This document shows, piece by piece, positions 1 through 64,000 of a DNA stretch of 64,000 bases. How positions within the stretch are numbered: position 1 is the first letter of the stretch; each line of letters begins with the position of its first letter. A program made the position numbers and the translations under genes. The notes beneath the pieces are model-generated. The model ran no database searches. It was not told the DNA's origin and saw only the letters and a program-made list of their open reading frames with translations. Origin of the DNA: Oerskovia jenensis (GTDB lineage Bacteria > Actinomycetota > Actinomycetes > Actinomycetales > Cellulomonadaceae); assembly GCF_016907235.1 (NCBI RefSeq), contig NZ_JAFBBO010000001.1, positions 3,534,001-3,598,000 of the forward strand, written 5' to 3'.

Positions 1-2779
1 GGACCTCGTCCCCGACGACGCCCTGCTGATCGTCAACGACCCCGAGCGCGTGCGCCGCCGCGCGCACGACCTCGTCGCGACGACCGAGGAGTTCCTCGCC
101 GCCGCCTGGACCGGTGCGGCCGCAGGCGGCTCGACCCCGATCAACCTCTCGGCCGCGTCGTTCGAGACGTTCGCCGACGTCCACGACGTCGCCGAGCGTC
201 GCGGCCTCGGGTGGTGGACGCTCAGCCCGTTCGGCCTGGATGAGGGCACAGGGCCCGACGGCGAAGCGCACCCGGGCGAGGCGCTCCCGGGAGGCGAGGG
301 TCCGACGTCGGGCATGGGCACGGACGGCGTGACCACCTTCACCGTGCCGGCGCGCAACGTCGAGTCCTACCGGGGGGACGTCGAGCGCGCGCTCGACGAC
401 CTGCGCTCGCTCCAGCACGCCGGCTGGCGCCTGGTCCTGACGACCGAGGGCCACGGCCCCGCCCGACGCATGACCGAGCAGCTCTCCGCGGTCGACACCG
501 CAGCGCGCCTCGTCGCGTCGATCGACACCGAGCCCGAGGGCGGCGTCGTGCTCGTGACACCCGCGCCCGTGGGGCCGGGCTTCGTCGCGCCCGACCTGAA
601 GCTCGCGGTGTTCAGCGAGTCGGACCTCACGGGACGCCAGGGGTCGAGCACGCGCGACATGCGCAAGATGCCCTCGCGGCGGCGCAACGTCGTCGACCCC
701 CTCGCGCTGCGCGCGGGCGACTACGTGGTGCACGAGCAGCACGGCGTGGGGAAGTTCGTCGAGCTCGTGCAGCGCACGCTCGGCACGGGCGGCAACGCCG
801 CGACGCGCGAGTACCTCGTGATCGAGTACGCGAGCAGCAAGCGCGGCCAGCCGGGCGACCGCCTGTTCGTGCCGTCCGACCAGCTCGACCAGGTCACCAA
901 GTACACGGGCGGCGAGTCGCCCAGCCTGAACAAGATGGGCGGCTCGGACTGGGCCAAGACCAAGAGCCAGGCGCGCAAGCACGTCAAGGAGATCGCGGGC
1001 GAGCTCATCCGCCTCTACAGCGCGCGCATGGCCACGCAGGGGCATGCGTTCGGCCCCGACACCCCGTGGCAGCGCGAGCTCGAGGACGCGTTCGCGTACG
1101 TCGAGACGCCCGACCAGCTCGTCACGATCGACGAGGTCAAGGCCGACATGGAGAAGCCGGTCCCCATGGACCGGCTCGTGTGCGGCGACGTCGGGTACGG
1201 CAAGACCGAGATCGCGGTCCGCGCGGCGTTCAAGGCCGTGCAGGACGGCAAGCAGGTCGCGGTCCTCGTGCCCACGACGCTCCTGGTCCAGCAGCACTTC
1301 CAGACGTTCGCGGACCGCTACTCTGCGTTCCCCGTGACGGTCAAGGCGCTCTCGCGCTTCCAGACCGAGGCCGAGTCCAAGGAGACGGTCGAGGGGCTCA
1401 AGGACGGGTCGGTCGACGTCGTGATCGGCACGCACCGCATCATCTCGGGGTCGATCAAGTTCAAGGACCTGGGCCTGGTCATCATCGACGAGGAGCAGCG
1501 GTTCGGCGTCGAGCACAAGGAGACGCTCAAGCAGCTCCGGACCAACGTCGACGTGCTCGCGATGAGCGCGACCCCCATCCCGCGCACGCTCGAGATGGCC
1601 GTCACGGGCATCCGCGAGATGTCGACACTCGCGACCCCGCCCGAGGAGCGCCACCCCGTGCTCACGTACGTGGGCGCGTACGAGGAGAAGCAGATCTCTG
1701 CGTCGATCCGCCGCGAGCTGCTGCGCGAGGGCCAGGTGTTCTACGTGCACAACAAGGTCGAGACGATCGACCGCACGGCCCAGCGCCTGCGCGAGCTCGT
1801 CCCCGAGGCCCGCATCGGCGTCGCGCACGGCAAGATGGGCGAGGCCCAGCTCGACCAGACGATCACGGCGTTCTGGGAGAAGGAGCTCGACGTCCTGGTC
1901 TGCACCACGATCATCGAGACCGGCCTCGACATCTCCAACGCCAACACCCTCATCCTGGAGCGCGCCGACATGCTGGGCCTGTCCCAGCTCCACCAGCTCC
2001 GCGGCCGCGTGGGTCGTGGGCGCGAGCGCGCGTACGCGTACTTCCTGTACCCGCCCGAGCGCCCGCTGACCGACACCGCGCACGACCGCCTCGCGACCAT
2101 GGCCGCGAACACGGACCTCGGCGCGGGCATGCAGATCGCCATGAAGGACCTCGAGATCCGCGGCGCGGGCAACCTGCTGGGCGGCGAGCAGTCGGGGCAC
2201 ATCGCGGGCGTCGGGTTCGACCTGTACGTGCGCATGGTCGGGGAGGCCGTAGCGTCGTTCAAGGGCGAGGTCGAGGAGGAAGCCCCCGAGGTCTCGATCG
2301 AGCTGCCCGTGGACGCGCACATCCCGCACGACTACATCGCGCACGAGCGCCTGCGCCTCGAGGCGTACCGCAAGATCGCGGCGGCCCAGGACGAGCCCGC
2401 GCTCGCCGAGGTGCGGGCCGAGCTCGTCGACCGCTACGGCGCGCTCCCGGAGGTCGTCGAGGCCCTGTTCGCCGTCGCGGACTTCCGCAACCATGCGCGC
2501 CGCGCAGGGCTCGCGGACGTCACGGCGCAGGGCAAGTTCGTGCGCTTCGCGCCCGTCGACCTCCCGGAGTCCGCCGAGCTGCGCCTCAAGCGCCTCTACC
2601 CGGGCACCATGCTCAAGCCCGCGATCCGCGCGTTCCTCGTCCCCTTCCCGACGACGGCGCGCATCGGAGGCCGCCCGCTGCGAGGCATGGAGGTGCTCGC
2701 CTGGGCGCGCCAGCTCATCGACGCGGTCATCACGGGAGACGTCAGCGCGGCGGCGACGGTGGGGACGTCGAAGCGGTAG
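1..2779 (+). CDS. mfd: Transcription-repair coupling factor Mfd (5' end outside window)
   Basis: Mfd is an ATP-dependent DNA translocase that removes RNA polymerase stalled at lesions and recruits UvrA. The reading frame is open from base 2, so the gene starts upstream; about 925 residues are visible of a family length near 1,190. From the GTG codon at 50, the RNA-polymerase-interacting CarD-like domain (DYVVHEQHGVGKF) is near residue 222, Walker A (GDVGYGKTE) near 379, the DEEQ box (IIDEEQRFG) near 479 and the GRVGRGRERAY motif near 651, followed by the C-terminal TRCF domain. All motor motifs are intact. Its 3' end overlaps the convergent acyltransferase gene by 38 bases. In actinobacteria mfd usually lies next to mazG; here 10 kb separates them. 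Confidence 0.97.
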   Translation, partial: DLVPDDALLIVNDPERVRRRAHDLVATTEEFLAAAWTGAAAGGSTPINLSAASFETFADVHDVAERRGLGWWTLSPFGLDEGTGPDGEAHPGEALPGGEGPTSGMGTDGVTTFTVPARNVESYRGDVERALDDLRSLQHAGWRLVLTTEGHGPARRMTEQLSAVDTAARLVASIDTEPEGGVVLVTPAPVGPGFVAPDLKLAVFSESDLTGRQGSSTRDMRKMPSRRRNVVDPLALRAGDYVVHEQHGVGKFVELVQRTLGTGGNAATREYLVIEYASSKRGQPGDRLFVPSDQLDQVTKYTGGESPSLNKMGGSDWAKTKSQARKHVKEIAGELIRLYSARMATQGHAFGPDTPWQRELEDAFAYVETPDQLVTIDEVKADMEKPVPMDRLVCGDVGYGKTEIAVRAAFKAVQDGKQVAVLVPTTLLVQQHFQTFADRYSAFPVTVKALSRFQTEAESKETVEGLKDGSVDVVIGTHRIISGSIKFKDLGLVIIDEEQRFGVEHKETLKQLRTNVDVLAMSATPIPRTLEMAVTGIREMSTLATPPEERHPVLTYVGAYEEKQISASIRRELLREGQVFYVHNKVETIDRTAQRLRELVPEARIGVAHGKMGEAQLDQTITAFWEKELDVLVCTTIIETGLDISNANTLILERADMLGLSQLHQLRGRVGRGRERAYAYFLYPPERPLTDTAHDRLATMAANTDLGAGMQIAMKDLEIRGAGNLLGGEQSGHIAGVGFDLYVRMVGEAVASFKGEVEEEAPEVSIELPVDAHIPHDYIAHERLRLEAYRKIAAAQDEPALAEVRAELVDRYGALPEVVEALFAVADFRNHARRAGLADVTAQGKFVRFAPVDLPESAELRLKRLYPGTMLKPAIRAFLVPFPTTARIGGRPLRGMEVLAWARQLIDAVITGDVSAAATVGTSKR

Positions 2780-3938
2780 TCACGTCCGGTGCGGCGGTGG
2801 GGGCCGAGACGGGGTCCACCGCGGGCGACGGGCGCGCGTCGGTGAGCGGCGCCGTCGGGCCGGGTGAAGGTGCCGCTGCGCCCGGCGTCGCGCCCTCGGG
2901 CATGCCGAGTGGCGCGCGCCGCCGACCCCAGCGGTTCACGATCAGGTGGCGGGCAGGCTCCTCGACGAACCGGTAGAGCGCGTACGCCAGGAGCGCGGCG
3001 GCGACCGTGATCACGGCCGCGGCGAGCACGCCCGTCAGGGGCGTGTCGAGCACGCGCCGGATCACGAGCTCGTGCACCAGGTAGAACGCGTACGAGGCCG
3101 AGCCCGCGACGATCAGGACGCGGTGCGTCAGCACCGACCGCCGGCCCCGCAGGTCGCGCTCGGCGCAGAGCATGAGGAACAGCGCGAACGGCAGGACGAG
3201 CGCGACCCGGGCCACGGCCTCGGTCGCGTGCGTGAGCTCGGCCACGACGAGCACCGCGGCGAGGATCCCGAGCACCCCCGCCCACGGGACCCGTGACCGG
3301 TGGCCCTCGACGAACGCGAGGCCGGCGACGACGCCCAGCACGAACTCCGGGAACCGGGCGAGAGGGAAGTGGTAGAGCACCTGGTACGTCGTGGGGGCCA
3401 CGACCGTCGCGACGAGCGGGACCGCGAGCGCCACGAGGGTCACGACGAGCCGGGTCCGACCCGACCAGCGCCGCAGCAGCGGCAGGAGGAACGGGAAGGC
3501 GAGGTAGAACGCGAGCTCGCACGACAGCGACCACGCGACGCCGTTGAGCCCGTACACGACCGTCGGGTCCAGGGACCACGCCTGGAGCAGCAGGACGTTG
3601 GCGCCGATGATGCGCCCGGTCACGGGCGGGCTGCCCAGGACCAGGGCGATGACCAGAGCCGCGACCAGCGTCACGAGGTGGTCGGGGTAGATCCGTGCGA
3701 CGCGGCGCAGGTAGAAGCCGCTGCGGGGGAGCGCAGGGTTGGCGGTCCACGTCAGGATGAAGCCCGAGAGGACGAAGAACAGCGCGACCCCGGTGCTGCC
3801 GTAGTACGCCCCGGGGATGTCGAGCACCTGCCAGTAGTCCAGGTGGAACACCAGGACCGCCGCGGCGGCGACCGCGCGGATCGCCGTCAGGGAGGGGAGC
3901 TGGCGCGGGGCGGTGCCCGTTCCCGCCGGAGTCGTCAT
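2742..3938 (-). CDS. Acyltransferase family 3 (OafA/YrhL-like) membrane protein
   Basis: This is an integral-membrane O-acyltransferase of 398 residues, a family that acylates sugars in cell-surface polysaccharides or exported metabolites. The N-terminus shows the family opening LTAIRAVAAAAVLVFHLDYW with the conserved His near residue 32, then RVARIYPDHL and about ten hydrophobic segments, including NGVAWSLSCELAFYLAFPF. The last 60 or so residues are a Pro/Ala/Thr-rich tail without predicted structure. I chose ATG 3938 over ATG 3989 because GGGGA lies just upstream of it and the extra residues do not fit the family. It converges on mfd with a short overlap. The acyl acceptor cannot be told from the sequence. 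Confidence 0.85.
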   Translation of the reverse strand: MTTPAGTGTAPRQLPSLTAIRAVAAAAVLVFHLDYWQVLDIPGAYYGSTGVALFFVLSGFILTWTANPALPRSGFYLRRVARIYPDHLVTLVAALVIALVLGSPPVTGRIIGANVLLLQAWSLDPTVVYGLNGVAWSLSCELAFYLAFPFLLPLLRRWSGRTRLVVTLVALAVPLVATVVAPTTYQVLYHFPLARFPEFVLGVVAGLAFVEGHRSRVPWAGVLGILAAVLVVAELTHATEAVARVALVLPFALFLMLCAERDLRGRRSVLTHRVLIVAGSASYAFYLVHELVIRRVLDTPLTGVLAAAVITVAAALLAYALYRFVEEPARHLIVNRWGRRRAPLGMPEGATPGAAAPSPGPTAPLTDARPSPAVDPVSAPTAAPDVTTASTSPPSPPR

Positions 3939-4013
3939 CGAGGTCCCCTGCCGCTGGTGCGCGGCCCCGTCGAGAGGCCGCTCTTGCATCGTGGGCGCCC
4001 GGGAGGGAGGGGG

Positions 4014-4760
4014 TCAAGGATGAAGTGTGGTCCCGTCGTCGGGCGTCCCCGCCGAGGACGAGCGCCCCTCGACGGCGGCGACGTCCCCGTCGAGGGCGTC
4101 GCGGTAGCGCACCACGGCCACGAGGAACACGAGCACCGAGATCATCTCCAGGCTCTCCTCGCCCAGCACCGCGAGCTGCCCGACGAACGTCGCCCGGTCG
4201 AAGCCCTGGTCCTCGAGCAGCCCCGCGATCGCCTCGAAGCCCACGGCGCCGATCACGTAGAGGACCCCGGCCAGGGCCATGGGGCGCAGGAATCGCCGGG
4301 GGAGACCCCACAGGAGCGGGACGACGATCGCGGCCACGACGAGCGCGAGCGGGCCGTAGAACGCGATCCAGCCGTTGAACGGCAGGTCCGCGATGCTCCG
4401 GAAGTGCTCCTCGAGCGAGGTGCCCAGGTGCTCGTGGAAGCTCGTCATCTCGTCGATCGACAGGTACAGGAGCACGAACGCGATGAGCCCCCAGGCCCAC
4501 CGTCGCGCCGGGACGGGCTCGACGTGCAGCAGGTCCCCCGTCACGAGTCCCGTCGAGGCCAGCAGGACCACGGTGAACCAGGTGGGGACGTTGACCTCCT
4601 CGTCCATGCTGAAGTAGTGGACGAGCGGCTCGATCACGCCGCCGTGGAGGTCGGCGCCCTTCTCGAGGAAGTTGGCGAGGAGGTGCAGGACGGCCAGGAC
4701 GGCGATCGCCAGCGCGAGGCGGCGGACGAGGACCCTGACAGGCACGGTGACACGCAGCAT
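4014..4760 (-). CDS. Six-TM membrane protein of unknown function
   Basis: I do not recognise a characterised family. The 248-residue product has six hydrophobic segments (roughly residues 15-32, 61-78, 88-106, 129-151, 160-182, 205-222). Acidic and His residues sit at membrane edges (YLSIDEMTSFHEHLG, GEESLEM), which could be functional, but no catalytic motif is recognised. The C-terminal 25 residues are hydrophilic. It is on the same strand as, and 75 bases upstream of, the acyltransferase, so the two could be co-transcribed. A shared role in envelope modification is only inferred from that. Confidence 0.7.
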   Translation of the reverse strand: MLRVTVPVRVLVRRLALAIAVLAVLHLLANFLEKGADLHGGVIEPLVHYFSMDEEVNVPTWFTVVLLASTGLVTGDLLHVEPVPARRWAWGLIAFVLLYLSIDEMTSFHEHLGTSLEEHFRSIADLPFNGWIAFYGPLALVVAAIVVPLLWGLPRRFLRPMALAGVLYVIGAVGFEAIAGLLEDQGFDRATFVGQLAVLGEESLEMISVLVFLVAVVRYRDALDGDVAAVEGRSSSAGTPDDGTTLHP

Positions 4761-4892
4761 TGGTGCTCCATCGACGACCCGGGCGAGCTCACGCTCGGCC
4801 TGGCGACCCTAGCAGCGGCTGCGGTGACGTGACCACCGCCACACCGTCGGTGCGTATCCATACCGCTCGGTCGGTGAGATAGTTGTCGCATC

Positions 4893-4982
4893 ATGTATTT
4901 CGACCTGAACGCGCCCACGCGCACCCACAGCACCGGACGGCACGGCTCGACGAGCTCCGCCCGCTGTTGTCGCTGTCTCTGA
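4893..4982 (+). CDS. Cysteine-rich leader peptide, putative attenuator uORF
   Basis: This 29-codon ORF starts ATG-TAT-TTC and ends with ARCCRCL before TGA at 4980. Three of its last five codons are Cys, and all three are TGT (4965, 4968, 4974), the rarer Cys codon in such GC-rich DNA. No ribosome-binding site is seen upstream, which would suit a leaderless transcript. Polycysteine leader ORFs that act as cysteine-responsive attenuators are established in mycobacteria, and similar small 'leader peptide' ORFs precede sulfur genes in other actinobacteria. Here the next gene on this strand is the solute-binding protein of an ABC importer, 308 bases downstream. Identification rests on composition and position; expression is not shown. 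Confidence 0.6.
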   Translation: MYFDLNAPTRTHSTGRHGSTSSARCCRCL

Positions 4983-4996
4983 ACAGCCGCTGACAG
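4963..4996 (+). promoter_or_regulatory. Competing hairpins over the Cys codons (attenuator candidate)
   Basis: GCTGTT (4963-4968) can pair with AACAGC (4982-4987), and CTGTC (4973-4977) with GACAG (4992-4996). The two pairings cross, so they exclude each other. The 5' arms contain the three Cys codons, so a ribosome paused there would decide which stem forms. This is a reading of the sequence by eye without energy calculation; the stems are short (5-6 bp). Confidence 0.35.
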
Positions 4997-5290
4997 GCGG
5001 CGTCCGTCGCGGGTGCTCCCCGACGTGACCGCCCCTCACGCACAGGTCTGATCCTTCCCCCGGGCTTTCCCGTCGCACGCCTAGTCGCGCCCTGCGCGGA
5101 TCGCAGCGCCCCGCACCGTCGGCCGCGCTCGTGACGCCCGAGCCCTCCCGGTCTCCGCCACCCGGCCCCCGCCATCCGTCGGAGGACCGCGCTCCACGAA
5201 CCCCTCACCACCTCGTCCCGCGACCCAGGTCGCGAGAGCGGGGTGGTCCCCGTGCAGCCCCGCTGCACCTCCTGGAACGGAAGAACCCCC
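4983..5290. other. Long untranslated leader between the Cys uORF and the ABC operon
   Basis: No gene is seen in these 308 bases. They hold two short hairpins: CGCGACC/GGTCGCG (5219-5225 with 5228-5234) and GTGCAG/CTGCAC (5252-5257 with 5263-5268). The second is followed by CACCTCCT (5266-5273), a perfect anti-Shine-Dalgarno-like stretch that could pair with GGAGG at 5181-5185. This could be part of a switch controlling the downstream gene. No known riboswitch core was recognised. Confidence 0.4.
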
Positions 5291-6793
5291 ATGAGAACCT
5301 TCAAGGCAGCCGCCGCGGTCCTGGCGACGACCCTCCTGCTCGCCGCGTGCGGCTCGGGTGGGTCCGGCAGCGCGAGCAGCAGCGCCGCGGCAGGCGCTGA
5401 CGCCGAGATCGTCATCGGCTCGACCAACGAGCCCACCGGACTGGTCCGCAACGTCGGCGGCAGCTCGGGCGTCTCGCAGACCATGACGCGCAACGTCTTC
5501 GAGGGCCTGACCTCGGTCGACGTCGACGGCGAGGTGGTCCCGACGCTCGCGAAGGACTGGGACGTGTCCGAGGACGGCCTCGTCTACACGTTCCACCTGC
5601 AGCCGGGCGTCACGTTCCACGACGGGTCCGCGCTGAGCGCGCAGGACGTCGTCTGGAGCATCTCGCAGACCATCGCACCCGAGTCCAAGAGCGCGCGCAA
5701 GAACGACCTGTCGGTCATCTCCGCGATCACGGCCCCCGACGACGCCACGGTGCAGCTCGACCTGTCGCGCCGCAGCCAGTCGCTGCCGTTCTACCTCGCG
5801 TCCGTCACGATCGTGCGGGACGGCGACACCGAGCTGACGAGCGACAACGGCACGGGCCCGTACCGTTTCGTCGAGTGGACGCAGGGCGACCACCTCACGA
5901 TCGAGCGCAACGACGACTACTGGGGTGAGCCCGCCAAGAACTCGGGCGTCACGTTCCGCTTCTTCCAGGACACGACCGCGCTCAACAACGCGCTCGCGAC
6001 CGGTGACCTCGACCTGGTCATCGCCGAGGACTCCCCGGACCAGCTCGTGCAGTTCGAGGGCAACGACGAGTTCACCATCACCGAGGGCACCTCGACGACC
6101 AAGCAGATCTGGGCCTTCAACGACCGCGTCGCGCCGTTCGACGACGTCCGCGTCCGCCAGGCCCTGTACACGGCGATCGACCGCGAGAAGATCCTCGACG
6201 CCGTGTGGGACGGACGCGGCCGGGTCATCGGCTCGATGGTCCCGCCGACCGACCCGTGGTTCGTCGACCAGGCCGACGTGCACTCCTACGACCCGCAGGC
6301 CGCGAAGGACCTGCTCGCGCAGGCCGGCGTGAGCGGCCTGAGCATCGCGGTCGACTACGTCGCGGGCGACCCGTCCGAGACCATCGCGCAGCTCCTCCAG
6401 GCGGACCTGCAGGCCGTGGGCGTCACGCTCACGCTCCACCCGATCGACGACGCGACCTGGTACCAGAAGGTCTACACGGACCACGACTTCCAGACCACGC
6501 TCATGGGGCACGTGAACCCGCGCGACGTCGTCTGGTACGCGAACCCCGACTTCTACTGGGGCTACGACAACAAGGACGTCCAGCAGTGGGTCGCGGACGC
6601 CGACCAGGCGGCCACGGCCGACGAGCAGACGGCCCTGCTGACCCAGGTCAACGAGACCATCGGGCAGGAGGCGGCGAGCGCCTGGCTGTACCTCGACCCG
6701 CAGATCCGGGTCGCGCGCGCCGAGATCACGGGCTTCCCGGTGAACCAGGTGACGGAGAGCTTCTACGTCGCCGACATCGTGCGGGAAGGCTGA
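5291..6793 (+). CDS. ABC transporter substrate-binding lipoprotein, family 5 (peptide/nickel type)
   Basis: The 500-residue product is a family 5 extracellular solute-binding protein. It has a lipoprotein signal with lipobox LLAAC around residues 15-19, followed by a Gly/Ser linker. The body shows the expected YTFHLQPGVTFHDGSALSAQDVVWS and NGTGPYRFVEWTQGDHLTIERN stretches. I chose ATG 5291 because the signal peptide begins there. It is the first of five genes in one operon (two permeases, two ATPases) with 10-base or overlapping junctions. The family imports peptides, nickel, glutathione or other compounds. The Cys-rich leader upstream suggests a sulfur-containing substrate, which is an inference. 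Confidence 0.9.
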   Translation: MRTFKAAAAVLATTLLLAACGSGGSGSASSSAAAGADAEIVIGSTNEPTGLVRNVGGSSGVSQTMTRNVFEGLTSVDVDGEVVPTLAKDWDVSEDGLVYTFHLQPGVTFHDGSALSAQDVVWSISQTIAPESKSARKNDLSVISAITAPDDATVQLDLSRRSQSLPFYLASVTIVRDGDTELTSDNGTGPYRFVEWTQGDHLTIERNDDYWGEPAKNSGVTFRFFQDTTALNNALATGDLDLVIAEDSPDQLVQFEGNDEFTITEGTSTTKQIWAFNDRVAPFDDVRVRQALYTAIDREKILDAVWDGRGRVIGSMVPPTDPWFVDQADVHSYDPQAAKDLLAQAGVSGLSIAVDYVAGDPSETIAQLLQADLQAVGVTLTLHPIDDATWYQKVYTDHDFQTTLMGHVNPRDVVWYANPDFYWGYDNKDVQQWVADADQAATADEQTALLTQVNETIGQEAASAWLYLDPQIRVARAEITGFPVNQVTESFYVADIVREG

Positions 6794-6803
6794 CCGAGCT
6801 CCC

Positions 6804-7772
6804 ATGTCCCGCTACCTCCTGACGCGCGTCGGCACGCTGCTGCTGTCGTTGGTCCTCGCGAGCGTCGTGGTCTTCGCCGTCCTCCGTTTCCTGCCGGGCG
6901 ACAGCGCGGGCACGTCGCTCGGCGTGGGCACCACGAGCGACCAGCTCGACCAGCTGCGTGCCGACCTCGGCACCGACCAGCCCCTGTGGACGCAGTACGG
7001 GCAGTGGGTGGCGGGGCTGTTCTCGGGCAGTGCGGGGACGTCGTTCGTCTCGCGCCTGCCCGTGGGGGAGCTGATCGCGAGCAAGCTCGCGATCACGCTG
7101 CCGCTGAGCCTCGCGGCCTTCGTGGTCTCGGTGCTCGTGTCGGTGCCGCTCGGGGTGGTCGCGGCGGTCAAGCGCCGCGGCGTCGTGGGGGTCACGGTCT
7201 CGGCCGTGTCGCAGCTGGGCGTCGCGGTGCCGGTCTTCTGGGTCGGCGTGATCCTGGTGTGGGTGTTCGCGCTCGAGGCGGGGGTCCTGCCCCCCGGCGG
7301 GTTCCCGCGCCAGGGCTGGGAGGACCCCGCGGCGGCCGTGCGGTCGCTCGTCCTGCCGGTGGCGACCGTGGCCATCGCGATGTCGTCGGTCATGGTGCGC
7401 TATGTGCGGTCGGCGACGCTCGACGTGCTGGACCAGGACTACGTCCGCACGGCCCGCTCGCTCGGCTACGGCCGGTGGCACGCCCTGGCGCGCCACGGTC
7501 TGCGCAACGGCGCGGTCCCGGTCGTCGCGATCCTCGGCATCGAGCTCGCGACGTCGTTGCTGGGGGCCGTGGTCGTGGAGAACGTCTTCGCGCTCCCGGG
7601 CCTCGGCACGCTCCTGGTGTCGTCTGTCGCGGGGCGCGACCTGCCGGTCGTGCAGGCCCTCGTCCTGGGCCTGACGGCCGTCGTCCTCGTCACGAACTTC
7701 CTGGTCGACCTCGCCCAGCGCGGCATCGACCCCCGGCTGCGCGCCGGTTCTGCCCTCGGAGGAGCCCGATGA
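6804..7772 (+). CDS. ABC transporter permease, DppB type
   Basis: First inner-membrane permease of the importer, 322 residues. The N-terminus SRYLLTRVGTLLLSLVLASV is typical of DppB/OppB proteins. Six hydrophobic segments are visible, and the EAA coupling loop (YVRTARSLGYGRWHALARHG) lies around residues 212-232, where it would dock to an ATPase. It begins 10 bases after the binding protein, and its stop overlaps the next start as ATGA at 7769. Confidence 0.92.
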   Translation: MSRYLLTRVGTLLLSLVLASVVVFAVLRFLPGDSAGTSLGVGTTSDQLDQLRADLGTDQPLWTQYGQWVAGLFSGSAGTSFVSRLPVGELIASKLAITLPLSLAAFVVSVLVSVPLGVVAAVKRRGVVGVTVSAVSQLGVAVPVFWVGVILVWVFALEAGVLPPGGFPRQGWEDPAAAVRSLVLPVATVAIAMSSVMVRYVRSATLDVLDQDYVRTARSLGYGRWHALARHGLRNGAVPVVAILGIELATSLLGAVVVENVFALPGLGTLLVSSVAGRDLPVVQALVLGLTAVVLVTNFLVDLAQRGIDPRLRAGSALGGAR

Positions 7773-8710
7773 GCATCGACCTGGGCGGGGAGATCCCCGT
7801 CGCCGAAGGATCCGGGCGGCTCGTCCCGGCGCGCGAGGAGGGCGTGGTCGCGCCGTCCCCCGGGGGCGGTGGTCCCAAGCGGGCCCGACGGCGGAGCGTG
7901 AGCCCGTCGTTCGTCGCGGGTCTGGTCATGGTCGGGTTGGTCGCCGTGGTCGGTGTCGTCGCGGTCTTCTGGACGCCGTACGACGTGAGCGCGGGGGCGG
8001 CCGGCACGGGCGGACGGCTCGAGGGACCGAGCGCCCAGTTCTGGGCGGGCACCGACCGCCTGGGACGCGACCTGCTGAGCCAGCTCATGGGCGGGGCCAC
8101 GGTCGCGATGACCGTGGCGATCGCCTCGGTCGTCATCGCAGGCGTGCTGGGCCTCGCGATCGGCGTGGTCGCGGCGGCGACGACGCGGTGGGCCGACGTC
8201 GCGCTCCTCAACGTCATCGACCTGATGATCGCGTTCCCGACCCTGCTGCTGGCCATGCTCATCGTGACGGTCCGCGGTGCGTCGCTGACCTCGGCGATCG
8301 TGGCGATCGGCATCTCCGGGGCTGCGGTGGTCGCGCGCGTCACGCGGGTCAACGCCGCGCGCGTGCTGCGCGAGGACTACGTGACGGCCGCGACGGCGTC
8401 GGGCACCGGATGGTGGGGGACGATCCTGCGCCACGTGCTGCCCAACGTGGCCCCCACCCTGCTGGTCCAGCTCATGCTGCTCGCGGGCGGCGCGATCCTC
8501 GCCGAGGCGTCGCTGTCCTACCTGGGGCTCGGCTCGCCGACCGCCCTGTCCTGGGGGCGGCTGCTCAGCGCCGCCCAGAAGTCCGTCGCGGTCCAGCCGC
8601 TCGGGGCGATCCTGCCCGGGCTGCTCATCGCGTGGACCGTCCTCGGCCTGAACCTGCTGGGCGACGGCATCCGTGAACGGACCGACCCGAGCCTGCGAGG
8701 CGACCGATGA
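7769..8710 (+). CDS. ABC transporter permease, DppC type
   Basis: Second permease, 313 residues. A hydrophilic N-terminal stretch of about 45 residues precedes the first membrane segment. The family pattern WAGTDRLGRDLLSQLMGGA follows it, and the EAA loop (LREDYVTAATASGTGWWGTI) is near residue 200. The start overlaps the previous gene by four bases (ATGA), and its own stop overlaps the next start in the same way, which indicates translational coupling. It pairs with the DppB-type subunit to form the channel. Confidence 0.92.
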   Translation: MSIDLGGEIPVAEGSGRLVPAREEGVVAPSPGGGGPKRARRRSVSPSFVAGLVMVGLVAVVGVVAVFWTPYDVSAGAAGTGGRLEGPSAQFWAGTDRLGRDLLSQLMGGATVAMTVAIASVVIAGVLGLAIGVVAAATTRWADVALLNVIDLMIAFPTLLLAMLIVTVRGASLTSAIVAIGISGAAVVARVTRVNAARVLREDYVTAATASGTGWWGTILRHVLPNVAPTLLVQLMLLAGGAILAEASLSYLGLGSPTALSWGRLLSAAQKSVAVQPLGAILPGLLIAWTVLGLNLLGDGIRERTDPSLRGDR

Positions 8711-9585
8711 CCCGCACGACCCCTCCCACGCCGAGCACCGCCGGCCCCGCGACGAGCACCACCGGGCTCGAGGTGCGGGACCTGACGGTGCGGACGTCGT
8801 CGGGCCGGGTGCTGCTCGACCGTGTGAGCTGGCGCGTCGCGCCCGGCGAGCGCCTGGGCGTGATCGGCGAGTCCGGCTCGGGCAAGTCGCTCACCGCGGC
8901 CGCGATCCTCGGGCTGCTGCCCGACGGCATGACCGCGACCGGGCAGGTCCTGCTCGACGGGACCGACCTGCTGAGCCTCGGCGAGGAGGCCCTGCGCCGC
9001 GTGCGCGGGGCGCGGATCGCCATGGTCTTCCAGGAGCCCTTCACGGCGCTCGACCCGCTCATGACGATCGGTCGGCAGATCGCCGGGCCGCTGCGCCTGC
9101 ACCGCAAGGTCTCGCGTGCCCGGGCCGCCGAGCTCGCCGCCGACCTGTGCCGCCTGGTGCGCCTCGACGACACCGAGCGCATCCTCGGGTCCTACCCGTG
9201 GCAGCTCTCGGGCGGACAGCGCCAGCGCGCGTGCCTCGCGATGGCGCTCGCGTGCGAGCCCGACGTGCTCATCGCCGACGAGCCCACCACGGCCCTCGAC
9301 GTGACCGTCCAGGCCGAGATCCTCGACCTGCTCGACGACCTCATCGAGCGCACCGGGACCGCCCTGGTGTTCGTGTCGCACGACCTGCCGGTCGTCGCCC
9401 GCGTCACGCGCGACCTCGTCGTCATGCGGCACGGGAAGGTCGTCGAGGCCACGAGCGTCGCTCGCGCCCTCGAGGCTCCCGAGGACCCGTACACCCGGTC
9501 GCTGCTCGCCGCCGCACGCGCCGTGACCCACCTGCCGACCCTGCACCCGACCACCCTGCACCCGACCACCCAGGAGGACCGATGA
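8707..9585 (+). CDS. ABC transporter ATP-binding protein, DppD type
   Basis: First ATPase of the importer, 292 residues. Walker A GESGSGKS is near residue 53, the signature LSGGQRQR near 167, Walker B VLIADEPTTALD near 187 and the switch His in VSHDLP near 220. All nucleotide-binding motifs are intact. The 3' end carries a short tandem repeat of CTGCACCCGACCACC (about two and a half units, 9526-9570), translated as a THLPTLHP-type tail. It lies between the DppC and DppF type genes with ATGA overlaps on both sides. Confidence 0.92.
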   Translation: MTRTTPPTPSTAGPATSTTGLEVRDLTVRTSSGRVLLDRVSWRVAPGERLGVIGESGSGKSLTAAAILGLLPDGMTATGQVLLDGTDLLSLGEEALRRVRGARIAMVFQEPFTALDPLMTIGRQIAGPLRLHRKVSRARAAELAADLCRLVRLDDTERILGSYPWQLSGGQRQRACLAMALACEPDVLIADEPTTALDVTVQAEILDLLDDLIERTGTALVFVSHDLPVVARVTRDLVVMRHGKVVEATSVARALEAPEDPYTRSLLAAARAVTHLPTLHPTTLHPTTQEDR

Positions 9586-10439
9586 GCGACCAGCCCGCCG
9601 AGGGTGACGCCCTGCTTGCCGGGAGTGACCGGCACCCTGCCGAGGGCGACCGGCACCCTGCCGAGGGTGACGCCTCACCGTTCGTCGCGCTCGACGGGGT
9701 GTGGCGCGAGTTCGGCGGATCGCGCCGCACGCCCCCGACGGCGGCGCTCGCGGGCGTCGACCTCGCGGTCCGTGCGGGCCGCAGCGTGGGGATCGTGGGG
9801 GAGTCGGGCGCGGGGAAGTCGACGCTCCTGCGCCTCCTGCTTGGGCTCGACAGCCCGACGCGCGGCACGGTCTCCTACCGCGGCGCTCCCCTGGACCGCC
9901 GGGACCGCGCGCTCATGCGGCGGTATCGCCGCGAGGTGCAGGTCGTCCTCCAGGACCCGCGCACGTCGCTCGACCCGCGCATGACCGTCGCGCGGATCGT
10001 CGCCGAGCCGCTGCGCTCGCTCAAGATCGGCGGCGACGTGTCGGCGCGCGTCGACGAGGTGCTGGGATGGGTCGGCCTCGACCCCGACGCCCGGACGAAG
10101 TACCCGGCCCAGTTCTCCGGTGGCCAGCGTCAGCGCATCGCGATCGCGCGGGCCCTCGCGCCCTCGCCGTCGGTCCTGGTGGGCGACGAGCCCGTGAGTG
10201 CGCTCGACGTGTCGGTGCGTGAGCAGGTCATGGACCTGCTGCGCGGGCTCCAGAGCGAGCTGGGGCTCACGCTCGTCCTGGTCAGCCACGACATGGCGAT
10301 CGTCGGGCAGCTCTGCGAGGAGACCGTCGTGCTGCGCGGGGGAGAGGTCGTCGAGTCCGGCCCCACGCGCGAGGTGCTGACCCGGCCCGCGGCCGCGTAC
10401 ACGCGCGAGCTGCTCGCGGCGGTGCCGACGCTGCCCTGA
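9582..10439 (+). CDS. ABC transporter ATP-binding protein, DppF type
   Basis: Second ATPase, 285 residues. Walker A GESGAGKSTL is near residue 72, the signature FSGGQRQR near 177 and Walker B VLVGDEPVSALD near 198. The first 30 residues are unusual: they contain repeats of the type DRHPAEGD encoded by a 21-base tandem repeat (about 9626-9670), and they precede the ATPase fold, which begins near FVALDGVW. It is the last gene of the operon, and a 7-bp hairpin follows the stop at 10449-10468. Confidence 0.9.
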   Translation: MSDQPAEGDALLAGSDRHPAEGDRHPAEGDASPFVALDGVWREFGGSRRTPPTAALAGVDLAVRAGRSVGIVGESGAGKSTLLRLLLGLDSPTRGTVSYRGAPLDRRDRALMRRYRREVQVVLQDPRTSLDPRMTVARIVAEPLRSLKIGGDVSARVDEVLGWVGLDPDARTKYPAQFSGGQRQRIAIARALAPSPSVLVGDEPVSALDVSVREQVMDLLRGLQSELGLTLVLVSHDMAIVGQLCEETVVLRGGEVVESGPTREVLTRPAAAYTRELLAAVPTLP

Positions 10440-10448
10440 GGTGCGTGC

Positions 10449-10468
10449 CGCCGTCGGACAGGACGGCG
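10449..10468 (+). terminator. Small hairpin after the ABC operon
   Basis: CGCCGTC (10449-10455) pairs with GACGGCG (10462-10468) ten bases after the DppF stop. There is no T-tract, as is usual in GC-rich actinobacteria. The larger inverted repeat at 10491-10548 may do the main work. Confidence 0.4.
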
Positions 10469-10490
10469 ACACAGCGGGATCCCGTCGACG

Positions 10491-10548
10491 TAGAGGGTTC
10501 TTGTCGAGACAGAGGCCTGCGGACCTCGGTCTCGACGAGAACCCTCTA
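10491..10548. repeat. 20-bp-arm hairpin between the ABC operon and amylase
   Basis: The arms are 10491-10510 and 10529-10548; they match at 19 of 20 positions, with the mismatch forming a G-U pair. The 18-base loop can itself pair (GAGG 10512-10515 with CCTC 10524-10527). It sits 52 bases after the operon stop and 265 bases before the amylase start, so it can terminate the importer transcript. Its length resembles that of the other hairpins in this window. Confidence 0.75.
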
Positions 10549-10582
10549 TCTCGTGGTGCCCGCGCTGCCCAGCCCGAGAACC

Positions 10583-10662
10583 CGCAATCTTCTTGCGTGT
10601 CCGAAAGGGCTGACACGTCCCATCCGTCTGTGTAATCTTTCAGCAAGAATCCGCAACATTCT
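10583..10662 (+). promoter_or_regulatory. Amylase promoter with candidate operators
   Basis: CTGACA (10610-10615) and TAATCT (10633-10638) are 17 bases apart, a good sigma-70-type promoter, giving a predicted start near 10645. Two inverted repeats flank it: CGCAA-N5-TTGCG at 10583-10597 and AGAAT-N7-ATTCT at 10646-10662. GCAAGA/CTTGC-like elements of this kind occur in maltose (LacI-family) operators of actinomycetes, so control by maltodextrin is plausible. No such regulator gene is in the window. Confidence 0.6.
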
Positions 10663-10813
10663 GCAAGGTGGCAGGGTGCGGGCTCGGCCGGTCGATCGGA
10701 CCGGAGCAATGGCAGGGGAAGCGGTAGACGTGCCGGCGCCGACGCCGGGGCGAGGACGGGCAGCCACGCGCCGATGCGGGGCTGTGCGCAGCACCGAAAC
10801 GGAGAACGCAGCA

Positions 10814-12916
10814 ATGATGCTCAGCCGAACAACCAGACCTGTCCGCACGAAGCCGCGGCGCAGACTTCTCGCCGGGCTCACGGCGCTCGCCGTGGTCACG
10901 TCGGGCCTCGTCGCCGGGGCCGTGCCCGCCGCGGCCAAGGCACCGACGCCCTCACCCGTGGTCGCGTCCGAGAACGGCCGGGGGAACGTCGTCCTCAACA
11001 TGTTCCAGTGGACGTGGGACGCCGTCGCCGCCGAGTGCACCAGCACGATCGGGCCCGCCGGGTTCGGCTACGTCCAGGTCTCCCCACCCCAGGAGCACAT
11101 CCAGGGCACCGCGTGGTGGACCTCGTACCAGCCCGTGAGCTACAAGATCGAGTCCAAGCTCGGCAACCGCGCCGAGTTCCAGAACATGGTGAACACGTGC
11201 AAGGCGGCGGGCGTGGGCATCGTGGTCGACGCGGTCGTCAACCACACGGCAGGCGCCGACACCGGGTCCGGCACAGGCACCGGCGGGACCAGCTACTCGG
11301 TCGACAGCTTCCCGGGTGTCCCGTACGGCGCGAACGACTTCAACGACTGCCGCGCCAACATCACCAACTACGGCGACCGGTACAACGTCCAGAACTGCCG
11401 CCTCGTCTCGCTCCAGGACCTGCGCACGAGCTCCGACTACGTGCGCGGCAAGATCGCGGGATACATGAACGACCTGCTCGGCCTGGGCGTCGCAGGCTTC
11501 CGCATCGACGCGGCCAAGCACATCCCGGCCGCCGACCTCGAGGCCATCAAGGCCAAGCTGACCAACCCGAACGTCTACTGGGTCCACGAGGTCATCGGGG
11601 CCGGGGGAGAACCCGTCCAGCCCTCCGAGTACCTGGGCAGCGGGGACTCGCACGAGTTCAACTACGCGCGCACGCTCAAGAGCCGCTTCGACGGCAGCAT
11701 CGCGAGCCTCGACGAGATCGGCAACGGGCTGCTCACGTCCGACCGCGCCGGGGTCTTCGTCGACAACCACGACACCGAGCGCAACGGCGAGACCATGAAC
11801 TACAAGTGGGGCGCCAAGTACACGCTCGCCAACGCGTTCATGCTGTCGTGGCCCTACGGCTCGCCCGCGGTCTACACCGGCTACACGTGGACCGACAAGG
11901 ACGCAGGGGCGCCCGGCGCCACCAACGCCTCGGTCCCCGACGCGAGCTGCTCCAGCAGCTCCTGGACCTGCACCCAGCGCTGGACGGAGATCGCCGGCAT
12001 GGTCGGCTTCCACAACACGGTCGAGGGCACGTCCGTGACGAACTGGTGGGACGACGGCAACAACAACATCGCCTACGGCCGGGGGGCCAAGGGCTACATG
12101 GCGATCAACAACACCGCCTCCGCCGTCACGCGCACCTACCAGACGTCGCTGCCCGCGGGCACCTACTGCGACGTCGTGGCCACGAAGGACTGCTCGGTGA
12201 CGCGGACCGTGAGCGCGTCGGGCACGTTCACCGCGACGGTCCCCGCGTACGGCGCGCTCGCGCTGCACGTCGGCAAGACCGGTGGCACGCCGTGCACGGT
12301 CGACTGCCCGACCACCTCCGCCACCACGGTCTACTACTCGACCTCGACGGGATGGAACGCGTACAAGGTCCACTACAAGGTCGGTGCGGGTGCCTGGACC
12401 ACGGCCCCCGGGGTCGACATGTCCGCAGCCTGCACGGGCTGGGTCTCGCGCGAGATCCCCGCGAACGGGGCGACGATCACCGCCGCGTTCACCAACGGCT
12501 CGGGCACCTGGGACAACAACGGCGGCAAGGACTACGCCCTGACCGGGCAGCACGTCCAGGTCTCCGGTGGCGTCGTGACCGTGGGCAACCCGTGCGCGGG
12601 GACCGGTGGCGGTCCCGGTGAGACCGAGGGCGACGCGAGCTTCTCCGTGAACGCCACCACGGTCCTGGGGCAGAACGTCTACGTCGTGGGCAGCATCCCC
12701 GCCCTCGGCTCGTGGGCGCCCGCCGCGGCCAAGCCCCTGTCCTCCGCGACGTACCCCGTGTGGAAGGTCGTGCTCGACCTGCCCGCCGGGACGACCTTCG
12801 AGTACAAGTACGTGAAGAAGGACGGCGCGGGCACCGTGGTCTGGGAGAGCGGTGCCAACCGCACCGCGACGGTCGGGGCGAACGGGGCCGTGACGCTGAC
12901 AGACACCTGGAGGTAG
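10814..12916 (+). CDS. Secreted alpha-amylase, GH13 with two starch-binding modules
   Basis: The 700-residue exported enzyme hydrolyses alpha-1,4 bonds in starch. A twin-Arg-like basic stretch and a signal peptide end near residue 42 (PAAAKA). The GH13 regions are in order: DAVVNH near 138, GFRIDAAKH near 230 (nucleophile Asp), VHEVIG near 256 (acid/base Glu) and FVDNHDTER near 314. After the barrel and its C-domain come a CBM25-like module (about 505-595, YYSTSTGWNAYKVHYK) and a CBM20 module (about 608-700, NVYVVGSIPALGSW). I chose the first of two adjacent ATGs at 10814 because GGAG lies nine bases upstream. It is a stand-alone transcription unit. Confidence 0.93.
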   Translation: MMLSRTTRPVRTKPRRRLLAGLTALAVVTSGLVAGAVPAAAKAPTPSPVVASENGRGNVVLNMFQWTWDAVAAECTSTIGPAGFGYVQVSPPQEHIQGTAWWTSYQPVSYKIESKLGNRAEFQNMVNTCKAAGVGIVVDAVVNHTAGADTGSGTGTGGTSYSVDSFPGVPYGANDFNDCRANITNYGDRYNVQNCRLVSLQDLRTSSDYVRGKIAGYMNDLLGLGVAGFRIDAAKHIPAADLEAIKAKLTNPNVYWVHEVIGAGGEPVQPSEYLGSGDSHEFNYARTLKSRFDGSIASLDEIGNGLLTSDRAGVFVDNHDTERNGETMNYKWGAKYTLANAFMLSWPYGSPAVYTGYTWTDKDAGAPGATNASVPDASCSSSSWTCTQRWTEIAGMVGFHNTVEGTSVTNWWDDGNNNIAYGRGAKGYMAINNTASAVTRTYQTSLPAGTYCDVVATKDCSVTRTVSASGTFTATVPAYGALALHVGKTGGTPCTVDCPTTSATTVYYSTSTGWNAYKVHYKVGAGAWTTAPGVDMSAACTGWVSREIPANGATITAAFTNGSGTWDNNGGKDYALTGQHVQVSGGVVTVGNPCAGTGGGPGETEGDASFSVNATTVLGQNVYVVGSIPALGSWAPAAAKPLSSATYPVWKVVLDLPAGTTFEYKYVKKDGAGTVVWESGANRTATVGANGAVTLTDTWR

Positions 12917-12929
12917 CCGGCTCCCGGCA

Positions 12930-12958
12930 CCGCTGCCCCCCGCAGTCCCGGGCAGCGG
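12930..12958 (+). terminator. Terminator hairpin after amylase
   Basis: CCGCTGCCC (12930-12938) pairs with GGGCAGCGG (12950-12958), 14 bases after the amylase stop. Confidence 0.6.
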
Positions 12959-13019
12959 GCGACAGGTAGCGGGGCTCCCGCCCAGGGGTCCTCCGGTCCG
13001 CGCTCCCTACGATGGGCGC

Positions 13020-15295
<2,276 letters not shown>

Positions 15296-15352
15296 GCTGA
15301 CGCATCCCCGCTGAGCACGGCCTGACCCTCGGGTCCGACCGCTGCCGGTACC

Positions 15353-15390
15353 CGGACGCCCGGTGGTTCCTCGGAACCACCGGGCGTCCG
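15353..15390 (+). terminator. 18-bp perfect hairpin terminator of eno
   Basis: Arms 15353-15370 and 15373-15390 (CGGACGCCCGGTGGTTCC and its complement) are perfectly paired, with a nominal two-base centre, 57 bases after the eno stop. Confidence 0.85.
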
Positions 15391-15516
15391 TGCTTGCGCC
15401 GCAGGCACCCCGACACGCGCCGGGTTGTGAACGCTTGGTGTGGATCCGGCCACGTTGCCCCGGCACGCCGTGCTCCCTGCACCGCGGGGGCCGCGCGGCG
15501 CGGCACAATCGGCTCC

Positions 15517-16437
15517 ATGCCCACGAACCGTCGCCCGTCCACGCCCGGCGCCTCGCCGCGCCCGGGTGGCGGTCGCAGCGGAGGTGCGCGGGGCGACGGT
15601 CGGTCGTCGACCGGCCGCGCGCGGGGCGCCTCCGGCCCGACGACGTCACGCTCCGACGCGGGCACGTCCGGCGGGGCCGGCACGGGTGCCCCGAAGGCCC
15701 GACCGGTGACGGGCGCGACCAAGGGTGCGGGCGCAGCCAAGGGATCGAGCCCCACGACGGGAGCGGGGCGCAAGCCGGCGGCGCCGCGGAAGCCGTCGAC
15801 CACGTCGGCGGCAGGCACGGGCACGGGGAACCGACCCGCCGGCGCCGCGAAGTCCCCGACCTCCTCGTCGGCGCGCACCCCGCGGACCCCGCGGACGACC
15901 ACCTCGACGCGGGCTCCTGCGCTCGCGGACCGTCGCCGCAGCCGCAACGGCCTCCTGCTGCCCGAGGTGGTGACCGTCCGGTCGCTCGTGATCGCCGTCG
16001 TCGTGCTCCTTGCGGTCGTCCTGCTCCTGCCCACCCTGCGCGCCTACGTGAACCAGACCGGCGAGCTGCGTGCGCTGCGCGCCGAGGTCGCCGCGGCCGA
16101 GGCCGAGCGGGACGACCTCCAGGTCCAGCTCGGTCGATGGGACGACGAGGCGTACGTGATCGCCCAGGCGCGCGACCGGCTGAGCTACGTCATGCCGGGT
16201 GAACGCGCCTGGCGGGTCATCGACCCGGAGTCGGTCGTCGACGACCTCGACCCGGAGACGGGACGCAAGGTCACGGACGGCCCTGTCGGCGTCGAGGGCA
16301 ACGACGGTGCACCCTGGTACACCTCGCTGTGGCGGTCTGTACAGCTCGCGGGGGAGCAGCCGGCACCGGGGGAGACACCGCCCGAGGACGGCGCCGACGT
16401 ACCCGCCGAGACCGACCCGCCCACCCCCACGCCCTAG
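15517..16437 (+). CDS. FtsB/DivIC-type septum formation initiator
   Basis: This is a bitopic division protein that bridges FtsL/FtsQ in the divisome. The product has 306 residues, far longer than E. coli FtsB. Residues 1-135 are a low-complexity Thr/Gly/Ala/Arg-rich cytoplasmic stretch. One TM helix (about 150-170, SLVIAVVVLLAVVLLLPTL) is followed by a coiled coil (LRALRAEVAAAEAERDDLQ) and the DivIC-like ARDRLSYVMPGE. A Pro-rich tail ends it. I chose ATG 15517, preceded by ACAATC; upstream in-frame codons read as non-coding. Position between eno and DUF501 is the conserved actinobacterial one. Confidence 0.85.
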   Translation: MPTNRRPSTPGASPRPGGGRSGGARGDGRSSTGRARGASGPTTSRSDAGTSGGAGTGAPKARPVTGATKGAGAAKGSSPTTGAGRKPAAPRKPSTTSAAGTGTGNRPAGAAKSPTSSSARTPRTPRTTTSTRAPALADRRRSRNGLLLPEVVTVRSLVIAVVVLLAVVLLLPTLRAYVNQTGELRALRAEVAAAEAERDDLQVQLGRWDDEAYVIAQARDRLSYVMPGERAWRVIDPESVVDDLDPETGRKVTDGPVGVEGNDGAPWYTSLWRSVQLAGEQPAPGETPPEDGADVPAETDPPTPTP

Positions 16438-16565
16438 GCCACGACGGACCACCGGTCCGTCCGCGGCGACGTCGATTCTCGTTCCGGCCGCTCGACCGGG
16501 GAGAATGGGGTGGCGCCGGATCTCGGCGTCGACCAGCACCGCACGCCGCAGAACGGAAGACCCTC

Positions 16566-17231
16566 GTGAACGACTCGACCCCCTCCGCCCCGCACGACGC
16601 GGACCTCGGTGGCGCAGCCGACGCGTCGTCCGCCCCTGCCAGGTCGACCGACCCGACGGCGACGGCCCCAGTGGCTGCGGACGGTTCCGCGCAGCCCCCG
16701 GCCGCACCGGCCGTCTCAGCCGTTCCCGAGGCGGACCGTTCTCGACCCGAGGTGACTGCCGAGGACCTCGAGGTCCTGCAGGAGCAGCTCGGTCGCCCGG
16801 CACGGGGCGTCGTGGGCATCGCCGCGCGCTGCGTGTGCGGCCGCCCGCTCGTCGTGCACACCGCACCGCGCCTGCCCGACGGCACCCCGTTCCCCACGAC
16901 CTACTACCTGACCAGCCCCGGCGCGGTCGCAGGGGCCTCGACGCTCGAGGCGAACAGCGTCATGAAGGAGATGTCCGAGCGGCTGACCCAGGACGAGGCT
17001 CTCGCGGCCGCCTACACCCGGGCGCACGAGCACTACCTCGCGGCGCGCGAGTCGCTCGGGCACGTCGAGGAGATCGCGGGCATCTCGGCGGGCGGCATGC
17101 CCGTGCGGGTCAAGTGTCTGCACGTGCTCGTGGGCCACGCGCTCGCGGCCGGTCCTGGCGTGAACCCGCTGGGTGACGAGGCGCTCGTCATGATCTCGGG
17201 CACCTGGCGCGCGGACCGCTGCACCTGCTGA
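16566..17231 (+). CDS. DUF501 domain protein
   Basis: The 221-residue product carries a DUF501 domain from about residue 60 on: ARGVVGIAARCVCGRPLVV, TYYLTSPGAVAGASTLEANS, and the closing GMPVRVKCLHVLVGHALA. Conserved Cys residues (CVCG, KCLH) suggest metal binding or redox, but no function is established. The first 60 residues are Pro/Ala-rich. GTG 16566 is chosen as start with GGAAGA upstream. It is always found between ftsB and ppx in this gene block, so a role near the envelope or polyphosphate is guessed from position only. Confidence 0.85.
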   Translation: MNDSTPSAPHDADLGGAADASSAPARSTDPTATAPVAADGSAQPPAAPAVSAVPEADRSRPEVTAEDLEVLQEQLGRPARGVVGIAARCVCGRPLVVHTAPRLPDGTPFPTTYYLTSPGAVAGASTLEANSVMKEMSERLTQDEALAAAYTRAHEHYLAARESLGHVEEIAGISAGGMPVRVKCLHVLVGHALAAGPGVNPLGDEALVMISGTWRADRCTC

Positions 17232-17344
17232 GCGGTCGACCCGCGGACCTGCGCGCCGCCGTCGGCTGTGATGCTCGTGACGCCGACCGTCCACGGGCGG
17301 CGTCCGCGCCCGCAGCGGCGGCGACGGGTGGCACCCTTGATGTC

Positions 17345-18298
17345 ATGACTTCTTCTCGCGTCGCCGCGATCGACTGCGGCACCAACTCGATCCGCCTCCT
17401 CGTCGCCGACGTCGACCCCGAGACGGGCGTGCTCACCGAGCTCGACCGCCGCATGGAGGTCGTACGTCTCGGCCAGGGCGTCGACCGGACGGGCCGACTG
17501 GCCCCGGAGGCGCTCGCGCGCACGCTCGACCAGGCGGCCGAGTATGCCCGGGTGATCGAGGAGCTCGGGGCGACGCGCACGCGGTTCGTGGCGACGTCGG
17601 CCACGCGGGACGCGGAGAACCGCGGCGAGTTCGTCGAGGGCGTCCTGGCCCGCCTGGGCGTCGAGCCCGAGGTCGTGTCCGGGACGGAGGAGGCCGAGCT
17701 GTCGTTCCGCGGCGCGACGGGCGTGGTCGCGGCGAACCACCCCGGTCCGTTCGTGGTCGTGGACCTCGGGGGCGGGTCGACCGAGCTCGTGCTGGGCACC
17801 GACGCCCCGGAGGCCGCGTGGTCCATGGACGTGGGCTGCGTGCGCATGACCGAGCGCCACCTGCGCTCGGACCCGCCGACGGCCGAGGAGATCTCGGCGG
17901 CGCGGGCCGACGTGCGGGCAGCGCTCGACACGGCCTCGCTCACGGTCCCGCTGGGCAAGGCCGCGACGCTCGTGGGGCTCGCGGGTTCGGTGACGACCGT
18001 GACGGCGCACGCGCTGGGCCTCGAGCGGTACGACCGCGACCGGATCGACGGCGCGGTGCTGTCGGTCGACCAGACGCTGGCCGCGTGCGAGGACCTGCTG
18101 GGCCGCACGCGCGCCGAGCGCGAAGCCCTGGGCTTCATGCACCCGGGCCGCATCGACGTGATCGGTGCGGGCGCGCTCGTGTGGGCCGAGGTCGTGCGCC
18201 GGGTGCGCGACGACGTCGCGGCCGCGGGCGGCGAGCTCACGTCGGTCGTGACGAGCGAGCACGACATCCTGGACGGGATCGCGCTGTCGATCGCGTGA
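17345..18298 (+). CDS. ppx: Exopolyphosphatase / pppGpp phosphohydrolase (Ppx/GppA family)
   Basis: This family removes terminal phosphate from polyphosphate or pppGpp. The 317-residue product shows the sugar-kinase/actin fold phosphate loops AIDCGTNSIRLLVADV (residues 7-22) and VVDLGGGSTELVLG (about 138-151), plus the catalytic-Glu segment around VATSATRDAENR. It is the last gene of the mazG-eno-ftsB-DUF501-ppx block and ends just before hairpin A. Many actinobacteria carry two paralogues, so substrate choice (polyP or pppGpp) is open. Confidence 0.92.
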   Translation: MTSSRVAAIDCGTNSIRLLVADVDPETGVLTELDRRMEVVRLGQGVDRTGRLAPEALARTLDQAAEYARVIEELGATRTRFVATSATRDAENRGEFVEGVLARLGVEPEVVSGTEEAELSFRGATGVVAANHPGPFVVVDLGGGSTELVLGTDAPEAAWSMDVGCVRMTERHLRSDPPTAEEISAARADVRAALDTASLTVPLGKAATLVGLAGSVTTVTAHALGLERYDRDRIDGAVLSVDQTLAACEDLLGRTRAEREALGFMHPGRIDVIGAGALVWAEVVRRVRDDVAAAGGELTSVVTSEHDILDGIALSIA

Positions 18299-18307
18299 CC
18301 TCCTCCG

Positions 18308-18367
18308 CCGAGAAGTGAGTTGGCGCCCCTGGATCGCACGAATCAGGGGCGTCAACTCACTTCTCGG
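18308..18367. repeat. Hairpin repeat A, 24-bp arms
   Basis: Arms are 18308-18331 and 18344-18367 with one G-U position and a 12-base loop (GATCGCACGAAT). It lies between the convergent ends of ppx and the DUF559 gene, whose last codons (Glu-Lys-stop) are within the right arm. The 60-base unit is repeated with a single base change at 19361-19420, and its outer sequence CGAGAAGTGAG recurs at 59205. Confidence 0.9.
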
Positions 18368-19259
18368 TGAGGCCCGGGACCGCGCGAGACCGGAGCAGCG
18401 TGGCAACGCGCGCCACGAGTCGCGCCGGGTGGCGGTAGACGTCGTCGGCCGTGACGACCACGGTCCGCCACCCGAGGTCCTCGAGCCACTGCCTCTTCGC
18501 GACGTCCCGGCGCCAGGTCCGGGCGTCGGTGCGGTGCACGTCGCCGTCGTACTCGATCGCGACCCTCTCGGCGACGTAGACCATGTCCGGGAGGGCGACG
18601 AAGCAGCCGTTCCCGGCGAGGACCGGGACGTTGACCTGCGGGCACGGTAGGCCCGAGCGGACGAGCACGAGCCGGGTTCGGGTCTCCATGGGCGAGTCGG
18701 TCCCGGTGCGGAGATCGTCGAGGGCGGCCCGCATCCGTGCGACGCCGCGCGCACCTGCCGGTGTGCCGTGCACCGTCTCCCGCAGGTGCCCGAGCGTCGA
18801 CGCCGGGGCCTTGCGGCGCAGGAGCGAGTCCCCGAGCACGATGAGCTCGTCGAGCGGCAGGGTTCCGGCGAGCTGTCGCCACGCGTGCTCAGGGGTGACG
18901 ACCAGCTGCCCGTCCAGGTGCTGCACCGGCAGCAGGTCGGCGTCGTGCGTGTGGGTCACGCACCCGGTGCGACGGGGGACGACGGCGCTGCTGGGGACGC
19001 TCAGGTGCACGCGGGCGTCGCGCGCGACCTGCCGGGGGAGGTCGATGCCGTGGAGACTGAGCGCGCTGCCGTGACTGATCGCCGAGCCCGCGGGCGCGCA
19101 TCGCATCATGGCGGCGGCCCGGACGGGGAGAGCGTCGGCCTGCTCTGCCGCGACGCGCAGGCCACGGGTGGGGATCGCGAGGCGTGGGTGGCGCAGCGCT
19201 TTCGAGGAGAGCCCGGAGGCTCGGCCCTCGGCCAGGGTGAACGGTTCGTCGGTCCGCAT
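18357..19259 (-). CDS. DUF559 / AbiEi-like protein with Vsr-type nuclease domain
   Basis: The 300-residue product has an N-terminal region like the AbiEi antitoxin-type winged helix seen in many actinobacterial proteins (FTLAEGRASGLSSKALRH, then SHGSALSLHGID). The C-terminal DUF559 domain has a PD-(D/E)XK pattern: LPDMVYVAERVAIEYDGDVH near residues 230-250, then WRRDVAKRQWLEDLGWRTVVV. This is the Vsr-like endonuclease fold, with Asp and Glu residues kept. ATG 19259 is chosen; a GTG at 19319 would add 20 Pro-rich residues. The gene is bracketed by hairpins A and B, and its stop lies inside hairpin A. Its substrate is unknown; relatives occur in many copies per genome. Confidence 0.75.
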   Translation of the reverse strand: MRTDEPFTLAEGRASGLSSKALRHPRLAIPTRGLRVAAEQADALPVRAAAMMRCAPAGSAISHGSALSLHGIDLPRQVARDARVHLSVPSSAVVPRRTGCVTHTHDADLLPVQHLDGQLVVTPEHAWRQLAGTLPLDELIVLGDSLLRRKAPASTLGHLRETVHGTPAGARGVARMRAALDDLRTGTDSPMETRTRLVLVRSGLPCPQVNVPVLAGNGCFVALPDMVYVAERVAIEYDGDVHRTDARTWRRDVAKRQWLEDLGWRTVVVTADDVYRHPARLVARVATLLRSRAVPGLTEK

Positions 19260-19357
19260 GCGGGCACTGTGCCGCGAGGCGGGTGGGGGCGGGGGCCGCA
19301 GCGGGCGACCTGTGGACACGGGTGTCGGGAGCGCACTCTGTGGACGCGCACCTTGCC

Positions 19358-19423
19358 CCGCCGAGAAGTGAGTTGGCGCCCCTGGATCGCACGAATAAGG
19401 GGCGTCAACTCACTTCTCGGCGG
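19358..19423. repeat. Hairpin repeat B, 26-bp arms
   Basis: Arms are 19358-19383 and 19398-19423 with one G-U position and a 14-base loop. Bases 19361-19420 match 18308-18367 at 59 of 60 positions in the same orientation. Unlike A, it lies between two divergent genes (DUF559 on minus, padR on plus), where neither needs a terminator. Confidence 0.9.
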
Positions 19424-19537
19424 CAGCGGCCGCTGGGTTCCGGGGCCGCTCGCGACACGCGGTAGTTCACTCTGGCCGGTAGTGCGGGTTGCGTAGTAGT
19501 GTCTGCCGCACAGGAGTCGGGCGAGCAGGGAGTCAGG

Positions 19538-19870
19538 GTGGACACCACACAGCTGTTGAAGGGCGTCCTCGACGCGGCGGTCCTCGCCGTCGTCGCGGAC
19601 GAGGACGGGTACGGGTACGACGTCGTGCGCCGCCTGCGGGCCGCCGGCCTCCAGGAGGTGGGCGACGCGTCGGTCTACGGCACGCTGCGCCGCCTGTACA
19701 CCGGCGGCATGCTCACGAGCTACGTCGTCCCCTCGGACGAGGGCCCGCACCGCAAGTACTACGGCATCAACGCGCAGGGCCGGGCCATGCTCGACACCCA
19801 GCGCAAGGAGTGGCAGGAGTTCTCCGGCACGCTGACCGGCCTCCTCATGACCTCGGAAGGAGCCGCATGA
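19538..19870 (+). CDS. PadR family transcriptional regulator
   Basis: The 110-residue PadR-type winged-helix regulator opens VDTTQLLKGVLDAAVLAVVA and shows GYGYDVVRRLRAAG and the recognition region VGDASVYGTLRRLYTGGMLT, followed by RKYYGIN. GTG 19538 is chosen because GGGAG lies just upstream; GTG 19499 would add 13 residues unlike the family. TAGT elements repeat upstream (19463, 19480, 19494-19500) and may be its operator. The stop overlaps the next gene as ATGA. PadR plus a membrane partner with an N-terminal DUF1700/HAAS-like domain is a common pair, and the partner is the probable target. Confidence 0.9.
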   Translation: MDTTQLLKGVLDAAVLAVVADEDGYGYDVVRRLRAAGLQEVGDASVYGTLRRLYTGGMLTSYVVPSDEGPHRKYYGINAQGRAMLDTQRKEWQEFSGTLTGLLMTSEGAA

Positions 19871-21264
19871 TGTCCACGACCCTGAGCCCCGAGGCCGTGA
19901 TCCTCGACCAGGTCCGCCGCTACGCCGCGGACGTCCGCGCGCACCTCGCCGACCTCTCGCCCGAGCAGGTCGACGACCTCACCGACGGTCTCGAGGCGGA
20001 CCTCGCGGAGGCGCTCGCCGACATGCCGGGCGCGCTGCGTCCGCTCCCGGAGGGAGGCGAGGTGCCCGACGGCGGAGCGACCACCCTCCTCGACGTCGCC
20101 GCGCGCTTCGGCCCGGCCGCCGGGTACGCGGCCGAGCTCCGGTCTGCCGCTGGCCTGGACCCGGCCGCCCCGGGGCCGCGCCCGCGGCGCAGCCTGGGGG
20201 ACCGGCTGGCCGCGGACGGCAAGCGGTTCGTGTCGGAGTGGAGGTCCCTGTGGGCCCCCGTGACGTCCTCCGCGCAGTGGTCTGCGTTCCTCGAGTTCGC
20301 CGCGGTGCTGCGGCCCGTGTGGTGGGTGCTGCGGGCGTGGGTCGTGGTGCTCGTGCTCTACCGGTGGCTCACCAGCAACCACGGCTTCGAGTTCGTGCCC
20401 CAGGTGGCGGTCTGGCGACTGATCCTGCTGCTCGGGATCGTCGTGAGCGTGCAGTGGGGCCGAGGCCGGTGGTTGCGCTGGCGAGCCGCGCAGGTCTTGC
20501 GCAAGGTCGTCAACGTCCTCGCGGTCCTCGTGGCCGTGCCGGTCGCGGTCCAGGCAATGTTCGGCGCGAGCGGTGAGCTGAACGGGCTGCCGACGGGCTC
20601 CTCTGGCTCGTACGACCAGGGGTATCAGCAGGGCGTCAGCGATGCCTCGAACAGTTACGGAGCGAGCGGTGTGAGCACGGGCGGGGCCGGCAGCGGGGTC
20701 TTCGTCGACGGCTCGCCCGTGAGCAACCTGTTCGTGTACGACGCGAGCGGCCGAGCCCTGCAGGACGTCCAGATCTTCGACGACCAGGGCCGTCCCGTCC
20801 GGACGATCACGGCCGAGGGCGCCACGCAGCCCTGGGTGCTGCCGGACTTCGAGCAGGGGTGGTACTTCCAGCCCTCGTTCTCGACCGACGGGCGCGAGCG
20901 CTGGAACGTCTACCCGTTGCGCGGTCTGCCCGAGGGCGCGGTCGAGTGGGACGGCTCCGAGCGTCCGGTCCCGCTCGAGGGTGAGCAGCCCCGGTCCATG
21001 CCGTCACCGTTCCTCCAGGCGCAGCCTCTCCTGGTGCCCTCGACGGGTGGTGGGACGCAGGCCCCCGCGCCGGATACCGGCACGGCCCCGGCCGACCCCG
21101 GGGCGTCGGCCACCCCGCAGGCTCCGACCGGCGGCGAGGCGCCCGGGGACCAGCCGGCCGAGGGCACCACGGCGCCCTCGGCAAGGACACCGGCTGCGCC
21201 CTCCCCGGCCACCGCGACCCCGGTGCTGGAAGCCTCGACGGGGGCTGCGCCGTCGGGCGGCTGA
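19867..21264 (+). CDS. HAAS/DUF1700-like membrane protein with Pro-rich tail
   Basis: The 465-residue product is the partner of the PadR regulator, with a four-base overlap. Residues 1-105 are a helical domain of the HAAS/DUF1700 type (ILDQVRRYAADVRAHLADLS, then DVAARFGPAAGYAAELR). Three hydrophobic segments follow (about 150-215), then an exposed domain with a Ser/Gly-rich linker and a folded part containing SNLFVYDASGRALQDVQIFD. The last 100 residues are a Pro/Ala/Thr low-complexity tail. Function is unknown; the pair may sense or respond to envelope stress. Confidence 0.75.
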   Translation: MMSTTLSPEAVILDQVRRYAADVRAHLADLSPEQVDDLTDGLEADLAEALADMPGALRPLPEGGEVPDGGATTLLDVAARFGPAAGYAAELRSAAGLDPAAPGPRPRRSLGDRLAADGKRFVSEWRSLWAPVTSSAQWSAFLEFAAVLRPVWWVLRAWVVVLVLYRWLTSNHGFEFVPQVAVWRLILLLGIVVSVQWGRGRWLRWRAAQVLRKVVNVLAVLVAVPVAVQAMFGASGELNGLPTGSSGSYDQGYQQGVSDASNSYGASGVSTGGAGSGVFVDGSPVSNLFVYDASGRALQDVQIFDDQGRPVRTITAEGATQPWVLPDFEQGWYFQPSFSTDGRERWNVYPLRGLPEGAVEWDGSERPVPLEGEQPRSMPSPFLQAQPLLVPSTGGGTQAPAPDTGTAPADPGASATPQAPTGGEAPGDQPAEGTTAPSARTPAAPSPATATPVLEASTGAAPSGG

Positions 21265-21279
21265 CCGTTTCTCGCCGAC

Positions 21280-21312
21280 CCGAGGGCGGCCAGCCGGCCT
21301 GGCCGCCCTCGG
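21280..21312 (+). terminator. 13-bp perfect hairpin terminator
   Basis: CCGAGGGCGGCCA (21280-21292) pairs with its complement at 21300-21312, 15 bases after the stop of the HAAS-type gene. Confidence 0.8.
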
Positions 21313-21367
21313 TGTCGGCCCCTCCGAAACCGCAGGAACGCCCCAAAAAGGCGACCCGCGGAGCGCT

Positions 21368-21383
21368 TGTGAAGGTTGTCACG
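21368..21383. promoter_or_regulatory. CRP/GlxR-like site upstream of ndh
   Basis: TGTGA-AGGTTG-TCACG fits the CRP-family consensus TGTGA-N6-TCACA at 9 of 10 defined positions. It is 57 bases before the NADH dehydrogenase start. CRP/GlxR proteins control respiratory genes in other actinobacteria. The regulator itself is not in the window. Confidence 0.5.
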
Positions 21384-21439
21384 CTCACCAATCGGACAGA
21401 AGTTCACCAAGAAGTTGAAGACAGTAATACTCTGGTTTC

Positions 21440-23011
21440 ATGCCTCAGAATGACCTGACCTCGGTCACCCCTGCCCAGAACGCGGACGTCGCTGCCTCGC
21501 CGCGTCCCCGCAAGGTCCCTCGCATCATCGTCCTGGGTGGCGGCTCTGTCGGTCTGTACTCGGCGCGCCGTCTCCGCAAGAAGCTCGGCAAGCGCGAGGC
21601 GGCCATCGTCGTCGTCGACCCGCGCCCATACATGACGTACGCGCCCTTCCTGCCGGAAGCCGCCGCGGGCTCGATCGACGCGCGCGACGTCGTCGCCCCT
21701 CACCGCCGCGCCCTCAAGGGCGTCGACGTGCTGCAGGGCAAGGTCGTGGAGATCAACCACGCCGGCCGCAGCATCACGATCCACCCGGAGGAGGGCGACG
21801 ACTACTCGGTCTCCTACGACCACCTGATCGTCGGCCTCGGCTCCGTCTCGCGCACGCTGCCCATCCCGGGCCTCGCGGAGAACGCGATCGGCTTCAAGAA
21901 CGTCGAAGAGGCCATCGCGGTCCGCAACCACGTCATCAACCGGATGGACGTCGCGTCGTCCACCTGGGACCAGGAGCTGCGCAAGCGCATGCTCACGTTC
22001 GCGTTCATCGGTGGTGGCTTCGCGGGCATGGAGGCGATCGCCGAGATCGAGGACATGGCGCGCTACGCGACCCGCAACTACCCCACGATCGAGCCCGAGG
22101 ACCTGCGCTTCGTGATGATCGAGGGCTCGGGTCGCATCCTGCCCGAGGTCTCCGAGCCCATGGGGCTGTACGCGCTCGAGGAGCTCAAGAAGCGCGGCAT
22201 CGAGTTCCACCTGAACACGTTCCTGTCGTCGTGCGTCGACGGCCACGTCGTGACCTCGACGGGCGTCGAGTTCGACACCGACACCATCGTGTGGACCGCG
22301 GGCGTCAAGGCGAACCCGGTCCTCAAGGAGAGCTCGGACCTGCCCGTCGACAAGCTCGGCCGCGTGATCGTGCTGCCGACGCTCCAGGTCGCGGACGAGG
22401 ACGGCAACGTCATCCCCGACGCGTGGGCCGCAGGCGACTGCGCCGCCGTCCCGGACCTGCTGAACCCCGGCAAGTTCTGCCCGCCGAACGCGCAGCACGC
22501 GATCCGCGAGGCCACGCGCCTCGCGGACAACCTGGTCGCGATCCTGCACAGCGACGAGCCCGTCGAGTACAAGCACAAGAGCGTCGGTACGGTCGCCTCG
22601 CTCGGGTTGTACAAGGGCGTCGCGGAGCTGTTCGGCATCTTCAAGCTCAAGGGCTTCCTCGCCTGGGCCATGCACCGCAGCTACCACGTGATGGCGATGC
22701 CCACGGGCAACCGCAAGATCCGCATCGCGATCGGCTGGATGGGCCAGTTCCTCATGGGCCGCGAGCTCGTCTCGCTCGGTTCGCTGCACGACCCGCGTGC
22801 GGAGTTCCGCCAGGCGTCCGTGCCGCCCAAGGCCGCGGGCGAGCCCATCAAGCAGGAGGCCGTGTCGTCAGCCTCCGAGGCCGAGAACGGTGGCGCCGGT
22901 TCCGCCAAGACCGCCCCTGCGGCGGCCGCAGCCCCGGTCGAGGCCGCCGCTGCCGGCGAGGGCCACGGTCCCGCGAAGAAGGCGACCAAGAAGGCCGCGA
23001 CCAAGGCCTGA
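21440..23011 (+). CDS. ndh: Type II NADH dehydrogenase (NAD(P)/FAD-dependent oxidoreductase)
   Basis: This is a single-subunit, non-proton-pumping enzyme passing electrons from NADH to menaquinone. The 523-residue product has the FAD dinucleotide fold RIIVLGGGSVGLYSARRL (about 29-46), a second Rossmann motif FAFIGGGFAGMEAIAE (about 190-206) and the closing AAGDCAAVPD (about 331). A membrane-anchoring C-terminal region with hydrophobic stretches follows. The last 55 residues are an Ala/Lys-rich tail ending in KKATKKAATKA, unusual for the family and reminiscent of histone-like tails. ATG 21440 follows TAATAC by a few bases. Confidence 0.9.
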   Translation: MPQNDLTSVTPAQNADVAASPRPRKVPRIIVLGGGSVGLYSARRLRKKLGKREAAIVVVDPRPYMTYAPFLPEAAAGSIDARDVVAPHRRALKGVDVLQGKVVEINHAGRSITIHPEEGDDYSVSYDHLIVGLGSVSRTLPIPGLAENAIGFKNVEEAIAVRNHVINRMDVASSTWDQELRKRMLTFAFIGGGFAGMEAIAEIEDMARYATRNYPTIEPEDLRFVMIEGSGRILPEVSEPMGLYALEELKKRGIEFHLNTFLSSCVDGHVVTSTGVEFDTDTIVWTAGVKANPVLKESSDLPVDKLGRVIVLPTLQVADEDGNVIPDAWAAGDCAAVPDLLNPGKFCPPNAQHAIREATRLADNLVAILHSDEPVEYKHKSVGTVASLGLYKGVAELFGIFKLKGFLAWAMHRSYHVMAMPTGNRKIRIAIGWMGQFLMGRELVSLGSLHDPRAEFRQASVPPKAAGEPIKQEAVSSASEAENGGAGSAKTAPAAAAAPVEAAAAGEGHGPAKKATKKAATKA

Positions 23012-23038
23012 GCCTGCTCGCAGCTCTGCACGCGCCGT

Positions 23039-23066
23039 GAGGGCGGTCCCGGGTGGGACCGCCCTC
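23039..23066 (+). terminator. 12-bp perfect hairpin terminator of ndh
   Basis: GAGGGCGGTCCC (23039-23050) pairs with GGGACCGCCCTC (23055-23066) around a GGGT loop, 28 bases after the stop. Confidence 0.85.
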
Positions 23067-23137
23067 CCGGCGTTCTGCTGCGTGGCCGGGGACGGCCACC
23101 CGTTTCACGTGAATCCATCGCGGCGCACAATGGACGG

Positions 23138-23995
23138 GTGAGCACTCGCGTGGTCGACGACCTGCGGTCCCGGGCGGGCCGAGCCCTGTTCGAGCGCGTC
23201 GCGGGCCCGGACGGTCCCGCAGAGCGGTCGCGCATCCACGACACCCCGGGCCCACGCTGGTTCCCGCCCGACTCGGCGATCGCGCGCGTGCACGGCGACG
23301 CGTCGATGTTCGTGGGCGGCCTGCGCGCGCTGCTGCTCCAGTCGCTGCACCCGCTCGCGATGGCCGCGGTCGCGGCGCACTCCGGGTACCGGGGCGACCC
23401 GTGGGGGCGCCTGGCCCGCACGAGCACGTTCCTCGCGGTCACGACGTTCGGGACGGTCGAGCACGCGCAGCAGGCGATCGACGTCGTCCGCTCGGTGCAC
23501 GTCCGCGTGCGCGGCACGGCTCCCGACGGGCGCCCGTACGCGGCCGACGACCCCTGGCTGCTGCGCTGGGTCCACGTCGCCGAGGCCGACAGCTTCCTCG
23601 CCGCGCACCAGCGCTACGGCGAACGCCCGCTCGACGCCGCGGGCTGCGACGAGTACCTGGCCCAGGCCGCGACGATCGCCGACCGGCTCGGGGCCGTGGA
23701 CCCGCCTCGCTCGCGCGCTGAGCTGGCGAGGGCCTTCGAGGAGTTCCGCCCGCAGCTCGCGAGGACCACCGAGTCCGACGACGTCGCTCGCTTCCTGCTG
23801 TCCGAGCCGCCTCTCCCGTTCCTCGCTCGGGGGCCCTACGCGGCGTTGGGGGCGGCCTCGGTCGCGTCGCTGCCGCCGTGGTCGCGGCGCATGTTCCCGG
23901 TGCGGTGGCCGATGCGGGGCGAGTCGGTGCTCGTGCGGGCCGGCGGTCGGACGGTCACGAAGGCGATCCGCTGGGCGCTGGCGGGCTCGCGGTAG
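23138..23995 (+). CDS. Oxygenase MpaB family protein (DUF2236)
   Basis: The 285-residue product belongs to the MpaB/latex-clearing-protein-like haem family. Visible family features are HGDASMFVGGLRALLLQSLHPL (broken here as HGDASMFVGG and LLLQSLHPLAMAAV), the GRLARTSTFLAVTTFGT segment, and the histidine in WVHVAEADSFLAAHQRYG that could coordinate haem. The start is GTG 23138. Substrates of actinobacterial members are mostly unknown. It stands alone between the ndh terminator and the tRNA gene. Confidence 0.85.
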   Translation: MSTRVVDDLRSRAGRALFERVAGPDGPAERSRIHDTPGPRWFPPDSAIARVHGDASMFVGGLRALLLQSLHPLAMAAVAAHSGYRGDPWGRLARTSTFLAVTTFGTVEHAQQAIDVVRSVHVRVRGTAPDGRPYAADDPWLLRWVHVAEADSFLAAHQRYGERPLDAAGCDEYLAQAATIADRLGAVDPPRSRAELARAFEEFRPQLARTTESDDVARFLLSEPPLPFLARGPYAALGAASVASLPPWSRRMFPVRWPMRGESVLVRAGGRTVTKAIRWALAGSR

Positions 23996-24087
23996 TGGCC
24001 CGGTGGCTGTCCCGAGCGTCGAAGGCGGGGACCGGCTTCCTGGTCCCGCCTGTCCGCCCGACCGTCGCCGGGATATCCTCACCCCCG

Positions 24088-24161
24088 GCCCCCATAGCCC
24101 AATCGGCAGAGGCATCCGACTTAAAATCGGCGCAGTCTGGGTTCGAGTCCCAGTGGGGGCA
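24088..24161 (+). tRNA. tRNA with UAA anticodon (Leu by anticodon), short variable loop
   Basis: A full cloverleaf can be drawn: acceptor GCCCCCA (24088-24094) with TGGGGGC (24154-24160), D-arm, anticodon stem CCGA/TCGG, loop CTTAAAA with anticodon TAA at 24122-24124, variable loop GCAGT, T-stem CTGGG/CCCAG and T-loop TTCGAGT. Discriminator A and CC follow; CCA is not fully encoded. A TATCCT box lies at 24074-24079. The anticodon reads UUA (Leu), but bacterial tRNA-Leu has a long variable arm and this one has five bases, so its charging identity is uncertain. Confidence 0.85.
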
Positions 24162-24163
24162 CC

Positions 24164-24475
24164 GGCGTCAGTGCAGGTCACCCTTGACAGTGGCGGGTAG
24201 GAGTCGCGTGTCGTCGTGCGGATTGGTCGCTCGATCGTGGAGGGGAGACGTCTACCAGACGGGCCGCCTCGACTAGCGCGACTGCGATTCGGTCGTCTGG
24301 GAGTAGCCCGATTGGGGCCCGGAGGGTGCACTGCCTACGCACTTCGGAGCCACAGGACTCGCTGGCCCTCGGGTAGCTCGGCGTGGAGCTGAGCCCAGGC
24401 GTCGTCGTAGGTGGGTGCCTAGGGCGTGAACGCGGGAACGCCCCGCCGTCCAGGGGGGGCGTTCCCGGGTGCGGT
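24164..24475. other. Gene-free stretch downstream of the tRNA
   Basis: No convincing gene is seen in these 312 bases. On the minus strand 24340-24415 reads for 27 codons as protein-like sequence (TYDDAWAQLHAELPEGQRV) between stops, which may be a remnant of a gene. The hairpin at 24434-24466 terminates the lectin gene. Confidence 0.4.
24434..24466 (-). terminator. Terminator of the lectin/NlpC-P60 gene
   Basis: GGGAACGCCCC (24434-24444) pairs with GGGGCGTTCCC (24456-24466), ten bases beyond the stop of the minus-strand gene. Confidence 0.8.
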
Positions 24476-25705
24476 TCAGCCGGTCGGGCGTGCGACGTAG
24501 GGCATCAGCTTGCTTCCGCCGTAGATGTTGATGATGCGAACGGTCTTGCCGGGCTGGGGGGCCTCGATGACCTTTCCGTTGCCGATGTACATCATGACAT
24601 GGTGAATGGTGGTGGGGTCGTTGGTGTTGGTGGCAAGAAACAAAAGGTCTCCTGGTTGCTTCTGGCCGTAAGGCACCTTCGGGAGAGTGATGTACTGGTT
24701 CTCCGATTTGCGGGCGATTGATATCCCGGCTGCTTGCCAGGCCTTCATCGTCAGGCCTGAGCAGTCGAAGTAGGTCGGCCCCGTTCCGCCGAGCTGGTAG
24801 GGCTTTCCGAGCTGGGCGGTTGCGTAGTTGATCGCGGTCTGGACCTTCGATGGGAGCGACGGACCTGGCGGCGTCGGCGTGGCAGGCGGCTGGTAGCCGG
24901 GGTATGTGTAGGTCTGCCAGGTCGGCACGGCGGCGTTGGTGTACAGAACGAAGTTGCCGTCGTCCTGAACCTGCATGAAGCCGGCGCCTCGTCCGGAGGT
25001 GTAGGTCTGCCAGATCACCGAGTCGTTCGGGCCGTAGAGAACGAGGTTTCCGTCGGTCTGGATCTGAAGGCGGTCAGGTGTCGAGCCGCGGGTGCCGGAC
25101 TGCCAGGTCCAACCGGCCGGCCCGTAGAGGACGAGGTTTCCGTCGGTCTGCAGGACGAGGTCATAGGCGCCATTCGGCGACATGAGGTGGTCGCCTGGGC
25201 GCATGACGCCGTGCGCGGCCAGGCGTGCAGGGTAGTACTTCGTGCCTGTGTTCCACACCGGTGTGGCGTCACTGCGATACAGGACGAAGTTCCCGTCGTC
25301 CTGGAGCTGCGCGAAGGTTGCACCCTGTCCATCGACGTCGGCGTGCCACAGAGGCTGGCTCGACGCGTTGTAGACGACAAGGTTCCCATCGGTCTGGAAG
25401 CGTGCGAACGCTCCTGGGTTCCCGTCGGTGTCCGACTGCCAACGGACGTGACCGCCGGGGGCGTAGAGGACAAGGTTGCCGTCGGTCTGCATCGCGAGGA
25501 CGAGGTTCCCGCTCGGCGAGACGAGGCGTTCTCCGCCGTGCAATTCCTCGCCCCCCGCGAGCTGCGGGGTTTCCGGGGTGGCCTGCGCGGGACTCGCCAG
25601 GAACGCCCCGCCTATCGCCAGGACAAGAGAAAGAAGGGCCGCGGTGATCGCGCGCACCAATAGCGCACGTGGCCGCGATGGAGATTCGGAGTGTTCGTCT
25701 TTCAT
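24476..25705 (-). CDS. Secreted B-lectin / NlpC-P60 peptidoglycan hydrolase
   Basis: The 409-residue exported protein joins mannose-binding-type lectin repeats to a cell-wall peptidase. After a signal peptide (about 13-42, ending near SPAQA) there are six QxDGNxVLY repeats (for example QTDGNLVLY, QDDGNFVLY), forming two bulb-type lectin domains. A Pro-rich linker leads to an NlpC/P60 domain with catalytic Cys in YFDCSGLTMKAW (near 313) and His in IHHVMMYIGNGKVIEA (near 366). ATG 25705 is preferred over 25723 because GGGGGAGG precedes it. Codon use is visibly less GC-rich than the neighbours, which suggests later acquisition. It may remodel the wall or attack glycan-coated competitors. Confidence 0.88.
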   Translation of the reverse strand: MKDEHSESPSRPRALLVRAITAALLSLVLAIGGAFLASPAQATPETPQLAGGEELHGGERLVSPSGNLVLAMQTDGNLVLYAPGGHVRWQSDTDGNPGAFARFQTDGNLVVYNASSQPLWHADVDGQGATFAQLQDDGNFVLYRSDATPVWNTGTKYYPARLAAHGVMRPGDHLMSPNGAYDLVLQTDGNLVLYGPAGWTWQSGTRGSTPDRLQIQTDGNLVLYGPNDSVIWQTYTSGRGAGFMQVQDDGNFVLYTNAAVPTWQTYTYPGYQPPATPTPPGPSLPSKVQTAINYATAQLGKPYQLGGTGPTYFDCSGLTMKAWQAAGISIARKSENQYITLPKVPYGQKQPGDLLFLATNTNDPTTIHHVMMYIGNGKVIEAPQPGKTVRIINIYGGSKLMPYVARPTG

Positions 25706-26015
25706 GCTGCCTCCCCCACACATGGTTGCCTGACCGAACGGTCAGATTGTGCGGCAGTTTGGCGCAAAACCCATCGTCACGCAAGGGAGTGGATGCGTAC
25801 CTTTTCAACTACTTTGCGAGTTGGGGCCAAGTTTCAACGAATAGCGTCGCTCGCCGCCTTGAAGCTCAGGAGGTTTTTCACCCTTCCAGCAACACGTGGT
25901 TCGCCGGGGGCGTGACGCGTTCACTCCCGCGAGGGCGAGGGCGAGGGCGAGGGCGAGGGCGAGGTCGTGACGGGCGGCTAGCGAGCGGGAGCGTTCGGGA
26001 CGTCCACGGCCGCCG
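25706..26015. other. Intergenic region with AT-richer segment and hexamer repeat
   Basis: No gene is seen. 25745-25905 is clearly less GC-rich than the flanks, in keeping with the lectin gene. 25931-25964 is GAGGGC repeated five times plus four bases. Confidence 0.6.
25730..25745. promoter_or_regulatory. TetR-type palindrome upstream of the lectin gene
   Basis: CTGACCG-AA-CGGTCAG is a 7-bp-arm palindrome of the TGACCGNNCGGTCA class bound by TetR-family repressors in actinobacteria. It is 24 bases before the lectin start. No TetR gene lies nearby, so the regulator would be encoded elsewhere. Confidence 0.5.
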
Positions 26016-26411
26016 CTACGACAACCCCGTCGGCCCGTCCGGCTCCGGGTCCTCGGCGGCCTCCTGCCCGAGCGAGACCTGGTTCCCGTCGGGGTCGAGC
26101 ACGCGCGCGACGCGTTCGCCCCACGGCTGGTCCTCGGGCGGCGAGACCACGACGACCCCGGCCGCCGACAGGTGGGAGACGGCCTGGTCGCAGTCGTCGA
26201 CCGTGACCCACAGGTGCGCGCGCCCCACGTCGGCGCTCTCACGGTCGACCCCGATCCCCAGCGAGGCGTCGCCCACGGTGACCGAGACGTACACGGGTGG
26301 GCCGTCGTCGGGGAACTGGTAGGTGACCGTTCCGCGAAGCAGGTCGCGGTAGAAGACGAGCGACCGGTCGAGGTCTGGGGTGACGAGGATGGGGAAGAGC
26401 GTGCGGAACAT
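26016..26411 (-). CDS. VOC family protein (glyoxalase/bleomycin-resistance fold)
   Basis: The 131-residue protein has the paired beta-alpha-beta-beta-beta modules of the vicinal oxygen chelate fold: PILVTPDLDRSLVFYRDLLR at the N-terminus and AHLWVTVDDCDQAVSHLSAAG in the middle, ending with RVARVLDPDGNQVSLGQ. Members range from lyases to antibiotic-binding proteins, and the substrate here is unknown. A TAACGT box and GAGAGG lie upstream of the ATG. It is divergent from the PopR-type regulator gene. Confidence 0.85.
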   Translation of the reverse strand: MFRTLFPILVTPDLDRSLVFYRDLLRGTVTYQFPDDGPPVYVSVTVGDASLGIGVDRESADVGRAHLWVTVDDCDQAVSHLSAAGVVVVSPPEDQPWGERVARVLDPDGNQVSLGQEAAEDPEPDGPTGLS

Positions 26412-26566
26412 CGGTGGGCCGCCTCTCGCGAAGGTCTCCTCGGAGTCGTTCCCACGTTACGCCAGCAGCAGACGGGCCACTTCTGCGGGCGTCGGCTGCC
26501 TGGGACGGCGCTAGGTTGAGGGCACGAGCGCAGCCGCGCCGCACGACCGCGACGAAGGAGCACGCG

Positions 26567-26986
26567 ATGGCAGCCGCAGGCCAGGTGGTGCTCTTCGAGC
26601 GCCGGACGTCCGAGCCGTTGCTGCGGCACGTCGTGGGTGGCATCCTGCGCGCCGAGCGCACCGAGCAGGCGCGCACGCTGCTCGACGTCGCGCTCGCGGC
26701 GCAGGTCTCGACGGCGTACCTCTCGGAGGTCGAGCGCGGCCGCAAGGAGGCGTCGTCCGAGGTCCTGGCCGCGATCTGCCGTGCTCTCGGCCTGCGTGTG
26801 GTCGACCTGCTGGCGCGCAGCCAGGACGAGTTCGACGCCGAGGCGGCACGCCGGGTCGGTGCCGAGCGCCGCAGCCTCTCGTCGCAGCCGCGCGCCGCGC
26901 GCGAGCTCCACGCGCTCGTCGCGGCGCCTCGCCCGGCCTCGCGCCAGGGCGCGCCGTCGACGACCGTCCTGACGCTGGCAGCCTGA
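26567..26986 (+). CDS. popR: PopR/ClgR-type XRE-family activator
   Basis: The 139-residue protein has an HTH_XRE domain (about 18-75) of the ClgR/PopR kind: LLRHVVGGILRAER, STAYLSEVERGRKEASSEV and ICRALGLRVVDLL. In Streptomyces, PopR activates the clpP3-clpP4 operon and is itself degraded through C-terminal alanines; this protein ends in TVLTLAA. ATG 26567 is preceded by AAGGAG (26555-26560) and a TAGGTT box at 26512. A clpP pair with two PopR-type boxes lies 1.1 kb downstream on the other strand. ClgR, which controls clpP1-clpP2, is the alternative assignment. Confidence 0.75.
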   Translation: MAAAGQVVLFERRTSEPLLRHVVGGILRAERTEQARTLLDVALAAQVSTAYLSEVERGRKEASSEVLAAICRALGLRVVDLLARSQDEFDAEAARRVGAERRSLSSQPRAARELHALVAAPRPASRQGAPSTTVLTLAA

Positions 26987-27115
26987 CCGGCCCGCCTACC
27001 CGGCCCGGCCCGCCTACCCGGCCCGGCCCACCTACCCTGCCCGGACCGCGCGCCCCGACACACCGGCCCGGACCGCGCGCCCCGACAGACCCGCGCGCCC
27101 CCGGGTTCCGCCTAG
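26987..27115. repeat. Tandem repeats after popR
   Basis: Two unit types are seen: an 18-base unit containing CCTACCCGGCCCGGCCC (about two and a half copies, 26990-27040) and a 27-base unit starting CGGACCGCGCGCCCCGACA (two copies, about 27042-27090). No ORF of note is formed. Confidence 0.7.
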
Positions 27116-27192
27116 GGTGAATCCCGCCCCGAGAGACGGCGATCTGTCCGTTTCGCCGCGCGCCGTGCGCCCGTCGGTGGTGTGCTGTCTGG

Positions 27193-27957
27193 ATGTCGCA
27201 GACGAACCCGGCGCCCACCCTCCAGGACCTCGTCGACCGCGCCGTGATCCTGTCGGCCGAGCACCAGGCGCACTTCGCCGACCTGGGTGGTGAGTCGGCG
27301 TGGGACGCGGACCTGGAGGCGGGCACGCTCACGTTCCACAGCGAGATCCCCCTCGTGTGCGGGGCGCACTTCCTGGGCACGGCGGCGCCCGCGACGCAGA
27401 GCTGGCTGTGGGGGTGGCACAACGTCAACCATTTCCCAGAGGGGGTCGTGGCGGCCGCTGAGCACGTGCGTCAGCGTGGCATGACGGGCGGGATCTTCGA
27501 GCTCAGCTCGCCGGAGATCCTGCTGACGGACGCGGTCCCGTACCGGCTCGCGCTCGCCGCCAAGGCTGTGACGGGGCACTTCACGCACTTCGCCGGCCCG
27601 ACGGGCGGCGGCACGTGTGCCTGGTTCCTGCTGACGCACCCACGGTTCGACCTGCCGCCGGCCACGGTCGCGCGGGTCGCGCGGGTGATCTCGGAGGGGT
27701 TGGGCAGTACGGCGGTCGCGGATCACCGTCGGGCCGTGCGCGCCTACGCGGTCCTGCGCGGGCTCGACATCCGTTGGGCGGACGAGCAGACCGCGGTCGT
27801 GGGTGCGGGGGACGGTGAGGTGACGGTGTCGTTCGACGAGCGGGGCCGCCTGAGCGACCTGTCGACGACGCTCACGTCGGTCCCTGAGCCTGCGCCCGCA
27901 CCGCTCGCGGCCCCCGAGGTCCCGGAGCGCCGCGGCTGGTTCGGTCGCAAGAAGTAG
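27193..27957 (+). CDS. DUF6882-like protein
   Basis: The 254-residue product matches proteins annotated as DUF6882: LVDRAVILSAEHQAHFADLG, WLWGWHNVNHFPEGVV and CAWFLLTHPRFDLPP. It has no signal or membrane segment and no recognised catalytic motif. A Pro/Ala-rich linker leads to a short basic tail (RGWFGRKK). It lies between popR and clpP4, but on the strand convergent with clpP, so functional linkage to the protease is not supported. Confidence 0.65.
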   Translation: MSQTNPAPTLQDLVDRAVILSAEHQAHFADLGGESAWDADLEAGTLTFHSEIPLVCGAHFLGTAAPATQSWLWGWHNVNHFPEGVVAAAEHVRQRGMTGGIFELSSPEILLTDAVPYRLALAAKAVTGHFTHFAGPTGGGTCAWFLLTHPRFDLPPATVARVARVISEGLGSTAVADHRRAVRAYAVLRGLDIRWADEQTAVVGAGDGEVTVSFDERGRLSDLSTTLTSVPEPAPAPLAAPEVPERRGWFGRKK

Positions 27958-28014
27958 CTCACCCCCTGGGTGCCCGGCCTTCGCGGCCCGCACCCGGCCG
28001 CACCCGGGCGCGGG

Positions 28015-28064
28015 AGGTGAGCGCCGCCGTCGGGCAGGAGAAGGCCCGACGGCGGCGCTCACCT
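28015..28064. terminator. 21-bp perfect bidirectional hairpin
   Basis: Arms are 28015-28035 and 28044-28064, perfectly paired, between the convergent DUF6882 and clpP4 genes. The clpP4 stop codon overlaps the right arm. The arm contains GCGCCGCCGTCGGGC, a sequence shared with the hairpins at 32405 and 49708. Confidence 0.85.
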
Positions 28065-28668
28065 ACGCGGCCACGGCCAGCTTGCGCGAGGTCACGACCG
28101 CGTCGGCGAGCCCGTACTCCACGGCCTGGGGCGCGGTGAAGATGCGGTCGCGGTCGGTGTCGGCACGCAGCCGCTCGACGGACTGACCCGTGTGCCGGGC
28201 CAGGACGAGCTCGGTCTCCTCGCGCAGGCGCAGGATCTCCTGGGCCTGGAGCGTCAGGTCGGAGATGGTGCCCTCGGCGCCGCCCGACGGCTGGTGCAGC
28301 AGGACGCGCGAGTGCTCGAGCACGAACCGCTTGCCGGGCGTGCCCGCGGCGAGCAGCACCGCGGCGGCCGACGCGGCCTGCCCCATGCAGATCGTCGAGA
28401 CGTCGCAGCGGATGAACTGGAGCGTGTCGTAGATGGCCATGAGGGCGGTGATCGACCCGCCGGGGGAGTTGATGTAGAGGCCGATCTCCTGGTCGGGGGC
28501 ATCCGACTCGAGGTGCAGGAGCTGGGCCATGACGACGTTGGCGACGCCGTCGTCGATCTCGGTGCCGAGGAAGACGATGCGCTCCGAGAGGAGGCGGCTG
28601 AAGACGTCGAACGCGCGCTCGCCGAGCGGGGTGCGCTCGACGACCGTGGGGATCGTGTAGCTGGACAT
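28063..28668 (-). CDS. clpP4: ATP-dependent Clp protease proteolytic subunit, ClpP4-type
   Basis: This 201-residue serine peptidase forms barrel rings with its partner and degrades unfolded substrates delivered by ClpX or ClpC. The triad is complete: Ser in [14 protein letters not shown] (near 101), His in [12 protein letters not shown] (near 126) and Asp in DTDRDRIF (near 175). The ATG at 28668 overlaps the stop of the upstream clpP by one base (TGATG), so the two are translationally coupled. The pair, next to a PopR-like activator, corresponds to the second (clpP3-clpP4) set of actinomycetes and not to the housekeeping clpP1-clpP2 set, which lies next to tig/clpX. Confidence 0.9.
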
Positions 28669-29303
28669 CAGAGGCCGACCTTCCGAGAACCGGCGGTGGG
28701 GCGGACGTCGTCGACCGACGTGACGACGTGGTCGACCATGCCGTAGGCGAGGGCCTGGGAGGCCGTGAACCAGCGGTCGCGGTCGCTGTCCGCGGTCACG
28801 GTCTCGGTGGTCTGGCCCGTGTGCTCGGCCGTGAGCCGGTGCATGAGTCCCTTGGTGTACTCGAGGTTCTCGGCCTGGATCGCGATGTCCACGGCCGTCC
28901 CCCCGATCCCGGCGGACGGCTGGTGCATCATGATGCGCGCGTGGGGGAGCGCGTAGCGCTTGCCCGCGGTGCCCGTGCACAGCAGGAACTGACCCATGCT
29001 CGCGGCGAAGCCCATCGCGAGCGTGCTGACGTCGTTGGGCACGAGCTGGATGGTGTCGTAGATCGCGAGGCCCGCGCTCACCGAGCCGCCGGGCGAGTTG
29101 ATGTAGAGGGCGATGTCGGCGCGGGGGTCCTCGGCCGAGAGCAGGAGGAGCTGGGCGCACACGCGGTTCGCGACGGCGTCGTCGACGGCGGTGCCGAGGA
29201 CGACGATGCGCTGGTGCAGCAGGCGCGAGGCGAGCTGGTCGTCGAACGGGGAGGTGGGCGGCGGGGCCGCCTCGGACCGCAGGAGCGGTGGCTGGTTCGT
29301 CAT
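28668..29303 (-). CDS. clpP3: ATP-dependent Clp protease proteolytic subunit, ClpP3-type
   Basis: The 211-residue ClpP homologue is first in the two-gene operon. Catalytic Ser is in [12 protein letters not shown] (near 109), His in [16 protein letters not shown] (near 134) and Asp in DSDRDRWF (near 183), so the enzyme is predicted active. ATG 29303 is chosen, with GGAGG upstream and the family start [17 protein letters not shown] close behind. Two PopR-type palindromes at 29345-29374 precede it by about 40 bases, which argues for activation by the PopR-like protein at 26567. Confidence 0.92.
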
Positions 29304-29344
29304 GCCTCGACCCTGCCTCCGCCGAGGTGGTCGGGGCACGGAGA

Positions 29345-29374
29345 TCTGCCCGGGGCGGATCTGCCGACGGCAGA
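29345..29374 (-). promoter_or_regulatory. Two tandem PopR-type boxes upstream of clpP3
   Basis: 29360-29374 reads TCTGCC-GAC-GGCAGA, exactly the TCTGCC-N3-GGCAGA element described for Streptomyces PopR. 29345-29359 reads TCTGCC-CGG-GGCGGA, one base off. They abut at a 15-base period, within 42-71 bases of the clpP3 start. Confidence 0.8.
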
Positions 29375-29421
29375 CGGCTGCTCCGCCGTGCTCGGGTGCG
29401 GCGACGGACCGCGGCAGCCGG

Positions 29422-29649
29422 TCAGGCGATCGGGCGGCCCGAGTGCAGGCGGGCGGCGAGGCGGGCGCGGTCCTCGGCGGCGGCGTCGAGCCCGGCGTGA
29501 CGGGCGGTCCGCAGCGCGTGCGAGGCGGCGCGGTGCTCACCCCACGTCGTGAGCCGGGCGCCGGCGGCGACGAGGAACCGGTCGCTCGGGCGCAGGGCGC
29601 GCAGCGACGGCGAACGAAGGTCCGAACGGGTCGGGGCGTAGGTGCTCAT
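29422..29649 (-). CDS. Small hypothetical protein, 75 aa
   Basis: The product starts STYAPTRSDLRSPSLRALRP and has no signal, membrane segment or recognised domain. It is Ala/Arg-rich and probably helical (ASHALRTARHAGLDAAAEDR). Its ATG overlaps the stop of the upstream winged-helix regulator (ATGA at 29646-29649), so the two are almost certainly translated together. It could be a partner or anti-regulator. No function is claimed. Confidence 0.6.
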   Translation of the reverse strand: MSTYAPTRSDLRSPSLRALRPSDRFLVAAGARLTTWGEHRAASHALRTARHAGLDAAAEDRARLAARLHSGRPIA

Positions 29650-30275
29650 GAGGGGTTCTCCTTGCCGTTGATCAGGGGGAACGCGTTGAAGTGGACCTGG
29701 ACGGGGCGGGCCCCGGGGGTGTCCTGCTGACCGGCGAACCGGTCGAGGACGGTCTCGCTGAAGCGCTGCCACTCGGCCTGGACCTCCGCGAGCTGTTCCT
29801 TGGTGAGCCACATGTTGATCGTGGCGAGCGTCGCGCCGGCGTCGAGCCAGGCGCGGTCGAGGGTGCGGGCGTTGTCGAGGAAGTCCATGATCTTGCGCTG
29901 GCGCATGGCCTCGAACTCGCGGTTGACGGTGCTGGTCGCGGTGAGGGTCCCGTCCCCGGCCCCGGCCTCGTCGTCGGGCAGCTCGATCGTGAACCCGCCG
30001 GGGGTCCGTTCCCACCAGCGCTCGCGCGCGGTGCCGCGACCCGGGACCTCCTGGACGAAACCGTGGCGCTCGAGCTGGCGCAGGTGGTAGCTCGTGGCTC
30101 CGCTCGTCTCGGCGAGCAGCACGGCGAGACCGCTCGCGGTCAGGGCGCTGTGGTGGCCCAGGAGGTCGAGGATCTGGATCCGGAGCGGGTGCGACAGCGC
30201 CTTGAGCGCGTCGGGGCCGACGGCCCGCTGCGCGGGGTGCTCGGCTGCCTGCTCGGGGTCGTGGTTCGTGGGCAT
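29646..30275 (-). CDS. ArsR-like winged-helix transcriptional regulator
   Basis: The 209-residue protein has a winged helix near residues 20-85: DALKALSHPLRIQILDLLGH, then SGATSYHLRQLERHGFVQEV. A longer C-terminal domain follows (about 100-209) with helical segments such as EFEAMRQRKIMDFLDNAR. This layout is typical of multidrug or stress-linked HTH_20/ArsR-like regulators. ATG 30275 is chosen because the conserved HTH starts soon after; upstream codons are in the operator region. A series of 14-base direct repeats lies immediately upstream, suggesting autoregulation. It is coupled to the 75-residue protein downstream. Confidence 0.85.
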   Translation of the reverse strand: MPTNHDPEQAAEHPAQRAVGPDALKALSHPLRIQILDLLGHHSALTASGLAVLLAETSGATSYHLRQLERHGFVQEVPGRGTARERWWERTPGGFTIELPDDEAGAGDGTLTATSTVNREFEAMRQRKIMDFLDNARTLDRAWLDAGATLATINMWLTKEQLAEVQAEWQRFSETVLDRFAGQQDTPGARPVQVHFNAFPLINGKENPS

Positions 30276-30291
30276 GGCACCACCGTAGCGA

Positions 30292-30337
30292 TGCAAAGAT
30301 CTCTTTGCAAGAGTTTCTTTGCAACGACTTCTTTGGA
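30292..30337 (-). promoter_or_regulatory. Operator array upstream of the winged-helix regulator
   Basis: Read on the minus strand, TTGCAAAGA-type elements recur every 14 bases (CCAAAGAA, TTGCAAAGAA, TTGCAAAGAG, TTGCATCG). The proximal pair forms a palindrome, TGCAAAGA-TC-TCTTTGCA (30292-30309). The array begins 17 bases before the regulator ATG. Confidence 0.65.
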
Positions 30338-30362
30338 CCTGTCGGCTGGTCGCGGCCCCGGT

Positions 30363-30442
30363 GAGACGGGTGCTTGCGCACGAGACGGGTCTCTCGGTGG
30401 CCGGTCGGGACACCCGTCTCGCGCAGAACCACCCGTCTCGTG
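30363..30442. repeat. Nested hairpin with four CGAGACGGGT elements
   Basis: Two GAGACGGGT elements (30363, 30382) are followed by two complementary ACCCGTCTC elements (30412, 30431), giving nested or alternative stems of about 10 bp plus GCGC pairs, 80 bases in all. It lies after the marR stop (minus strand, 30476) and before the winged-helix promoter, so it can terminate marR transcription. Confidence 0.7.
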
Positions 30443-30475
30443 TGGGATCGACCCGACCCTCGGTCTGCTGTGCCC

Positions 30476-31030
30476 TCAGGCCCCCGCGGTGCGCCCGCCG
30501 CGCTTGTACGCGTCCAGGTCGTCGTTGAGCCGTTCGAGCAGCTCGCCCAGCAGGGCTCGGTCGAGCCGGGACCAGTCCGCCAGGACCTCGGCGTAGAGCT
30601 CGGCGCGCAGCCCGCGGTGACGGGACAGCTCGTCGATGCCCTGCGGTGTGGCTTCCACCAGGACGGCGCGCCCGTCGGCGGGGTCGCGCGTGCGGCGCGC
30701 GAGGCCGGCCTTCTCCATCGCGACGACCTGCCGGGTCACGGTCGAGGCGTCGAGGCCCAGGTGGTCGGCGAGGGTGTTGACGTTCTGGGCCCCGTCGACG
30801 AGCAGGTCGTGGAGCAGGAGGTAGGCCGAGCGGTCGAGGGTGCCGCTGCGTGGTCCGTCCGTGCGTGCGGTCCGGGACCGGCCTGCGGCCGTGGTGCGCT
30901 CGGCCCGGCGCAGGAGCTGGGCGAGCTCGAGCTCGATGGTCGACAGCACCTCTCGAGAGGCCAGGTCCTGCTCGTTCTCGCCCTCGTCGGGCGACCGATC
31001 CCCAGAACTGTTACCCCGAGCAACTGTCAT
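30476..31030 (-). CDS. MarR family transcriptional regulator
   Basis: The 184-residue protein has the MarR winged helix (about 85-140): LLVDGAQNVNTLADHLGLDA, STVTRQVVAMEKAGLARRTR, then the DPADGRAVLVEAT wing. The first 60 residues are charged and unlikely to be folded. A TAGAAT -10 box sits six bases before the ATG on the minus strand, so the mRNA is probably leaderless. It is divergent from an MFS exporter, the usual arrangement for a local repressor and its target. Confidence 0.9.
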   Translation of the reverse strand: MTVARGNSSGDRSPDEGENEQDLASREVLSTIELELAQLLRRAERTTAAGRSRTARTDGPRSGTLDRSAYLLLHDLLVDGAQNVNTLADHLGLDASTVTRQVVAMEKAGLARRTRDPADGRAVLVEATPQGIDELSRHRGLRAELYAEVLADWSRLDRALLGELLERLNDDLDAYKRGGRTAGA

Positions 31031-31066
31031 AGGTGTATTCTACAGACAGTTACCTGCATGATGCAG
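31022..31066. promoter_or_regulatory. Overlapping divergent promoters with operator, marR/MFS
   Basis: AACTGTC (31022-31028) and GACAGTT (31045-31051) form an inverted repeat around two overlapping -10 boxes: TAGAAT on minus (31042-31037) and TATTCT on plus (31036-31041). A second palindrome, CTGCAT-G-ATGCAG, is at 31054-31066. One bound repressor would block both promoters. Confidence 0.6.
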
Positions 31067-31157
31067 ATAAATGCCGATCGGCGTCGCCGCGGGCCCGCAT
31101 GGCCCGTGCCCGTGCCGACGGCACCCATCAAGCACCCACCAGGCCCTCGGGGGACGT

Positions 31158-32393
31158 GTGTCCAGAACCACCAGGAACGAGCCCAACAAGACCGCGATCT
31201 ACGCGACCGCCCTCACCGCCTTCTTCGCCATCGCGGGCATCGCGGTGGTCGACCCGATCCTGCCGATCATCGGCCAGGAGATCGGCGCGAGCACGTGGCA
31301 GATCGAGCTGCTCTTCACGGCCTACATCGCGGTCATGGCGATCGGCATGATCCCGGCCGTCCTGGCGACGGGCAGGTTCGGCTACAAGAAGGTCCTCGGC
31401 GCGGGCGTGAGCCTGGTCGCCGTCGCGGCGATCCTCGCGGCGCTCTCGCAGAACATCGGGCAGCTCGCCGCGCTGCGCGGCCTGTGGGGGCTGGGCAACG
31501 CGATGTTCTTCGCGACCGCGATGGTCCTGCTCGTCTCGCTCGCGAACGACCGCGAGTGGGTCGTGGGGCTGTTCGAGACGTGCGTGGGCCTCGGCTTCGC
31601 GGTCGGTCCGCTCATCGGTGGCCTGCTGGGCCAGTTCTCGTGGCGCATCCCGTTCCTCGCGTGCGGCCTGTTCATGATCGTGGCGCTCGCGCTGTCGATC
31701 ACGCGCCTCAAGGACCCTGCGGAGAAGCCCGTGCCGCTCCACGTGGGCCAGGTCTTCGCGCTCTTCCGCAAGCCGGGTTTCCGGGCGCTGTGCATCGTGA
31801 CCGCGGCCTACAACTTCGTCTTCTTCATCATCCTGGGCTACACCCCGGTGTTCCTGGGGCTCGACGTCATCCCGCTCGGACTCGTCTTCACGGCGTGGGG
31901 CATCGGTCTCGCGTTCGGCATCCTCGTCGTGGGGCACAGGCTCGCGCACACGGTCGGCGCGGTGCAGACCATGGGGATCGCGGTCGTCGGGGTGCTCCTG
32001 GCCACGGTCGCGCTCGCGCTCGACCTCGGCACGGCCGGCTCGGTCGTCGTCCTGGTCGTCGCGGGCGTGTTCATGGGCATCGCGAACGCGAACCTCACGG
32101 ACCTCTCGCTCGCGCTCGGCAGCCCGGACCGTCGCGTGACCACGGGCGCCTTCAACCTGGTCCGGTGGGGCTTCGCGGCCCCGGCCCCCGTGATCGCGGG
32201 CCTGCTCCACCCGGTCGGCCTCACGGTCCCGTACTGGGTCGGCGCTGGGGTGCTGCTCGTCGGGGTCGTCGCGTTCCTCGCGACCGCGCACCGGATGGCG
32301 GGCGAGCTGGGGGAGTCGGTCCTGTGGTCGCGCTGGAACCGGCGGGCCCGGGCGGTCGAGGGGACGCCCGAGGAGGCGCTGGGCGAGATCTGA
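31158..32393 (+). CDS. MFS transporter, drug-efflux type
   Basis: The 411-residue major facilitator protein has about 12 TM helices. Family features include IAVVDPILPIIGQEIGAS at TM1, the TGRFGYKKVLGAGVSLVA loop 2-3 motif and LFETCVGLGFAVGPLIGGLL in TM5 (the antiporter-type motif C). GTG 31158, with GGGGGA nearby, is preferred; ATG 31071 would add a 29-residue hydrophilic extension. It is divergent from the MarR regulator and is probably repressed by it. The substrate is unknown. The end converges on a second marR gene across a long hairpin. Confidence 0.88.
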   Translation: MSRTTRNEPNKTAIYATALTAFFAIAGIAVVDPILPIIGQEIGASTWQIELLFTAYIAVMAIGMIPAVLATGRFGYKKVLGAGVSLVAVAAILAALSQNIGQLAALRGLWGLGNAMFFATAMVLLVSLANDREWVVGLFETCVGLGFAVGPLIGGLLGQFSWRIPFLACGLFMIVALALSITRLKDPAEKPVPLHVGQVFALFRKPGFRALCIVTAAYNFVFFIILGYTPVFLGLDVIPLGLVFTAWGIGLAFGILVVGHRLAHTVGAVQTMGIAVVGVLLATVALALDLGTAGSVVVLVVAGVFMGIANANLTDLSLALGSPDRRVTTGAFNLVRWGFAAPAPVIAGLLHPVGLTVPYWVGAGVLLVGVVAFLATAHRMAGELGESVLWSRWNRRARAVEGTPEEALGEI

Positions 32394-32404
32394 GCGGGAG
32401 GCGC

Positions 32405-32484
32405 GCGGCGCCGTCGGGCACCCTTCGCGGGGTGCGCCCCGCGTGCCCGGGGCGACGGGCCTGCCGTGCGCCCGACGGCGCCGC
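32405..32484. terminator. 15-bp-arm bidirectional hairpin
   Basis: GCGGCGCCGTCGGGC (32405-32419) pairs perfectly with 32470-32484 between the convergent MFS and marR genes. The 50-base loop contains further pairing. The arm is related to those at 28015 and 49708. Confidence 0.75.
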
Positions 32485-32495
32485 TCGCCCCGGCT

Positions 32496-32993
32496 CTACG
32501 CCTCGCCCTGGTCGGGTTCGCCCAGGGCGGGCGACTCGGGGCCGCCCTCGCGCACGACGCGCAGCAGCCCCGCGAGGCCCAGCCGGAGCCCTTCGAGCTC
32601 GTCGAGAGTCAGGCGTTCGAGCGTCTCGGGTCCGGCGGGTCCGTCGCTCGCGACGATGCTGCGCACGGCCTCGGCGCCGCGCTCGGTCGCGGCCACGAGC
32701 CGGACCCGGCCGTCCTCGGGGTCGGGGCGTCGGGAGGCCATGCCGGCGGCCTCGAGGCGGTCGACGATCCCGGAGATCGTGGCGGGGCTGACGCCCAGGA
32801 TCTCGCCCAGGTGGGCCGTGCTGCGCTCGCCGTCGATGAGCAGGATCCCCAGGGCGCGCATCTGCTGCGCGGTCAGGCGCGTGCGCATGAGCGGTTCGAG
32901 GCGTCGTGCGAGCACGAGCTCCTGCAGGGTGCGCTGTGCGTCGATCAGCTCGCGCTGGAGCCGGGCGCGATCGCCAGGGGGGTCCGAGGTCAC
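32496..32993 (-). CDS. MarR family transcriptional regulator (likely controls the RND gene)
   Basis: The 165-residue MarR protein has a winged helix around residues 50-110: LTAQQMRALGILLIDGERST, ILGVSPATISGIVDRLEAAG and RRPDPEDGRVRLVAAT. It is divergent from the RND transporter gene at 33340. The intergenic region carries a TTAGC-N5-GCTAA palindrome close to the RND start and a minisatellite close to this gene, so control of the RND exporter is likely. It is not closely similar to the MarR at 30476. Confidence 0.9.
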   Translation of the reverse strand: MTSDPPGDRARLQRELIDAQRTLQELVLARRLEPLMRTRLTAQQMRALGILLIDGERSTAHLGEILGVSPATISGIVDRLEAAGMASRRPDPEDGRVRLVAATERGAEAVRSIVASDGPAGPETLERLTLDELEGLRLGLAGLLRVVREGGPESPALGEPDQGEA

Positions 32994-33024
32994 GGCGAGA
33001 CTCTATCGGAGGCGCTCCGGGCGG

Positions 33025-33232
33025 CCGCCGGCCCGCGGGACCGCCGAGCCGCGGGGCCGCCGAGCCGCGGGGCCGCCGAGCCGAGGGACCGCCGAGCCGC
33101 AGGGCCGCCTAGCCGCAGGACCGCGGGGCCGCCGGACCGCAGGGCCGCCGAGCCGCATGCCCGCGGGGCCGCCGAGCCGCGGGGCCGCCTAGCCGCAGGC
33201 CCGCGGGGCCGCCGAGCCGACGGGCGGGCGTC
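33025..33232. repeat. GC-rich minisatellite, 16-base period
   Basis: Units of the type CCGCCGAGCCGCGGGG recur about every 16 bases (33041, 33057, 33073, 33089, 33105 and on, with some half-units), around 12 in all. They fill the space between the divergent marR and RND genes. Frames across it read as Arg/Pro/Gly repeats and are not taken as genes. Confidence 0.85.
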
Positions 33233-33274
33233 GCCCCGCTCGGTCCGCGAGACGCGGGAACTCTCGGGTTTTGC

Positions 33275-33290
33275 TTAGCGTTAGGCTAAC
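33275..33290. promoter_or_regulatory. Operator palindrome before the RND gene
   Basis: TTAGC-GTTAG-GCTAA (33275-33289) is a perfect inverted repeat that also contains GTTAG-G-CTAAC (33280-33290). It is 50 bases before the RND start and is a good candidate site for the neighbouring MarR protein. Confidence 0.6.
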
Positions 33291-33339
33291 GACCCTGCGA
33301 CGACGACGTCGTGACCATCCACCGCGCCCTGGAGGCCCC

Positions 33340-36300
33340 GTGTTCCGTCTCGCCCGAACGTCGTTGGCGAACCGCGCCGTCGTCGCGCTCGCCACGATCG
33401 CGATAGCCGTGTTCGGCGTCGTCAGCATGGGATCGCTCAAGCAGGAGCTCATCCCGAGCCTGCAGATCCCCACCGCCGCCGTCGTCGCCGTGTACCCCGG
33501 ATCCGCCCCCGCGATCGTCGAGCAGCAGGTCACCGCACCGCTCGAGACCGCCGCGCGCGGGGTCGACGGCGTCGAGGACGTCACGTCGAGCTCGTCGACC
33601 GGCATGTCGGTGACGACCGTGCAGTTCACCTACGGCACCGACATGGACCTCGCCGCGCAGCAGCTCCAGACCGCGGTCACGCGCGTGAGCAGCCAGCTCC
33701 CCGCCGACGTCGACCCGACCGTCGTGACCGGTTCGGTCGACGACCTCCCCGTCGTCCAGCTCGCGGTCTCGGGCGGCGCCGACGAGACCACGCTGGCGGA
33801 CACCGTCAACAGCGTCGTCGTGCCCGCCCTCGAAGAGGTCACGGACGTACGCAGCGTCGCGGTCAGCGGCATCGCCGACCAGCAGGTCACGATCGACCTC
33901 GACGTCGCGGCCCTCGCCGCGGCCGGGCTCAGCCCCGCCCAGGTCACCACGATCCTCCAGGACAACGGTGTCGTGATCCCCGCGGGCACCGTCGCCGCGG
34001 GCGACCGCACGCTGTCCGTCCAGGTCGGCTCGGCCGTGACCAGCACGGACGACCTGATCAACCTCCCGCTCGTCGCCGCGCCGTCGGCGGCGTCCACCCC
34101 CGGCGCGGCAGACGCCGCCCCGAGCGCTCCCGTGACCCTCGGGGACGTCGCCACGGTCACCGTGGCGCCGCAGCCCGCGACCTCCTACTCGCGCCTCGAC
34201 GGCGAGCCTGCGCTCGCCGTGGCGATCACCAAGACGCCGGCGGGCAACACGGTCGAGGTCTCGCACGCGGTCCAGAGCGCGATCGAGGACATGGACGGCG
34301 CTCTCGAGGCCAAGGACGTGCGCGTCGAGGTCGTGTTCGACCAGGCGCCGTTCATCGAGGAGTCCATCGAGGGCCTCGCGACCGAGGGCCTGCTCGGCCT
34401 GGTCTTCGCGGTCGTCGTGATCCTGCTGTTCCTCACGTCGCTGCGCTCGACCCTCGTCTCGGCCGTCTCGATCCCGCTCTCGCTGTTCGTGACGTTCATC
34501 GTCATGAACGCGACCGGCTATACCCTGAACATCCTCACGCTCGGTGCCATGACGGTCGCGATCGGGCGCGTGGTCGACGACTCGATCGTCGTCATCGAGA
34601 ACATCAAGCGGCACCTGTCCTACGGCGAGCAGAAGACCGCCGCGATCCTCACCGCGGTCAAGGAGGTCGGCGGCGCGATCACGGCCTCGACCGTCTGCAC
34701 CGTCGCGGTCTTCCTGCCCATCGCGCTGGTCGGCGGCATGGTCGGCGAGCTGTTCCGCCCGTTCGCCATGACCGTCGCGATCGCCATGGCCGCGTCGCTG
34801 TTCGTCGCCCTGACGATCGTGCCCGTGCTGGCCTACTGGTTCATCAAGGCTCCTGTCGTCCCGGCCGACCCCGAGCAGGCCAAGGTCCTCGCGGACCAGG
34901 CACGCGAGGTCGCCGAGGCCAAGGAGCGTCGCGGGCTGTGGCAGCGGGGCTACCTGCCCACGCTGCGCGCCGCGCTGCGCCACCCCGCGATCACCCTGAC
35001 CATCGCGGTCGCGGTGCTCGCGGGCACGGTCGCGCTCGTGCCGCGCCTCGAGACCAACTTCCTCGGCGACTCGGGCCAGGACACCCTGACGGTCACCGAG
35101 ACCTTCGCCCCGGGTACCTCGCTCGCGACGCAGGACGCCGCGGCGCGCGAGGTCGAGGACGCGCTCCTCGGGCTCGACGTGGTCGACACGGTCCAGACGA
35201 CCGTGGGCTCGGCGGGCGGCCCCGAGGCCGCGTTCTTCGGCGGCGGCGGCTCGCCGCAGGCCACGTTCTCGCTCACGCTCGACGCGGAGGCCGACGGCGT
35301 GGCGGCGCAGCAGGAGGTCCGGGACGCGGTCGCGGACCTCGGCGGCGACGACTCCGAGGGGATCACGGTCGCCGGCGCCGACGCGGCGTTCGGCAGCTCG
35401 ACGGTCGACCTCGTCGTCCGCGCGCCCGACACCGAGACGCTCGCCGCCGCGGCGGACCAGGTCCAGCAGCTCGCCGAGGACACCGAGGGGGCGTCCGAGG
35501 TCACGAACAACCTCGCGAGCGCCCAGTCCACGATCCAGGTGACGGTCGACCGGGACGCGGCAGCCGCCGTCGGGCTGACCGAGACCCAGGTCGCGGGCAC
35601 CGTCGCGAGCCTCATGTCGCCCTCGCCCGTGGGCACCGTGAACCTCGGTGACGGGCCCGTGCAGGTGCGCGTCGCCGTCGGGCAGGCTCCTGCCACGGTC
35701 GACGAGCTCCAGGCGCTCGTCGTGCCCACGGCCGCGGGCGTCGTCCCGCTCACGCAGATCGCGAGCATCGACGAGGTCGACGTGCCCACCTCGATCTCGC
35801 GGGTCAACGGCGAGCGCAGCGCGACCATCGCCGTCACGCCCGCGGGCCAGGACCTCGGCACGCTCACCACGGCTCTCACGGCGGCGATCGACGACCTCGA
35901 GCTGCCGGGCGGCGCGACCGTCGAGCTCGGCGGCGTCGCGACCCAGCAGGCCGACGCGTTCGCCGACCTGGGGCTCGCGCTCCTGGTCGCGATCGCGATC
36001 GTCTACCTCGTCATGGTCGCGACGTTCCGCAGCCTGCTGCAGCCGTTCATCCTGCTCGTGTCGATCCCGTTCGCCGCGACGGGCGCGCTGCTCCTGCTGC
36101 TCGCGACCGGCACGCCGCTCGGGGTCCCCGCCCTGATCGGCATGCTCATGCTCGTCGGGATCGTGGTCTCGAACGCGATCGTCCTGATCGACCTCATCAA
36201 CCAGTACCGCGCGCAGGGCCGCGGGCTGGACGAGGCCGTGATGGAGGGCTCGCGCAAGCGTCTGCGGCCCATCGTCATGACGGCCGCGGCGACGATCTTC

Positions 36301-36555
36301 GCGCTCACGCCCATGGCGATCGGGATCACGGGCGGCGGCTCGTTCATCTCGCAGCCGCTCGCGCTCGTCGTGATCGGCGGCCTCCTGTCCTCGACGCTGC
36401 TCACGCTCGTCGTGGTGCCCGTGCTCTACACGCTCGCCGAGCGTGCGGGGGAGAAGCGGGCGGCCCGGCGCGAGGCGAAGCACGAGGCGAAGGCGGCCGA
36501 GCTCGTGGGCCGACACGCTGCGGAGGAGCCGGCGGAGCCTGCCGCGCGCGGCTGA
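33340..36555 (+). CDS. RND family exporter, AcrB/SwrC-like
   Basis: The 1,071-residue inner-membrane pump has the RND architecture. TM1 (NRAVVALATIAIAVFGVVSM) is followed by the first large outer loop and TM2-7 (from about 345), with GRVVDDSIVVIENIKRHLSY carrying the TM4 acidic pair that drives proton transfer. The second loop and TM8-12 follow. GTG 33340 is supported by CTGGAGG a few bases upstream. No membrane-fusion or outer-membrane partner gene is adjacent, as is usual for Gram-positive SwrC-type pumps. Likely substrates are drugs, lipids or surfactants. It ends at a 29-bp hairpin. Confidence 0.93.
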   Translation: MFRLARTSLANRAVVALATIAIAVFGVVSMGSLKQELIPSLQIPTAAVVAVYPGSAPAIVEQQVTAPLETAARGVDGVEDVTSSSSTGMSVTTVQFTYGTDMDLAAQQLQTAVTRVSSQLPADVDPTVVTGSVDDLPVVQLAVSGGADETTLADTVNSVVVPALEEVTDVRSVAVSGIADQQVTIDLDVAALAAAGLSPAQVTTILQDNGVVIPAGTVAAGDRTLSVQVGSAVTSTDDLINLPLVAAPSAASTPGAADAAPSAPVTLGDVATVTVAPQPATSYSRLDGEPALAVAITKTPAGNTVEVSHAVQSAIEDMDGALEAKDVRVEVVFDQAPFIEESIEGLATEGLLGLVFAVVVILLFLTSLRSTLVSAVSIPLSLFVTFIVMNATGYTLNILTLGAMTVAIGRVVDDSIVVIENIKRHLSYGEQKTAAILTAVKEVGGAITASTVCTVAVFLPIALVGGMVGELFRPFAMTVAIAMAASLFVALTIVPVLAYWFIKAPVVPADPEQAKVLADQAREVAEAKERRGLWQRGYLPTLRAALRHPAITLTIAVAVLAGTVALVPRLETNFLGDSGQDTLTVTETFAPGTSLATQDAAAREVEDALLGLDVVDTVQTTVGSAGGPEAAFFGGGGSPQATFSLTLDAEADGVAAQQEVRDAVADLGGDDSEGITVAGADAAFGSSTVDLVVRAPDTETLAAAADQVQQLAEDTEGASEVTNNLASAQSTIQVTVDRDAAAAVGLTETQVAGTVASLMSPSPVGTVNLGDGPVQVRVAVGQAPATVDELQALVVPTAAGVVPLTQIASIDEVDVPTSISRVNGERSATIAVTPAGQDLGTLTTALTAAIDDLELPGGATVELGGVATQQADAFADLGLALLVAIAIVYLVMVATFRSLLQPFILLVSIPFAATGALLLLLATGTPLGVPALIGMLMLVGIVVSNAIVLIDLINQYRAQGRGLDEAVMEGSRKRLRPIVMTAAATIFALTPMAIGITGGGSFISQPLALVVIGGLLSSTLLTLVVVPVLYTLAERAGEKRAARREAKHEAKAAELVGRHAAEEPAEPAARG

Positions 36556-36566
36556 CCGGACCCGCT

Positions 36567-36625
36567 CCGGGACGAGAGAGGGGCCCGCCCGTTCGACGAA
36601 CGGGCGGGCCCCTCTCTCGTCCCGG
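36567..36625. terminator. 29-bp perfect hairpin after the RND gene
   Basis: Arms 36567-36595 and 36597-36625 are fully complementary around a single central base, the longest perfect stem in the window. It lies 11 bases after the RND stop and 56 bases before the convergent hydrolase stop. Confidence 0.9.
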
Positions 36626-36680
36626 GATCTGGGGCGCGGCGCCCGACGACGTCGCTCACCCGCGTCGGGGCGGCCGCACC

Positions 36681-37958
36681 TCAGTCGTCCTCTCCGACGA
36701 GCCGGGGCGCGAGCGTCTCGTCGATCCAGTCGAACACGCGCTGCTCGGTCAGGGCGCGCCCGAGGGGCTGGCAGTGCAGGTTCGCGCCCTCCGCGGCGGT
36801 GAAGCGGACGAGGGTCGACACGTCGGGGGCCAGCCGGACGAGCTCCTCGGACTGGCCGGGCCAGAACTGCTCGCCCTCGGGCGACGTGACGAGCAGGGGA
36901 GTGGTGATGCGCGAGACGAGGTCTCGCACGTCGTACTTCTGGACCTCGCGGAGCGTCGCGGCGTAGCCCCCCACGCCGTACGGGCGGGCGCGGAAGCGCC
37001 ATGTCGCCGCGGTCGACCTCGACAGGCGCAGGCCCAGGTCCATGTCGCGGTCGAACGCGTGGTCCTTGCCCTCGTCGAGCAGCTTGAGCAGGCTCTTGGG
37101 CATCGAGCCCGTCCAGGAGGCCGAGACGTCGACCACGCCAGGGTCCACGACGGCAGCAGCCGGCCGGTGCTCGAACGCGAGCGCACGGGGCACCCAGTAC
37201 CCGGCCTGGCTCGTGCCGTGGACCACGAACCGTTCCGCGTCCACGTCGGGACGGTCCACGAGGGCGTCGAGCACCGGGGTCAGGACCGCCTCGAAGTCGT
37301 ACCGGAAGGGCATGCCGTGCTCGAAGAGCATCGACTGCTGCCCGGGGCCGTCGAACACGAACGCGTGATAGCCCCGCCGCAGGGCGCCCGCGACGCACGC
37401 GGTCCACATCGACGTCAGCGAGCCGTCCGACCCGTTGACGGCGACGACAGTCGACCGCGCACGGACCTGTCCCGGGTCCGCCGCGATCGCCGCGGTCGAC
37501 GCGGCGTCGGACGCGCTGAAGAAGTACCCCGGCAGGGTCGTCCCCTCGTAGGGGACCGCGAGACGCTCGACGACGAGCCCGCTCGCGTCGACCCACCGGT
37601 CCCACGCGTCGCGGTGCGTGCGGAACGTGGGCAGGAGCAGGCTCTCGTCCTCGAGCGCGCCGACCGCGTTGACGGCGGCCGCGTAGTACGAGGAGGCCCG
37701 CAGCCAGGCTGCGGCGGCACTGGTCTCGTGCCCGGCGGCCAGGGCGTCGGCGGCGGCCTGCGCGACGCGGTCGCCGAGTGCGTGCCACGCGTCGAACCAG
37801 CCCTGGTGGTCCTTGTCGCGCACGTGCGCGACGGCCGCGAGGACCTCGCCCACGTCCGCCGTGCCGCTGTACGCGCCCCCCAGGACGCTGCGGATCTCGA
37901 AGTCTCGCCCGTGGTCGCCGGAGAAGCCGGCGGAGAACGGGTCGTGGTGGTCGGGCAT
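36681..37958 (-). CDS. Alpha/beta hydrolase with N-terminal helical domain
   Basis: The 425-residue product resembles FrsA/DUF1100 and 2,6-dihydroxypseudooxynicotine-hydrolase-like enzymes. It has a helical lid region (about 1-130), then an alpha/beta hydrolase core with AVNGSDGSLTSMW (oxyanion region), nucleophile Ser in VHGTSQAGYWVP (near 253), acid in the VTSPEGEQFWP segment and His in EGANLHCQPLG (near 402). The triad is complete. ATG 37958 is chosen, with GGAGG eight bases upstream. Some family members cleave C-C bonds; the substrate here is unknown. Confidence 0.85.
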   Translation of the reverse strand: MPDHHDPFSAGFSGDHGRDFEIRSVLGGAYSGTADVGEVLAAVAHVRDKDHQGWFDAWHALGDRVAQAAADALAAGHETSAAAAWLRASSYYAAAVNAVGALEDESLLLPTFRTHRDAWDRWVDASGLVVERLAVPYEGTTLPGYFFSASDAASTAAIAADPGQVRARSTVVAVNGSDGSLTSMWTACVAGALRRGYHAFVFDGPGQQSMLFEHGMPFRYDFEAVLTPVLDALVDRPDVDAERFVVHGTSQAGYWVPRALAFEHRPAAAVVDPGVVDVSASWTGSMPKSLLKLLDEGKDHAFDRDMDLGLRLSRSTAATWRFRARPYGVGGYAATLREVQKYDVRDLVSRITTPLLVTSPEGEQFWPGQSEELVRLAPDVSTLVRFTAAEGANLHCQPLGRALTEQRVFDWIDETLAPRLVGEDD

Positions 37959-38059
37959 GGTGGCTGCCTCCCGCGTCGTGGACGACGGAGCCGAACGCTC
38001 CCCTCCACGACCATGCCCGCCCTCGGCGGTACCCACCAGTCGAGGTCCGACGGCGCGGC

Positions 38060-38824
38060 TCAGCTCGGGCGCGCCACGCCCGTCTCGTAGGCCAGCACGA
38101 CGGCCTGGACCCGGTCACGGAGACCGAGCTTGCCGAGCACCCGACCGACGTGGGTCTTGACCGTGGCCTCGGAGACCACGAACCGTGCCGCGATCTCCGC
38201 GTTGGACAGCCCCTCGCCGAGCGCCGCGAAGACCTCGAGCTCGCGGGCCGTGAGCTCGCGCAGGCGCGGGTCGTCGACCCCGTGGCCCGGGGCTGCCGCG
38301 CCCTGCGCCTGGGCGTTCTCCGGGAGGTAGCCCGCGAACATCTCGAGCATCCTTCGCGTGACCCGGGGGGACACGGCCGCGTCCCCGCTCGCGACGTTGC
38401 GGATCGCGCCCACGAGGTCGGCCGGCCGCGCGTCCTTGAGCAGGAACCCGCTCGCGCCCACTCGCAGCGCCGCGAACGCGTACTCGTCGAGGTCGAACGT
38501 CGTGAGGATCACGACCCGGCTCTCGGGCAGCGCGGACACGATCCGCTCGGTCGCGTCGATACCGTTCACGCCCGGCATGCGCACGTCCATGAGGATCACG
38601 TCGGGGCGCAGGGCCGTGGCCTGCGCGAACGCGGTCTCGCCGTCGCTCGCCTCGCCCACGACCTCGATGTCGTCCTCGGCCGCCAGGATCATGCGGAAGC
38701 CCATGCGCAGCAGGGACTGGTCGTCGACGAGCAGGACCCTGATCGGCCGGGTCGCGTCGTGGACCGTGCCCTCGGCGGGACCGGCCGCACCGCCTGCGGG
38801 ACCGTCGGAGAACGGGAGGGTCAC
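38060..38824 (-). CDS. Two-component response regulator, NarL/LuxR family
   Basis: The 254-residue regulator has a receiver domain (about 27-145) with the acidic pair in LLVDDQSLLR, phospho-acceptor Asp in ILMDVRMPGVNG (near 78), Thr in ILTTFDLDEY and Lys in GFLLKDARP. The LuxR HTH is at the C-terminus: LTARELEVFAALGEGLSNAE and SEATVKTHVGRVLGKLGL. The start is GTG 38824, which overlaps the kinase stop (GTGA). An upstream Gly/Ala-rich segment of 25 residues precedes the receiver. It is paired with the kinase upstream; the adjacent ABC exporter may be their target. Confidence 0.93.
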   Translation of the reverse strand: MTLPFSDGPAGGAAGPAEGTVHDATRPIRVLLVDDQSLLRMGFRMILAAEDDIEVVGEASDGETAFAQATALRPDVILMDVRMPGVNGIDATERIVSALPESRVVILTTFDLDEYAFAALRVGASGFLLKDARPADLVGAIRNVASGDAAVSPRVTRRMLEMFAGYLPENAQAQGAAAPGHGVDDPRLRELTARELEVFAALGEGLSNAEIAARFVVSEATVKTHVGRVLGKLGLRDRVQAVVLAYETGVARPS

Positions 38825-40272
38825 AGCGCTTCCCCCGCTCCGCCGTCGGGCCGGTGCTGCGTGGCGCCGTCGAGGCGCAGCCGCGCGACGACCTCCCAGC
38901 CCGAGCTCGTCGGACCGGCCGTGACCGTGCCCCCGTAGACGGCTGCACGTTCGCGCATCCCGATGATCCCTCTTCCTGTGCCGATGGGCTGGTCACCCGT
39001 GATGCCCGGAGGCAGCGGCCGGACGTCCGCGCCGTCGCGGGCCGTGCCGCCCGGTGCCCGTCCGGCCTTGTTCGTGACCGTGATCTCGAGCCAGTCTCCT
39101 CCGTCGGGCGTGCCCGCGTCACGCCGGGCGATCTCGACCACGACCACGGGGGTCAAGGGCGCGTACCGCAGCACGTTGGTCAAGGACTCCTGCACGATCC
39201 GGTGCGCTGCCTGACGCAACCCCGGGTCCGGGTCCGGCTGGACGCCCACGCGCACCAGGCGCACCGGCAGTCCCGCGTGCCGGAACCGCTCGGCGATGTC
39301 CTCCATGCTCGGGACGTCCGCGGTCGGGGTCAGCGGGGCGACCGTGCCGTCGGGGTCCCGCAGGACCCCCAGGACGCGGCGCATGTCGGCCAGGGCCGCG
39401 CGCCCGGTCTCGGTGAGCTCGTCGAGGGCCTGCCCCGCGAGCACGGGGTCCTTCGCGCCCAGCGCCTTGGCGCCGTCGGCGAGCGCGACCATGACGGTCA
39501 GGGAGTGCGCGACGACGTCGTGCATCTCGCGCGAGATCCGTGCGCGCTCGGCCGCGGCCGCGAGCTGTGCCTGCTGGTCGCGGTCGCGTGCGATCGCGTT
39601 GGCGCGGCCCACGAGGTCGGCGACGTGCAGGCGTCGACCGCGCACGCTCGACCCGATCGCTATGCCCAGCAGGGCGAACGTGACCGTGAACGCGATCGTC
39701 GCGATCCGTTGCCCCGTGAGCTCGCCGCTGCCGACGTCGGCACGCACCATCGCGCCCGTCTCGCTCACCGTGAAGTCGTACCAGAGCATCTCCGCGGTGC
39801 ACACCGTCAGGATCAGGACACCCAGCACGCTCCACGCCACGGCCGGACGATAGGTCGTCGCGACCGCGTAGACGGCGAACGCGGTGGCCAGCTCGAAGCC
39901 CGCGGAGTCGCCCGTCAGCGCGAGCGTCAGGATGGCGAGGGCGCCGATGGCTGCGGCGGTCCACAGCGGGTAGCGGCGCCGCCACAGGAGTGCCGCACCG
40001 CCCGCGAGGGTCGCGACCGCGACGCCGTAGCGCGGCTCCGGGTACAGCAGCGCCACCAGGAGCCCGGGGACCGCGAACCAGGCCGCGACGAACCAGTCCA
40101 TGACGACGGGGTGCCGCACGAAGTACCGGCGGATCGGCCCGAGCCTGCGGGCGTCCAGCTCGGTGAAGACCGCGGCGCTGCCCGGCCGCGGCTTGAGGGG
40201 GAGCCGGGGCGTCAGGGTCGGCCCCGTGGTGCCGCCGGCGCCCCCCGGGGCGTCGCTCCCCTCAGGACGCAC
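38821..40272 (-). CDS. Two-component sensor histidine kinase (HisKA_3)
   Basis: The kinase has about 483 residues. A Pro/Gly-rich N-terminus is followed by five or six TM helices (about 60-235), then the HisKA_3 box ERARISREMHDVVAHSLTVM (phospho-acceptor His near 272) and a HATPase domain with the N-box HRIVQESLTNVLRYA and G-box GTGRGIIGMRERAAVYGGTV. The start is uncertain: GTG 40272 is the first start codon after the hairpin at 40282-40310, and no clear ribosome site is seen. Few input residues lie outside the membrane, as in kinases that sense envelope-active antibiotics. Confidence 0.88.
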   Translation of the reverse strand: MRPEGSDAPGGAGGTTGPTLTPRLPLKPRPGSAAVFTELDARRLGPIRRYFVRHPVVMDWFVAAWFAVPGLLVALLYPEPRYGVAVATLAGGAALLWRRRYPLWTAAAIGALAILTLALTGDSAGFELATAFAVYAVATTYRPAVAWSVLGVLILTVCTAEMLWYDFTVSETGAMVRADVGSGELTGQRIATIAFTVTFALLGIAIGSSVRGRRLHVADLVGRANAIARDRDQQAQLAAAAERARISREMHDVVAHSLTVMVALADGAKALGAKDPVLAGQALDELTETGRAALADMRRVLGVLRDPDGTVAPLTPTADVPSMEDIAERFRHAGLPVRLVRVGVQPDPDPGLRQAAHRIVQESLTNVLRYAPLTPVVVVEIARRDAGTPDGGDWLEITVTNKAGRAPGGTARDGADVRPLPPGITGDQPIGTGRGIIGMRERAAVYGGTVTAGPTSSGWEVVARLRLDGATQHRPDGGAGEAL

Positions 40273-40281
40273 AGCGCCCGA

Positions 40282-40310
40282 CGCCGGACCACGGGTCTCG
40301 TGGTCCGGCG
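40282..40310 (-). terminator. 12-bp perfect hairpin after the ABC permease
   Basis: CGCCGGACCACG (40282-40293) pairs with CGTGGTCCGGCG (40299-40310) around GGTCT. It follows the ABC permease stop by 28 bases and precedes the kinase start. Confidence 0.75.
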
Positions 40311-40337
40311 CCGGGCTGTGCGCGGTGCGAGGGATGG

Positions 40338-41186
40338 TCAGGCGTCCCGCCGCTTGAGGACGACGGCCGCCGCAGCGAGGGACACCGCGGCCCAGACCGC
40401 CATCGCGATCGTCGCCCCACCCGGGGTCAGGACGTCGACGCCACCGGCGTCGGCCTCCGTGATCGCCATCATGGCGGTACCGAGGTTCATGGGCAGGAAC
40501 CTCGCGATGTCCTGGACCCAGTCCTGCGAGAGGAAGGCCGTGACGAGCGGCAGCACGAAGAGCAGCGCGACGAGCGTGAAGATGCTCCCCGCGGAGTGCC
40601 GCATGATCGTGCCGACGCCGACCGCGAGCAGCGCCACGAGGGCCAGGTAACCGGCGCACGCGAGGACGACGCGCTGCACGATCGGGTCACCCAGGTCCGG
40701 CACCAGGTCGTTGCCCGAGAGCATGGGCGCGGTCACCAGGTACGACACCGCGACCCCGACCACGGCGACGAGGAACGTCACGACCGCGATGATCGCCGCC
40801 TTGGCCCAGAGCGCCGGCAGACGCGTCGGGATGGCGCTCAGGGTCGAGCGGATCATGCCCGTCGAGTACTCGCCCGTGATGATGAGCGCTCCCAGGACCG
40901 CGACCGCGAGCTGGGCGAACACGTAGCCCGACACGAGCGCCTGCACGGTCGAGATGTTGCCGATCTGCTCGGCCATGCCCGGCTGGCTCGCGGCGAAGTT
41001 GAGCGACGCGGCCGTCGCCAGGTTGATGAGCACCATGACGGCGATCGTCGAACCGACGGTCCACCAGGTCGAGCGCAGCGAGCGGAACTTGATCCACTCG
41101 GACTTCAGGACACCGCCCACGCTGAGGCGGGTGGACGAGGTGCGCTTCGCCGTCGGCTGGGCGGCGGAGACGGTGGCGGCGGTCAT
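40338..41186 (-). CDS. ABC-2 type exporter permease
   Basis: The 282-residue permease has six TM segments. A cytoplasmic lead (LKSEWIKFRSLRSTWWT) is typical of BcrB/ABC-2 permeases; next come ITGEYSTGMIRSTLSAIPTR and a large loop. ATG 41186 has GGAG upstream and overlaps the ATPase stop as ATGA. With the ATPase it forms a two-gene exporter next to a two-component system, an arrangement often used for antimicrobial-peptide detoxification. Confidence 0.88.
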   Translation of the reverse strand: MTAATVSAAQPTAKRTSSTRLSVGGVLKSEWIKFRSLRSTWWTVGSTIAVMVLINLATAASLNFAASQPGMAEQIGNISTVQALVSGYVFAQLAVAVLGALIITGEYSTGMIRSTLSAIPTRLPALWAKAAIIAVVTFLVAVVGVAVSYLVTAPMLSGNDLVPDLGDPIVQRVVLACAGYLALVALLAVGVGTIMRHSAGSIFTLVALLFVLPLVTAFLSQDWVQDIARFLPMNLGTAMMAITEADAGGVDVLTPGGATIAMAVWAAVSLAAAAVVLKRRDA

Positions 41187-42157
41187 CGCTTGGCTCCTTC
41201 GGAGATCGAGGCGCCGGACGGGGCGTCCACGCCGTGGCCGATGTGCTGGGCGGCGGACTCGGTCTGGTACTCGACCGCGTCGGCGGTGAGGAGCATGTAC
41301 GCCTCCTCCAGGGTCGAGGTGACGGGCGTCAGCTCGTGCAGGACGATGCCCGCAGCGGCGGCGAGCTCGCCGATCCCGGGAGCCTCGGCGCCCGTGATCT
41401 GCAGCAGGCTCGGCTCGTCGGACGTGACGGTCGCGCCGTCGCGGGTCAGCAGCTCGGCGAGCTGCGTGGCCTGCGGGGTGCGCACGCGCACCGTGTGCTG
41501 AGCGCCGCCGTCGACGATGTCCTTGACGGGGGCGTCGGCGATGATGCGGCCCTTGCCGATCACGATGATGTGGTCCGCGGTCAGCGCGACCTCGCTCATG
41601 AGGTGGCTCGACAGGAAGACCGTGCGGCCCTCGGAGGCGAGGTAGCGGGCCAGGTTGCGGACCCACAGGACGCCCTCGGGGTCCAGGCCGTTGACGGGCT
41701 CGTCGAGGATGAGCGTCTTGGGGTCGCCCAGCAGCGCGGACGCGATGCCCAGGCGCTGGCCCATGCCGAGCGAGAAGCCGCCGACGCGCTTCTTCGCGAC
41801 CGACTGCAGCCCGGTCATCTCGATGACCTCCTGCACGCGGGTCTTCGGGATGTTGTGCGTGGCCGCCATCGCGAGGAGGTGGTTGTAGGCGCTGCGGCCC
41901 GTGTGCACGGCCTTCGCGTCGAGCAGGGCCCCGACCTCGGTCAGGGGCGAACGGTGCGCGACGTAGGGCTTGCCGTTGACGGTCACGGAACCGGCCGTCG
42001 GCCGGTCGAGCCCCATGATCATGCGCATCGTGGTCGACTTGCCGGCGCCGTTCGGGCCCAGGAAGCCCGTCACCTGGCCGGGCTGGACGGTGAAGGAGAT
42101 CCCGTCGACAGCGGTCTTGGGCCCGTACCGCTTGGTCAGGCCTCGTGCTTCGATCAT
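41183..42157 (-). CDS. ABC exporter ATP-binding protein, BcrA-like
   Basis: The 324-residue ATPase has Walker A GPNGAGKSTTMR (near 36), signature FSLGMGQRLGIA (near 133), Walker B TLILDEPVNGLD (near 155) and the switch His in LSSHLMSEV. The C-terminal domain of about 100 residues (VRVRTPQATQLAELLTRDGA) is of the DUF4162 type. It is the first gene of the exporter operon, divergent from the BI-1 gene. The substrate is unknown. Confidence 0.92.
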   Translation of the reverse strand: MIEARGLTKRYGPKTAVDGISFTVQPGQVTGFLGPNGAGKSTTMRMIMGLDRPTAGSVTVNGKPYVAHRSPLTEVGALLDAKAVHTGRSAYNHLLAMAATHNIPKTRVQEVIEMTGLQSVAKKRVGGFSLGMGQRLGIASALLGDPKTLILDEPVNGLDPEGVLWVRNLARYLASEGRTVFLSSHLMSEVALTADHIIVIGKGRIIADAPVKDIVDGGAQHTVRVRTPQATQLAELLTRDGATVTSDEPSLLQITGAEAPGIGELAAAAGIVLHELTPVTSTLEEAYMLLTADAVEYQTESAAQHIGHGVDAPSGASISEGAKR

Positions 42158-42443
42158 GCTCGCCCCTCGGGTGGGTTGCGGGTGGTGGCTGGGTACCTCC
42201 CCAGCCTAGGGAGTCCGGCCCTGCCCGCGATGCCCCCTCACGGTCGATCTTCGCGGGGCGGCCCCGTACGCCGCAAGGATGACGCCCGTCGGCCGGTCGA
42301 GCGATCTTGGCCTGCGAGCGGGGGAAAAGTCGGATGAATGCCCCGGGAACACCGGCGCGAACTCGCTCGTTGCATAGGATGGAATCACGGCCAGCGACAC
42401 CCGCCTCTCCAGAGGGCACTGGACGCCGCGACCAGGAGGAAGC

Positions 42444-43313
42444 ATGAGCAACCCCGTCTTCAACAACAGCGCCATCTTCGGCGAGCCGAAGCGAGCGCGC
42501 ACCGGCCAGGGGGCTGCGGGCACCGTCCAGCAGAACCCGGCGTACGGCACCCCGCCCCAGGCGGCCCAGTACGGCAGCTACGGCGCGCAGACCGCTGACG
42601 CCTCGACGCTCGACGCCATGTACAACGCGCCGACCGCGACGACCGCGGACACCAAGCGCCTCACGTACGACGACGTCATCATCAAGACCGGCGGACTGCT
42701 CGCCCTGCTCGTCGTCGTCGGAGCCGCCAGCTGGCAGCTCGTCGACACCATGCCGTTCCTGTGGATCGGCGGCGCGATCGTCGGCCTGGTCCTGGGCCTG
42801 GTCAACGCCTTCAAGCGGAACCCGAGCCCCGCGCTCATCGTGGCGTACACGATCGCGCAGGGCGCGTTCCTGGGCGGGATCAGCGCGTACTACAACACGC
42901 GGTTCGACGGCGTGGTCCTCCAGGCGGTCCTCGCGACCGTCGTGACCTTCTCGGCGGCGCTGTTCCTCTTCAAGTCCGGCAAGGTGCGCGTCACGCCCAA
43001 GTTCACGCGCTGGCTGCTCATCGCGATGGTCGGCTACCTGGCCTTCTCGCTCATCAACATGGTCCTCATCATGACGGGTGTGCTCGACGGCTGGGGCGCG
43101 CGCGGCGGCACGATCGGCATCATCGTCGGCCTCGTCGCCGTCGGCCTCGCGGCTGCTTCGCTCATCGTCGACTTCGACTCGATCAAGCGTGGCGTCGAGG
43201 GTGGCGTGCCCGCCAAGTTCGCCTGGTCGGCCGCGTTCGGACTCATGGTCACGCTCATCTGGCTGTACCTCGAGTTCCTGCGCCTGTTCGCGATCCTGCA
43301 GAGCAGCGACTGA
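42444..43313 (+). CDS. Bax inhibitor-1/YccA family membrane protein
   Basis: The 289-residue protein opens SNPVFNNSAIFGEPKRAR, the typical start of actinobacterial BI-1 homologues. About 70 hydrophilic residues precede seven TM helices. Family features include GAFLGGISAYYNTRF and the C-terminal DFDSIKRGVEGGVPAKFAWS, which carries the di-Asp-like pH-sensing region. Bacterial members are pH-sensitive calcium leak channels. AGGAAG lies six bases before the ATG, and a TAGGAT box is at 42375-42380. Confidence 0.92.
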   Translation: MSNPVFNNSAIFGEPKRARTGQGAAGTVQQNPAYGTPPQAAQYGSYGAQTADASTLDAMYNAPTATTADTKRLTYDDVIIKTGGLLALLVVVGAASWQLVDTMPFLWIGGAIVGLVLGLVNAFKRNPSPALIVAYTIAQGAFLGGISAYYNTRFDGVVLQAVLATVVTFSAALFLFKSGKVRVTPKFTRWLLIAMVGYLAFSLINMVLIMTGVLDGWGARGGTIGIIVGLVAVGLAAASLIVDFDSIKRGVEGGVPAKFAWSAAFGLMVTLIWLYLEFLRLFAILQSSD

Positions 43314-43315
43314 TC

Positions 43316-43864
43316 TTGGCCGACGCCCGGAAGAAGTCCCCGGCACCCGCTTCGGAACCCGTTCCGACGCGGGTGCCGGTCTTTGCCGCCGGCCTCGCGC
43401 TGGCGGCCTTCACGCTGCTCGTCCTCCAGGTGCCCTACGGGCTCCTCGTGGGCCACAGCGTCCCCAACGCGATCGCGTGGGTCACGGTCTCCGCGGTCGT
43501 CATCCTGCTCGTGACGCTCACGGCCGGGGCGGTGCTCGCCTGGCTCGGGCACCGCATCTCGCGTGAGTGGGACGACCGCAAGGCGACCACGCTCTTCTTC
43601 GCCCTCGGGTTCGTGGGGGTCGGGATCTGGAGCTTCATGGTGCTGGGCTCGCTGCTCGGCGCGGCCACCGGCGACCCGACCACCGCGACGAGCGGGATCG
43701 CCCTGGCGTCGGTGCTCTACCTGGCCGTCGCGGGCGGGCTGAGCGCCGCCGTCGGGCGGTGGTTCGCACGCGACGCCGCGGACCGTCCGTTGCTCGTCGT
43801 GATCCTCGGCGTGAGCGTCGCGTTGTGCGCCGTGCTCGGCGGAATGGCCCTCGGCAGCGCATGA
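43316..43864 (+). CDS. Four-TM membrane protein of unknown function
   Basis: The frame is open from just after the BI-1 stop (43311) to 43864 and has four hydrophobic segments (about 20-38, 48-68, 82-103, 115-133), with a fifth at the end (LLVVILGVSVALCAVLGGMA). A hydrophilic start (ADARKKSPAPASEPVPTR) precedes them. TTG 43316 is the first candidate start and GTG 43373 a second; neither has a good ribosome site, though coupling to BI-1 would not need one. No family is recognised. It ends seven bases before cystathionine beta-synthase. Confidence 0.65.
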   Translation: MADARKKSPAPASEPVPTRVPVFAAGLALAAFTLLVLQVPYGLLVGHSVPNAIAWVTVSAVVILLVTLTAGAVLAWLGHRISREWDDRKATTLFFALGFVGVGIWSFMVLGSLLGAATGDPTTATSGIALASVLYLAVAGGLSAAVGRWFARDAADRPLLVVILGVSVALCAVLGGMALGSA

Positions 43865-43871
43865 TCGGTGC

Positions 43872-45278
43872 ATGAAATTCGCACACCACATCTCTGACCT
43901 CGTCGGCGGGACACCCCTGGTCCGGCTCGGATCGGTGACCGACGGCCTCTCCGCGACGATCCTCGCCAAGGTCGAGTACCTCAACCCCGGCGGCTCCGTG
44001 AAGGACCGCATCGCGCTCAAGATGATCGAGGAGGCCGAGTCCTCCGGGGAGCTCGCGCCCGGCGGCACGATCGTCGAACCCACCTCGGGGAACACCGGGG
44101 TCGGGCTCGCGCTCGTGGCCCAGCGCAAGGGGTACGACTGCGTGTTCGTCTGCCCCGACAAGGTGAGCCAGGACAAGCGAGACGTCCTGACCGCCTACGG
44201 GGCTCGCGTCGTCGTGACTCCCACGGCCGTGGCCCCCGACCATCCCGACTCCTACTACTCGGTCTCGGACCGCCTCGTCGCCGAGATCCCCGGGGCCTGG
44301 AAGCCCAACCAGTACGCCAACGCGAACGGCCCCGCGTCGCACTACGAGAGCACGGGCCCCGAGATCTGGGCCGACACCGACGGTCGCGTCACGCACCTCG
44401 TGGCCGGGGTGGGCACGGGCGGCACCATCACCGGGACCGGCCGGTACCTCAAGGACGTGTCGGCCTCACGGGCGGCCGAGGCCGGTGGGCGGGTGCACGT
44501 CGTGGGCGCCGACCCCGCCGGGTCCGTCTACTCGGGTGGCGACGGCCGCCCCTACCTGGTCGAGGGCGTGGGCGAGGACTTCTGGCCCGCCGCGTACGAC
44601 CCGACCGTGCCCGACGAGATCATCGCCGTGAGCGACGCCGACTCGTTCGAGATGACCCGGCGCCTCGCCCGCGAGGAGGGCCTGCTCGTGGGCGGCTCGT
44701 GCGGCATGGCGGTCGTCGCAGCGCTGCGACTGGCCCGCCGCCTCCAGGACGAGGACCCCGAGGCCGCGGCGAAGGCCGTGATCGTCGTGATCCTGCCCGA
44801 CGGCGGTCGCGGCTACCTGTCCAAGATCTTCAACGACTCCTGGATGCGGTCCTACGGGTTCCTCGACGCCGAGGAGGGCGTGACCGCGGGCGACATGCTG
44901 CGCTCCAAGAGCGGGCAGCTCCCCAGCCTCGTCCACACCCACCCGGGCGAGACCGTGCGCGACGCGATCGAGATCCTGCGCGAGTACGGCGTCTCGCAGA
45001 TGCCCGTCGTCGGGGCCGAGCCGCCCGTCAAGATCGGCGAGGTCGCCGGGGCCGTGAGCGAGCGGACGCTGCTCGACGCGGTGTTCTCCGGGCGGGCATC
45101 TCTCGCCGACCGCGTGGACAAGCACATGGAGCCGCGGTTCCCGCTCATCGGGGCGGGCGAGGGCGTCGCGGCCATCCGCGCGGCGCTGCACGACGCCGAC
45201 GCGCTGCTCGTGATCGACGACGGCGACCCGGTCGGGGTGCTCACGCGCCACGACCTGTTGGGCTTCCTGGCGCACTGA
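43872..45278 (+). CDS. cbs: Cystathionine beta-synthase
   Basis: The enzyme condenses homocysteine and serine to cystathionine, the first step of reverse transsulfuration towards cysteine. The 468-residue product has the PLP fold with Lys in NPGGSVKDRIALKM (near 43), SGNTGVGLALVAQ, and GTGGTITGTGRYL. Two CBS motifs occupy the C-terminus (about 345-468: VRDAIEILREYGVSQMPVVG and LLVIDDGDPVGVLTRHDLLG). The length and the CBS pair favour cystathionine beta-synthase over cysteine synthase, which lacks them. A cystathionine gamma-synthase-type enzyme lies at 60178. It ends before an 18-bp hairpin. Confidence 0.93.
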   Translation: MKFAHHISDLVGGTPLVRLGSVTDGLSATILAKVEYLNPGGSVKDRIALKMIEEAESSGELAPGGTIVEPTSGNTGVGLALVAQRKGYDCVFVCPDKVSQDKRDVLTAYGARVVVTPTAVAPDHPDSYYSVSDRLVAEIPGAWKPNQYANANGPASHYESTGPEIWADTDGRVTHLVAGVGTGGTITGTGRYLKDVSASRAAEAGGRVHVVGADPAGSVYSGGDGRPYLVEGVGEDFWPAAYDPTVPDEIIAVSDADSFEMTRRLAREEGLLVGGSCGMAVVAALRLARRLQDEDPEAAAKAVIVVILPDGGRGYLSKIFNDSWMRSYGFLDAEEGVTAGDMLRSKSGQLPSLVHTHPGETVRDAIEILREYGVSQMPVVGAEPPVKIGEVAGAVSERTLLDAVFSGRASLADRVDKHMEPRFPLIGAGEGVAAIRAALHDADALLVIDDGDPVGVLTRHDLLGFLAH

Positions 45279-45321
45279 CCCGCTGTCGGCACGGTGCCCG
45301 CCGAGGGGACGTGCTGTGCGT

Positions 45322-45361
45322 CGAGGGTGACGGACCGTGTCACCACGGTCCGTCACCCTCG
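45322..45361. terminator. 18-bp perfect hairpin after cbs
   Basis: CGAGGGTGACGGACCGTG (45322-45339) pairs perfectly with 45344-45361 around TCAC, between cbs and a convergent membrane-protein gene. Confidence 0.88.
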
Positions 45362-45372
45362 GTCGGTGGCGT

Positions 45373-46071
45373 CTACCCTCGACCGTCGATGGCGTCGCCC
45401 TCGGCGGGTCGGCGCATCGACCAGGCCAGGAACCAGCAGCCCACCGCGAGGAGCACGCCGTGCGCGATCCGCCCCGCCGGCGGGGTGAAGAACTGCGGCA
45501 GGTACAGCGCGAGACCCGCCGCGAGCGGGATCCCCACCCACCGTGGCGCGAGCCCGCCACGCCCTGCGGCCACGGCGGCGAGCACGCCGCTCGCGCCCAC
45601 GGCGAGCAGCCCCAGGCCGAACAGCGTCATGGCGACGGGTTGGAGCCGGATCGCCTCGATGGTCGGCAGGAAGTCGAGGCTGCCCGTCGCGAGGGCGTCG
45701 CGGGCGATCGCGTGGACACCGAAGATCTCCGCACCGAAGTAGGGCAGGACGAGCCCGGCGCCGAGCCAGCTCGTGACGACCGCGCCCGACGCCGGCGCCC
45801 GGCCCCGGGTCCCGGCGAGCTGCTCGCGCAGCGCGAGGAACGCGCCGGGGAGCAGCAGGAACCCTGCCGCGCCGCACAGGTGCGCCGCGATCCAGCGTCC
45901 CGAGGCGAACGCGGCCGCGAGGTCCGGGGTGGCGACGTCCTCGGGGACCCACGGGCGCAGGAGCGGGAACGCGAGGAAAAGGGCTCCCGCGACCGCGAGC
46001 AGGACGGCTCCGGTGCGGGGACGGACGAGGCCCAGGTCGGGACGGGTCCGGTCGATCGACGGTGCGGTCAT
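45373..46071 (-). CDS. Six-TM membrane protein of unknown function
   Basis: The 232-residue product has six hydrophobic segments and a short cytoplasmic N-terminus. Features include AVLLAVAGALFLAFPLLRP, RWIAAHLCGAAGFLLLPGAF and YFGAEIFGVHAIARDAL. It resembles DUF998/DUF4386-like membrane proteins but I cannot assign it firmly. GGAGA lies upstream of the ATG. It follows the tetR gene by 58 bases on the same strand and is probably third in the hydrolase-tetR operon. Confidence 0.65.
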   Translation of the reverse strand: MTAPSIDRTRPDLGLVRPRTGAVLLAVAGALFLAFPLLRPWVPEDVATPDLAAAFASGRWIAAHLCGAAGFLLLPGAFLALREQLAGTRGRAPASGAVVTSWLGAGLVLPYFGAEIFGVHAIARDALATGSLDFLPTIEAIRLQPVAMTLFGLGLLAVGASGVLAAVAAGRGGLAPRWVGIPLAAGLALYLPQFFTPPAGRIAHGVLLAVGCWFLAWSMRRPAEGDAIDGRG

Positions 46072-46104
46072 GGCGGCTCTCCTTCGGTGGGTGCGGCGTC
46101 CTCG

Positions 46105-46146
46105 TGTCAGAACGAGCGAGGCCTGGGGGTCACGCTGGTTCTGACA
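46105..46146. repeat. Inverted repeat at the tetR / membrane-protein junction
   Basis: TGTCAGAAC (46105-46113) and GTTCTGACA (46138-46146) are complementary with a 24-base spacer. The right arm is within the last tetR codons. It could be an RNA stem that tunes expression of the third gene, or an operator. Confidence 0.4.
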
Positions 46147-46729
46147 GGTCGGCGAGGTCCTCGATCCCGGCCACGAGCAGACGGACGAGGACCTCGAAGC
46201 TGTGGTCGACGTCGTCGGGCAGGCCGAAGCCGCCCAGGAGCTCGAGCGAGACGAACCCGTGGACCGCGGAGCGGACGGCGCGGATCGCGTCGATCGTGCG
46301 GGCCTCCGGCAGGTCGAAGCCGCGCAGCACCGCGACGATCACGGCGATCGTCTCGGCGCCCGCGAGCGAGAGCGGGTCGTCGTCGGCGGCGCCGAGGTCG
46401 GGCGAGAGCTGGATCGCGGCGTAGCGGCCCGGGTGCTCGCGCGCGAAGTCGCGGACGGCCCACGCGAGCGCGGACAGCGCGTCGGGCCCCGAGCGGCCGA
46501 TCGTCGCGGCGGCGGTCGCGCGCGTCAGGTCGTTCACCGCGACGAGCGCGACGGACCGGCGCAGGTCGGCGAGCGAGCCGACGTGCTTGTACAGGCTCGG
46601 GGTCGCGACCCCTGCCGCGGCCGCGACCTTCGCGAGAGTGAGGTCGGCGAAACCCTGCGCGCCGCCGTCGTCGACCACGCGCAGCGCGAGGGCCGTGACG
46701 CCCTCGCGGCTCAGCCCGGCCCTAGCCAC
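46130..46729 (-). CDS. TetR family transcriptional regulator
   Basis: The 199-residue TetR protein has an N-terminal HTH (about 8-55): REGVTALALRVVDDGGAQGF, LAKVAAAAGVATPSLYKHVG. The C-terminal half is the WHG-type ligand domain (ARTIDAIRAVRSAVHGFVSL). The GTG at 46729 overlaps the upstream hydrolase stop by eight bases. A perfect GGCTAATG-C-CATTAGCC palindrome lies before the hydrolase, so the operon is probably autorepressed. Confidence 0.9.
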   Translation of the reverse strand: MARAGLSREGVTALALRVVDDGGAQGFADLTLAKVAAAAGVATPSLYKHVGSLADLRRSVALVAVNDLTRATAAATIGRSGPDALSALAWAVRDFAREHPGRYAAIQLSPDLGAADDDPLSLAGAETIAVIVAVLRGFDLPEARTIDAIRAVRSAVHGFVSLELLGGFGLPDDVDHSFEVLVRLLVAGIEDLADLSEPA

Positions 46730-47576
46730 GGGCGTTCCAGCCCTGGGCGTCGGCGCGCAGGCCGGCGAGGAACGCGAGGGTCGCGGGCACGACGACGTCG
46801 GGCGCCTGGTGCTGCGGGTAGTGTCCGGCGTCCGGGACCAGGTGGCCCTCGGCACCGACGGCCTCCTGGATCCAGGCGAGCTCGGCGCCCGGGTCCGTGA
46901 AGTCGGGGTCGAGCGACCCCATGAAGGCGACGGCCGGGGCGTGGACCTCGGGGAGGCGCGCCTCGACGGGCGCGTGCGTCAGAGCCAGAGCCAGGTCGCG
47001 GAAGCTCCGCAGCCGCCCCGGCTCGCGCATCGAGGAACGGATCGCGGCGACGTGCTCGGCATGCCAGGGCGCCTTACGGCCTCTGGTCAGCGTCGAGTAG
47101 AAACCGGCCCACGCGGGCGCCCCCCACGGGCGGGCGAGCGCGACGTGGTAGAGCAACCGGCTCGCTGCGGCCTTCGCGGCGCCCGTCGCAGGGTCGCGCA
47201 GGAAGGGGCCCAGGAGGACGAGGCCCGCGACGGCGGCGGGCGCCTCGGCGGCCGCCCACGCAGCGGCGCCGGCCCCCATCGAGTTCCCGACCAGCACGGC
47301 CGGACCGCCCAGGTGCTCCACGAGGGCCAGGAGGTCCTGGCCGGTCGCGACGTCGCCGTGGGTGCGGAAGGTCGTGTCGCTGTCGCCGTGCCCGCGCAGG
47401 TCCAGGACGGCCACGCGGTAGCCGGCTTCGACGAGCGGGGGGACGAGGTCGCGGTAGGTCGAGCGCAGGTCGCCCATGCCGGGGACGGCGACGACGAGGG
47501 GGCCGGTGCCGGTCACGGTGTACGCGACGCGGCCCTCGGGGCGGGGGAGGAGCTCCACGGTCTGGCGAGTGTTCAT
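46722..47576 (-). CDS. Alpha/beta hydrolase
   Basis: The 284-residue enzyme has a classical alpha/beta hydrolase fold: GTGPLVVAVPGMGDLRSTY (oxyanion), DLRGHGDSD, nucleophile Ser in VGNSMGAGAAAW (near 101), Asp in FMGSLDPDFTDPG (near 226) and His in DAGHYPQHQAP (near 253). ATG 47576 is chosen at the end of the operator region. It is the first gene of an operon with tetR and a membrane protein. An esterase or lactone-type activity is likely; the substrate is presumably related to the TetR ligand. Confidence 0.88.
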   Translation of the reverse strand: MNTRQTVELLPRPEGRVAYTVTGTGPLVVAVPGMGDLRSTYRDLVPPLVEAGYRVAVLDLRGHGDSDTTFRTHGDVATGQDLLALVEHLGGPAVLVGNSMGAGAAAWAAAEAPAAVAGLVLLGPFLRDPATGAAKAAASRLLYHVALARPWGAPAWAGFYSTLTRGRKAPWHAEHVAAIRSSMREPGRLRSFRDLALALTHAPVEARLPEVHAPAVAFMGSLDPDFTDPGAELAWIQEAVGAEGHLVPDAGHYPQHQAPDVVVPATLAFLAGLRADAQGWNARG

Positions 47577-47584
47577 AGCCTTGA

Positions 47585-47601
47585 GGCTAATGCCATTAGC
47601 C
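47585..47601. promoter_or_regulatory. TetR operator palindrome before the hydrolase-tetR operon
   Basis: GGCTAATG-C-CATTAGCC is a perfect 17-base palindrome nine bases upstream of the hydrolase start. A second palindrome, GGTCCGGACC, is at 47615-47624. Confidence 0.75.
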
Positions 47602-47677
47602 ACGGGTTGCAAGAGGTCCGGACCACCAGATCTCGTCACCGCCAGAGGCCGACCCCCTCACCCTCGGGCGGGCGCCC

Positions 47678-49663
47678 TCATCCCTGGTGGGCCGCCTCGA
47701 AGTGGCCCGTCCCGTCCCGTCGCTCCTCGGCCCGCACCACGTGCACCACCGCGTTGATGAGCGCCAGGTGCGTGAACGCCTGCGGGAAGTTCCCCAGGTG
47801 CCGACCCGAGTGCGGGTCGATCTCCTCGGCGTACAGGTTGAGCTCGCTCGCGAACGACAGCAGGCGCTCGCACAGCGCCCGCGCACGGTCGAGCTCCCCG
47901 ACCTCGACCAGCGCCGACACGAGCCAGAACGAGCAGATCGTGAACGTCCCCTCCTCGCCGGGCAGCCCGTCGTCGGTCTCGTCGGTCCGGTAGCGCAGCA
48001 CGAGGCCGTTGACCGTGAGCTCGTGCGCGATCGCGTCGACCGTCGCGACGACGCGCGGGTCGTCGGCGGGCAGGAAGCGCAGGAGCGGCACGAGCAGGAG
48101 CGAGGCGTCGAGCGCGTCGGAGCCGTAGCGCTGCACGAACACGCCGCGCGAGTCGACGCCGTGCTCCAGCACGTCGGCGTGGATCTCGTCGGCGATCTTC
48201 TGCCACTGCTCGGCGTAGTCCTGCTCGTCGTACATGCGGGCCAGGCGGGCGCCGCGGTCGAGCGCGACCCAGCACATGACCTTGGACGACGTGAAGTGCT
48301 GGGGCTCGCCGCGGACCTCCCACAGGCCGCGGTCGGGCTCGTGCCAGTGGCGTGCGGCCTCCTCGACCTGCGCCTTGAGGACGGGCCACAGGGACTCGGG
48401 GAGCTGCTCGCGGGACCGGGCGTGCAGGTACACCGAGTCGAGGACGGCGCCCCACATGTCGTGCTGCTTCTGGTCGTACGCGGCGTTGCCGATGCGCACG
48501 GGCCGGGCGCCCTCGTGGCCCGAGAGGTGGTCGAGCGTGCTCTCCTCGAGCCGGTCCTCGCCACCGACGCCGTACATGATCTGCAGCTCGCGGTCGTCGC
48601 GGCACACGTCGTGCACGAACGCGAAGAAGTCGTTCGCCTCGCGGTCGAGGCCCAGGGTGTAGAGCCCCCAGAGGGCGAACGTCGAGTCGCGCACCCACGC
48701 GTACCGGTAGTCCCAGTTGCGCTCGCCGTGCGGGGTCTCGGGCAGCGACGTGGTCGCGGCGGCGAGCAGCGCGCCCGTGGGGGCGTAGGTCAGGCCCTTG
48801 AGCGTGAGGGCGCTGCGCTGGAGGTACGAGCGCCACGGGTGGTCGGGGAAGACACCCTGGGTGATCCAGTCGCGCCAGTACTGCTCGGTGCGTCCCATGG
48901 CGTCGGCGGCGTCGGGCCACGTGGTGGGCGCAGGCCGGTCCGACCACGACAGCGCGACGTACGCCTTGTCGCCCGCGGCCATGCGCGTGCGCCCCTGCGC
49001 GCGGCGGTCCTCCACGCCGAGGCGCAGGCTGCTGCTCAGGCGCAGGTCGGGCGTCGAGGCGTGCGCGACGCGCGTCACGAGGCTCTGGTACGTCAGACCG
49101 TCGTACTCCCACCGCGCGGCCTCGCGCCCGTAGTCGGGCAGCGGCTCGCACACGACCTCGACGTCGACCGTCCCGTTGACGCACAGGATCGTGCGCAGCA
49201 GCATGTGCTCGGCGTCGAAGTCGGTGGGCGTGCGGCGGTGCGTCTGCGAGCGCTCGTCGACGTTGTGCCACGGCCCCATGAGCATCGCGTCGCGCACCAC
49301 GAGCCAGCCCGTCGGGGTCTGCCACGTGGTCTCCAGCACGAGCGTCCCGGGGATGTAGCGCCTCGCCACGGGCACTCGCGCGCCGTAGGGCCCCACGCGG
49401 AACGAGCCCGCGCCCCGGTCGAGGACCGCCGCGAAGATGCTGGGAGAGTCGGGCCGCGGGACGCACATCCATTCGATCGCACCGCTCGGGGCGACGAGCG
49501 CGTTGCACTCGCAGTCCGAGAGGAACGCGTACTCCGCGATCCCGGGGAACGCCGAGCGCCTGCCCGTGGGGACCTGCGCACCACCCGCGTGCGTCACGGG
49601 CGCGTCGAGGTCGGTCGTATCGACGGGGCGGGCGGTGTCGGCCTCGTCGTCGAAGGAGTCCAT
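47678..49663 (-). CDS. GH15 family glycosidase (trehalase/glucoamylase type)
   Basis: The 661-residue cytoplasmic enzyme belongs to GH15, whose actinobacterial members include the mycobacterial trehalase. After an N-terminal super-sandwich domain (about 40-250, IAEYAFLSDCECNALVAPSG), the (alpha/alpha)6 barrel shows ERNWDYRYAWVRDSTFALWG (near 345), EEGTFTICSFWLVSAL (near 585, catalytic Glu) and SGRHLGNFPQAFTHLALI near the end. There is no signal peptide. ATG 49663 is used; the region upstream is a hairpin. It may work with the secreted amylase in alpha-glucan use, or degrade trehalose. Confidence 0.9.
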   Translation of the reverse strand: MDSFDDEADTARPVDTTDLDAPVTHAGGAQVPTGRRSAFPGIAEYAFLSDCECNALVAPSGAIEWMCVPRPDSPSIFAAVLDRGAGSFRVGPYGARVPVARRYIPGTLVLETTWQTPTGWLVVRDAMLMGPWHNVDERSQTHRRTPTDFDAEHMLLRTILCVNGTVDVEVVCEPLPDYGREAARWEYDGLTYQSLVTRVAHASTPDLRLSSSLRLGVEDRRAQGRTRMAAGDKAYVALSWSDRPAPTTWPDAADAMGRTEQYWRDWITQGVFPDHPWRSYLQRSALTLKGLTYAPTGALLAAATTSLPETPHGERNWDYRYAWVRDSTFALWGLYTLGLDREANDFFAFVHDVCRDDRELQIMYGVGGEDRLEESTLDHLSGHEGARPVRIGNAAYDQKQHDMWGAVLDSVYLHARSREQLPESLWPVLKAQVEEAARHWHEPDRGLWEVRGEPQHFTSSKVMCWVALDRGARLARMYDEQDYAEQWQKIADEIHADVLEHGVDSRGVFVQRYGSDALDASLLLVPLLRFLPADDPRVVATVDAIAHELTVNGLVLRYRTDETDDGLPGEEGTFTICSFWLVSALVEVGELDRARALCERLLSFASELNLYAEEIDPHSGRHLGNFPQAFTHLALINAVVHVVRAEERRDGTGHFEAAHQG

Positions 49664-49707
49664 CCGTCCAGCGTGCGCCTGCGGGGGGCGGTTGTCAGGC
49701 GGGAGGT

Positions 49708-49758
49708 GCCCGACGGCGGAGCGCACCCGGCGCGGTGCGGTGCGCTCCGTCGTCGGGC
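49708..49758. repeat. 19-bp-arm hairpin between divergent genes
   Basis: Arms 49708-49726 and 49740-49758 pair at 18 of 19 positions, plus one G-U. It lies between the divergent GH15 and FKBP genes, where no terminator is needed. The arm (GCCCGACGGCGGAGCGCAC) is related to the hairpins at 28015 and 32405. Confidence 0.8.
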
Positions 49759-49864
49759 AGGGAGCGGGCGGCAGCGCCGGGGCGGGGACCAGGGGCAGGT
49801 GCGTGCGCGCGCCGCGCGCTTAGGCTTGTCCCCGACCCCCGACACTCCACCGAGAGGTAGCACC

Positions 49865-50269
49865 ATGAGCACGCAGCTCCCCACCGCGTCCGGCTCGTTC
49901 GGCGACAAGCCGGTCCTGACGTTCCCCGAGGGCGGCGCTCCCGCCGGCCTCCAGGTCCAGGTCCTCGAGGAGGGCAGCGGCCCGGTCGTGATGGCCGGTC
50001 GCACGATCGTCGTGCACTACCTGGGCCAGGTCTGGGACGGCGGCATCTTCGACACGTCGTACGACCGCGGCGAGACGATCAGCTTCCCCATCGGCACCGG
50101 TGCGGTCATCGGCGGCTGGGACAAGGGTCTCGTGGGCCAGAACGTCGGCTCGCGCATCCTGCTCTCGGTCCCGCCGGAGCACGGCTACGGCATGCGCGGC
50201 GTCCCGCAGGCGGGCATCGGCGGCACGGACACGCTGGTCTTCGTGGTGGACGTCGTCGGGGTCGAGTGA
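49865..50269 (+). CDS. FKBP-type peptidyl-prolyl cis-trans isomerase
   Basis: The 134-residue cytoplasmic FKBP catalyses proline isomerisation in protein folding. Family residues are present: VHYLGQVWDGGIFDTSYDRG, ISFPIGTGAVIGGWDKGLVG (substrate-pocket Trp) and SVPPEHGYG. There is no signal sequence. ATG 49865 has GAGAGG upstream, and a TAGGCT-type box is near 49821. It is a single gene. Confidence 0.95.
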   Translation: MSTQLPTASGSFGDKPVLTFPEGGAPAGLQVQVLEEGSGPVVMAGRTIVVHYLGQVWDGGIFDTSYDRGETISFPIGTGAVIGGWDKGLVGQNVGSRILLSVPPEHGYGMRGVPQAGIGGTDTLVFVVDVVGVE

Positions 50270-50309
50270 CCTCGATCCCTCGCGCCTGACGGGCCGGGGC
50301 CCCGGGGTC

Positions 50310-51575
50310 TCAGCGGGCGACGCTGCGCGTCACCGTGAACCTCGGGTCCCGGCCCTCCTGCGTCGTGGGTCCGACCGCGCGCTCGAGCGCGGGCCGGTAG
50401 CGCAGGTGCGAGTTGTACACGGTCCACAGCTCGCCGCCGGGCCGCAGCACGCGGCCCGCGGCCGCGAACATGCGGTGCGCCGCGTCGGTGCTCAGGGCGG
50501 CGCCCTGGTGGAAGGGCGGGTTGCACAGCACGACGTCGGCGCTGCGGTCCGCGAGCGAGGACCCGACGTCGTCGCGCACCACCCGGACCCGGTCGCCCAC
50601 GCCGCCCGCGGCCGCGGTGGCGCGGGCCGAGCGGACGGCCGCCTCGGACTGGTCGGTCGCGACGACCACGGCGTCCGGACGTGCGCGCGCGAAGGACACG
50701 GCGAGGAGGCCCGTGCCGCAGCCCAGGTCCACGGCGTCGCGCGCTCCCGGTGAGACCCGGTCGAGGAAACCCAGCAGGAAGCGCGTCCCGAGGTCGAGGC
50801 TCGCGCCCGCGAACGCCGCGCCGTACGCGACCACGTCGAGGTCGAGCTCGGCCAGGTGCTCCGTGACCGGGTAGGTGAGGTCGGTGCCGGGCCGGGGACC
50901 CCGGGCCACGAGCACGCGCGACTTCTGCCGGGCGAGGCTCGCCCGCACATCCGTGAAGGACTCGGCCAGGACGTCGTTCATGGCCGTCGTCATGTGCTTG
51001 ATCCGGCCTCCCGCGAGCAGGACCACGTCGGGGGCCGCGAAACGCGCGACGTGCTCCGCGACGTCGCGCAGAGCCGCGAGCGAGCGCGGGAGCTGGAGCA
51101 GCACGACGCGCGCGCCACGCAGCAGGTCCTCGCCCAGCGGCAGGTGCGTGAACGTGGCGTCCAGCCCCTGGAAGGCACGGCGTGCGGCCTCCCGTGCGTT
51201 CCGGTCGAGCGCGACCTCGCCCGTGAACGCGTCCTGGTGCACGCGCACGCCCGTCAGACCGTGCGCCACAGCAGCGCCCAATGTCAGCGCCCCGAACCGG
51301 TCGTCGATCACCACGACCTCGCCCGGCCCGGCGCTCGCGAGGGCGCTCGCGGCCTCGTCGAGCAGCAGGCGGTCGGTCGCGTCGACCGCGACGAGCGTCG
51401 GGTCGGCGTCGCGCGTGGCGCTGCCGGTGCGGTGCTCAGGGCCGGAGGGGGCGTCGGGCGAGAAGCGCTCGAGCCCGGCGAGAAGGAGATCCCGGGCAGC
51501 GATCGACGGGTCGGTCGATGCGTGGGGGTGGGCGGCGTCGTCGGGCAGGGGAACGTCGCTGGAAGAAGGGGGCAC
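50310..51575 (-). CDS. RsmC-like class I SAM methyltransferase
   Basis: The 421-residue protein resembles RsmC/RlmG-type rRNA guanine-N2 methyltransferases. The N-terminal half is a degenerate methyltransferase-like domain (VVIDDRFGALTLGAAVAHGL). The C-terminal half has SAM motif I VDLGCGTGLLAVSFARARP (near 278) and the catalytic NPPF in VVLCNPPFHQGAAL (near 345), then GGELWTVYNSHLRYRPALE. The start is GTG 51575, with no clear ribosome site. The exact rRNA position cannot be told. Confidence 0.88.
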   Translation of the reverse strand: MPPSSSDVPLPDDAAHPHASTDPSIAARDLLLAGLERFSPDAPSGPEHRTGSATRDADPTLVAVDATDRLLLDEAASALASAGPGEVVVIDDRFGALTLGAAVAHGLTGVRVHQDAFTGEVALDRNAREAARRAFQGLDATFTHLPLGEDLLRGARVVLLQLPRSLAALRDVAEHVARFAAPDVVLLAGGRIKHMTTAMNDVLAESFTDVRASLARQKSRVLVARGPRPGTDLTYPVTEHLAELDLDVVAYGAAFAGASLDLGTRFLLGFLDRVSPGARDAVDLGCGTGLLAVSFARARPDAVVVATDQSEAAVRSARATAAAGGVGDRVRVVRDDVGSSLADRSADVVLCNPPFHQGAALSTDAAHRMFAAAGRVLRPGGELWTVYNSHLRYRPALERAVGPTTQEGRDPRFTVTRSVAR

Positions 51576-51619
51576 GGGACAAGTCTGCCCTGCCCGTGCG
51601 CTCCCGGTGCGGCGCCCGG

Positions 51620-52489
51620 TCACCGCAGGTGGGTGGCAGCCGCCTCGCGCACGGCCGCTGCCACGCGGTCGAGCGTGGGGGAGTGCAGGCGCCACTGCTG
51701 CCAGTACTGCGGCACGGTCAGGCTCGCGGCGTCGTCGAACCCGACCAGCCGCCCGGCGGCCTCGGCGTCGTGGCTCTGGAGGTCCGGGAGCATGCCCCAG
51801 CCCATGCCGAGCTCGACCGCTCGCAGGAACTCGTGCGAGGCCGGGACGTGATGACGAGGGCCACCGGGTCGGCGCCCGAGGTAGCGGTCCTGGAGGTCGT
51901 CCTTGCGGTCGAAGACGAGCACGGGCGCGACGGCGAGGGCCGCCGCCGTGGGACCGCCCGGGAACCACCGCTCGACGAACGCGGGGCTCGCCAGGGGGCG
52001 GTAGCGCATGCGGCCGAGGGGGGTCGAGCGGCAGCCCGGCACGGCGACCGAGACCGACGTGATCGCCGCGACGGCCGTCCCGTCGCGCAGCAGGTCGATC
52101 GAGTGGTCCTGGTCCTCGCGCAGGATCTCCAGGCGCGCCCACGCGGACGCCTCGGCGAGCACGGGCAGCGCCCACGTGGTCAGGGCGTCGCCCGTGATGA
52201 CGAGCGTGAGCTCGGGGGTGCTGCCCGAGGTCAGGTCGAGCTCGGCCAGGACCTCCGCGTGCTGGAGCGCCAGGTGGCGTGCGTGCCGGACGAGCACCTC
52301 GCCCGGGCCGGTCAGTGTCGCGGGCCGGCCCCGACGCACGAGGACCTGGCCCACGGCCGTCTCGAGCGCGCGCATGCGCTGGCTGACCGCCGACGGGGTC
52401 ACGCCGAGGTGCTGGGCGGCCGCGTCGAACGTGCCCGTGGTCGCGATCGCGTCGAGCGCACGGAGCTGGTCGGGCTGAAGATCCACCAT
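51620..52489 (-). CDS. lysG: LysR family regulator LysG/ArgP
   Basis: The 289-residue LysR protein has its HTH at the N-terminus (LQPDQLRALDAIATTGTFDA, GVTPSAVSQRMRALE) and the effector-binding domain from about 90. Sequence and its place divergent from a LysE-type exporter identify LysG/ArgP, which senses lysine or arginine and activates the exporter. A TAAGAT box lies six bases upstream of the ATG on the minus strand, suggesting a leaderless mRNA. Confidence 0.88.
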   Translation of the reverse strand: MVDLQPDQLRALDAIATTGTFDAAAQHLGVTPSAVSQRMRALETAVGQVLVRRGRPATLTGPGEVLVRHARHLALQHAEVLAELDLTSGSTPELTLVITGDALTTWALPVLAEASAWARLEILREDQDHSIDLLRDGTAVAAITSVSVAVPGCRSTPLGRMRYRPLASPAFVERWFPGGPTAAALAVAPVLVFDRKDDLQDRYLGRRPGGPRHHVPASHEFLRAVELGMGWGMLPDLQSHDAEAAGRLVGFDDAASLTVPQYWQQWRLHSPTLDRVAAAVREAAATHLR

Positions 52490-52504
52490 GAGCAGATCTT
52501 ATGG

Positions 52505-52534
52505 TTCGACAGAATCAGTCGCTGGACTGTCGAA
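52505..52534. promoter_or_regulatory. LysG operator in the lysG-lysE intergenic region
   Basis: TTCGACAG (52505-52512) and CTGTCGAA (52527-52534) form an 8-bp inverted repeat with a 14-base spacer, in the 69-base gap between the two genes. Confidence 0.7.
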
Positions 52535-52558
52535 TCTCTCGTGCCTACCGTCGAGGGC

Positions 52559-53170
52559 GTGACCTCCCTCGCTCCTCTCCTCGCCGGCCTCGGCACCGGA
52601 CTGTCCCTCATCGTCGCGATCGGCTCGCAGAACGCGTTCGTGCTGCGCCAGGGCCTGCGCCGCGAGCACGTCCTGCCCGTGGTGCTGGTGTGCGCGCTCT
52701 CGGACCTCGTGCTCGTCGCGGCCGGGGTCGCGGGCCTGGGGGTCCTGGTCGCACGCGCCCCCGTGCTGCTCGCGGTCGTCACCTGGGGTGGCGCCGCATT
52801 CCTCCTGGTCCTGGCCGTGCAGGCGGCCCGGCGCGCGCTGCGCCCCGCGACCCTCGAAGCAGCCGAGGGGGGCCTGCGGACATCGGTGGGCGCCGCCGTC
52901 GGGACGGCCCTGGCCCTGACGTGGCTCAACCCGCACGTCTACCTCGACACGGTCCTGCTGCTCGGGTCCGTCGCGGCCGGGTACGGCCACGACGGGCGCT
53001 GGGTCTTCGGCGTCGGGGCGGGGATCGCGAGCATCGTGTGGTTCACGGCGCTCGGCTTCGGGGCACGCGTGCTCGCACCGGTCTTCGCGCGCCCGGTCGC
53101 GTGGCGCGTGCTCGACGGCGTGATCGCGCTCGTCATGGCGGTGCTCGCGGTGATGCTCGTGGTCAGGTGA
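52559..53170 (+). CDS. lysE: LysE family amino-acid exporter
   Basis: The 203-residue protein has six hydrophobic segments and the LysE opening GLGTGLSLIVAIGSQNAFVLRQ (shown in part: SLIVAIGSQNAFVL), plus ALTWLNPHVYLDTVLLLGSV, the family signature. It exports basic amino acids such as lysine or arginine. GTG 52559 lies seven bases after a TACCGT box, so the mRNA is probably leaderless. Divergent lysG and the palindrome between them support activation by LysG. Confidence 0.92.
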   Translation: MTSLAPLLAGLGTGLSLIVAIGSQNAFVLRQGLRREHVLPVVLVCALSDLVLVAAGVAGLGVLVARAPVLLAVVTWGGAAFLLVLAVQAARRALRPATLEAAEGGLRTSVGAAVGTALALTWLNPHVYLDTVLLLGSVAAGYGHDGRWVFGVGAGIASIVWFTALGFGARVLAPVFARPVAWRVLDGVIALVMAVLAVMLVVR

Positions 53171-53205
53171 CGCGAGCTTCGCGCCGCCTCTGGCACGCTG
53201 GGCCC

Positions 53206-53514
53206 GTGGACGAACAGACCGCCGTGACCCCGGCCCGCGTGACCGTCACCTACTGCACCCAGTGCAACTGGATGCTGCGCGCCGCCTGGCTCGCGCAGGA
53301 GCTCCTGACGACCTTCGGCACGAGGCTCACCGAGGTCGCCCTGGTGCCCGGCACGGGCGGGATCTTCCAGGTCCACGTGGGCGACGAGCTCGTGTGGGAC
53401 CGCAAGGAGCGCAAGGGCTTCCCCGAGGTCCCCGTCCTCAAGCGGATCGTGCGCGACCGCGTCGCCCCCGGCCTCTCGCTCGGCCACACCGACCGTGTCG
53501 GCGGCGCCTCCTAG
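53206..53514 (+). CDS. SelT/SelW/SelH (Rdx) family protein
   Basis: The 102-residue thioredoxin-like protein has the redox motif in VTVTYCTQCNWMLRAAWLAQ (Cys-x-x-Cys near residues 17-20) and GIFQVHVGDELVWDRKERKG. Animal relatives carry selenocysteine at this site; here both positions are Cys. GTG 53206 is chosen since the motif follows at the usual distance. Function is a presumed thiol redox role. It follows lysE by 35 bases and may be co-transcribed. Confidence 0.88.
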   Translation: MDEQTAVTPARVTVTYCTQCNWMLRAAWLAQELLTTFGTRLTEVALVPGTGGIFQVHVGDELVWDRKERKGFPEVPVLKRIVRDRVAPGLSLGHTDRVGGAS

Positions 53515-53614
53515 CATCGGCTGCGCGGGCGGCTTCGTCGGACGAGCTCTCGCGGGGTGCCCGGGCGCCACGGTGCGCCGGGGGAGCGCCGGGACGCCAG
53601 GTGGCCCGGCGGTT

Positions 53615-53640
53615 GCGTGGCGCCCCACCGGGCGCCACGC
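53615..53640. terminator. 11-bp perfect hairpin
   Basis: GCGTGGCGCCC (53615-53625) pairs with GGGCGCCACGC (53630-53640) around CACC, between the convergent SelW-like and DUF5997 genes. Confidence 0.8.
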
Positions 53641-53644
53641 GGCC

Positions 53645-54079
53645 TCACTCGGCCGACGGCGCCTTCTGCTCGGCCTCGCGGTTGGCGCGGGCGACCTTCT
53701 TGGCCTTCTTGAGGTCGCGCGCCTTGACCCGCTCCTCCTCGGCACGGACCTCGGCCTGGATCTCGCGCTCGCGCACGAGCCACGTCGGCGGGTCCTCGCG
53801 GAGCTCGTTGATCTGCTCGGTGGTCAGTGCTTCCTCGACGCCACCGCGCGCGAGGCCGGCGATCGAGACGTTCAGGCGACCGGCGACGACGGGTCGCGGG
53901 TGAGGGCCGTTGCGTCGCAGGTCGACGAGCCACTCGGGCGGGTTGGTCTCGAGCTCTTCGAGCCGACCGCGCGTGATGGTCCCCTCCTGGAACTCCGGGG
54001 GAGTGGCGGGAAGGTACACCCCGAGCTTCTTCGCCGCGGTCGCGGGCTTCATGGTCTGGGAGGAGTGCGGGGTGCTCAT
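53645..54079 (-). CDS. DUF5997 family protein
   Basis: The 144-residue protein matches DUF5997: KPATAAKKLGVYLPATPPEF, ITRGRLEELETNPPEWLVDL, and a repeat-like second half (LTTEQINELREDPPTWLVRE). The C-terminus is a highly charged helix rich in Lys/Glu/Arg. A TACCCT box lies six bases upstream of the ATG on the minus strand, so the mRNA is likely leaderless. It is divergent from the orphan LysR-effector-domain gene with only 59 bases between. The two are regular neighbours in actinobacteria, but no function is known. Confidence 0.85.
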   Translation of the reverse strand: MSTPHSSQTMKPATAAKKLGVYLPATPPEFQEGTITRGRLEELETNPPEWLVDLRRNGPHPRPVVAGRLNVSIAGLARGGVEEALTTEQINELREDPPTWLVREREIQAEVRAEEERVKARDLKKAKKVARANREAEQKAPSAE

Positions 54080-54138
54080 GGTCCCAGGGTATCGGTCCCG
54101 GCCCCGTTTCCTTGTCCTGGGGCGGCTAGGGTTGTGGG

Positions 54139-55080
54139 GTGGAAGAGACTGCGCGCAGCGCTGAGCACGACGCCGACCAGCCGGCCGAGGACGTCACCGA
54201 CGCGCAGACCCCCGGGTTCCGCCTCGCGTACGTCCCGGGCGTGACGCCCTCGAAGTGGGTGCGGACGTGGATCGACCGGGTACCCGACGTGCGCCTGGAG
54301 GCGCTCGCCGTCCCGGCTTCGCAGGTCGAGGCACTCCTGCACGACGGCGGGGCGGACGTCGCGATCCTGCGCCGCCCCGTGCGCAGCGAGGGGCTGAGCC
54401 ACATCGCGATGTACACCGAGGTGCCGGTCGTCGTGGTCCCGCGCGACCACGTGTTCGCGGCTCTCGAGAGTGACGAAGCGCTCACCGTGGCGGACCTCGC
54501 GGACGAGGTCGTGCTGCACCCGCTCGACGACGTGCTGGGCTGGGCCGAGGGCGCCACGGCCGCTGACGGCTCGTCGAGCAGCCAGGCGTCCGGCGACCCG
54601 ACACCTCCCGTCCTGCCCGGCAAGCCTGCCCTGGAGCGCCCCGCGACGACGGCCGACGCGATCGAGCTCGTCGCGGCGGGGATCGGGCTGCTCGTCGTGC
54701 CGCAGTCCCTCGCACGCCTGCACCACCGCAAGGACCTGACGTACCGGACCCTCGACGGGGGGCCCGAGGCGCCGGTCGCGCTCGGCTGGGTGACCGAGGA
54801 GAAGTCGGACCTCGTCGAGGAGTTCATCGGGATCGTGCGCGGCCGCACGGCCAACAGCTCGCGCGGCGTCGCGGGCCCCACCCCGCCCACGCCCGAGGCG
54901 AGCAAGAAGGGGGACGGGCGCTCGCCGTCGGGCGCCAAGGGCTCGAAGGGCGCCAAGACCGCGAGCGCGGCGCGCAGCGGCGCCAAGCAGGCGCCACGGG
55001 CCGGCAAGAAGTCGGGCAAGTCGGTCGCGAAGCGGCTCGGGAAGTCGCAGTCGATGAAGGGCCGCAAGAAGGGCCGTTGA
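54139..55080 (+). CDS. LysR-type substrate-binding domain protein without HTH
   Basis: The 313-residue product carries a LysR effector domain (about 27-240: GFRLAYVPGVTPSKWVRTWI, VAILRRPVRSEGLSHIAMYT, AVPASQVEALLHDGGADVAI) but lacks the N-terminal HTH. A Ser/Pro insertion is near residue 150. The last 65 residues are a Lys/Arg/Gly/Ser-rich basic tail ending in MKGRKKGR, which could bind nucleic acid. GTG 54139 is six bases after a TAGGGT box (54127-54132), so the mRNA is likely leaderless. It is divergent from DUF5997. Confidence 0.8.
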   Translation: MEETARSAEHDADQPAEDVTDAQTPGFRLAYVPGVTPSKWVRTWIDRVPDVRLEALAVPASQVEALLHDGGADVAILRRPVRSEGLSHIAMYTEVPVVVVPRDHVFAALESDEALTVADLADEVVLHPLDDVLGWAEGATAADGSSSSQASGDPTPPVLPGKPALERPATTADAIELVAAGIGLLVVPQSLARLHHRKDLTYRTLDGGPEAPVALGWVTEEKSDLVEEFIGIVRGRTANSSRGVAGPTPPTPEASKKGDGRSPSGAKGSKGAKTASAARSGAKQAPRAGKKSGKSVAKRLGKSQSMKGRKKGR

Positions 55081-55110
55081 TCCTTCATCCTTGACTTATA
55101 TAAGCCACAG

Positions 55111-55533
55111 ATGAATCATCGACGGATGGAAGCGTTCGACGTCCTCGGCGACCCCGTCCGGCGACGGATCCTCGAGCTGCTGTCCGGCGGCGAGACGTCC
55201 GCCGGAGACCTCGCAGCCGTGATCCGCGCCGAGTTCGGGATCAGCCAGCCCGCGGTCTCCCAGCACCTCAGGGTGCTGCGCGAGAACGGGTTCGCGACCG
55301 TCCAGGCGGCCGGCACCCGCAGGCTCTACGCCCTGGACCCCGGCGCGCTCGACGAGGTCGACGACTGGCTCGACGGCCTCCGACAGCTCTGGGACCAGCG
55401 CCTCGACGCGCTCGGCACCGAGCTCGCCCGCGGACGCCGCGCCCGCCGTCGGGCCGTCGCGTCCCCGGACGCTTCCCGCACCGCCCCGGCCGCGGACCCG
55501 CGACCGGTCCCCGCGAAGGAGGCCACGAGATGA
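55111..55533 (+). CDS. ArsR family transcriptional regulator
   Basis: The 140-residue regulator has an ArsR winged helix: FDVLGDPVRRRILELLSGGE, FGISQPAVSQHLRVLRENGF, GTRRLYALDPGALDEVDDWL. No metal-binding Cys motif is seen. ATG 55126 is a possible later start. A low-GC palindrome, CTTATATAAG, lies at about 55094-55103 and may be the promoter or operator. The stop overlaps the SRPBCC gene (ATGA), a standard ArsR/AHSA1 pair. Confidence 0.9.
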   Translation: MNHRRMEAFDVLGDPVRRRILELLSGGETSAGDLAAVIRAEFGISQPAVSQHLRVLRENGFATVQAAGTRRLYALDPGALDEVDDWLDGLRQLWDQRLDALGTELARGRRARRRAVASPDASRTAPAADPRPVPAKEATR

Positions 55534-56171
55534 CGTTCGACCTGAGCACCGAGATCGACAAGGCCCGCCGCACCGTCGGCGAGCGCGACGACGCCCGCGT
55601 CGTGCTGCTGAGCCGCACCTACGACGCCCCGGTCGAGGACGTCTGGGAGGCGTGCACCGACGCCGAGCGCATCGCCCGGTGGTTCCTGCCCGTGACCGGC
55701 GAGCTGCGCCTGGGCGGGCGCTACCAGCTCCAGGGCAACGCGGGCGGCGAGGTGCGCGAGTGCGAACCGCCGCACCGGTTCCTCGTGACCTGGGGCATGA
55801 GCGAGGACGACCGGAGCACGGTCGAGCTCCGCCTCGCGCCCGCCGACGACGGGGCCACCGAGCTCACGCTCGAGCACGTCGCGGTCGTGCCGCCCGAGTT
55901 CTGGGACCAGTTCGGCCCCGGGGCCGTCGGCGTCGGCTGGGACCTCGCGCTCGTCGGGCTCGCCGCGCACGTCGCGGGCGTCGACCTGGGCGACCCGGCC
56001 ACGCTCGAGACGAGCCCCGAGATGCGTGCGCTCCAGACCGCGAGCGCCCAGCTCTGGCGCGGCGCGCACGAGGCGTCGGGCGTAGACCCCGCGGCGGCCG
56101 AGGCCGCAGCCGCCGCGACCACCGCGTTCTACGTCCCGCCGCTCGACGGGGACGCGACGCCGGCGGGGTGA
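55530..56171 (+). CDS. SRPBCC (AHSA1-like) family protein
   Basis: The 213-residue protein has the hydrophobic-cavity START-like fold of AHSA1 relatives: VLLSRTYDAPVEDVWEACTD, RIARWFLPVTGELRLGGRYQ, and GNAGGEVRECEPPHRFLVTW. It binds an unknown small ligand. It is coupled by a four-base overlap to the ArsR gene; in other actinobacteria such pairs are self-regulated. Confidence 0.9.
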   Translation: MTFDLSTEIDKARRTVGERDDARVVLLSRTYDAPVEDVWEACTDAERIARWFLPVTGELRLGGRYQLQGNAGGEVRECEPPHRFLVTWGMSEDDRSTVELRLAPADDGATELTLEHVAVVPPEFWDQFGPGAVGVGWDLALVGLAAHVAGVDLGDPATLETSPEMRALQTASAQLWRGAHEASGVDPAAAEAAAAATTAFYVPPLDGDATPAG

Positions 56172-56286
56172 CGTCGGGCCGGTGTGACGTCGAGCGGGCG
56201 TGGGGCGACCCGGGCCGCTGCCGTGCGTGGGGACGGGCCGTGCCGTCCGTCGGGCGGGCGTGGGGGCGACCCGCGCTGCGGGCGCC

Positions 56287-57138
56287 TCAGCGCCCGCCCG
56301 TGACGAACACGTCGAACAGCTCGGGGTGGTGCGCGTGCACCAGGACCGCGAACACGATCGCGTCGAACAGCAGGTGCACGCAGACCACGTACGTGAGCGA
56401 CTTGGTGCGCGCGAAGATCCAGCCCTGCACGAGAGCGAACGGGATCGTCAGGAGCGGCCCCCAGCTCCGGTAGCCCAGCTCCCACAGGAACGACACGAAC
56501 ACCGCCGCCTGCAGGACGTTCGCGGGCCACAGCGCGAAGTGGCGGCGTAACAGCGCGAACACGACGCACACGAAGAACAGCTCGTCCCAGATCCCCACGG
56601 CGTTGACGCCCACGAAGAGGCGCGCGATCTCCTGCGGCGTCTCGATCGGCGGCCAGTTCTGGTACGAGCCCGACCCGATGAAGTACGCGGGCAGGATCAG
56701 GTAGCCCGCGACGAGCACGACCAGCAGGTACACGATCTGGGTGCGGTTCCAGCGCCTGCCCGTGCGGACCGGGAACCGGATCGCGTCGTCGCGGTACACG
56801 TAGCGCGAGACGGCCCACGGGACCAGCACCGCGAGCGAGAGCACGACGGCGAAGCGCGCGATCCCCGCGTCGCTCAGGTCCGCGGCGAGCGGGATCGTGC
56901 TGATGATGCCCATGCCGAGCGCGATGAGCAGCAGGTCGCGCCCGAGCAGACGATCGACGAGCAGGCCGAGCAGGACGCCCGCGACGAGCGGGACGTACCC
57001 GAGCGGGCGGACGTGCACCGCGAACAGCAGGACCGCCGACCCGCACACGAGTGCTGCGGCGAGGAGGCGGGCGGCGGTGGCGGTGGCTCGGAGGGTGTCG
57101 GGCGTCGCGGCGGTGCGGGCGTCGGTCACACGACCCAC
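56287..57138 (-). CDS. CPBP family intramembrane metalloprotease-like protein
   Basis: The 283-residue membrane protein has eight or so TM helices. The CPBP/Abi motifs appear as GIWDELFFVCVVFALLRRHF (near 180-200; Asp-Glu in place of the usual Glu-Glu, with Arg pair kept), FLWELGYRSWG and VCVHLLFDAIVF (His near 263). The changed first Glu leaves activity uncertain. The start is ATG 57138. The role could be prenyl-protein processing or bacteriocin immunity, but this is not shown. Confidence 0.8.
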   Translation of the reverse strand: MGRVTDARTAATPDTLRATATAARLLAAALVCGSAVLLFAVHVRPLGYVPLVAGVLLGLLVDRLLGRDLLLIALGMGIISTIPLAADLSDAGIARFAVVLSLAVLVPWAVSRYVYRDDAIRFPVRTGRRWNRTQIVYLLVVLVAGYLILPAYFIGSGSYQNWPPIETPQEIARLFVGVNAVGIWDELFFVCVVFALLRRHFALWPANVLQAAVFVSFLWELGYRSWGPLLTIPFALVQGWIFARTKSLTYVVCVHLLFDAIVFAVLVHAHHPELFDVFVTGGR

Positions 57139-57255
57139 GATGCCACGGGCAGGGACGTGAAGGCGGGGTGTGGGCCGGGAGGGGGACGGCGGGAGGTGTC
57201 CGGGTCCGACCGCGGTCTGATGTTCATCGGCCGTTCACCTCCGTACCATTCCGGG

Positions 57256-58029
57256 GTGAAGTCCCCCAGATCCCCCCTGCTCCTGGCCCTGCTCTGGCTG
57301 CTCGCTGCCGCGGTCCTCGTGCCGTCGCTGCTGCTCCTGCGCGGGCCCAGCACCGAGCTCTACCTCGCCGTGACGGCGAGGACCGCCGACCTGCCGGGGG
57401 TCGAGCTGGTCGCCGAGGTCGGTGTGATCGTGCTCGCCCTGCTGTGGCTGCTCGCCGCGTGGCAGGCGCGCGGCGCCGGGCTCGTGGCCGTCGCGACAGC
57501 GGTCGTGGGAGGCGCCGGGGCCGTGGTCGCGTACGCGACGTCCGAGGTCGCCAAGACGATCGTCCAGCAGCCCCGCGGGTGCTGGGACCTCATCGAGATC
57601 GCGCACTGCCCCGCCGCGGGGGACTGGTCGTTCCCGAGCAACCACACGACCATCGCGTTCGCGCTCGCGACGTCGGTGGTGCTCACGGCGCTCGCCACGG
57701 GTCGCCCGCGAGTCTCGCTCGGCACGACGACGGCGCTCCGGTTCCCGCATGCCCGTCGCCTCCCGCCGCACCGGGTCATGGTCGTCGCGCCCGTGGTCCT
57801 CGCGGTCGTCACGGGGGCGGCGCGTCTGGTGCAGGGGGTCCACTTCCCGCACGACGTCGTCGCCGGAGCGACGGTCGGTGTGTGCGTCGTGGTCGCACTC
57901 GTCCTGGCGCTGCGCGCACCGGCCGCTGCGGCGCTCGGGGTGCTGTGCCGCAACGAGGTCGTGGGCAGGGTGCTGCTCACGCCGGAGGTGCGGGCCGAGA
58001 GCGAGGAGCGGGCCCTGGTCCGGCGCTGA
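57256..58029 (+). CDS. PAP2 family phosphatase
   Basis: The 257-residue membrane phosphatase has the three PAP2 motifs: KTIVQQPRGCW (near 107), FPSNHTTIAFA (near 132) and ARLVQGVHFPHDVVAG (near 192), with catalytic His in the last two. Family members dephosphorylate undecaprenyl-pyrophosphate or other lipid phosphates. GTG 57256 lies a few bases after a TACCAT box (57243-57248), so the mRNA is likely leaderless. A hairpin follows the stop. Confidence 0.9.
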   Translation: MKSPRSPLLLALLWLLAAAVLVPSLLLLRGPSTELYLAVTARTADLPGVELVAEVGVIVLALLWLLAAWQARGAGLVAVATAVVGGAGAVVAYATSEVAKTIVQQPRGCWDLIEIAHCPAAGDWSFPSNHTTIAFALATSVVLTALATGRPRVSLGTTTALRFPHARRLPPHRVMVVAPVVLAVVTGAARLVQGVHFPHDVVAGATVGVCVVVALVLALRAPAAAALGVLCRNEVVGRVLLTPEVRAESEERALVRR

Positions 58030-58036
58030 GGGCGAC

Positions 58037-58066
58037 GCGCCTGGGCGCCGGAGGTGACCCAGGCGC
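58037..58066 (+). terminator. Hairpin after PAP2 gene
   Basis: GCGCCTGGG (58037-58045) pairs with CCCAGGCGC (58058-58066), seven bases after the stop. Confidence 0.65.
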
Positions 58067-58156
58067 CCGCCGACGGTGTCACCCCTCGGCGCACGTGCGT
58101 CGCCGCGCAGCGCCCGGACGTGCCCAGGCGCTGCGCGAGCAGACAGTTTGTTCGAG

Positions 58157-58185
58157 TTGCTGACATTTGTGCGCATCGCTACTTT
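58157..58185 (+). promoter_or_regulatory. Chitinase promoter
   Basis: TTGCTG (58157-58162) and TACTTT (58180-58185) are 17 bases apart, 41 bases before the chitinase start. AAGGA at 58211-58215 is the ribosome-binding site. Confidence 0.55.
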
Positions 58186-58225
58186 GTCACCCGCGGCGCC
58201 AGCCGTTCACAAGGATTGTTCAACG

Positions 58226-59185
58226 ATGAGCAAAATGGGGGCTCACATGTTTGGCAAGAGAACTGTCTCCGGCATGCGCCGTGGAGCCGCGATGATCGCG
58301 GCCGGGCTCGTGGGCGCGGTCGTCGCGACCGCAGCCGCAGTGCCGGCGACCGCCGTCGAGGTGCCCGCTGCGGCACCGCTCACGGTCGCCACCGCGGCGC
58401 CCGCGAACCCGTGCGCCGCGACGTGGAGCGAGACCAGCGCGTACCAGGGCGGGGCCACGGTCTCGCACCACGGCCGCAACTTCACGGCGAAGTGGTGGAC
58501 GCAGCGCGAGAACCCCGGTGCCACGACCGTCTGGGCTGACAAGGGGGCCTGTCAGGGGGGAACGTCCGACTTCGTGATCAGCGAGGCCGAGTTCGACGCG
58601 ATCTTCCCGAAGCGCAACGCGTTCTACACCTACCAGGGCCTCGTCGACGCCCTGGCCGCGTACCCGAAGTTCGCCAACACGGGGACCGAGACGACCCGTA
58701 CGCAGGAGGCGGCGGCGTTCCTCACCCATGCCGACTTCGAGTCGGTGGGCCTGCGGTACGTCAAGGAGATCAACGAGGCGAACTACTGGATCAAGTGCGA
58801 CTACTCGCAGCCGTTCGGCTGCCCCGCGGGCCAGAAGGCGTACTACGGGCGCGGCCCGATCATGTTCAGCTGGAACTTCAACTACAAGGCGGCCGGTGAC
58901 GCGCTCGGCATCGACCTGCTCAACAACCCGTGGCTCGTCGAGCAGGACCCGTCGATCGCCTGGCAGACGGCCCTCTGGTACTGGAACACGCAGAACGGTC
59001 CGGGCGTCATGACGTCGCACGAGGCGATGATCGGCGGCGCAGGGTTCGGCCAGACGATCAACTCGCTCAACGGGGCGCTCGAGTGCAACGGCGGCAACCC
59101 GGCGTCGGTCCAGAGCCGGGTCGACCGCTACCAGAAGATCACGGCGATCCTGGGCGTCGCGCCGGGCTCGGGCCTGATCTGCTGA
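58226..59185 (+). CDS. Secreted chitinase, GH19 with CBM5/12
   Basis: The 319-residue exported enzyme cleaves chitin. A signal peptide (about 1-42) is followed by a CBM5/12-like chitin-binding module (about 60-112: WSETSAYQGGATVSHHGRNF, KWWTQREN) and a GH19 domain from about 117. The segment AAAFLTHADFESVGLRYVKE is where streptomycete enzymes have a SHETGGL-type motif; the catalytic Glu is kept and so is the second one in KEINEANYW, but flanking residues differ. GYGRGPIM-type and WYWNTQNGPG motifs are intact (YYGRGPIMFSWNFNYKAAGD). ATG 58226 is chosen. It is followed by hairpin C. Confidence 0.92.
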   Translation: MSKMGAHMFGKRTVSGMRRGAAMIAAGLVGAVVATAAAVPATAVEVPAAAPLTVATAAPANPCAATWSETSAYQGGATVSHHGRNFTAKWWTQRENPGATTVWADKGACQGGTSDFVISEAEFDAIFPKRNAFYTYQGLVDALAAYPKFANTGTETTRTQEAAAFLTHADFESVGLRYVKEINEANYWIKCDYSQPFGCPAGQKAYYGRGPIMFSWNFNYKAAGDALGIDLLNNPWLVEQDPSIAWQTALWYWNTQNGPGVMTSHEAMIGGAGFGQTINSLNGALECNGGNPASVQSRVDRYQKITAILGVAPGSGLIC

Positions 59186-59204
59186 GCTGCGGAGTCCACC
59201 TCGC

Positions 59205-59262
59205 CGAGAAGTGAGCAGGTGCCCCTGATCCGACCGGATCAGGGGCACCTGCTCACTTCTCG
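59205..59262. repeat. Hairpin repeat C, 27-bp perfect arms
   Basis: Arms 59205-59231 and 59236-59262 are perfectly complementary around GACC. The outer 11 bases (CGAGAAGTGAG) and the inner GCCCCTG match hairpins A and B, with different bases between. It lies between the convergent chitinase and msrA genes and can serve both as terminator. Confidence 0.9.
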
Positions 59263-59294
59263 ACGGAGGCCGCTCGGGGCGGCTCAGGGCTGCG

Positions 59295-59957
59295 TCACGC
59301 CGCGTCGGGGAACGGGATCCCCGTCGTCGCGTGGCAGCGGTACCCGTTGGGGTTCTTGTCGAGGTACTGCTGGTGGTAGTCCTCGGCGTAGTAGAACGTG
59401 CGGCCCTCGGCCGGGGCGACCTCGGTGGTGATCGGGTCGAGCCCGCGCGCGGTCAGCACCTTCTGGTAGCGCTGCTGGGTCTCACGGACCGCGGCCTCCT
59501 GCTCGGGCGTCGTCCAGTAGACCGCCGAGCGGTACTGGGTGCCGACGTCGTTGCCCTGCCGGTAGCCCTGCGTGGGGTCGTGGCGCTCCCAGAAGATCTT
59601 GAGCAGCTCCTCCTCGCTCACGACCGACGGGTCGTAGGCCACGAGCGCGGTCTCGGTGTGGCCCGTGCGCGCGGTGCAGACCTCCTCGTACGTGGGGTTG
59701 GGCGTGGTGCCGCCCATGTAGCCGACGGCGGTCGAGACGACTCCCGGCACCTGCCAGAAGATCTCCTCGGCGCCCCAGAAGCAGCCCATCGCGAGGTACA
59801 GCACGCGCGTGCCCTCGGGCCACGGGCCGGTGATCGACGTCCCGAGCACGGTGTGCGGGCGGGCGGCGGGGAGCACGGGCTGGTCCCGCCCGGCGAGCGC
59901 CTTCTCGGGCGCGACCATCTGGGTCTTCATCGAGGACCCGAACAACGACTCGAACAT
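59295..59957 (-). CDS. msrA: Peptide methionine sulfoxide reductase MsrA
   Basis: MsrA reduces methionine-S-sulfoxide in proteins. The 220-residue product has the catalytic Cys in AMGCFWGAEEIFWQVPGV (near 55), GYMGGTTPNPTYEEVCTART, and the GYRCHATTGIPFP tail with a resolving Cys. GGAGGT lies just before ATG 59957. It is divergent from the cystathionine gamma-synthase gene, and both serve methionine supply or repair. Confidence 0.95.
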   Translation of the reverse strand: MFESLFGSSMKTQMVAPEKALAGRDQPVLPAARPHTVLGTSITGPWPEGTRVLYLAMGCFWGAEEIFWQVPGVVSTAVGYMGGTTPNPTYEEVCTARTGHTETALVAYDPSVVSEEELLKIFWERHDPTQGYRQGNDVGTQYRSAVYWTTPEQEAAVRETQQRYQKVLTARGLDPITTEVAPAEGRTFYYAEDYHQQYLDKNPNGYRCHATTGIPFPDAA

Positions 59958-60011
59958 CTTTACCTCCACCTGTAGCCGACACCTGGGCAACACCTCGCCC
60001 TCGTCCCGTGT

Positions 60012-60043
60012 TCCCCGGGACGGACCGACCCGTCCCGCGGGGA
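60012..60043. repeat. Hairpin in the msrA/metB divergent region
   Basis: TCCCC plus GGGACGG (60012-60023) pair with CCGTCCC plus GGGGA (60030-60043, two bases bulged). It lies between divergent genes, so it may act as a 5' UTR structure of msrA. Confidence 0.5.
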
Positions 60044-60177
60044 GGGAGCGTCGAGCGCGTCGGCAGCCCGCCGCGCGCCGTTCAACCTCCCGTCCCGCGC
60101 AGAACGTCCACATCCGCTCTGCGAGAACCGTCGTGTTCCGCAGGAACGCGCGGCCCCCGGGCACGTAGGCTCACAGG

Positions 60178-61410
60178 ATGAGCAGCGCGAGCACTCCCTC
60201 CCACCCCGACTGGTCGAGCACCGGCTTCGCGACCCGCGCCATCCACGCGGGACAGGACCCGGACGAGACGACGGGCGCCGTCGTCCCCCCGATCTACCAG
60301 GTCTCCACCTACAAGCAGGACGGCGTCGGCGGTCTGCGCGGGGGGTACGAGTACTCCCGCTCCGCGAACCCGACCCGCACGGCGCTCGAGGAGGCGCTCG
60401 GCGCCGTCGAGACGCCTGCGGGAGCCGAGCAGGCGCGCGGCTTCGCCTTCTCCTCGGGCCTCGCCGCGGAGGACACGCTCCTGCGCGCGACGCTGCGCCC
60501 GGGCGACCACGTCCTGGTGCCCGACGACGCGTACGGCGGCACGTACCGTCTCGTCGCCCGGGTGTTCGGGCCGTGGGGCATCGAGCACACGGCCGTGGAC
60601 CTCACGGACCTCGACGCGGTGCGGGCCGCGGTCCAGCCGGGCCGCACCCGGGTGCTGTGGGTCGAGACCCCGACCAACCCGCTGCTCGGCATCAGCGACA
60701 TCGCCGCGCTCGCGGAGATCGCGCACGAGCACGGCGCGACCCTCGTGGTCGACAACACGTTCGCGACGCCCTACCTGCAGCAGCCCATCGCCCTGGGCGC
60801 CGACGTCGTGGTGCACTCGACGACCAAGTACATCGGTGGGCACAGCGACGTCGTCGGGGGAGCACTCGTCGTGGCCGACGGCGCGGAGCTCCCGGGCGAC
60901 CTCGTCTCGCCCGCGGGGACGCGCGGCCTGGCCGACGCGGTCGGCTTCCACCAGAACTCGTCCGGCGCGGTCGCGGGGCCGTTCGACGCGTGGCTCACGC
61001 TGCGTGGCCTCAAGACGCTCGCGGTGCGCATGGACCGGCACTCGGCCAACGCCGCGGCGGTCGCCGAGTTCCTCGCGTCGCACCCCGCGGTGACCGAGGT
61101 CGTCTACCCGGGCCTCGCGTCGCACGCCGGGCACGAGCTCGCGAAGCGCCAGATGCGCGGCTTCGGTGGCATGGTGTCGTTCCGGGTGGGGAGCGAGGAG
61201 AAGGCGCTCGCGGTCTGCGCGGGCACACAGGTGTTCACGCTCGCGGAGTCCCTCGGCGGGGTCGAGTCGTTGATCGAGCACCCGGGGCGCATGACGCACG
61301 CGTCGGTCGCGGGCTCGGCGCTCGAGGTCCCCGACGACCTGGTGCGGCTGTCGGTCGGCATCGAGGACGCGGCGGACCTGATCGCGGACCTCGCGCGGGC
61401 CCTCGCGTGA
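60178..61410 (+). CDS. metB: Cystathionine gamma-synthase / lyase family enzyme
   Basis: The 410-residue PLP enzyme belongs to the Cys/Met metabolism family. Features are FATRAIHAGQDPDETTGAVV, PPIYQVSTY, YSRSANPTRTALEEAL, and the PLP Lys in VVHSTTKYIGGHSDVVGG (near 219). Homology favours cystathionine gamma-synthase, but gamma-lyase activity cannot be excluded; with cbs in the window the reverse pathway is possible. A TAGGCT box is six to seven bases before the ATG, suggesting a leaderless mRNA. Its stop overlaps the next start (GTGA). Confidence 0.9.
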   Translation: MSSASTPSHPDWSSTGFATRAIHAGQDPDETTGAVVPPIYQVSTYKQDGVGGLRGGYEYSRSANPTRTALEEALGAVETPAGAEQARGFAFSSGLAAEDTLLRATLRPGDHVLVPDDAYGGTYRLVARVFGPWGIEHTAVDLTDLDAVRAAVQPGRTRVLWVETPTNPLLGISDIAALAEIAHEHGATLVVDNTFATPYLQQPIALGADVVVHSTTKYIGGHSDVVGGALVVADGAELPGDLVSPAGTRGLADAVGFHQNSSGAVAGPFDAWLTLRGLKTLAVRMDRHSANAAAVAEFLASHPAVTEVVYPGLASHAGHELAKRQMRGFGGMVSFRVGSEEKALAVCAGTQVFTLAESLGGVESLIEHPGRMTHASVAGSALEVPDDLVRLSVGIEDAADLIADLARALA

Positions 61411-62798
61411 GCACGGCTGCGCGCAAGGGACGCGCCGCCAAGGCGCCCGTCGACGCTCAGGGCCCGACGACGTCGCGCGCCACCGCGGGAGCGGTCGCCA
61501 CGGCCGTGGCCGGGAGGGGCGCGGCGGCCGTGACGGCACGCGCAGGGAAGCCGCACGGTGCCGACGCGGTTCCGCCCTCGATCCAGACCGCCGCGGCCTG
61601 GTCGTGGCGTCTGCTCCTGATCGGGGCGCTCGTCACGGCGAGCCTGTACGTCACGGCGCTCTTCAAGGTCATCGTCGTCCCGGTCGCGATCGCGCTGCTC
61701 CTGACGGTCCTGCTGACGCCAGTGCGCCGGTTCCTCGAGAGCCGGCTGCGCTTCTCGCGCGGGCTGTCGTCGATCTCGGCGCTGCTGGGGCTCCTGCTGG
61801 TCGTCGGCGGTCTCATCACGGTCGCGGGCAGCACGATCGTCAGCGGGATCTCGGAGCTCCGGGAGAAGGCGATCGACGGCTTCAACGAGTTCATGGACTG
61901 GCTCCAGGCCGGGCCGTTCGGGATCGGTGTCGAGCAGGTCGACGGCTACCTCAAGGAGCTCGAGAAGTTCATCAGCTCGAGCCAGGACAGCATCGTGTCC
62001 GGCGCGCTGGGCGCGGCGACGACCGTGGGCCACGTGGCCGCGGGCGCCGTGATCGCGCTGTTCTGCACGTTCTTCTTCCTGCTCGACGGCCGGACCATCT
62101 GGTCCTGGTGCGTGGGCCTGTTCCCGGCGCGCTCGCGCGACACGATCCACCAGGCGGGGCGTCGCGGCATCGTCACGCTGTCCGCCTACACGCGGACCCA
62201 GATCCTCGTGGCGCTCGTCGACGCGGTCGGTATCGGTGTCGGTGCGGCGTTCTTCGTGCCGTCGCTCGCGCTGCCCCTCGGCATCCTGGTGTTCGTCGGT
62301 TCGTTCATCCCGATCGTGGGTGCGGTCGTGACGGGGGCCGTCGCGGTGCTCGTGGTCCTGGTCGCGAACGGGTGGGTCGCGGCGCTCATCATGCTGGGCA
62401 TCGTGCTCGCGGTCCAGCAGATCGAGAGCCACGCGCTCCAGCCGTTCCTCATGGGCCACGCGGTCTCGCTGCACCCGGTCGCGGTGCTGCTCGTGGTCGC
62501 GGCGGGCGGGTTCGCGGCGGGCATCGTCGGCGCGCTGTTCGCGGTGCCGCTCGCCGCCCTGATCAACACCGTGGTCCTGTACTTCAACGGGCACGACAAG
62601 TTCCCCGACCTCGGCACCGACGACACCCTCGTGATCCGCGGCAAGCCCGCGCTCCCGGTCATGGTCCGGCGTGCCGAGGAGGACCTCGCCGACGACGAGA
62701 AGGCGCCCGCGCCCGCGCGCCCCGCCGGGCGCAGGGCCACGCGCCGTGGGGGAGCGCCGTCGTCGGGCAGCGGGACGAGCGCGGGCGGGGACGCGTGA
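61407..62798 (+). CDS. AI-2E family transporter (PerM/TqsA-like)
   Basis: The 463-residue membrane protein has a Lys/Ala-rich cytoplasmic start (about 60 residues), eight or so TM segments, and the family stretches VPVAIALLLTVLLTPVRRFL and GHAVSLHPVAVLLVVAAGG. The C-terminal 50 residues are charged and low-complexity. GTG 61407 overlaps the metB stop by four bases and its stop overlaps the ilvA start likewise, so metB, this gene and ilvA appear to be one operon. The substrate is unknown; some relatives act in Na+/H+ exchange or autoinducer export. Confidence 0.88.
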   Translation: MSTAARKGRAAKAPVDAQGPTTSRATAGAVATAVAGRGAAAVTARAGKPHGADAVPPSIQTAAAWSWRLLLIGALVTASLYVTALFKVIVVPVAIALLLTVLLTPVRRFLESRLRFSRGLSSISALLGLLLVVGGLITVAGSTIVSGISELREKAIDGFNEFMDWLQAGPFGIGVEQVDGYLKELEKFISSSQDSIVSGALGAATTVGHVAAGAVIALFCTFFFLLDGRTIWSWCVGLFPARSRDTIHQAGRRGIVTLSAYTRTQILVALVDAVGIGVGAAFFVPSLALPLGILVFVGSFIPIVGAVVTGAVAVLVVLVANGWVAALIMLGIVLAVQQIESHALQPFLMGHAVSLHPVAVLLVVAAGGFAAGIVGALFAVPLAALINTVVLYFNGHDKFPDLGTDDTLVIRGKPALPVMVRRAEEDLADDEKAPAPARPAGRRATRRGGAPSSGSGTSAGGDA

Positions 62799-64000
62799 GC
62801 CTCGCTCGACCCGACGTGACGCTCGACAGCATCCGCGACGCCGCCCGCATGCTCGACGGCGTCGCCTACCGCACCCCGGTCCAGACGAGCCGCGCGATCA
62901 GCCAGGTCGTGGGCGTGCCCGTGGTGCTCAAGTGCGAGAACCTCCAGCGCGCCGGGTCGTTCAAGATCCGCGGAGCGTACATCCGTATGGCGCGGCTCTC
63001 GGCCGAGGAGAAGGCGCGCGGCGTCGTCGCGGCCAGCGCCGGGAACCACGCCCAGGGGGTCGCGTTCGCGGCGGGCCTGCTCGGGATCCAGGCCGTCGTC
63101 TACATGCCGGTCGACGCCGCGCTGCCCAAGGTCGCCGCGACCCGCGAGTACGGGGCCGAGGTGCGCCTGGTGGGCGTCGACGTCGACGAGACGCTCGCGG
63201 CCGCCAAGGCCGAGGCCGAGCGCACGGGCGCGGTGTTCATCCACCCGTTCGACCACCCCGACGTCGTCGCGGGCCAGGGCACGATCGCGCTCGAGATCCT
63301 CGAGCAGGTGCCCGACGTCCGCACGGTCGTCATGCCGCTCGGCGGCGGTGGGCTGGTCGCGGGGGTCGCGGCGGCCATGGCCGAGGTCGCGCCGCACGTC
63401 AAGGTCGTGGGGGTCCAGGCCGCGCGCGCGGCGGCCTACCCGGGCTCGCTCGCTGCAGGCGTCCCGACGACGTCGCTCGCCCGCTCGACCATGGCCGACG
63501 GCATCGCGGTGGGCACCCCGGGCCCGGTGCCGTTCTCGATCGTGTCCGCGCTCGGTGCCGAGGTCCGCACCGTGACCGAGGACGAGCTCTCACGCGCGCT
63601 CCTGATGATCACCGAGCGGGCCAAGCTCGTCGTCGAGCCGGCGGGGGCCGCGGGGGTCGCGGCGCTGCTCGCCGACCCGACCGGGTGGGAGGGCCCGGTC
63701 GTGGTGATCCTGTCCGGGGGCAACATCGACCCCCTGGTGCTGCTGCGGGTGCTGCGGCACGGGCTCGCGGCCGCGGGCCGGTACATGCAGATGCAGGTGC
63801 TGCTCGACGACCGGCCCGGTGCTCTGGCACAGATGCTCGACGTCATCGCGGGCGTCGGCGGCTCGATCATGCACATCGACCACGACCGCACCGACGTGCA
63901 CCTCGCGATCGGTGAGGCGTGGGTACGCATGCAGGTCGAGACCAAGGGGCAGGAGCACTGCGAGGCGCTCGTCGCGCAGCTCCGCGGCGCGGGGTACCGG
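62795..64000 (+). CDS. ilvA: Threonine ammonia-lyase (3' end outside window)
   Basis: The enzyme deaminates threonine to 2-oxobutanoate, the first step to isoleucine. The frame is open from GTG 62795 to the last base, 402 codons with no stop. The PLP Lys is in RAGSFKIRGAYIRM (near 57), followed by VAASAGNHAQGVAFAAG and LGGGGLVAGVAAAM. An ACT-like regulatory domain begins near 330 (YMQMQVLLDDRPGALAQML). The missing part should be very short. The single ACT domain and the length of about 405 residues fit the actinobacterial form, which may be of biosynthetic or catabolic type. Confidence 0.93.
   Translation, partial: MSLARPDVTLDSIRDAARMLDGVAYRTPVQTSRAISQVVGVPVVLKCENLQRAGSFKIRGAYIRMARLSAEEKARGVVAASAGNHAQGVAFAAGLLGIQAVVYMPVDAALPKVAATREYGAEVRLVGVDVDETLAAAKAEAERTGAVFIHPFDHPDVVAGQGTIALEILEQVPDVRTVVMPLGGGGLVAGVAAAMAEVAPHVKVVGVQAARAAAYPGSLAAGVPTTSLARSTMADGIAVGTPGPVPFSIVSALGAEVRTVTEDELSRALLMITERAKLVVEPAGAAGVAALLADPTGWEGPVVVILSGGNIDPLVLLRVLRHGLAAAGRYMQMQVLLDDRPGALAQMLDVIAGVGGSIMHIDHDRTDVHLAIGEAWVRMQVETKGQEHCEALVAQLRGAGYR

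Follow-up and report, generated by a model that had tools for sequence, protein, structure and literature searches.

A conserved leader ORF ending in cysteine codons ahead of an Opp/Dpp-type importer operon of Oerskovia jenensis: a probable cysteine-sensing attenuator in actinobacteria

The window analysed here, a stretch of 64,000 nucleotides from Oerskovia jenensis (contig NZ_JAFBBO010000001.1, positions 3,534,001–3,598,000; genome size 4.45 Mb), carried an ABC importer operon on its forward strand, preceded on the same strand by a short leader ORF at 4893–4982. The first gene of the operon (5291–6793) encoded a family-5 substrate-binding lipoprotein of 500 aa (Pfam SBP_bac_5, 281 bits), of which an AlphaFold2 model was obtained with a pLDDT of 87. 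It was followed by genes for two permeases at 6804–7772 (BPD_transp_1 and BPD_transp_1_N) and 7769–8710 (BPD_transp_1), and for two ATPases at 8707–9585 (ABC_tran) and 9582–10439 (ABC_tran, with a weak oligo_HPY match below the cut-off). A binding protein, two permeases and two ATPases encoded in one operon constitute the gene set of an Opp/Dpp-type (family 5) importer.

The leader ORF started with an ATG at 4893, ended with a stop codon at 4980–4982 and encoded the peptide MYFDLNAPTRTHSTGRHGSTSSARCCRCL. A reading made from the sequence alone (hereafter the sequence-only reading) had described it as an ORF of 29 codons ending in C-C-R-C-L with three rare TGT codons, and the sequence and codon counts bore this out: the cysteine codons at 4965, 4968 and 4974 were TGT in all three cases, and TGT was rare in the genome, with 4 TGT vs. 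30 TGC in 11 larger ORFs. At its 3′ end the ORF read UGU-UGU-CGC-UGU-CUC-UGA, which placed a run of cysteine codons at the end of a short ORF ahead of the first gene of the operon, as is characteristic of the attenuator class. Among ORFs of 7–50 codons starting with ATG or GTG, only three had at least three cysteines within their last six residues in 134 kb of the O. jenensis genome, both strands included: the leader ORF itself, an ORF located ahead of a sulfite-reductase-family operon, and a third lying antisense to a large ORF (50–2779). Upstream of the leader ORF, a putative −10-like element (GATAGT or TAGTTG, 4878–4885, forward strand) was located in the conserved stretch 4850–4892, with 6 nt between the end of GATAGT and ATC-ATG. 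This spacing would suit a 5′ leader of 0 or 3 nt, with transcription starting at the ATG or at 4890 (5′-AUCAUG). No sigma-70 consensus promoter was found at the locus, and an Rfam scan of the window returned no family there and one tRNA elsewhere.

The distance of 308 nt between the stop codon of the ORF and the ATG at 5291 was as given in the sequence-only reading. This leader (4983–5290, forward strand) was C-rich and G-poor with a C/G ratio of 1.63, and its composition together with a terminator scan made it a candidate Rho-loading region. It began with a conserved post-stop block (4983–5032), whose predicted stems could pair with the cysteine codons or with each other, and it contained a conserved hairpin (GUGCAGCCCCGCUGCAC, 5252–5268), recognised from alignment and folding, just 5′ of the ribosome-binding site. 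In an alignment of six Oerskovia genomes, the proportion of invariant bases was 88% at 4850–4892, 83% at 4893–4940, 98% at 4941–4982, 97% at 4983–5012 and 65% at 5013–5052, dropped to 21–52% with indels at 5053–5236, and was 83% at 5237–5290. Judged by this alignment, the locus consists of a conserved front module (putative promoter, ORF and post-stop stretch) and a conserved rear module (predicted hairpin and ribosome-binding site).

Upon searching 39 relatives, the leader ORF was found in all six Oerskovia genomes (O. jenensis included) with an importer orthologue of at least 95% identity, the binding proteins within the genus being 95–98% identical. A seventh Oerskovia genome (G003) had no such importer orthologue (best match 31%). 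Three orthologues from three other genera of the family (59–62% identity) were preceded by ORFs encoding differing peptides that ended in CCCSC, CCRCC and CCCCCC, and no comparable leader was found at orthologues of 42% identity and below (L010 on). For a broader survey, a profile of nine binding proteins was run against named genomes and the best 80 of 228 relatives were kept, so that more distant importers fell outside its scope. Upstream regions were scanned for an ATG- or GTG-initiated ORF of 7–50 codons with CC within its last 14 residues and a −10-like hexamer 5–11 nt upstream. Where 250 nt or more of upstream sequence was available, the pattern matched at 20 of 75 loci; among 643 control windows taken from the same loci, each 2 kb in length, it matched in 2. 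A first, stricter scan (TANNNT 4–9 nt upstream) had given 9 of 75 loci vs. 0 of 1053 windows and had missed the Oerskovia leader itself. Because the pattern was widened after leaders had been seen, and was then rerun on fresh control windows from the same loci, the controls weigh more than the hit rate. Five loci with too short an upstream sequence (L036, L042, L045, L061 and L103) were excluded from the count, L052 (343 nt upstream) was counted as a miss but marked as short on the tree described below, and a match at −1389 of L065 was set aside as it looked like a chance occurrence. A −10-like element at similar spacing was present slightly upstream of most leaders of other genera; a Sanguibacter locus (L035, …GCCCRCSR) had a clear cysteine run despite failing the −10 pattern used. 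Altogether, leaders were found in Oerskovia, Sanguibacter, Cellulomonas, Cellulosimicrobium, Scrofimicrobium, Jonesia, Timonella, Dactylosporangium, Planosporangium, Micromonospora, another member of the Micromonosporaceae and Actinopolymorpha, representing four orders (Micrococcales, Actinomycetales, Micromonosporales and Propionibacteriales).

The leaders were linked to one clade of importers. In a tree of 82 binding proteins, of a quick kind and midpoint-rooted, all 22 entries with a leader fell inside one clade of 30 (SH-aLRT 98), and the tree required three changes of state. The remaining members of this clade comprised four without a cysteine-run leader (L039, L049, L050 and L051) and four with too little upstream sequence, while none of the other 52 entries was scored with a leader, two of them having too little upstream sequence. 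In Cellulomonas telluris (L039), a short ORF in the place of the leader, read by eye, ended in ASCRG (AGT TGT CGC GGC TGA), and its cysteine run seems to have been worn down to a single cysteine. The gene directly ahead of the importer in the other 52 entries encoded a DUF1684 protein in 42 cases and an OsmC protein in five (e.g., L062:5206–5961, L056:5261–5959 and L077:5425–5859), and in the leader-bearing Micromonosporaceae and Actinopolymorpha entries a DUF1684 gene was located downstream of the importer. The neighbourhoods of two further DUF1684 genes in the O. jenensis genome were scanned and showed no cysteine leader. One archaeal DUF1684 member has been placed in a thiol-relay group, according to the accessible part of a single paper.

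The ORF ahead of the sulfite-reductase-family operon, MTTAAHLLLVTARHESTACARNSFCCCC, ended in FCCCC and was located 143 nt ahead of a NirA/sulfite-reductase-family gene (L119:8163–8249; G000:C1 about 1293162). It was of the leaderless type, starting 7 nt after TAGCGT. The operon included CysD and CysN genes with scores over the cut-offs and two PAPS-reductase-type matches; the NirA/sulfite-reductase-family gene itself fell short of the curated cut-offs set for reductase models, which counts against an attenuator reading. This leader was kept in all six congeners (L139–L144). Among seven further strong orthologues, a cysteine-run ORF was present in L146, L147 and L150 and doubtful in L151, and L145, L148 and L149 had no cysteine leader, so that 3 of 13 strong orthologues were without one, a result that also weighs against that reading. 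The presence of such a leader on a sulfite-reductase-family/cysDN operon indicates that the Oerskovia lineage uses cysteine leaders for cysteine supply. No leaderless-type cysteine leader was found at the seven other family-5 genes of the genome or at its nine PALP (cysteine-synthase-like) loci; the two PALP genes (cysteine synthase/threonine dehydratase superfamily) in the window, at 43890–44798 and 62867–63718, likewise had none. A second family-5 importer operon was preceded by a Shine-Dalgarno-led ORF ending in PCCR (L135:1307–1396; G000:C1 about 4175806), 206 nt before its binding-protein gene. The body of this peptide diverged between genomes, with endings of PCCR or LCCR, and the codons TGT TGT CGC TGA were kept in the three genomes with an orthologue of at least 97% identity (O. 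jenensis, L159 and L160); the ORF was absent at a 78% orthologue (L161) and at the more distant ones scanned. The binding protein of this operon scored best with TIGR04028, below the cut-off.

We consider it very probable that the ORF at 4893–4982 is a cysteine-sensing leader of the importer mRNA, i.e., a ribosome-stalling attenuator of the mycobacterial kind, and that the importer is switched on when Cys-tRNA is scarce. The core of the sequence-only reading, in which a cysteine attenuator is linked to an importer of family 5, is strongly supported by the conserved ORF and its cysteine run, the link to a single importer clade and the second leader on the cysDN operon; the check named in that reading, conservation in relatives, came out in its favour, with both the ORF and the cysteine run retained within Oerskovia and in other genera. 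Stalling, the direction in which the importer is regulated and the off-switch are modelled here on the known systems of this kind. Transcription would start at the AUG or 3 nt before it, and ribosomes would load on a leaderless or nearly leaderless message. With ample Cys-tRNA, the ribosome would pass UGU-UGU-CGC-UGU and leave at 4982, after which the ribosome-free, C-rich leader of approximately 300 nt would stay closed or be terminated and the importer would remain off. With scarce Cys-tRNA, the ribosome would stall on the UGU codons and keep the codon stretch from pairing with a conserved segment of approximately 50 nt past the stop, allowing expression of the importer operon. Such stall-controlled expression would make the importer part of a cysteine-starvation response, alongside the sulfite-reductase-family/cysDN operon. 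Leader lengths of 122–356 nt across loci and the dissimilar appearance of the six predicted structures compared count against the attenuator reading. So do the four clade members with no cysteine-run leader, the failure to find an Rfam family, a terminator or a recognised sulfur gene at the locus, and the outcome of the masking described below.

For the off-switch, termination by Rho was slightly preferred over masking of the ribosome-binding site, and was rated close to an even possibility. The C-rich leader would load Rho unless the stalled ribosome altered the folding or accessibility of the post-stop block. No intrinsic terminator was found, with zero terminator-like sites at 4800–5400 and, accordingly, no trp-type hairpin with a U-tract. 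The C/G ratio of the leader was matched or exceeded in 0.08% of 1260 equal-length control windows on both strands, and the median C/G ratio of 21 leaders was 1.63 (1.11–1.90), as compared with 1.10 (0.69–2.08) in the regions upstream of 28 family-5 genes that lacked such a leader. The contrast held when each group was represented by a single leader (12 leaders, p = 3e-4). Base composition is nevertheless weak evidence and by itself no proof; the ratio was unremarkable in L058, L048 and L046, and single controls reached 2.08. For the cys leaders of actinobacteria, Rho-dependent attenuation was put forward in 2005, in a paper whose accessible text rates its own prediction as weak (PMC1262725). 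The way in which a stalled ribosome would stop Rho at this locus is a guess.

A possible route, to which we give a lower probability, is attenuation of translation, in which the stalled ribosome would prevent formation of a structure that hides the ribosome-binding site of the importer. In the M. smegmatis system studied by Canestrari in 2020, a structure reportedly hides the ribosome-binding site. Translational attenuation is also what the accessible portions of two papers report for M. smegmatis polycysteine leaders (PMC9031893 and PMC13236596), and the conservation of the hairpin at 5252–5268 and of the ribosome-binding region, together with a predicted fold of 5215–5295 that was more stable than shuffled sequences (z −2.6), is consistent with it. 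Against it, the central part of the leader is free to drift, and in the folding model a ribosome masking the cysteine codons left the predicted access to the ribosome-binding site of this leader at 0.45–0.47 vs. 0.48 unmasked. Of 22 leaders, only L048 and the sulfite-reductase-family leader had their highest value with the mask placed over the cysteine codons. The competing stems over the cysteine codons that the sequence-only reading described could be drawn, and the fold of 4955–5035 was more stable than its shuffles (z −2.1), but masking predicted no release of the ribosome-binding site in this leader.

The codons, rather than the peptide, appear to be what matters. Peptide bodies differed between genera while the terminal CC run was kept, and the spacing of the cysteines varied between groups (CCRCL, CCCRR, CCR, CCCCCC and RICCC). 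The cysteine codons of 21 leaders, of which related ones are not independent, amounted to 61 TGT vs. 14 TGC; for 19 of these loci the transporter ORFs were also counted, and there the figures were 10 TGT vs. 78 TGC. A rare, wobble-read codon within the sensing run would fit a stall sensor. A leader peptide that is merely co-transcribed with the importer and acts in trans as a small cysteine-rich product, e.g., in metal or thiol binding, would account for the retention of CCRC among Oerskovia, but is very improbable given how little is shared outside the terminal cysteine run, the varying cysteine spacing and the preference for TGT, which points to the codons and not to the product. That the ORF arose by chance in a high-GC upstream region, a concern as long as the proposal rested on a single sequence, is refuted by its conservation across genera and by the control counts.

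Leaders with cysteine runs are known from other actinobacteria. As far as the accessible text of the 2005 study goes (Seliverstov 2005, PMC1262725), they were predicted upstream of the cys operons in Mycobacterium and Propionibacterium acnes and of cbs in Bifidobacterium longum; like the present leaders, they have runs of cysteine codons near the stop, no terminator and a suggested Rho-dependent termination, but their targets are biosynthetic and include no importer. In M. smegmatis, a cysteine leader upstream of the cysA2 locus was seen by ribosome profiling, according to the part consulted of that report (Shell 2015, PMC4633059), and attenuation by such a leader was tested in 2020 (Canestrari, as described in the accessible part of PMC9031893). 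To judge from the available portions of these sources, the mycobacterial polycysteine leaderless ORFs share with the O. jenensis leader a position at the start of the operon, 3′ cysteine codons, a leaderless-type start (putative here), a proposed response to cysteine and conservation in relatives. On the same basis, the present leaders differ in that the target is an Opp/Dpp-type importer instead of cysA2 or cysteine-metabolic genes, in their non-mycobacterial hosts, in the C-rich leader of approximately 300 nt in Oerskovia, and in that no release of the ribosome-binding site was predicted. No report of a cysteine leader before an Opp/Dpp-type importer was found in the literature searched, among the matches listed and in the portions of them that were accessible.

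Homology gave little indication of what is transported. The binding protein passed none of the NCBIfam substrate models, all scores being far below the cut-offs; models of the glutathione importer protein GsiB (129 bits vs. a cut-off of 594) and the nickel importer protein NikA (148 vs. 393 and 149 vs. 600 bits) were rejected. GsiABCD resembles the importer in its family-5 binding protein and permease architecture, but the binding protein is far under the GsiB cut-off. A sequence search against solved structures ranked AgaA and Listeria CtaP first, with CtaP (5isu, 141 bits) second-best; the fold match to CtaP had a Z score of 36.0, level with many others, at approximately 24% identity over the fold. 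All 50 entries listed for the AlphaFold2 model were family-5 and related binding proteins matching at Z 33–38, including binders of glutathione, nickel, dipeptides, opines and sialic acid, and because they match about equally the fold is uninformative on the ligand. CtaP (Lmo0135) is a family-5 protein that is needed for growth at low cysteine and is encoded behind a predicted SAM riboswitch; the accessible text describes it as annotated as peptide-binding, yet tied to cysteine uptake and sulfur control (PMC10269559). The present protein shares its family, but CtaP is controlled by a different RNA, has only the low identity given above and is one of many equal fold matches. No sulfur-metabolism genes were recognised in the importer operon or beside it in the window. 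The sequence-only reading had predicted uptake of cysteine-containing peptides, glutathione or another sulfur source. We infer a sulfur substrate from the leader alone, and the importer most likely carries a sulfur-containing nutrient.

What seems new is the Opp/Dpp-type importer as a target, together with the clade-wide conservation outside mycobacteria; leaders with cysteine runs as such were already known. The results would extend ribosome-based cysteine sensing beyond the cysteine-metabolic operons described to date, adding an importer of the peptide type and many non-mycobacterial actinobacteria. For transporters of a family in which sequence does not reveal the substrate, a leader specific for a single amino acid offers a hint of function. 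Being devoid of an intrinsic terminator, this set of leaders is also good material to separate control by Rho from control through the ribosome-binding site. A more far-reaching view, which we regard as rather unlikely in its entirety, is that the single orthologous Opp/Dpp importer clade spanning four orders is dedicated to the uptake of an organic sulfur compound, a role that has so far gone unrecognised, and that its leader stalls on cysteine codons and acts via Rho and not via the ribosome-binding site. The compound could be a cysteine peptide, cystine, glutathione or an N-acetylcysteine conjugate derived from mycothiol. Members of the sister clade lack the leader and have a DUF1684 or OsmC gene before the importer, which would suggest that a thiol-handling protein is coupled to the same uptake.

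A further leader with cysteines near its end came from the literature. The metNIQ leader of Streptomyces lividans, MSTTSDRTPATEATTTPGARCMCRRMCAF, which was published as methionine-dependent (PMC8079986, Table 4, from the accessible part of that paper), has three cysteines near its end and might also be cysteine-sensing.
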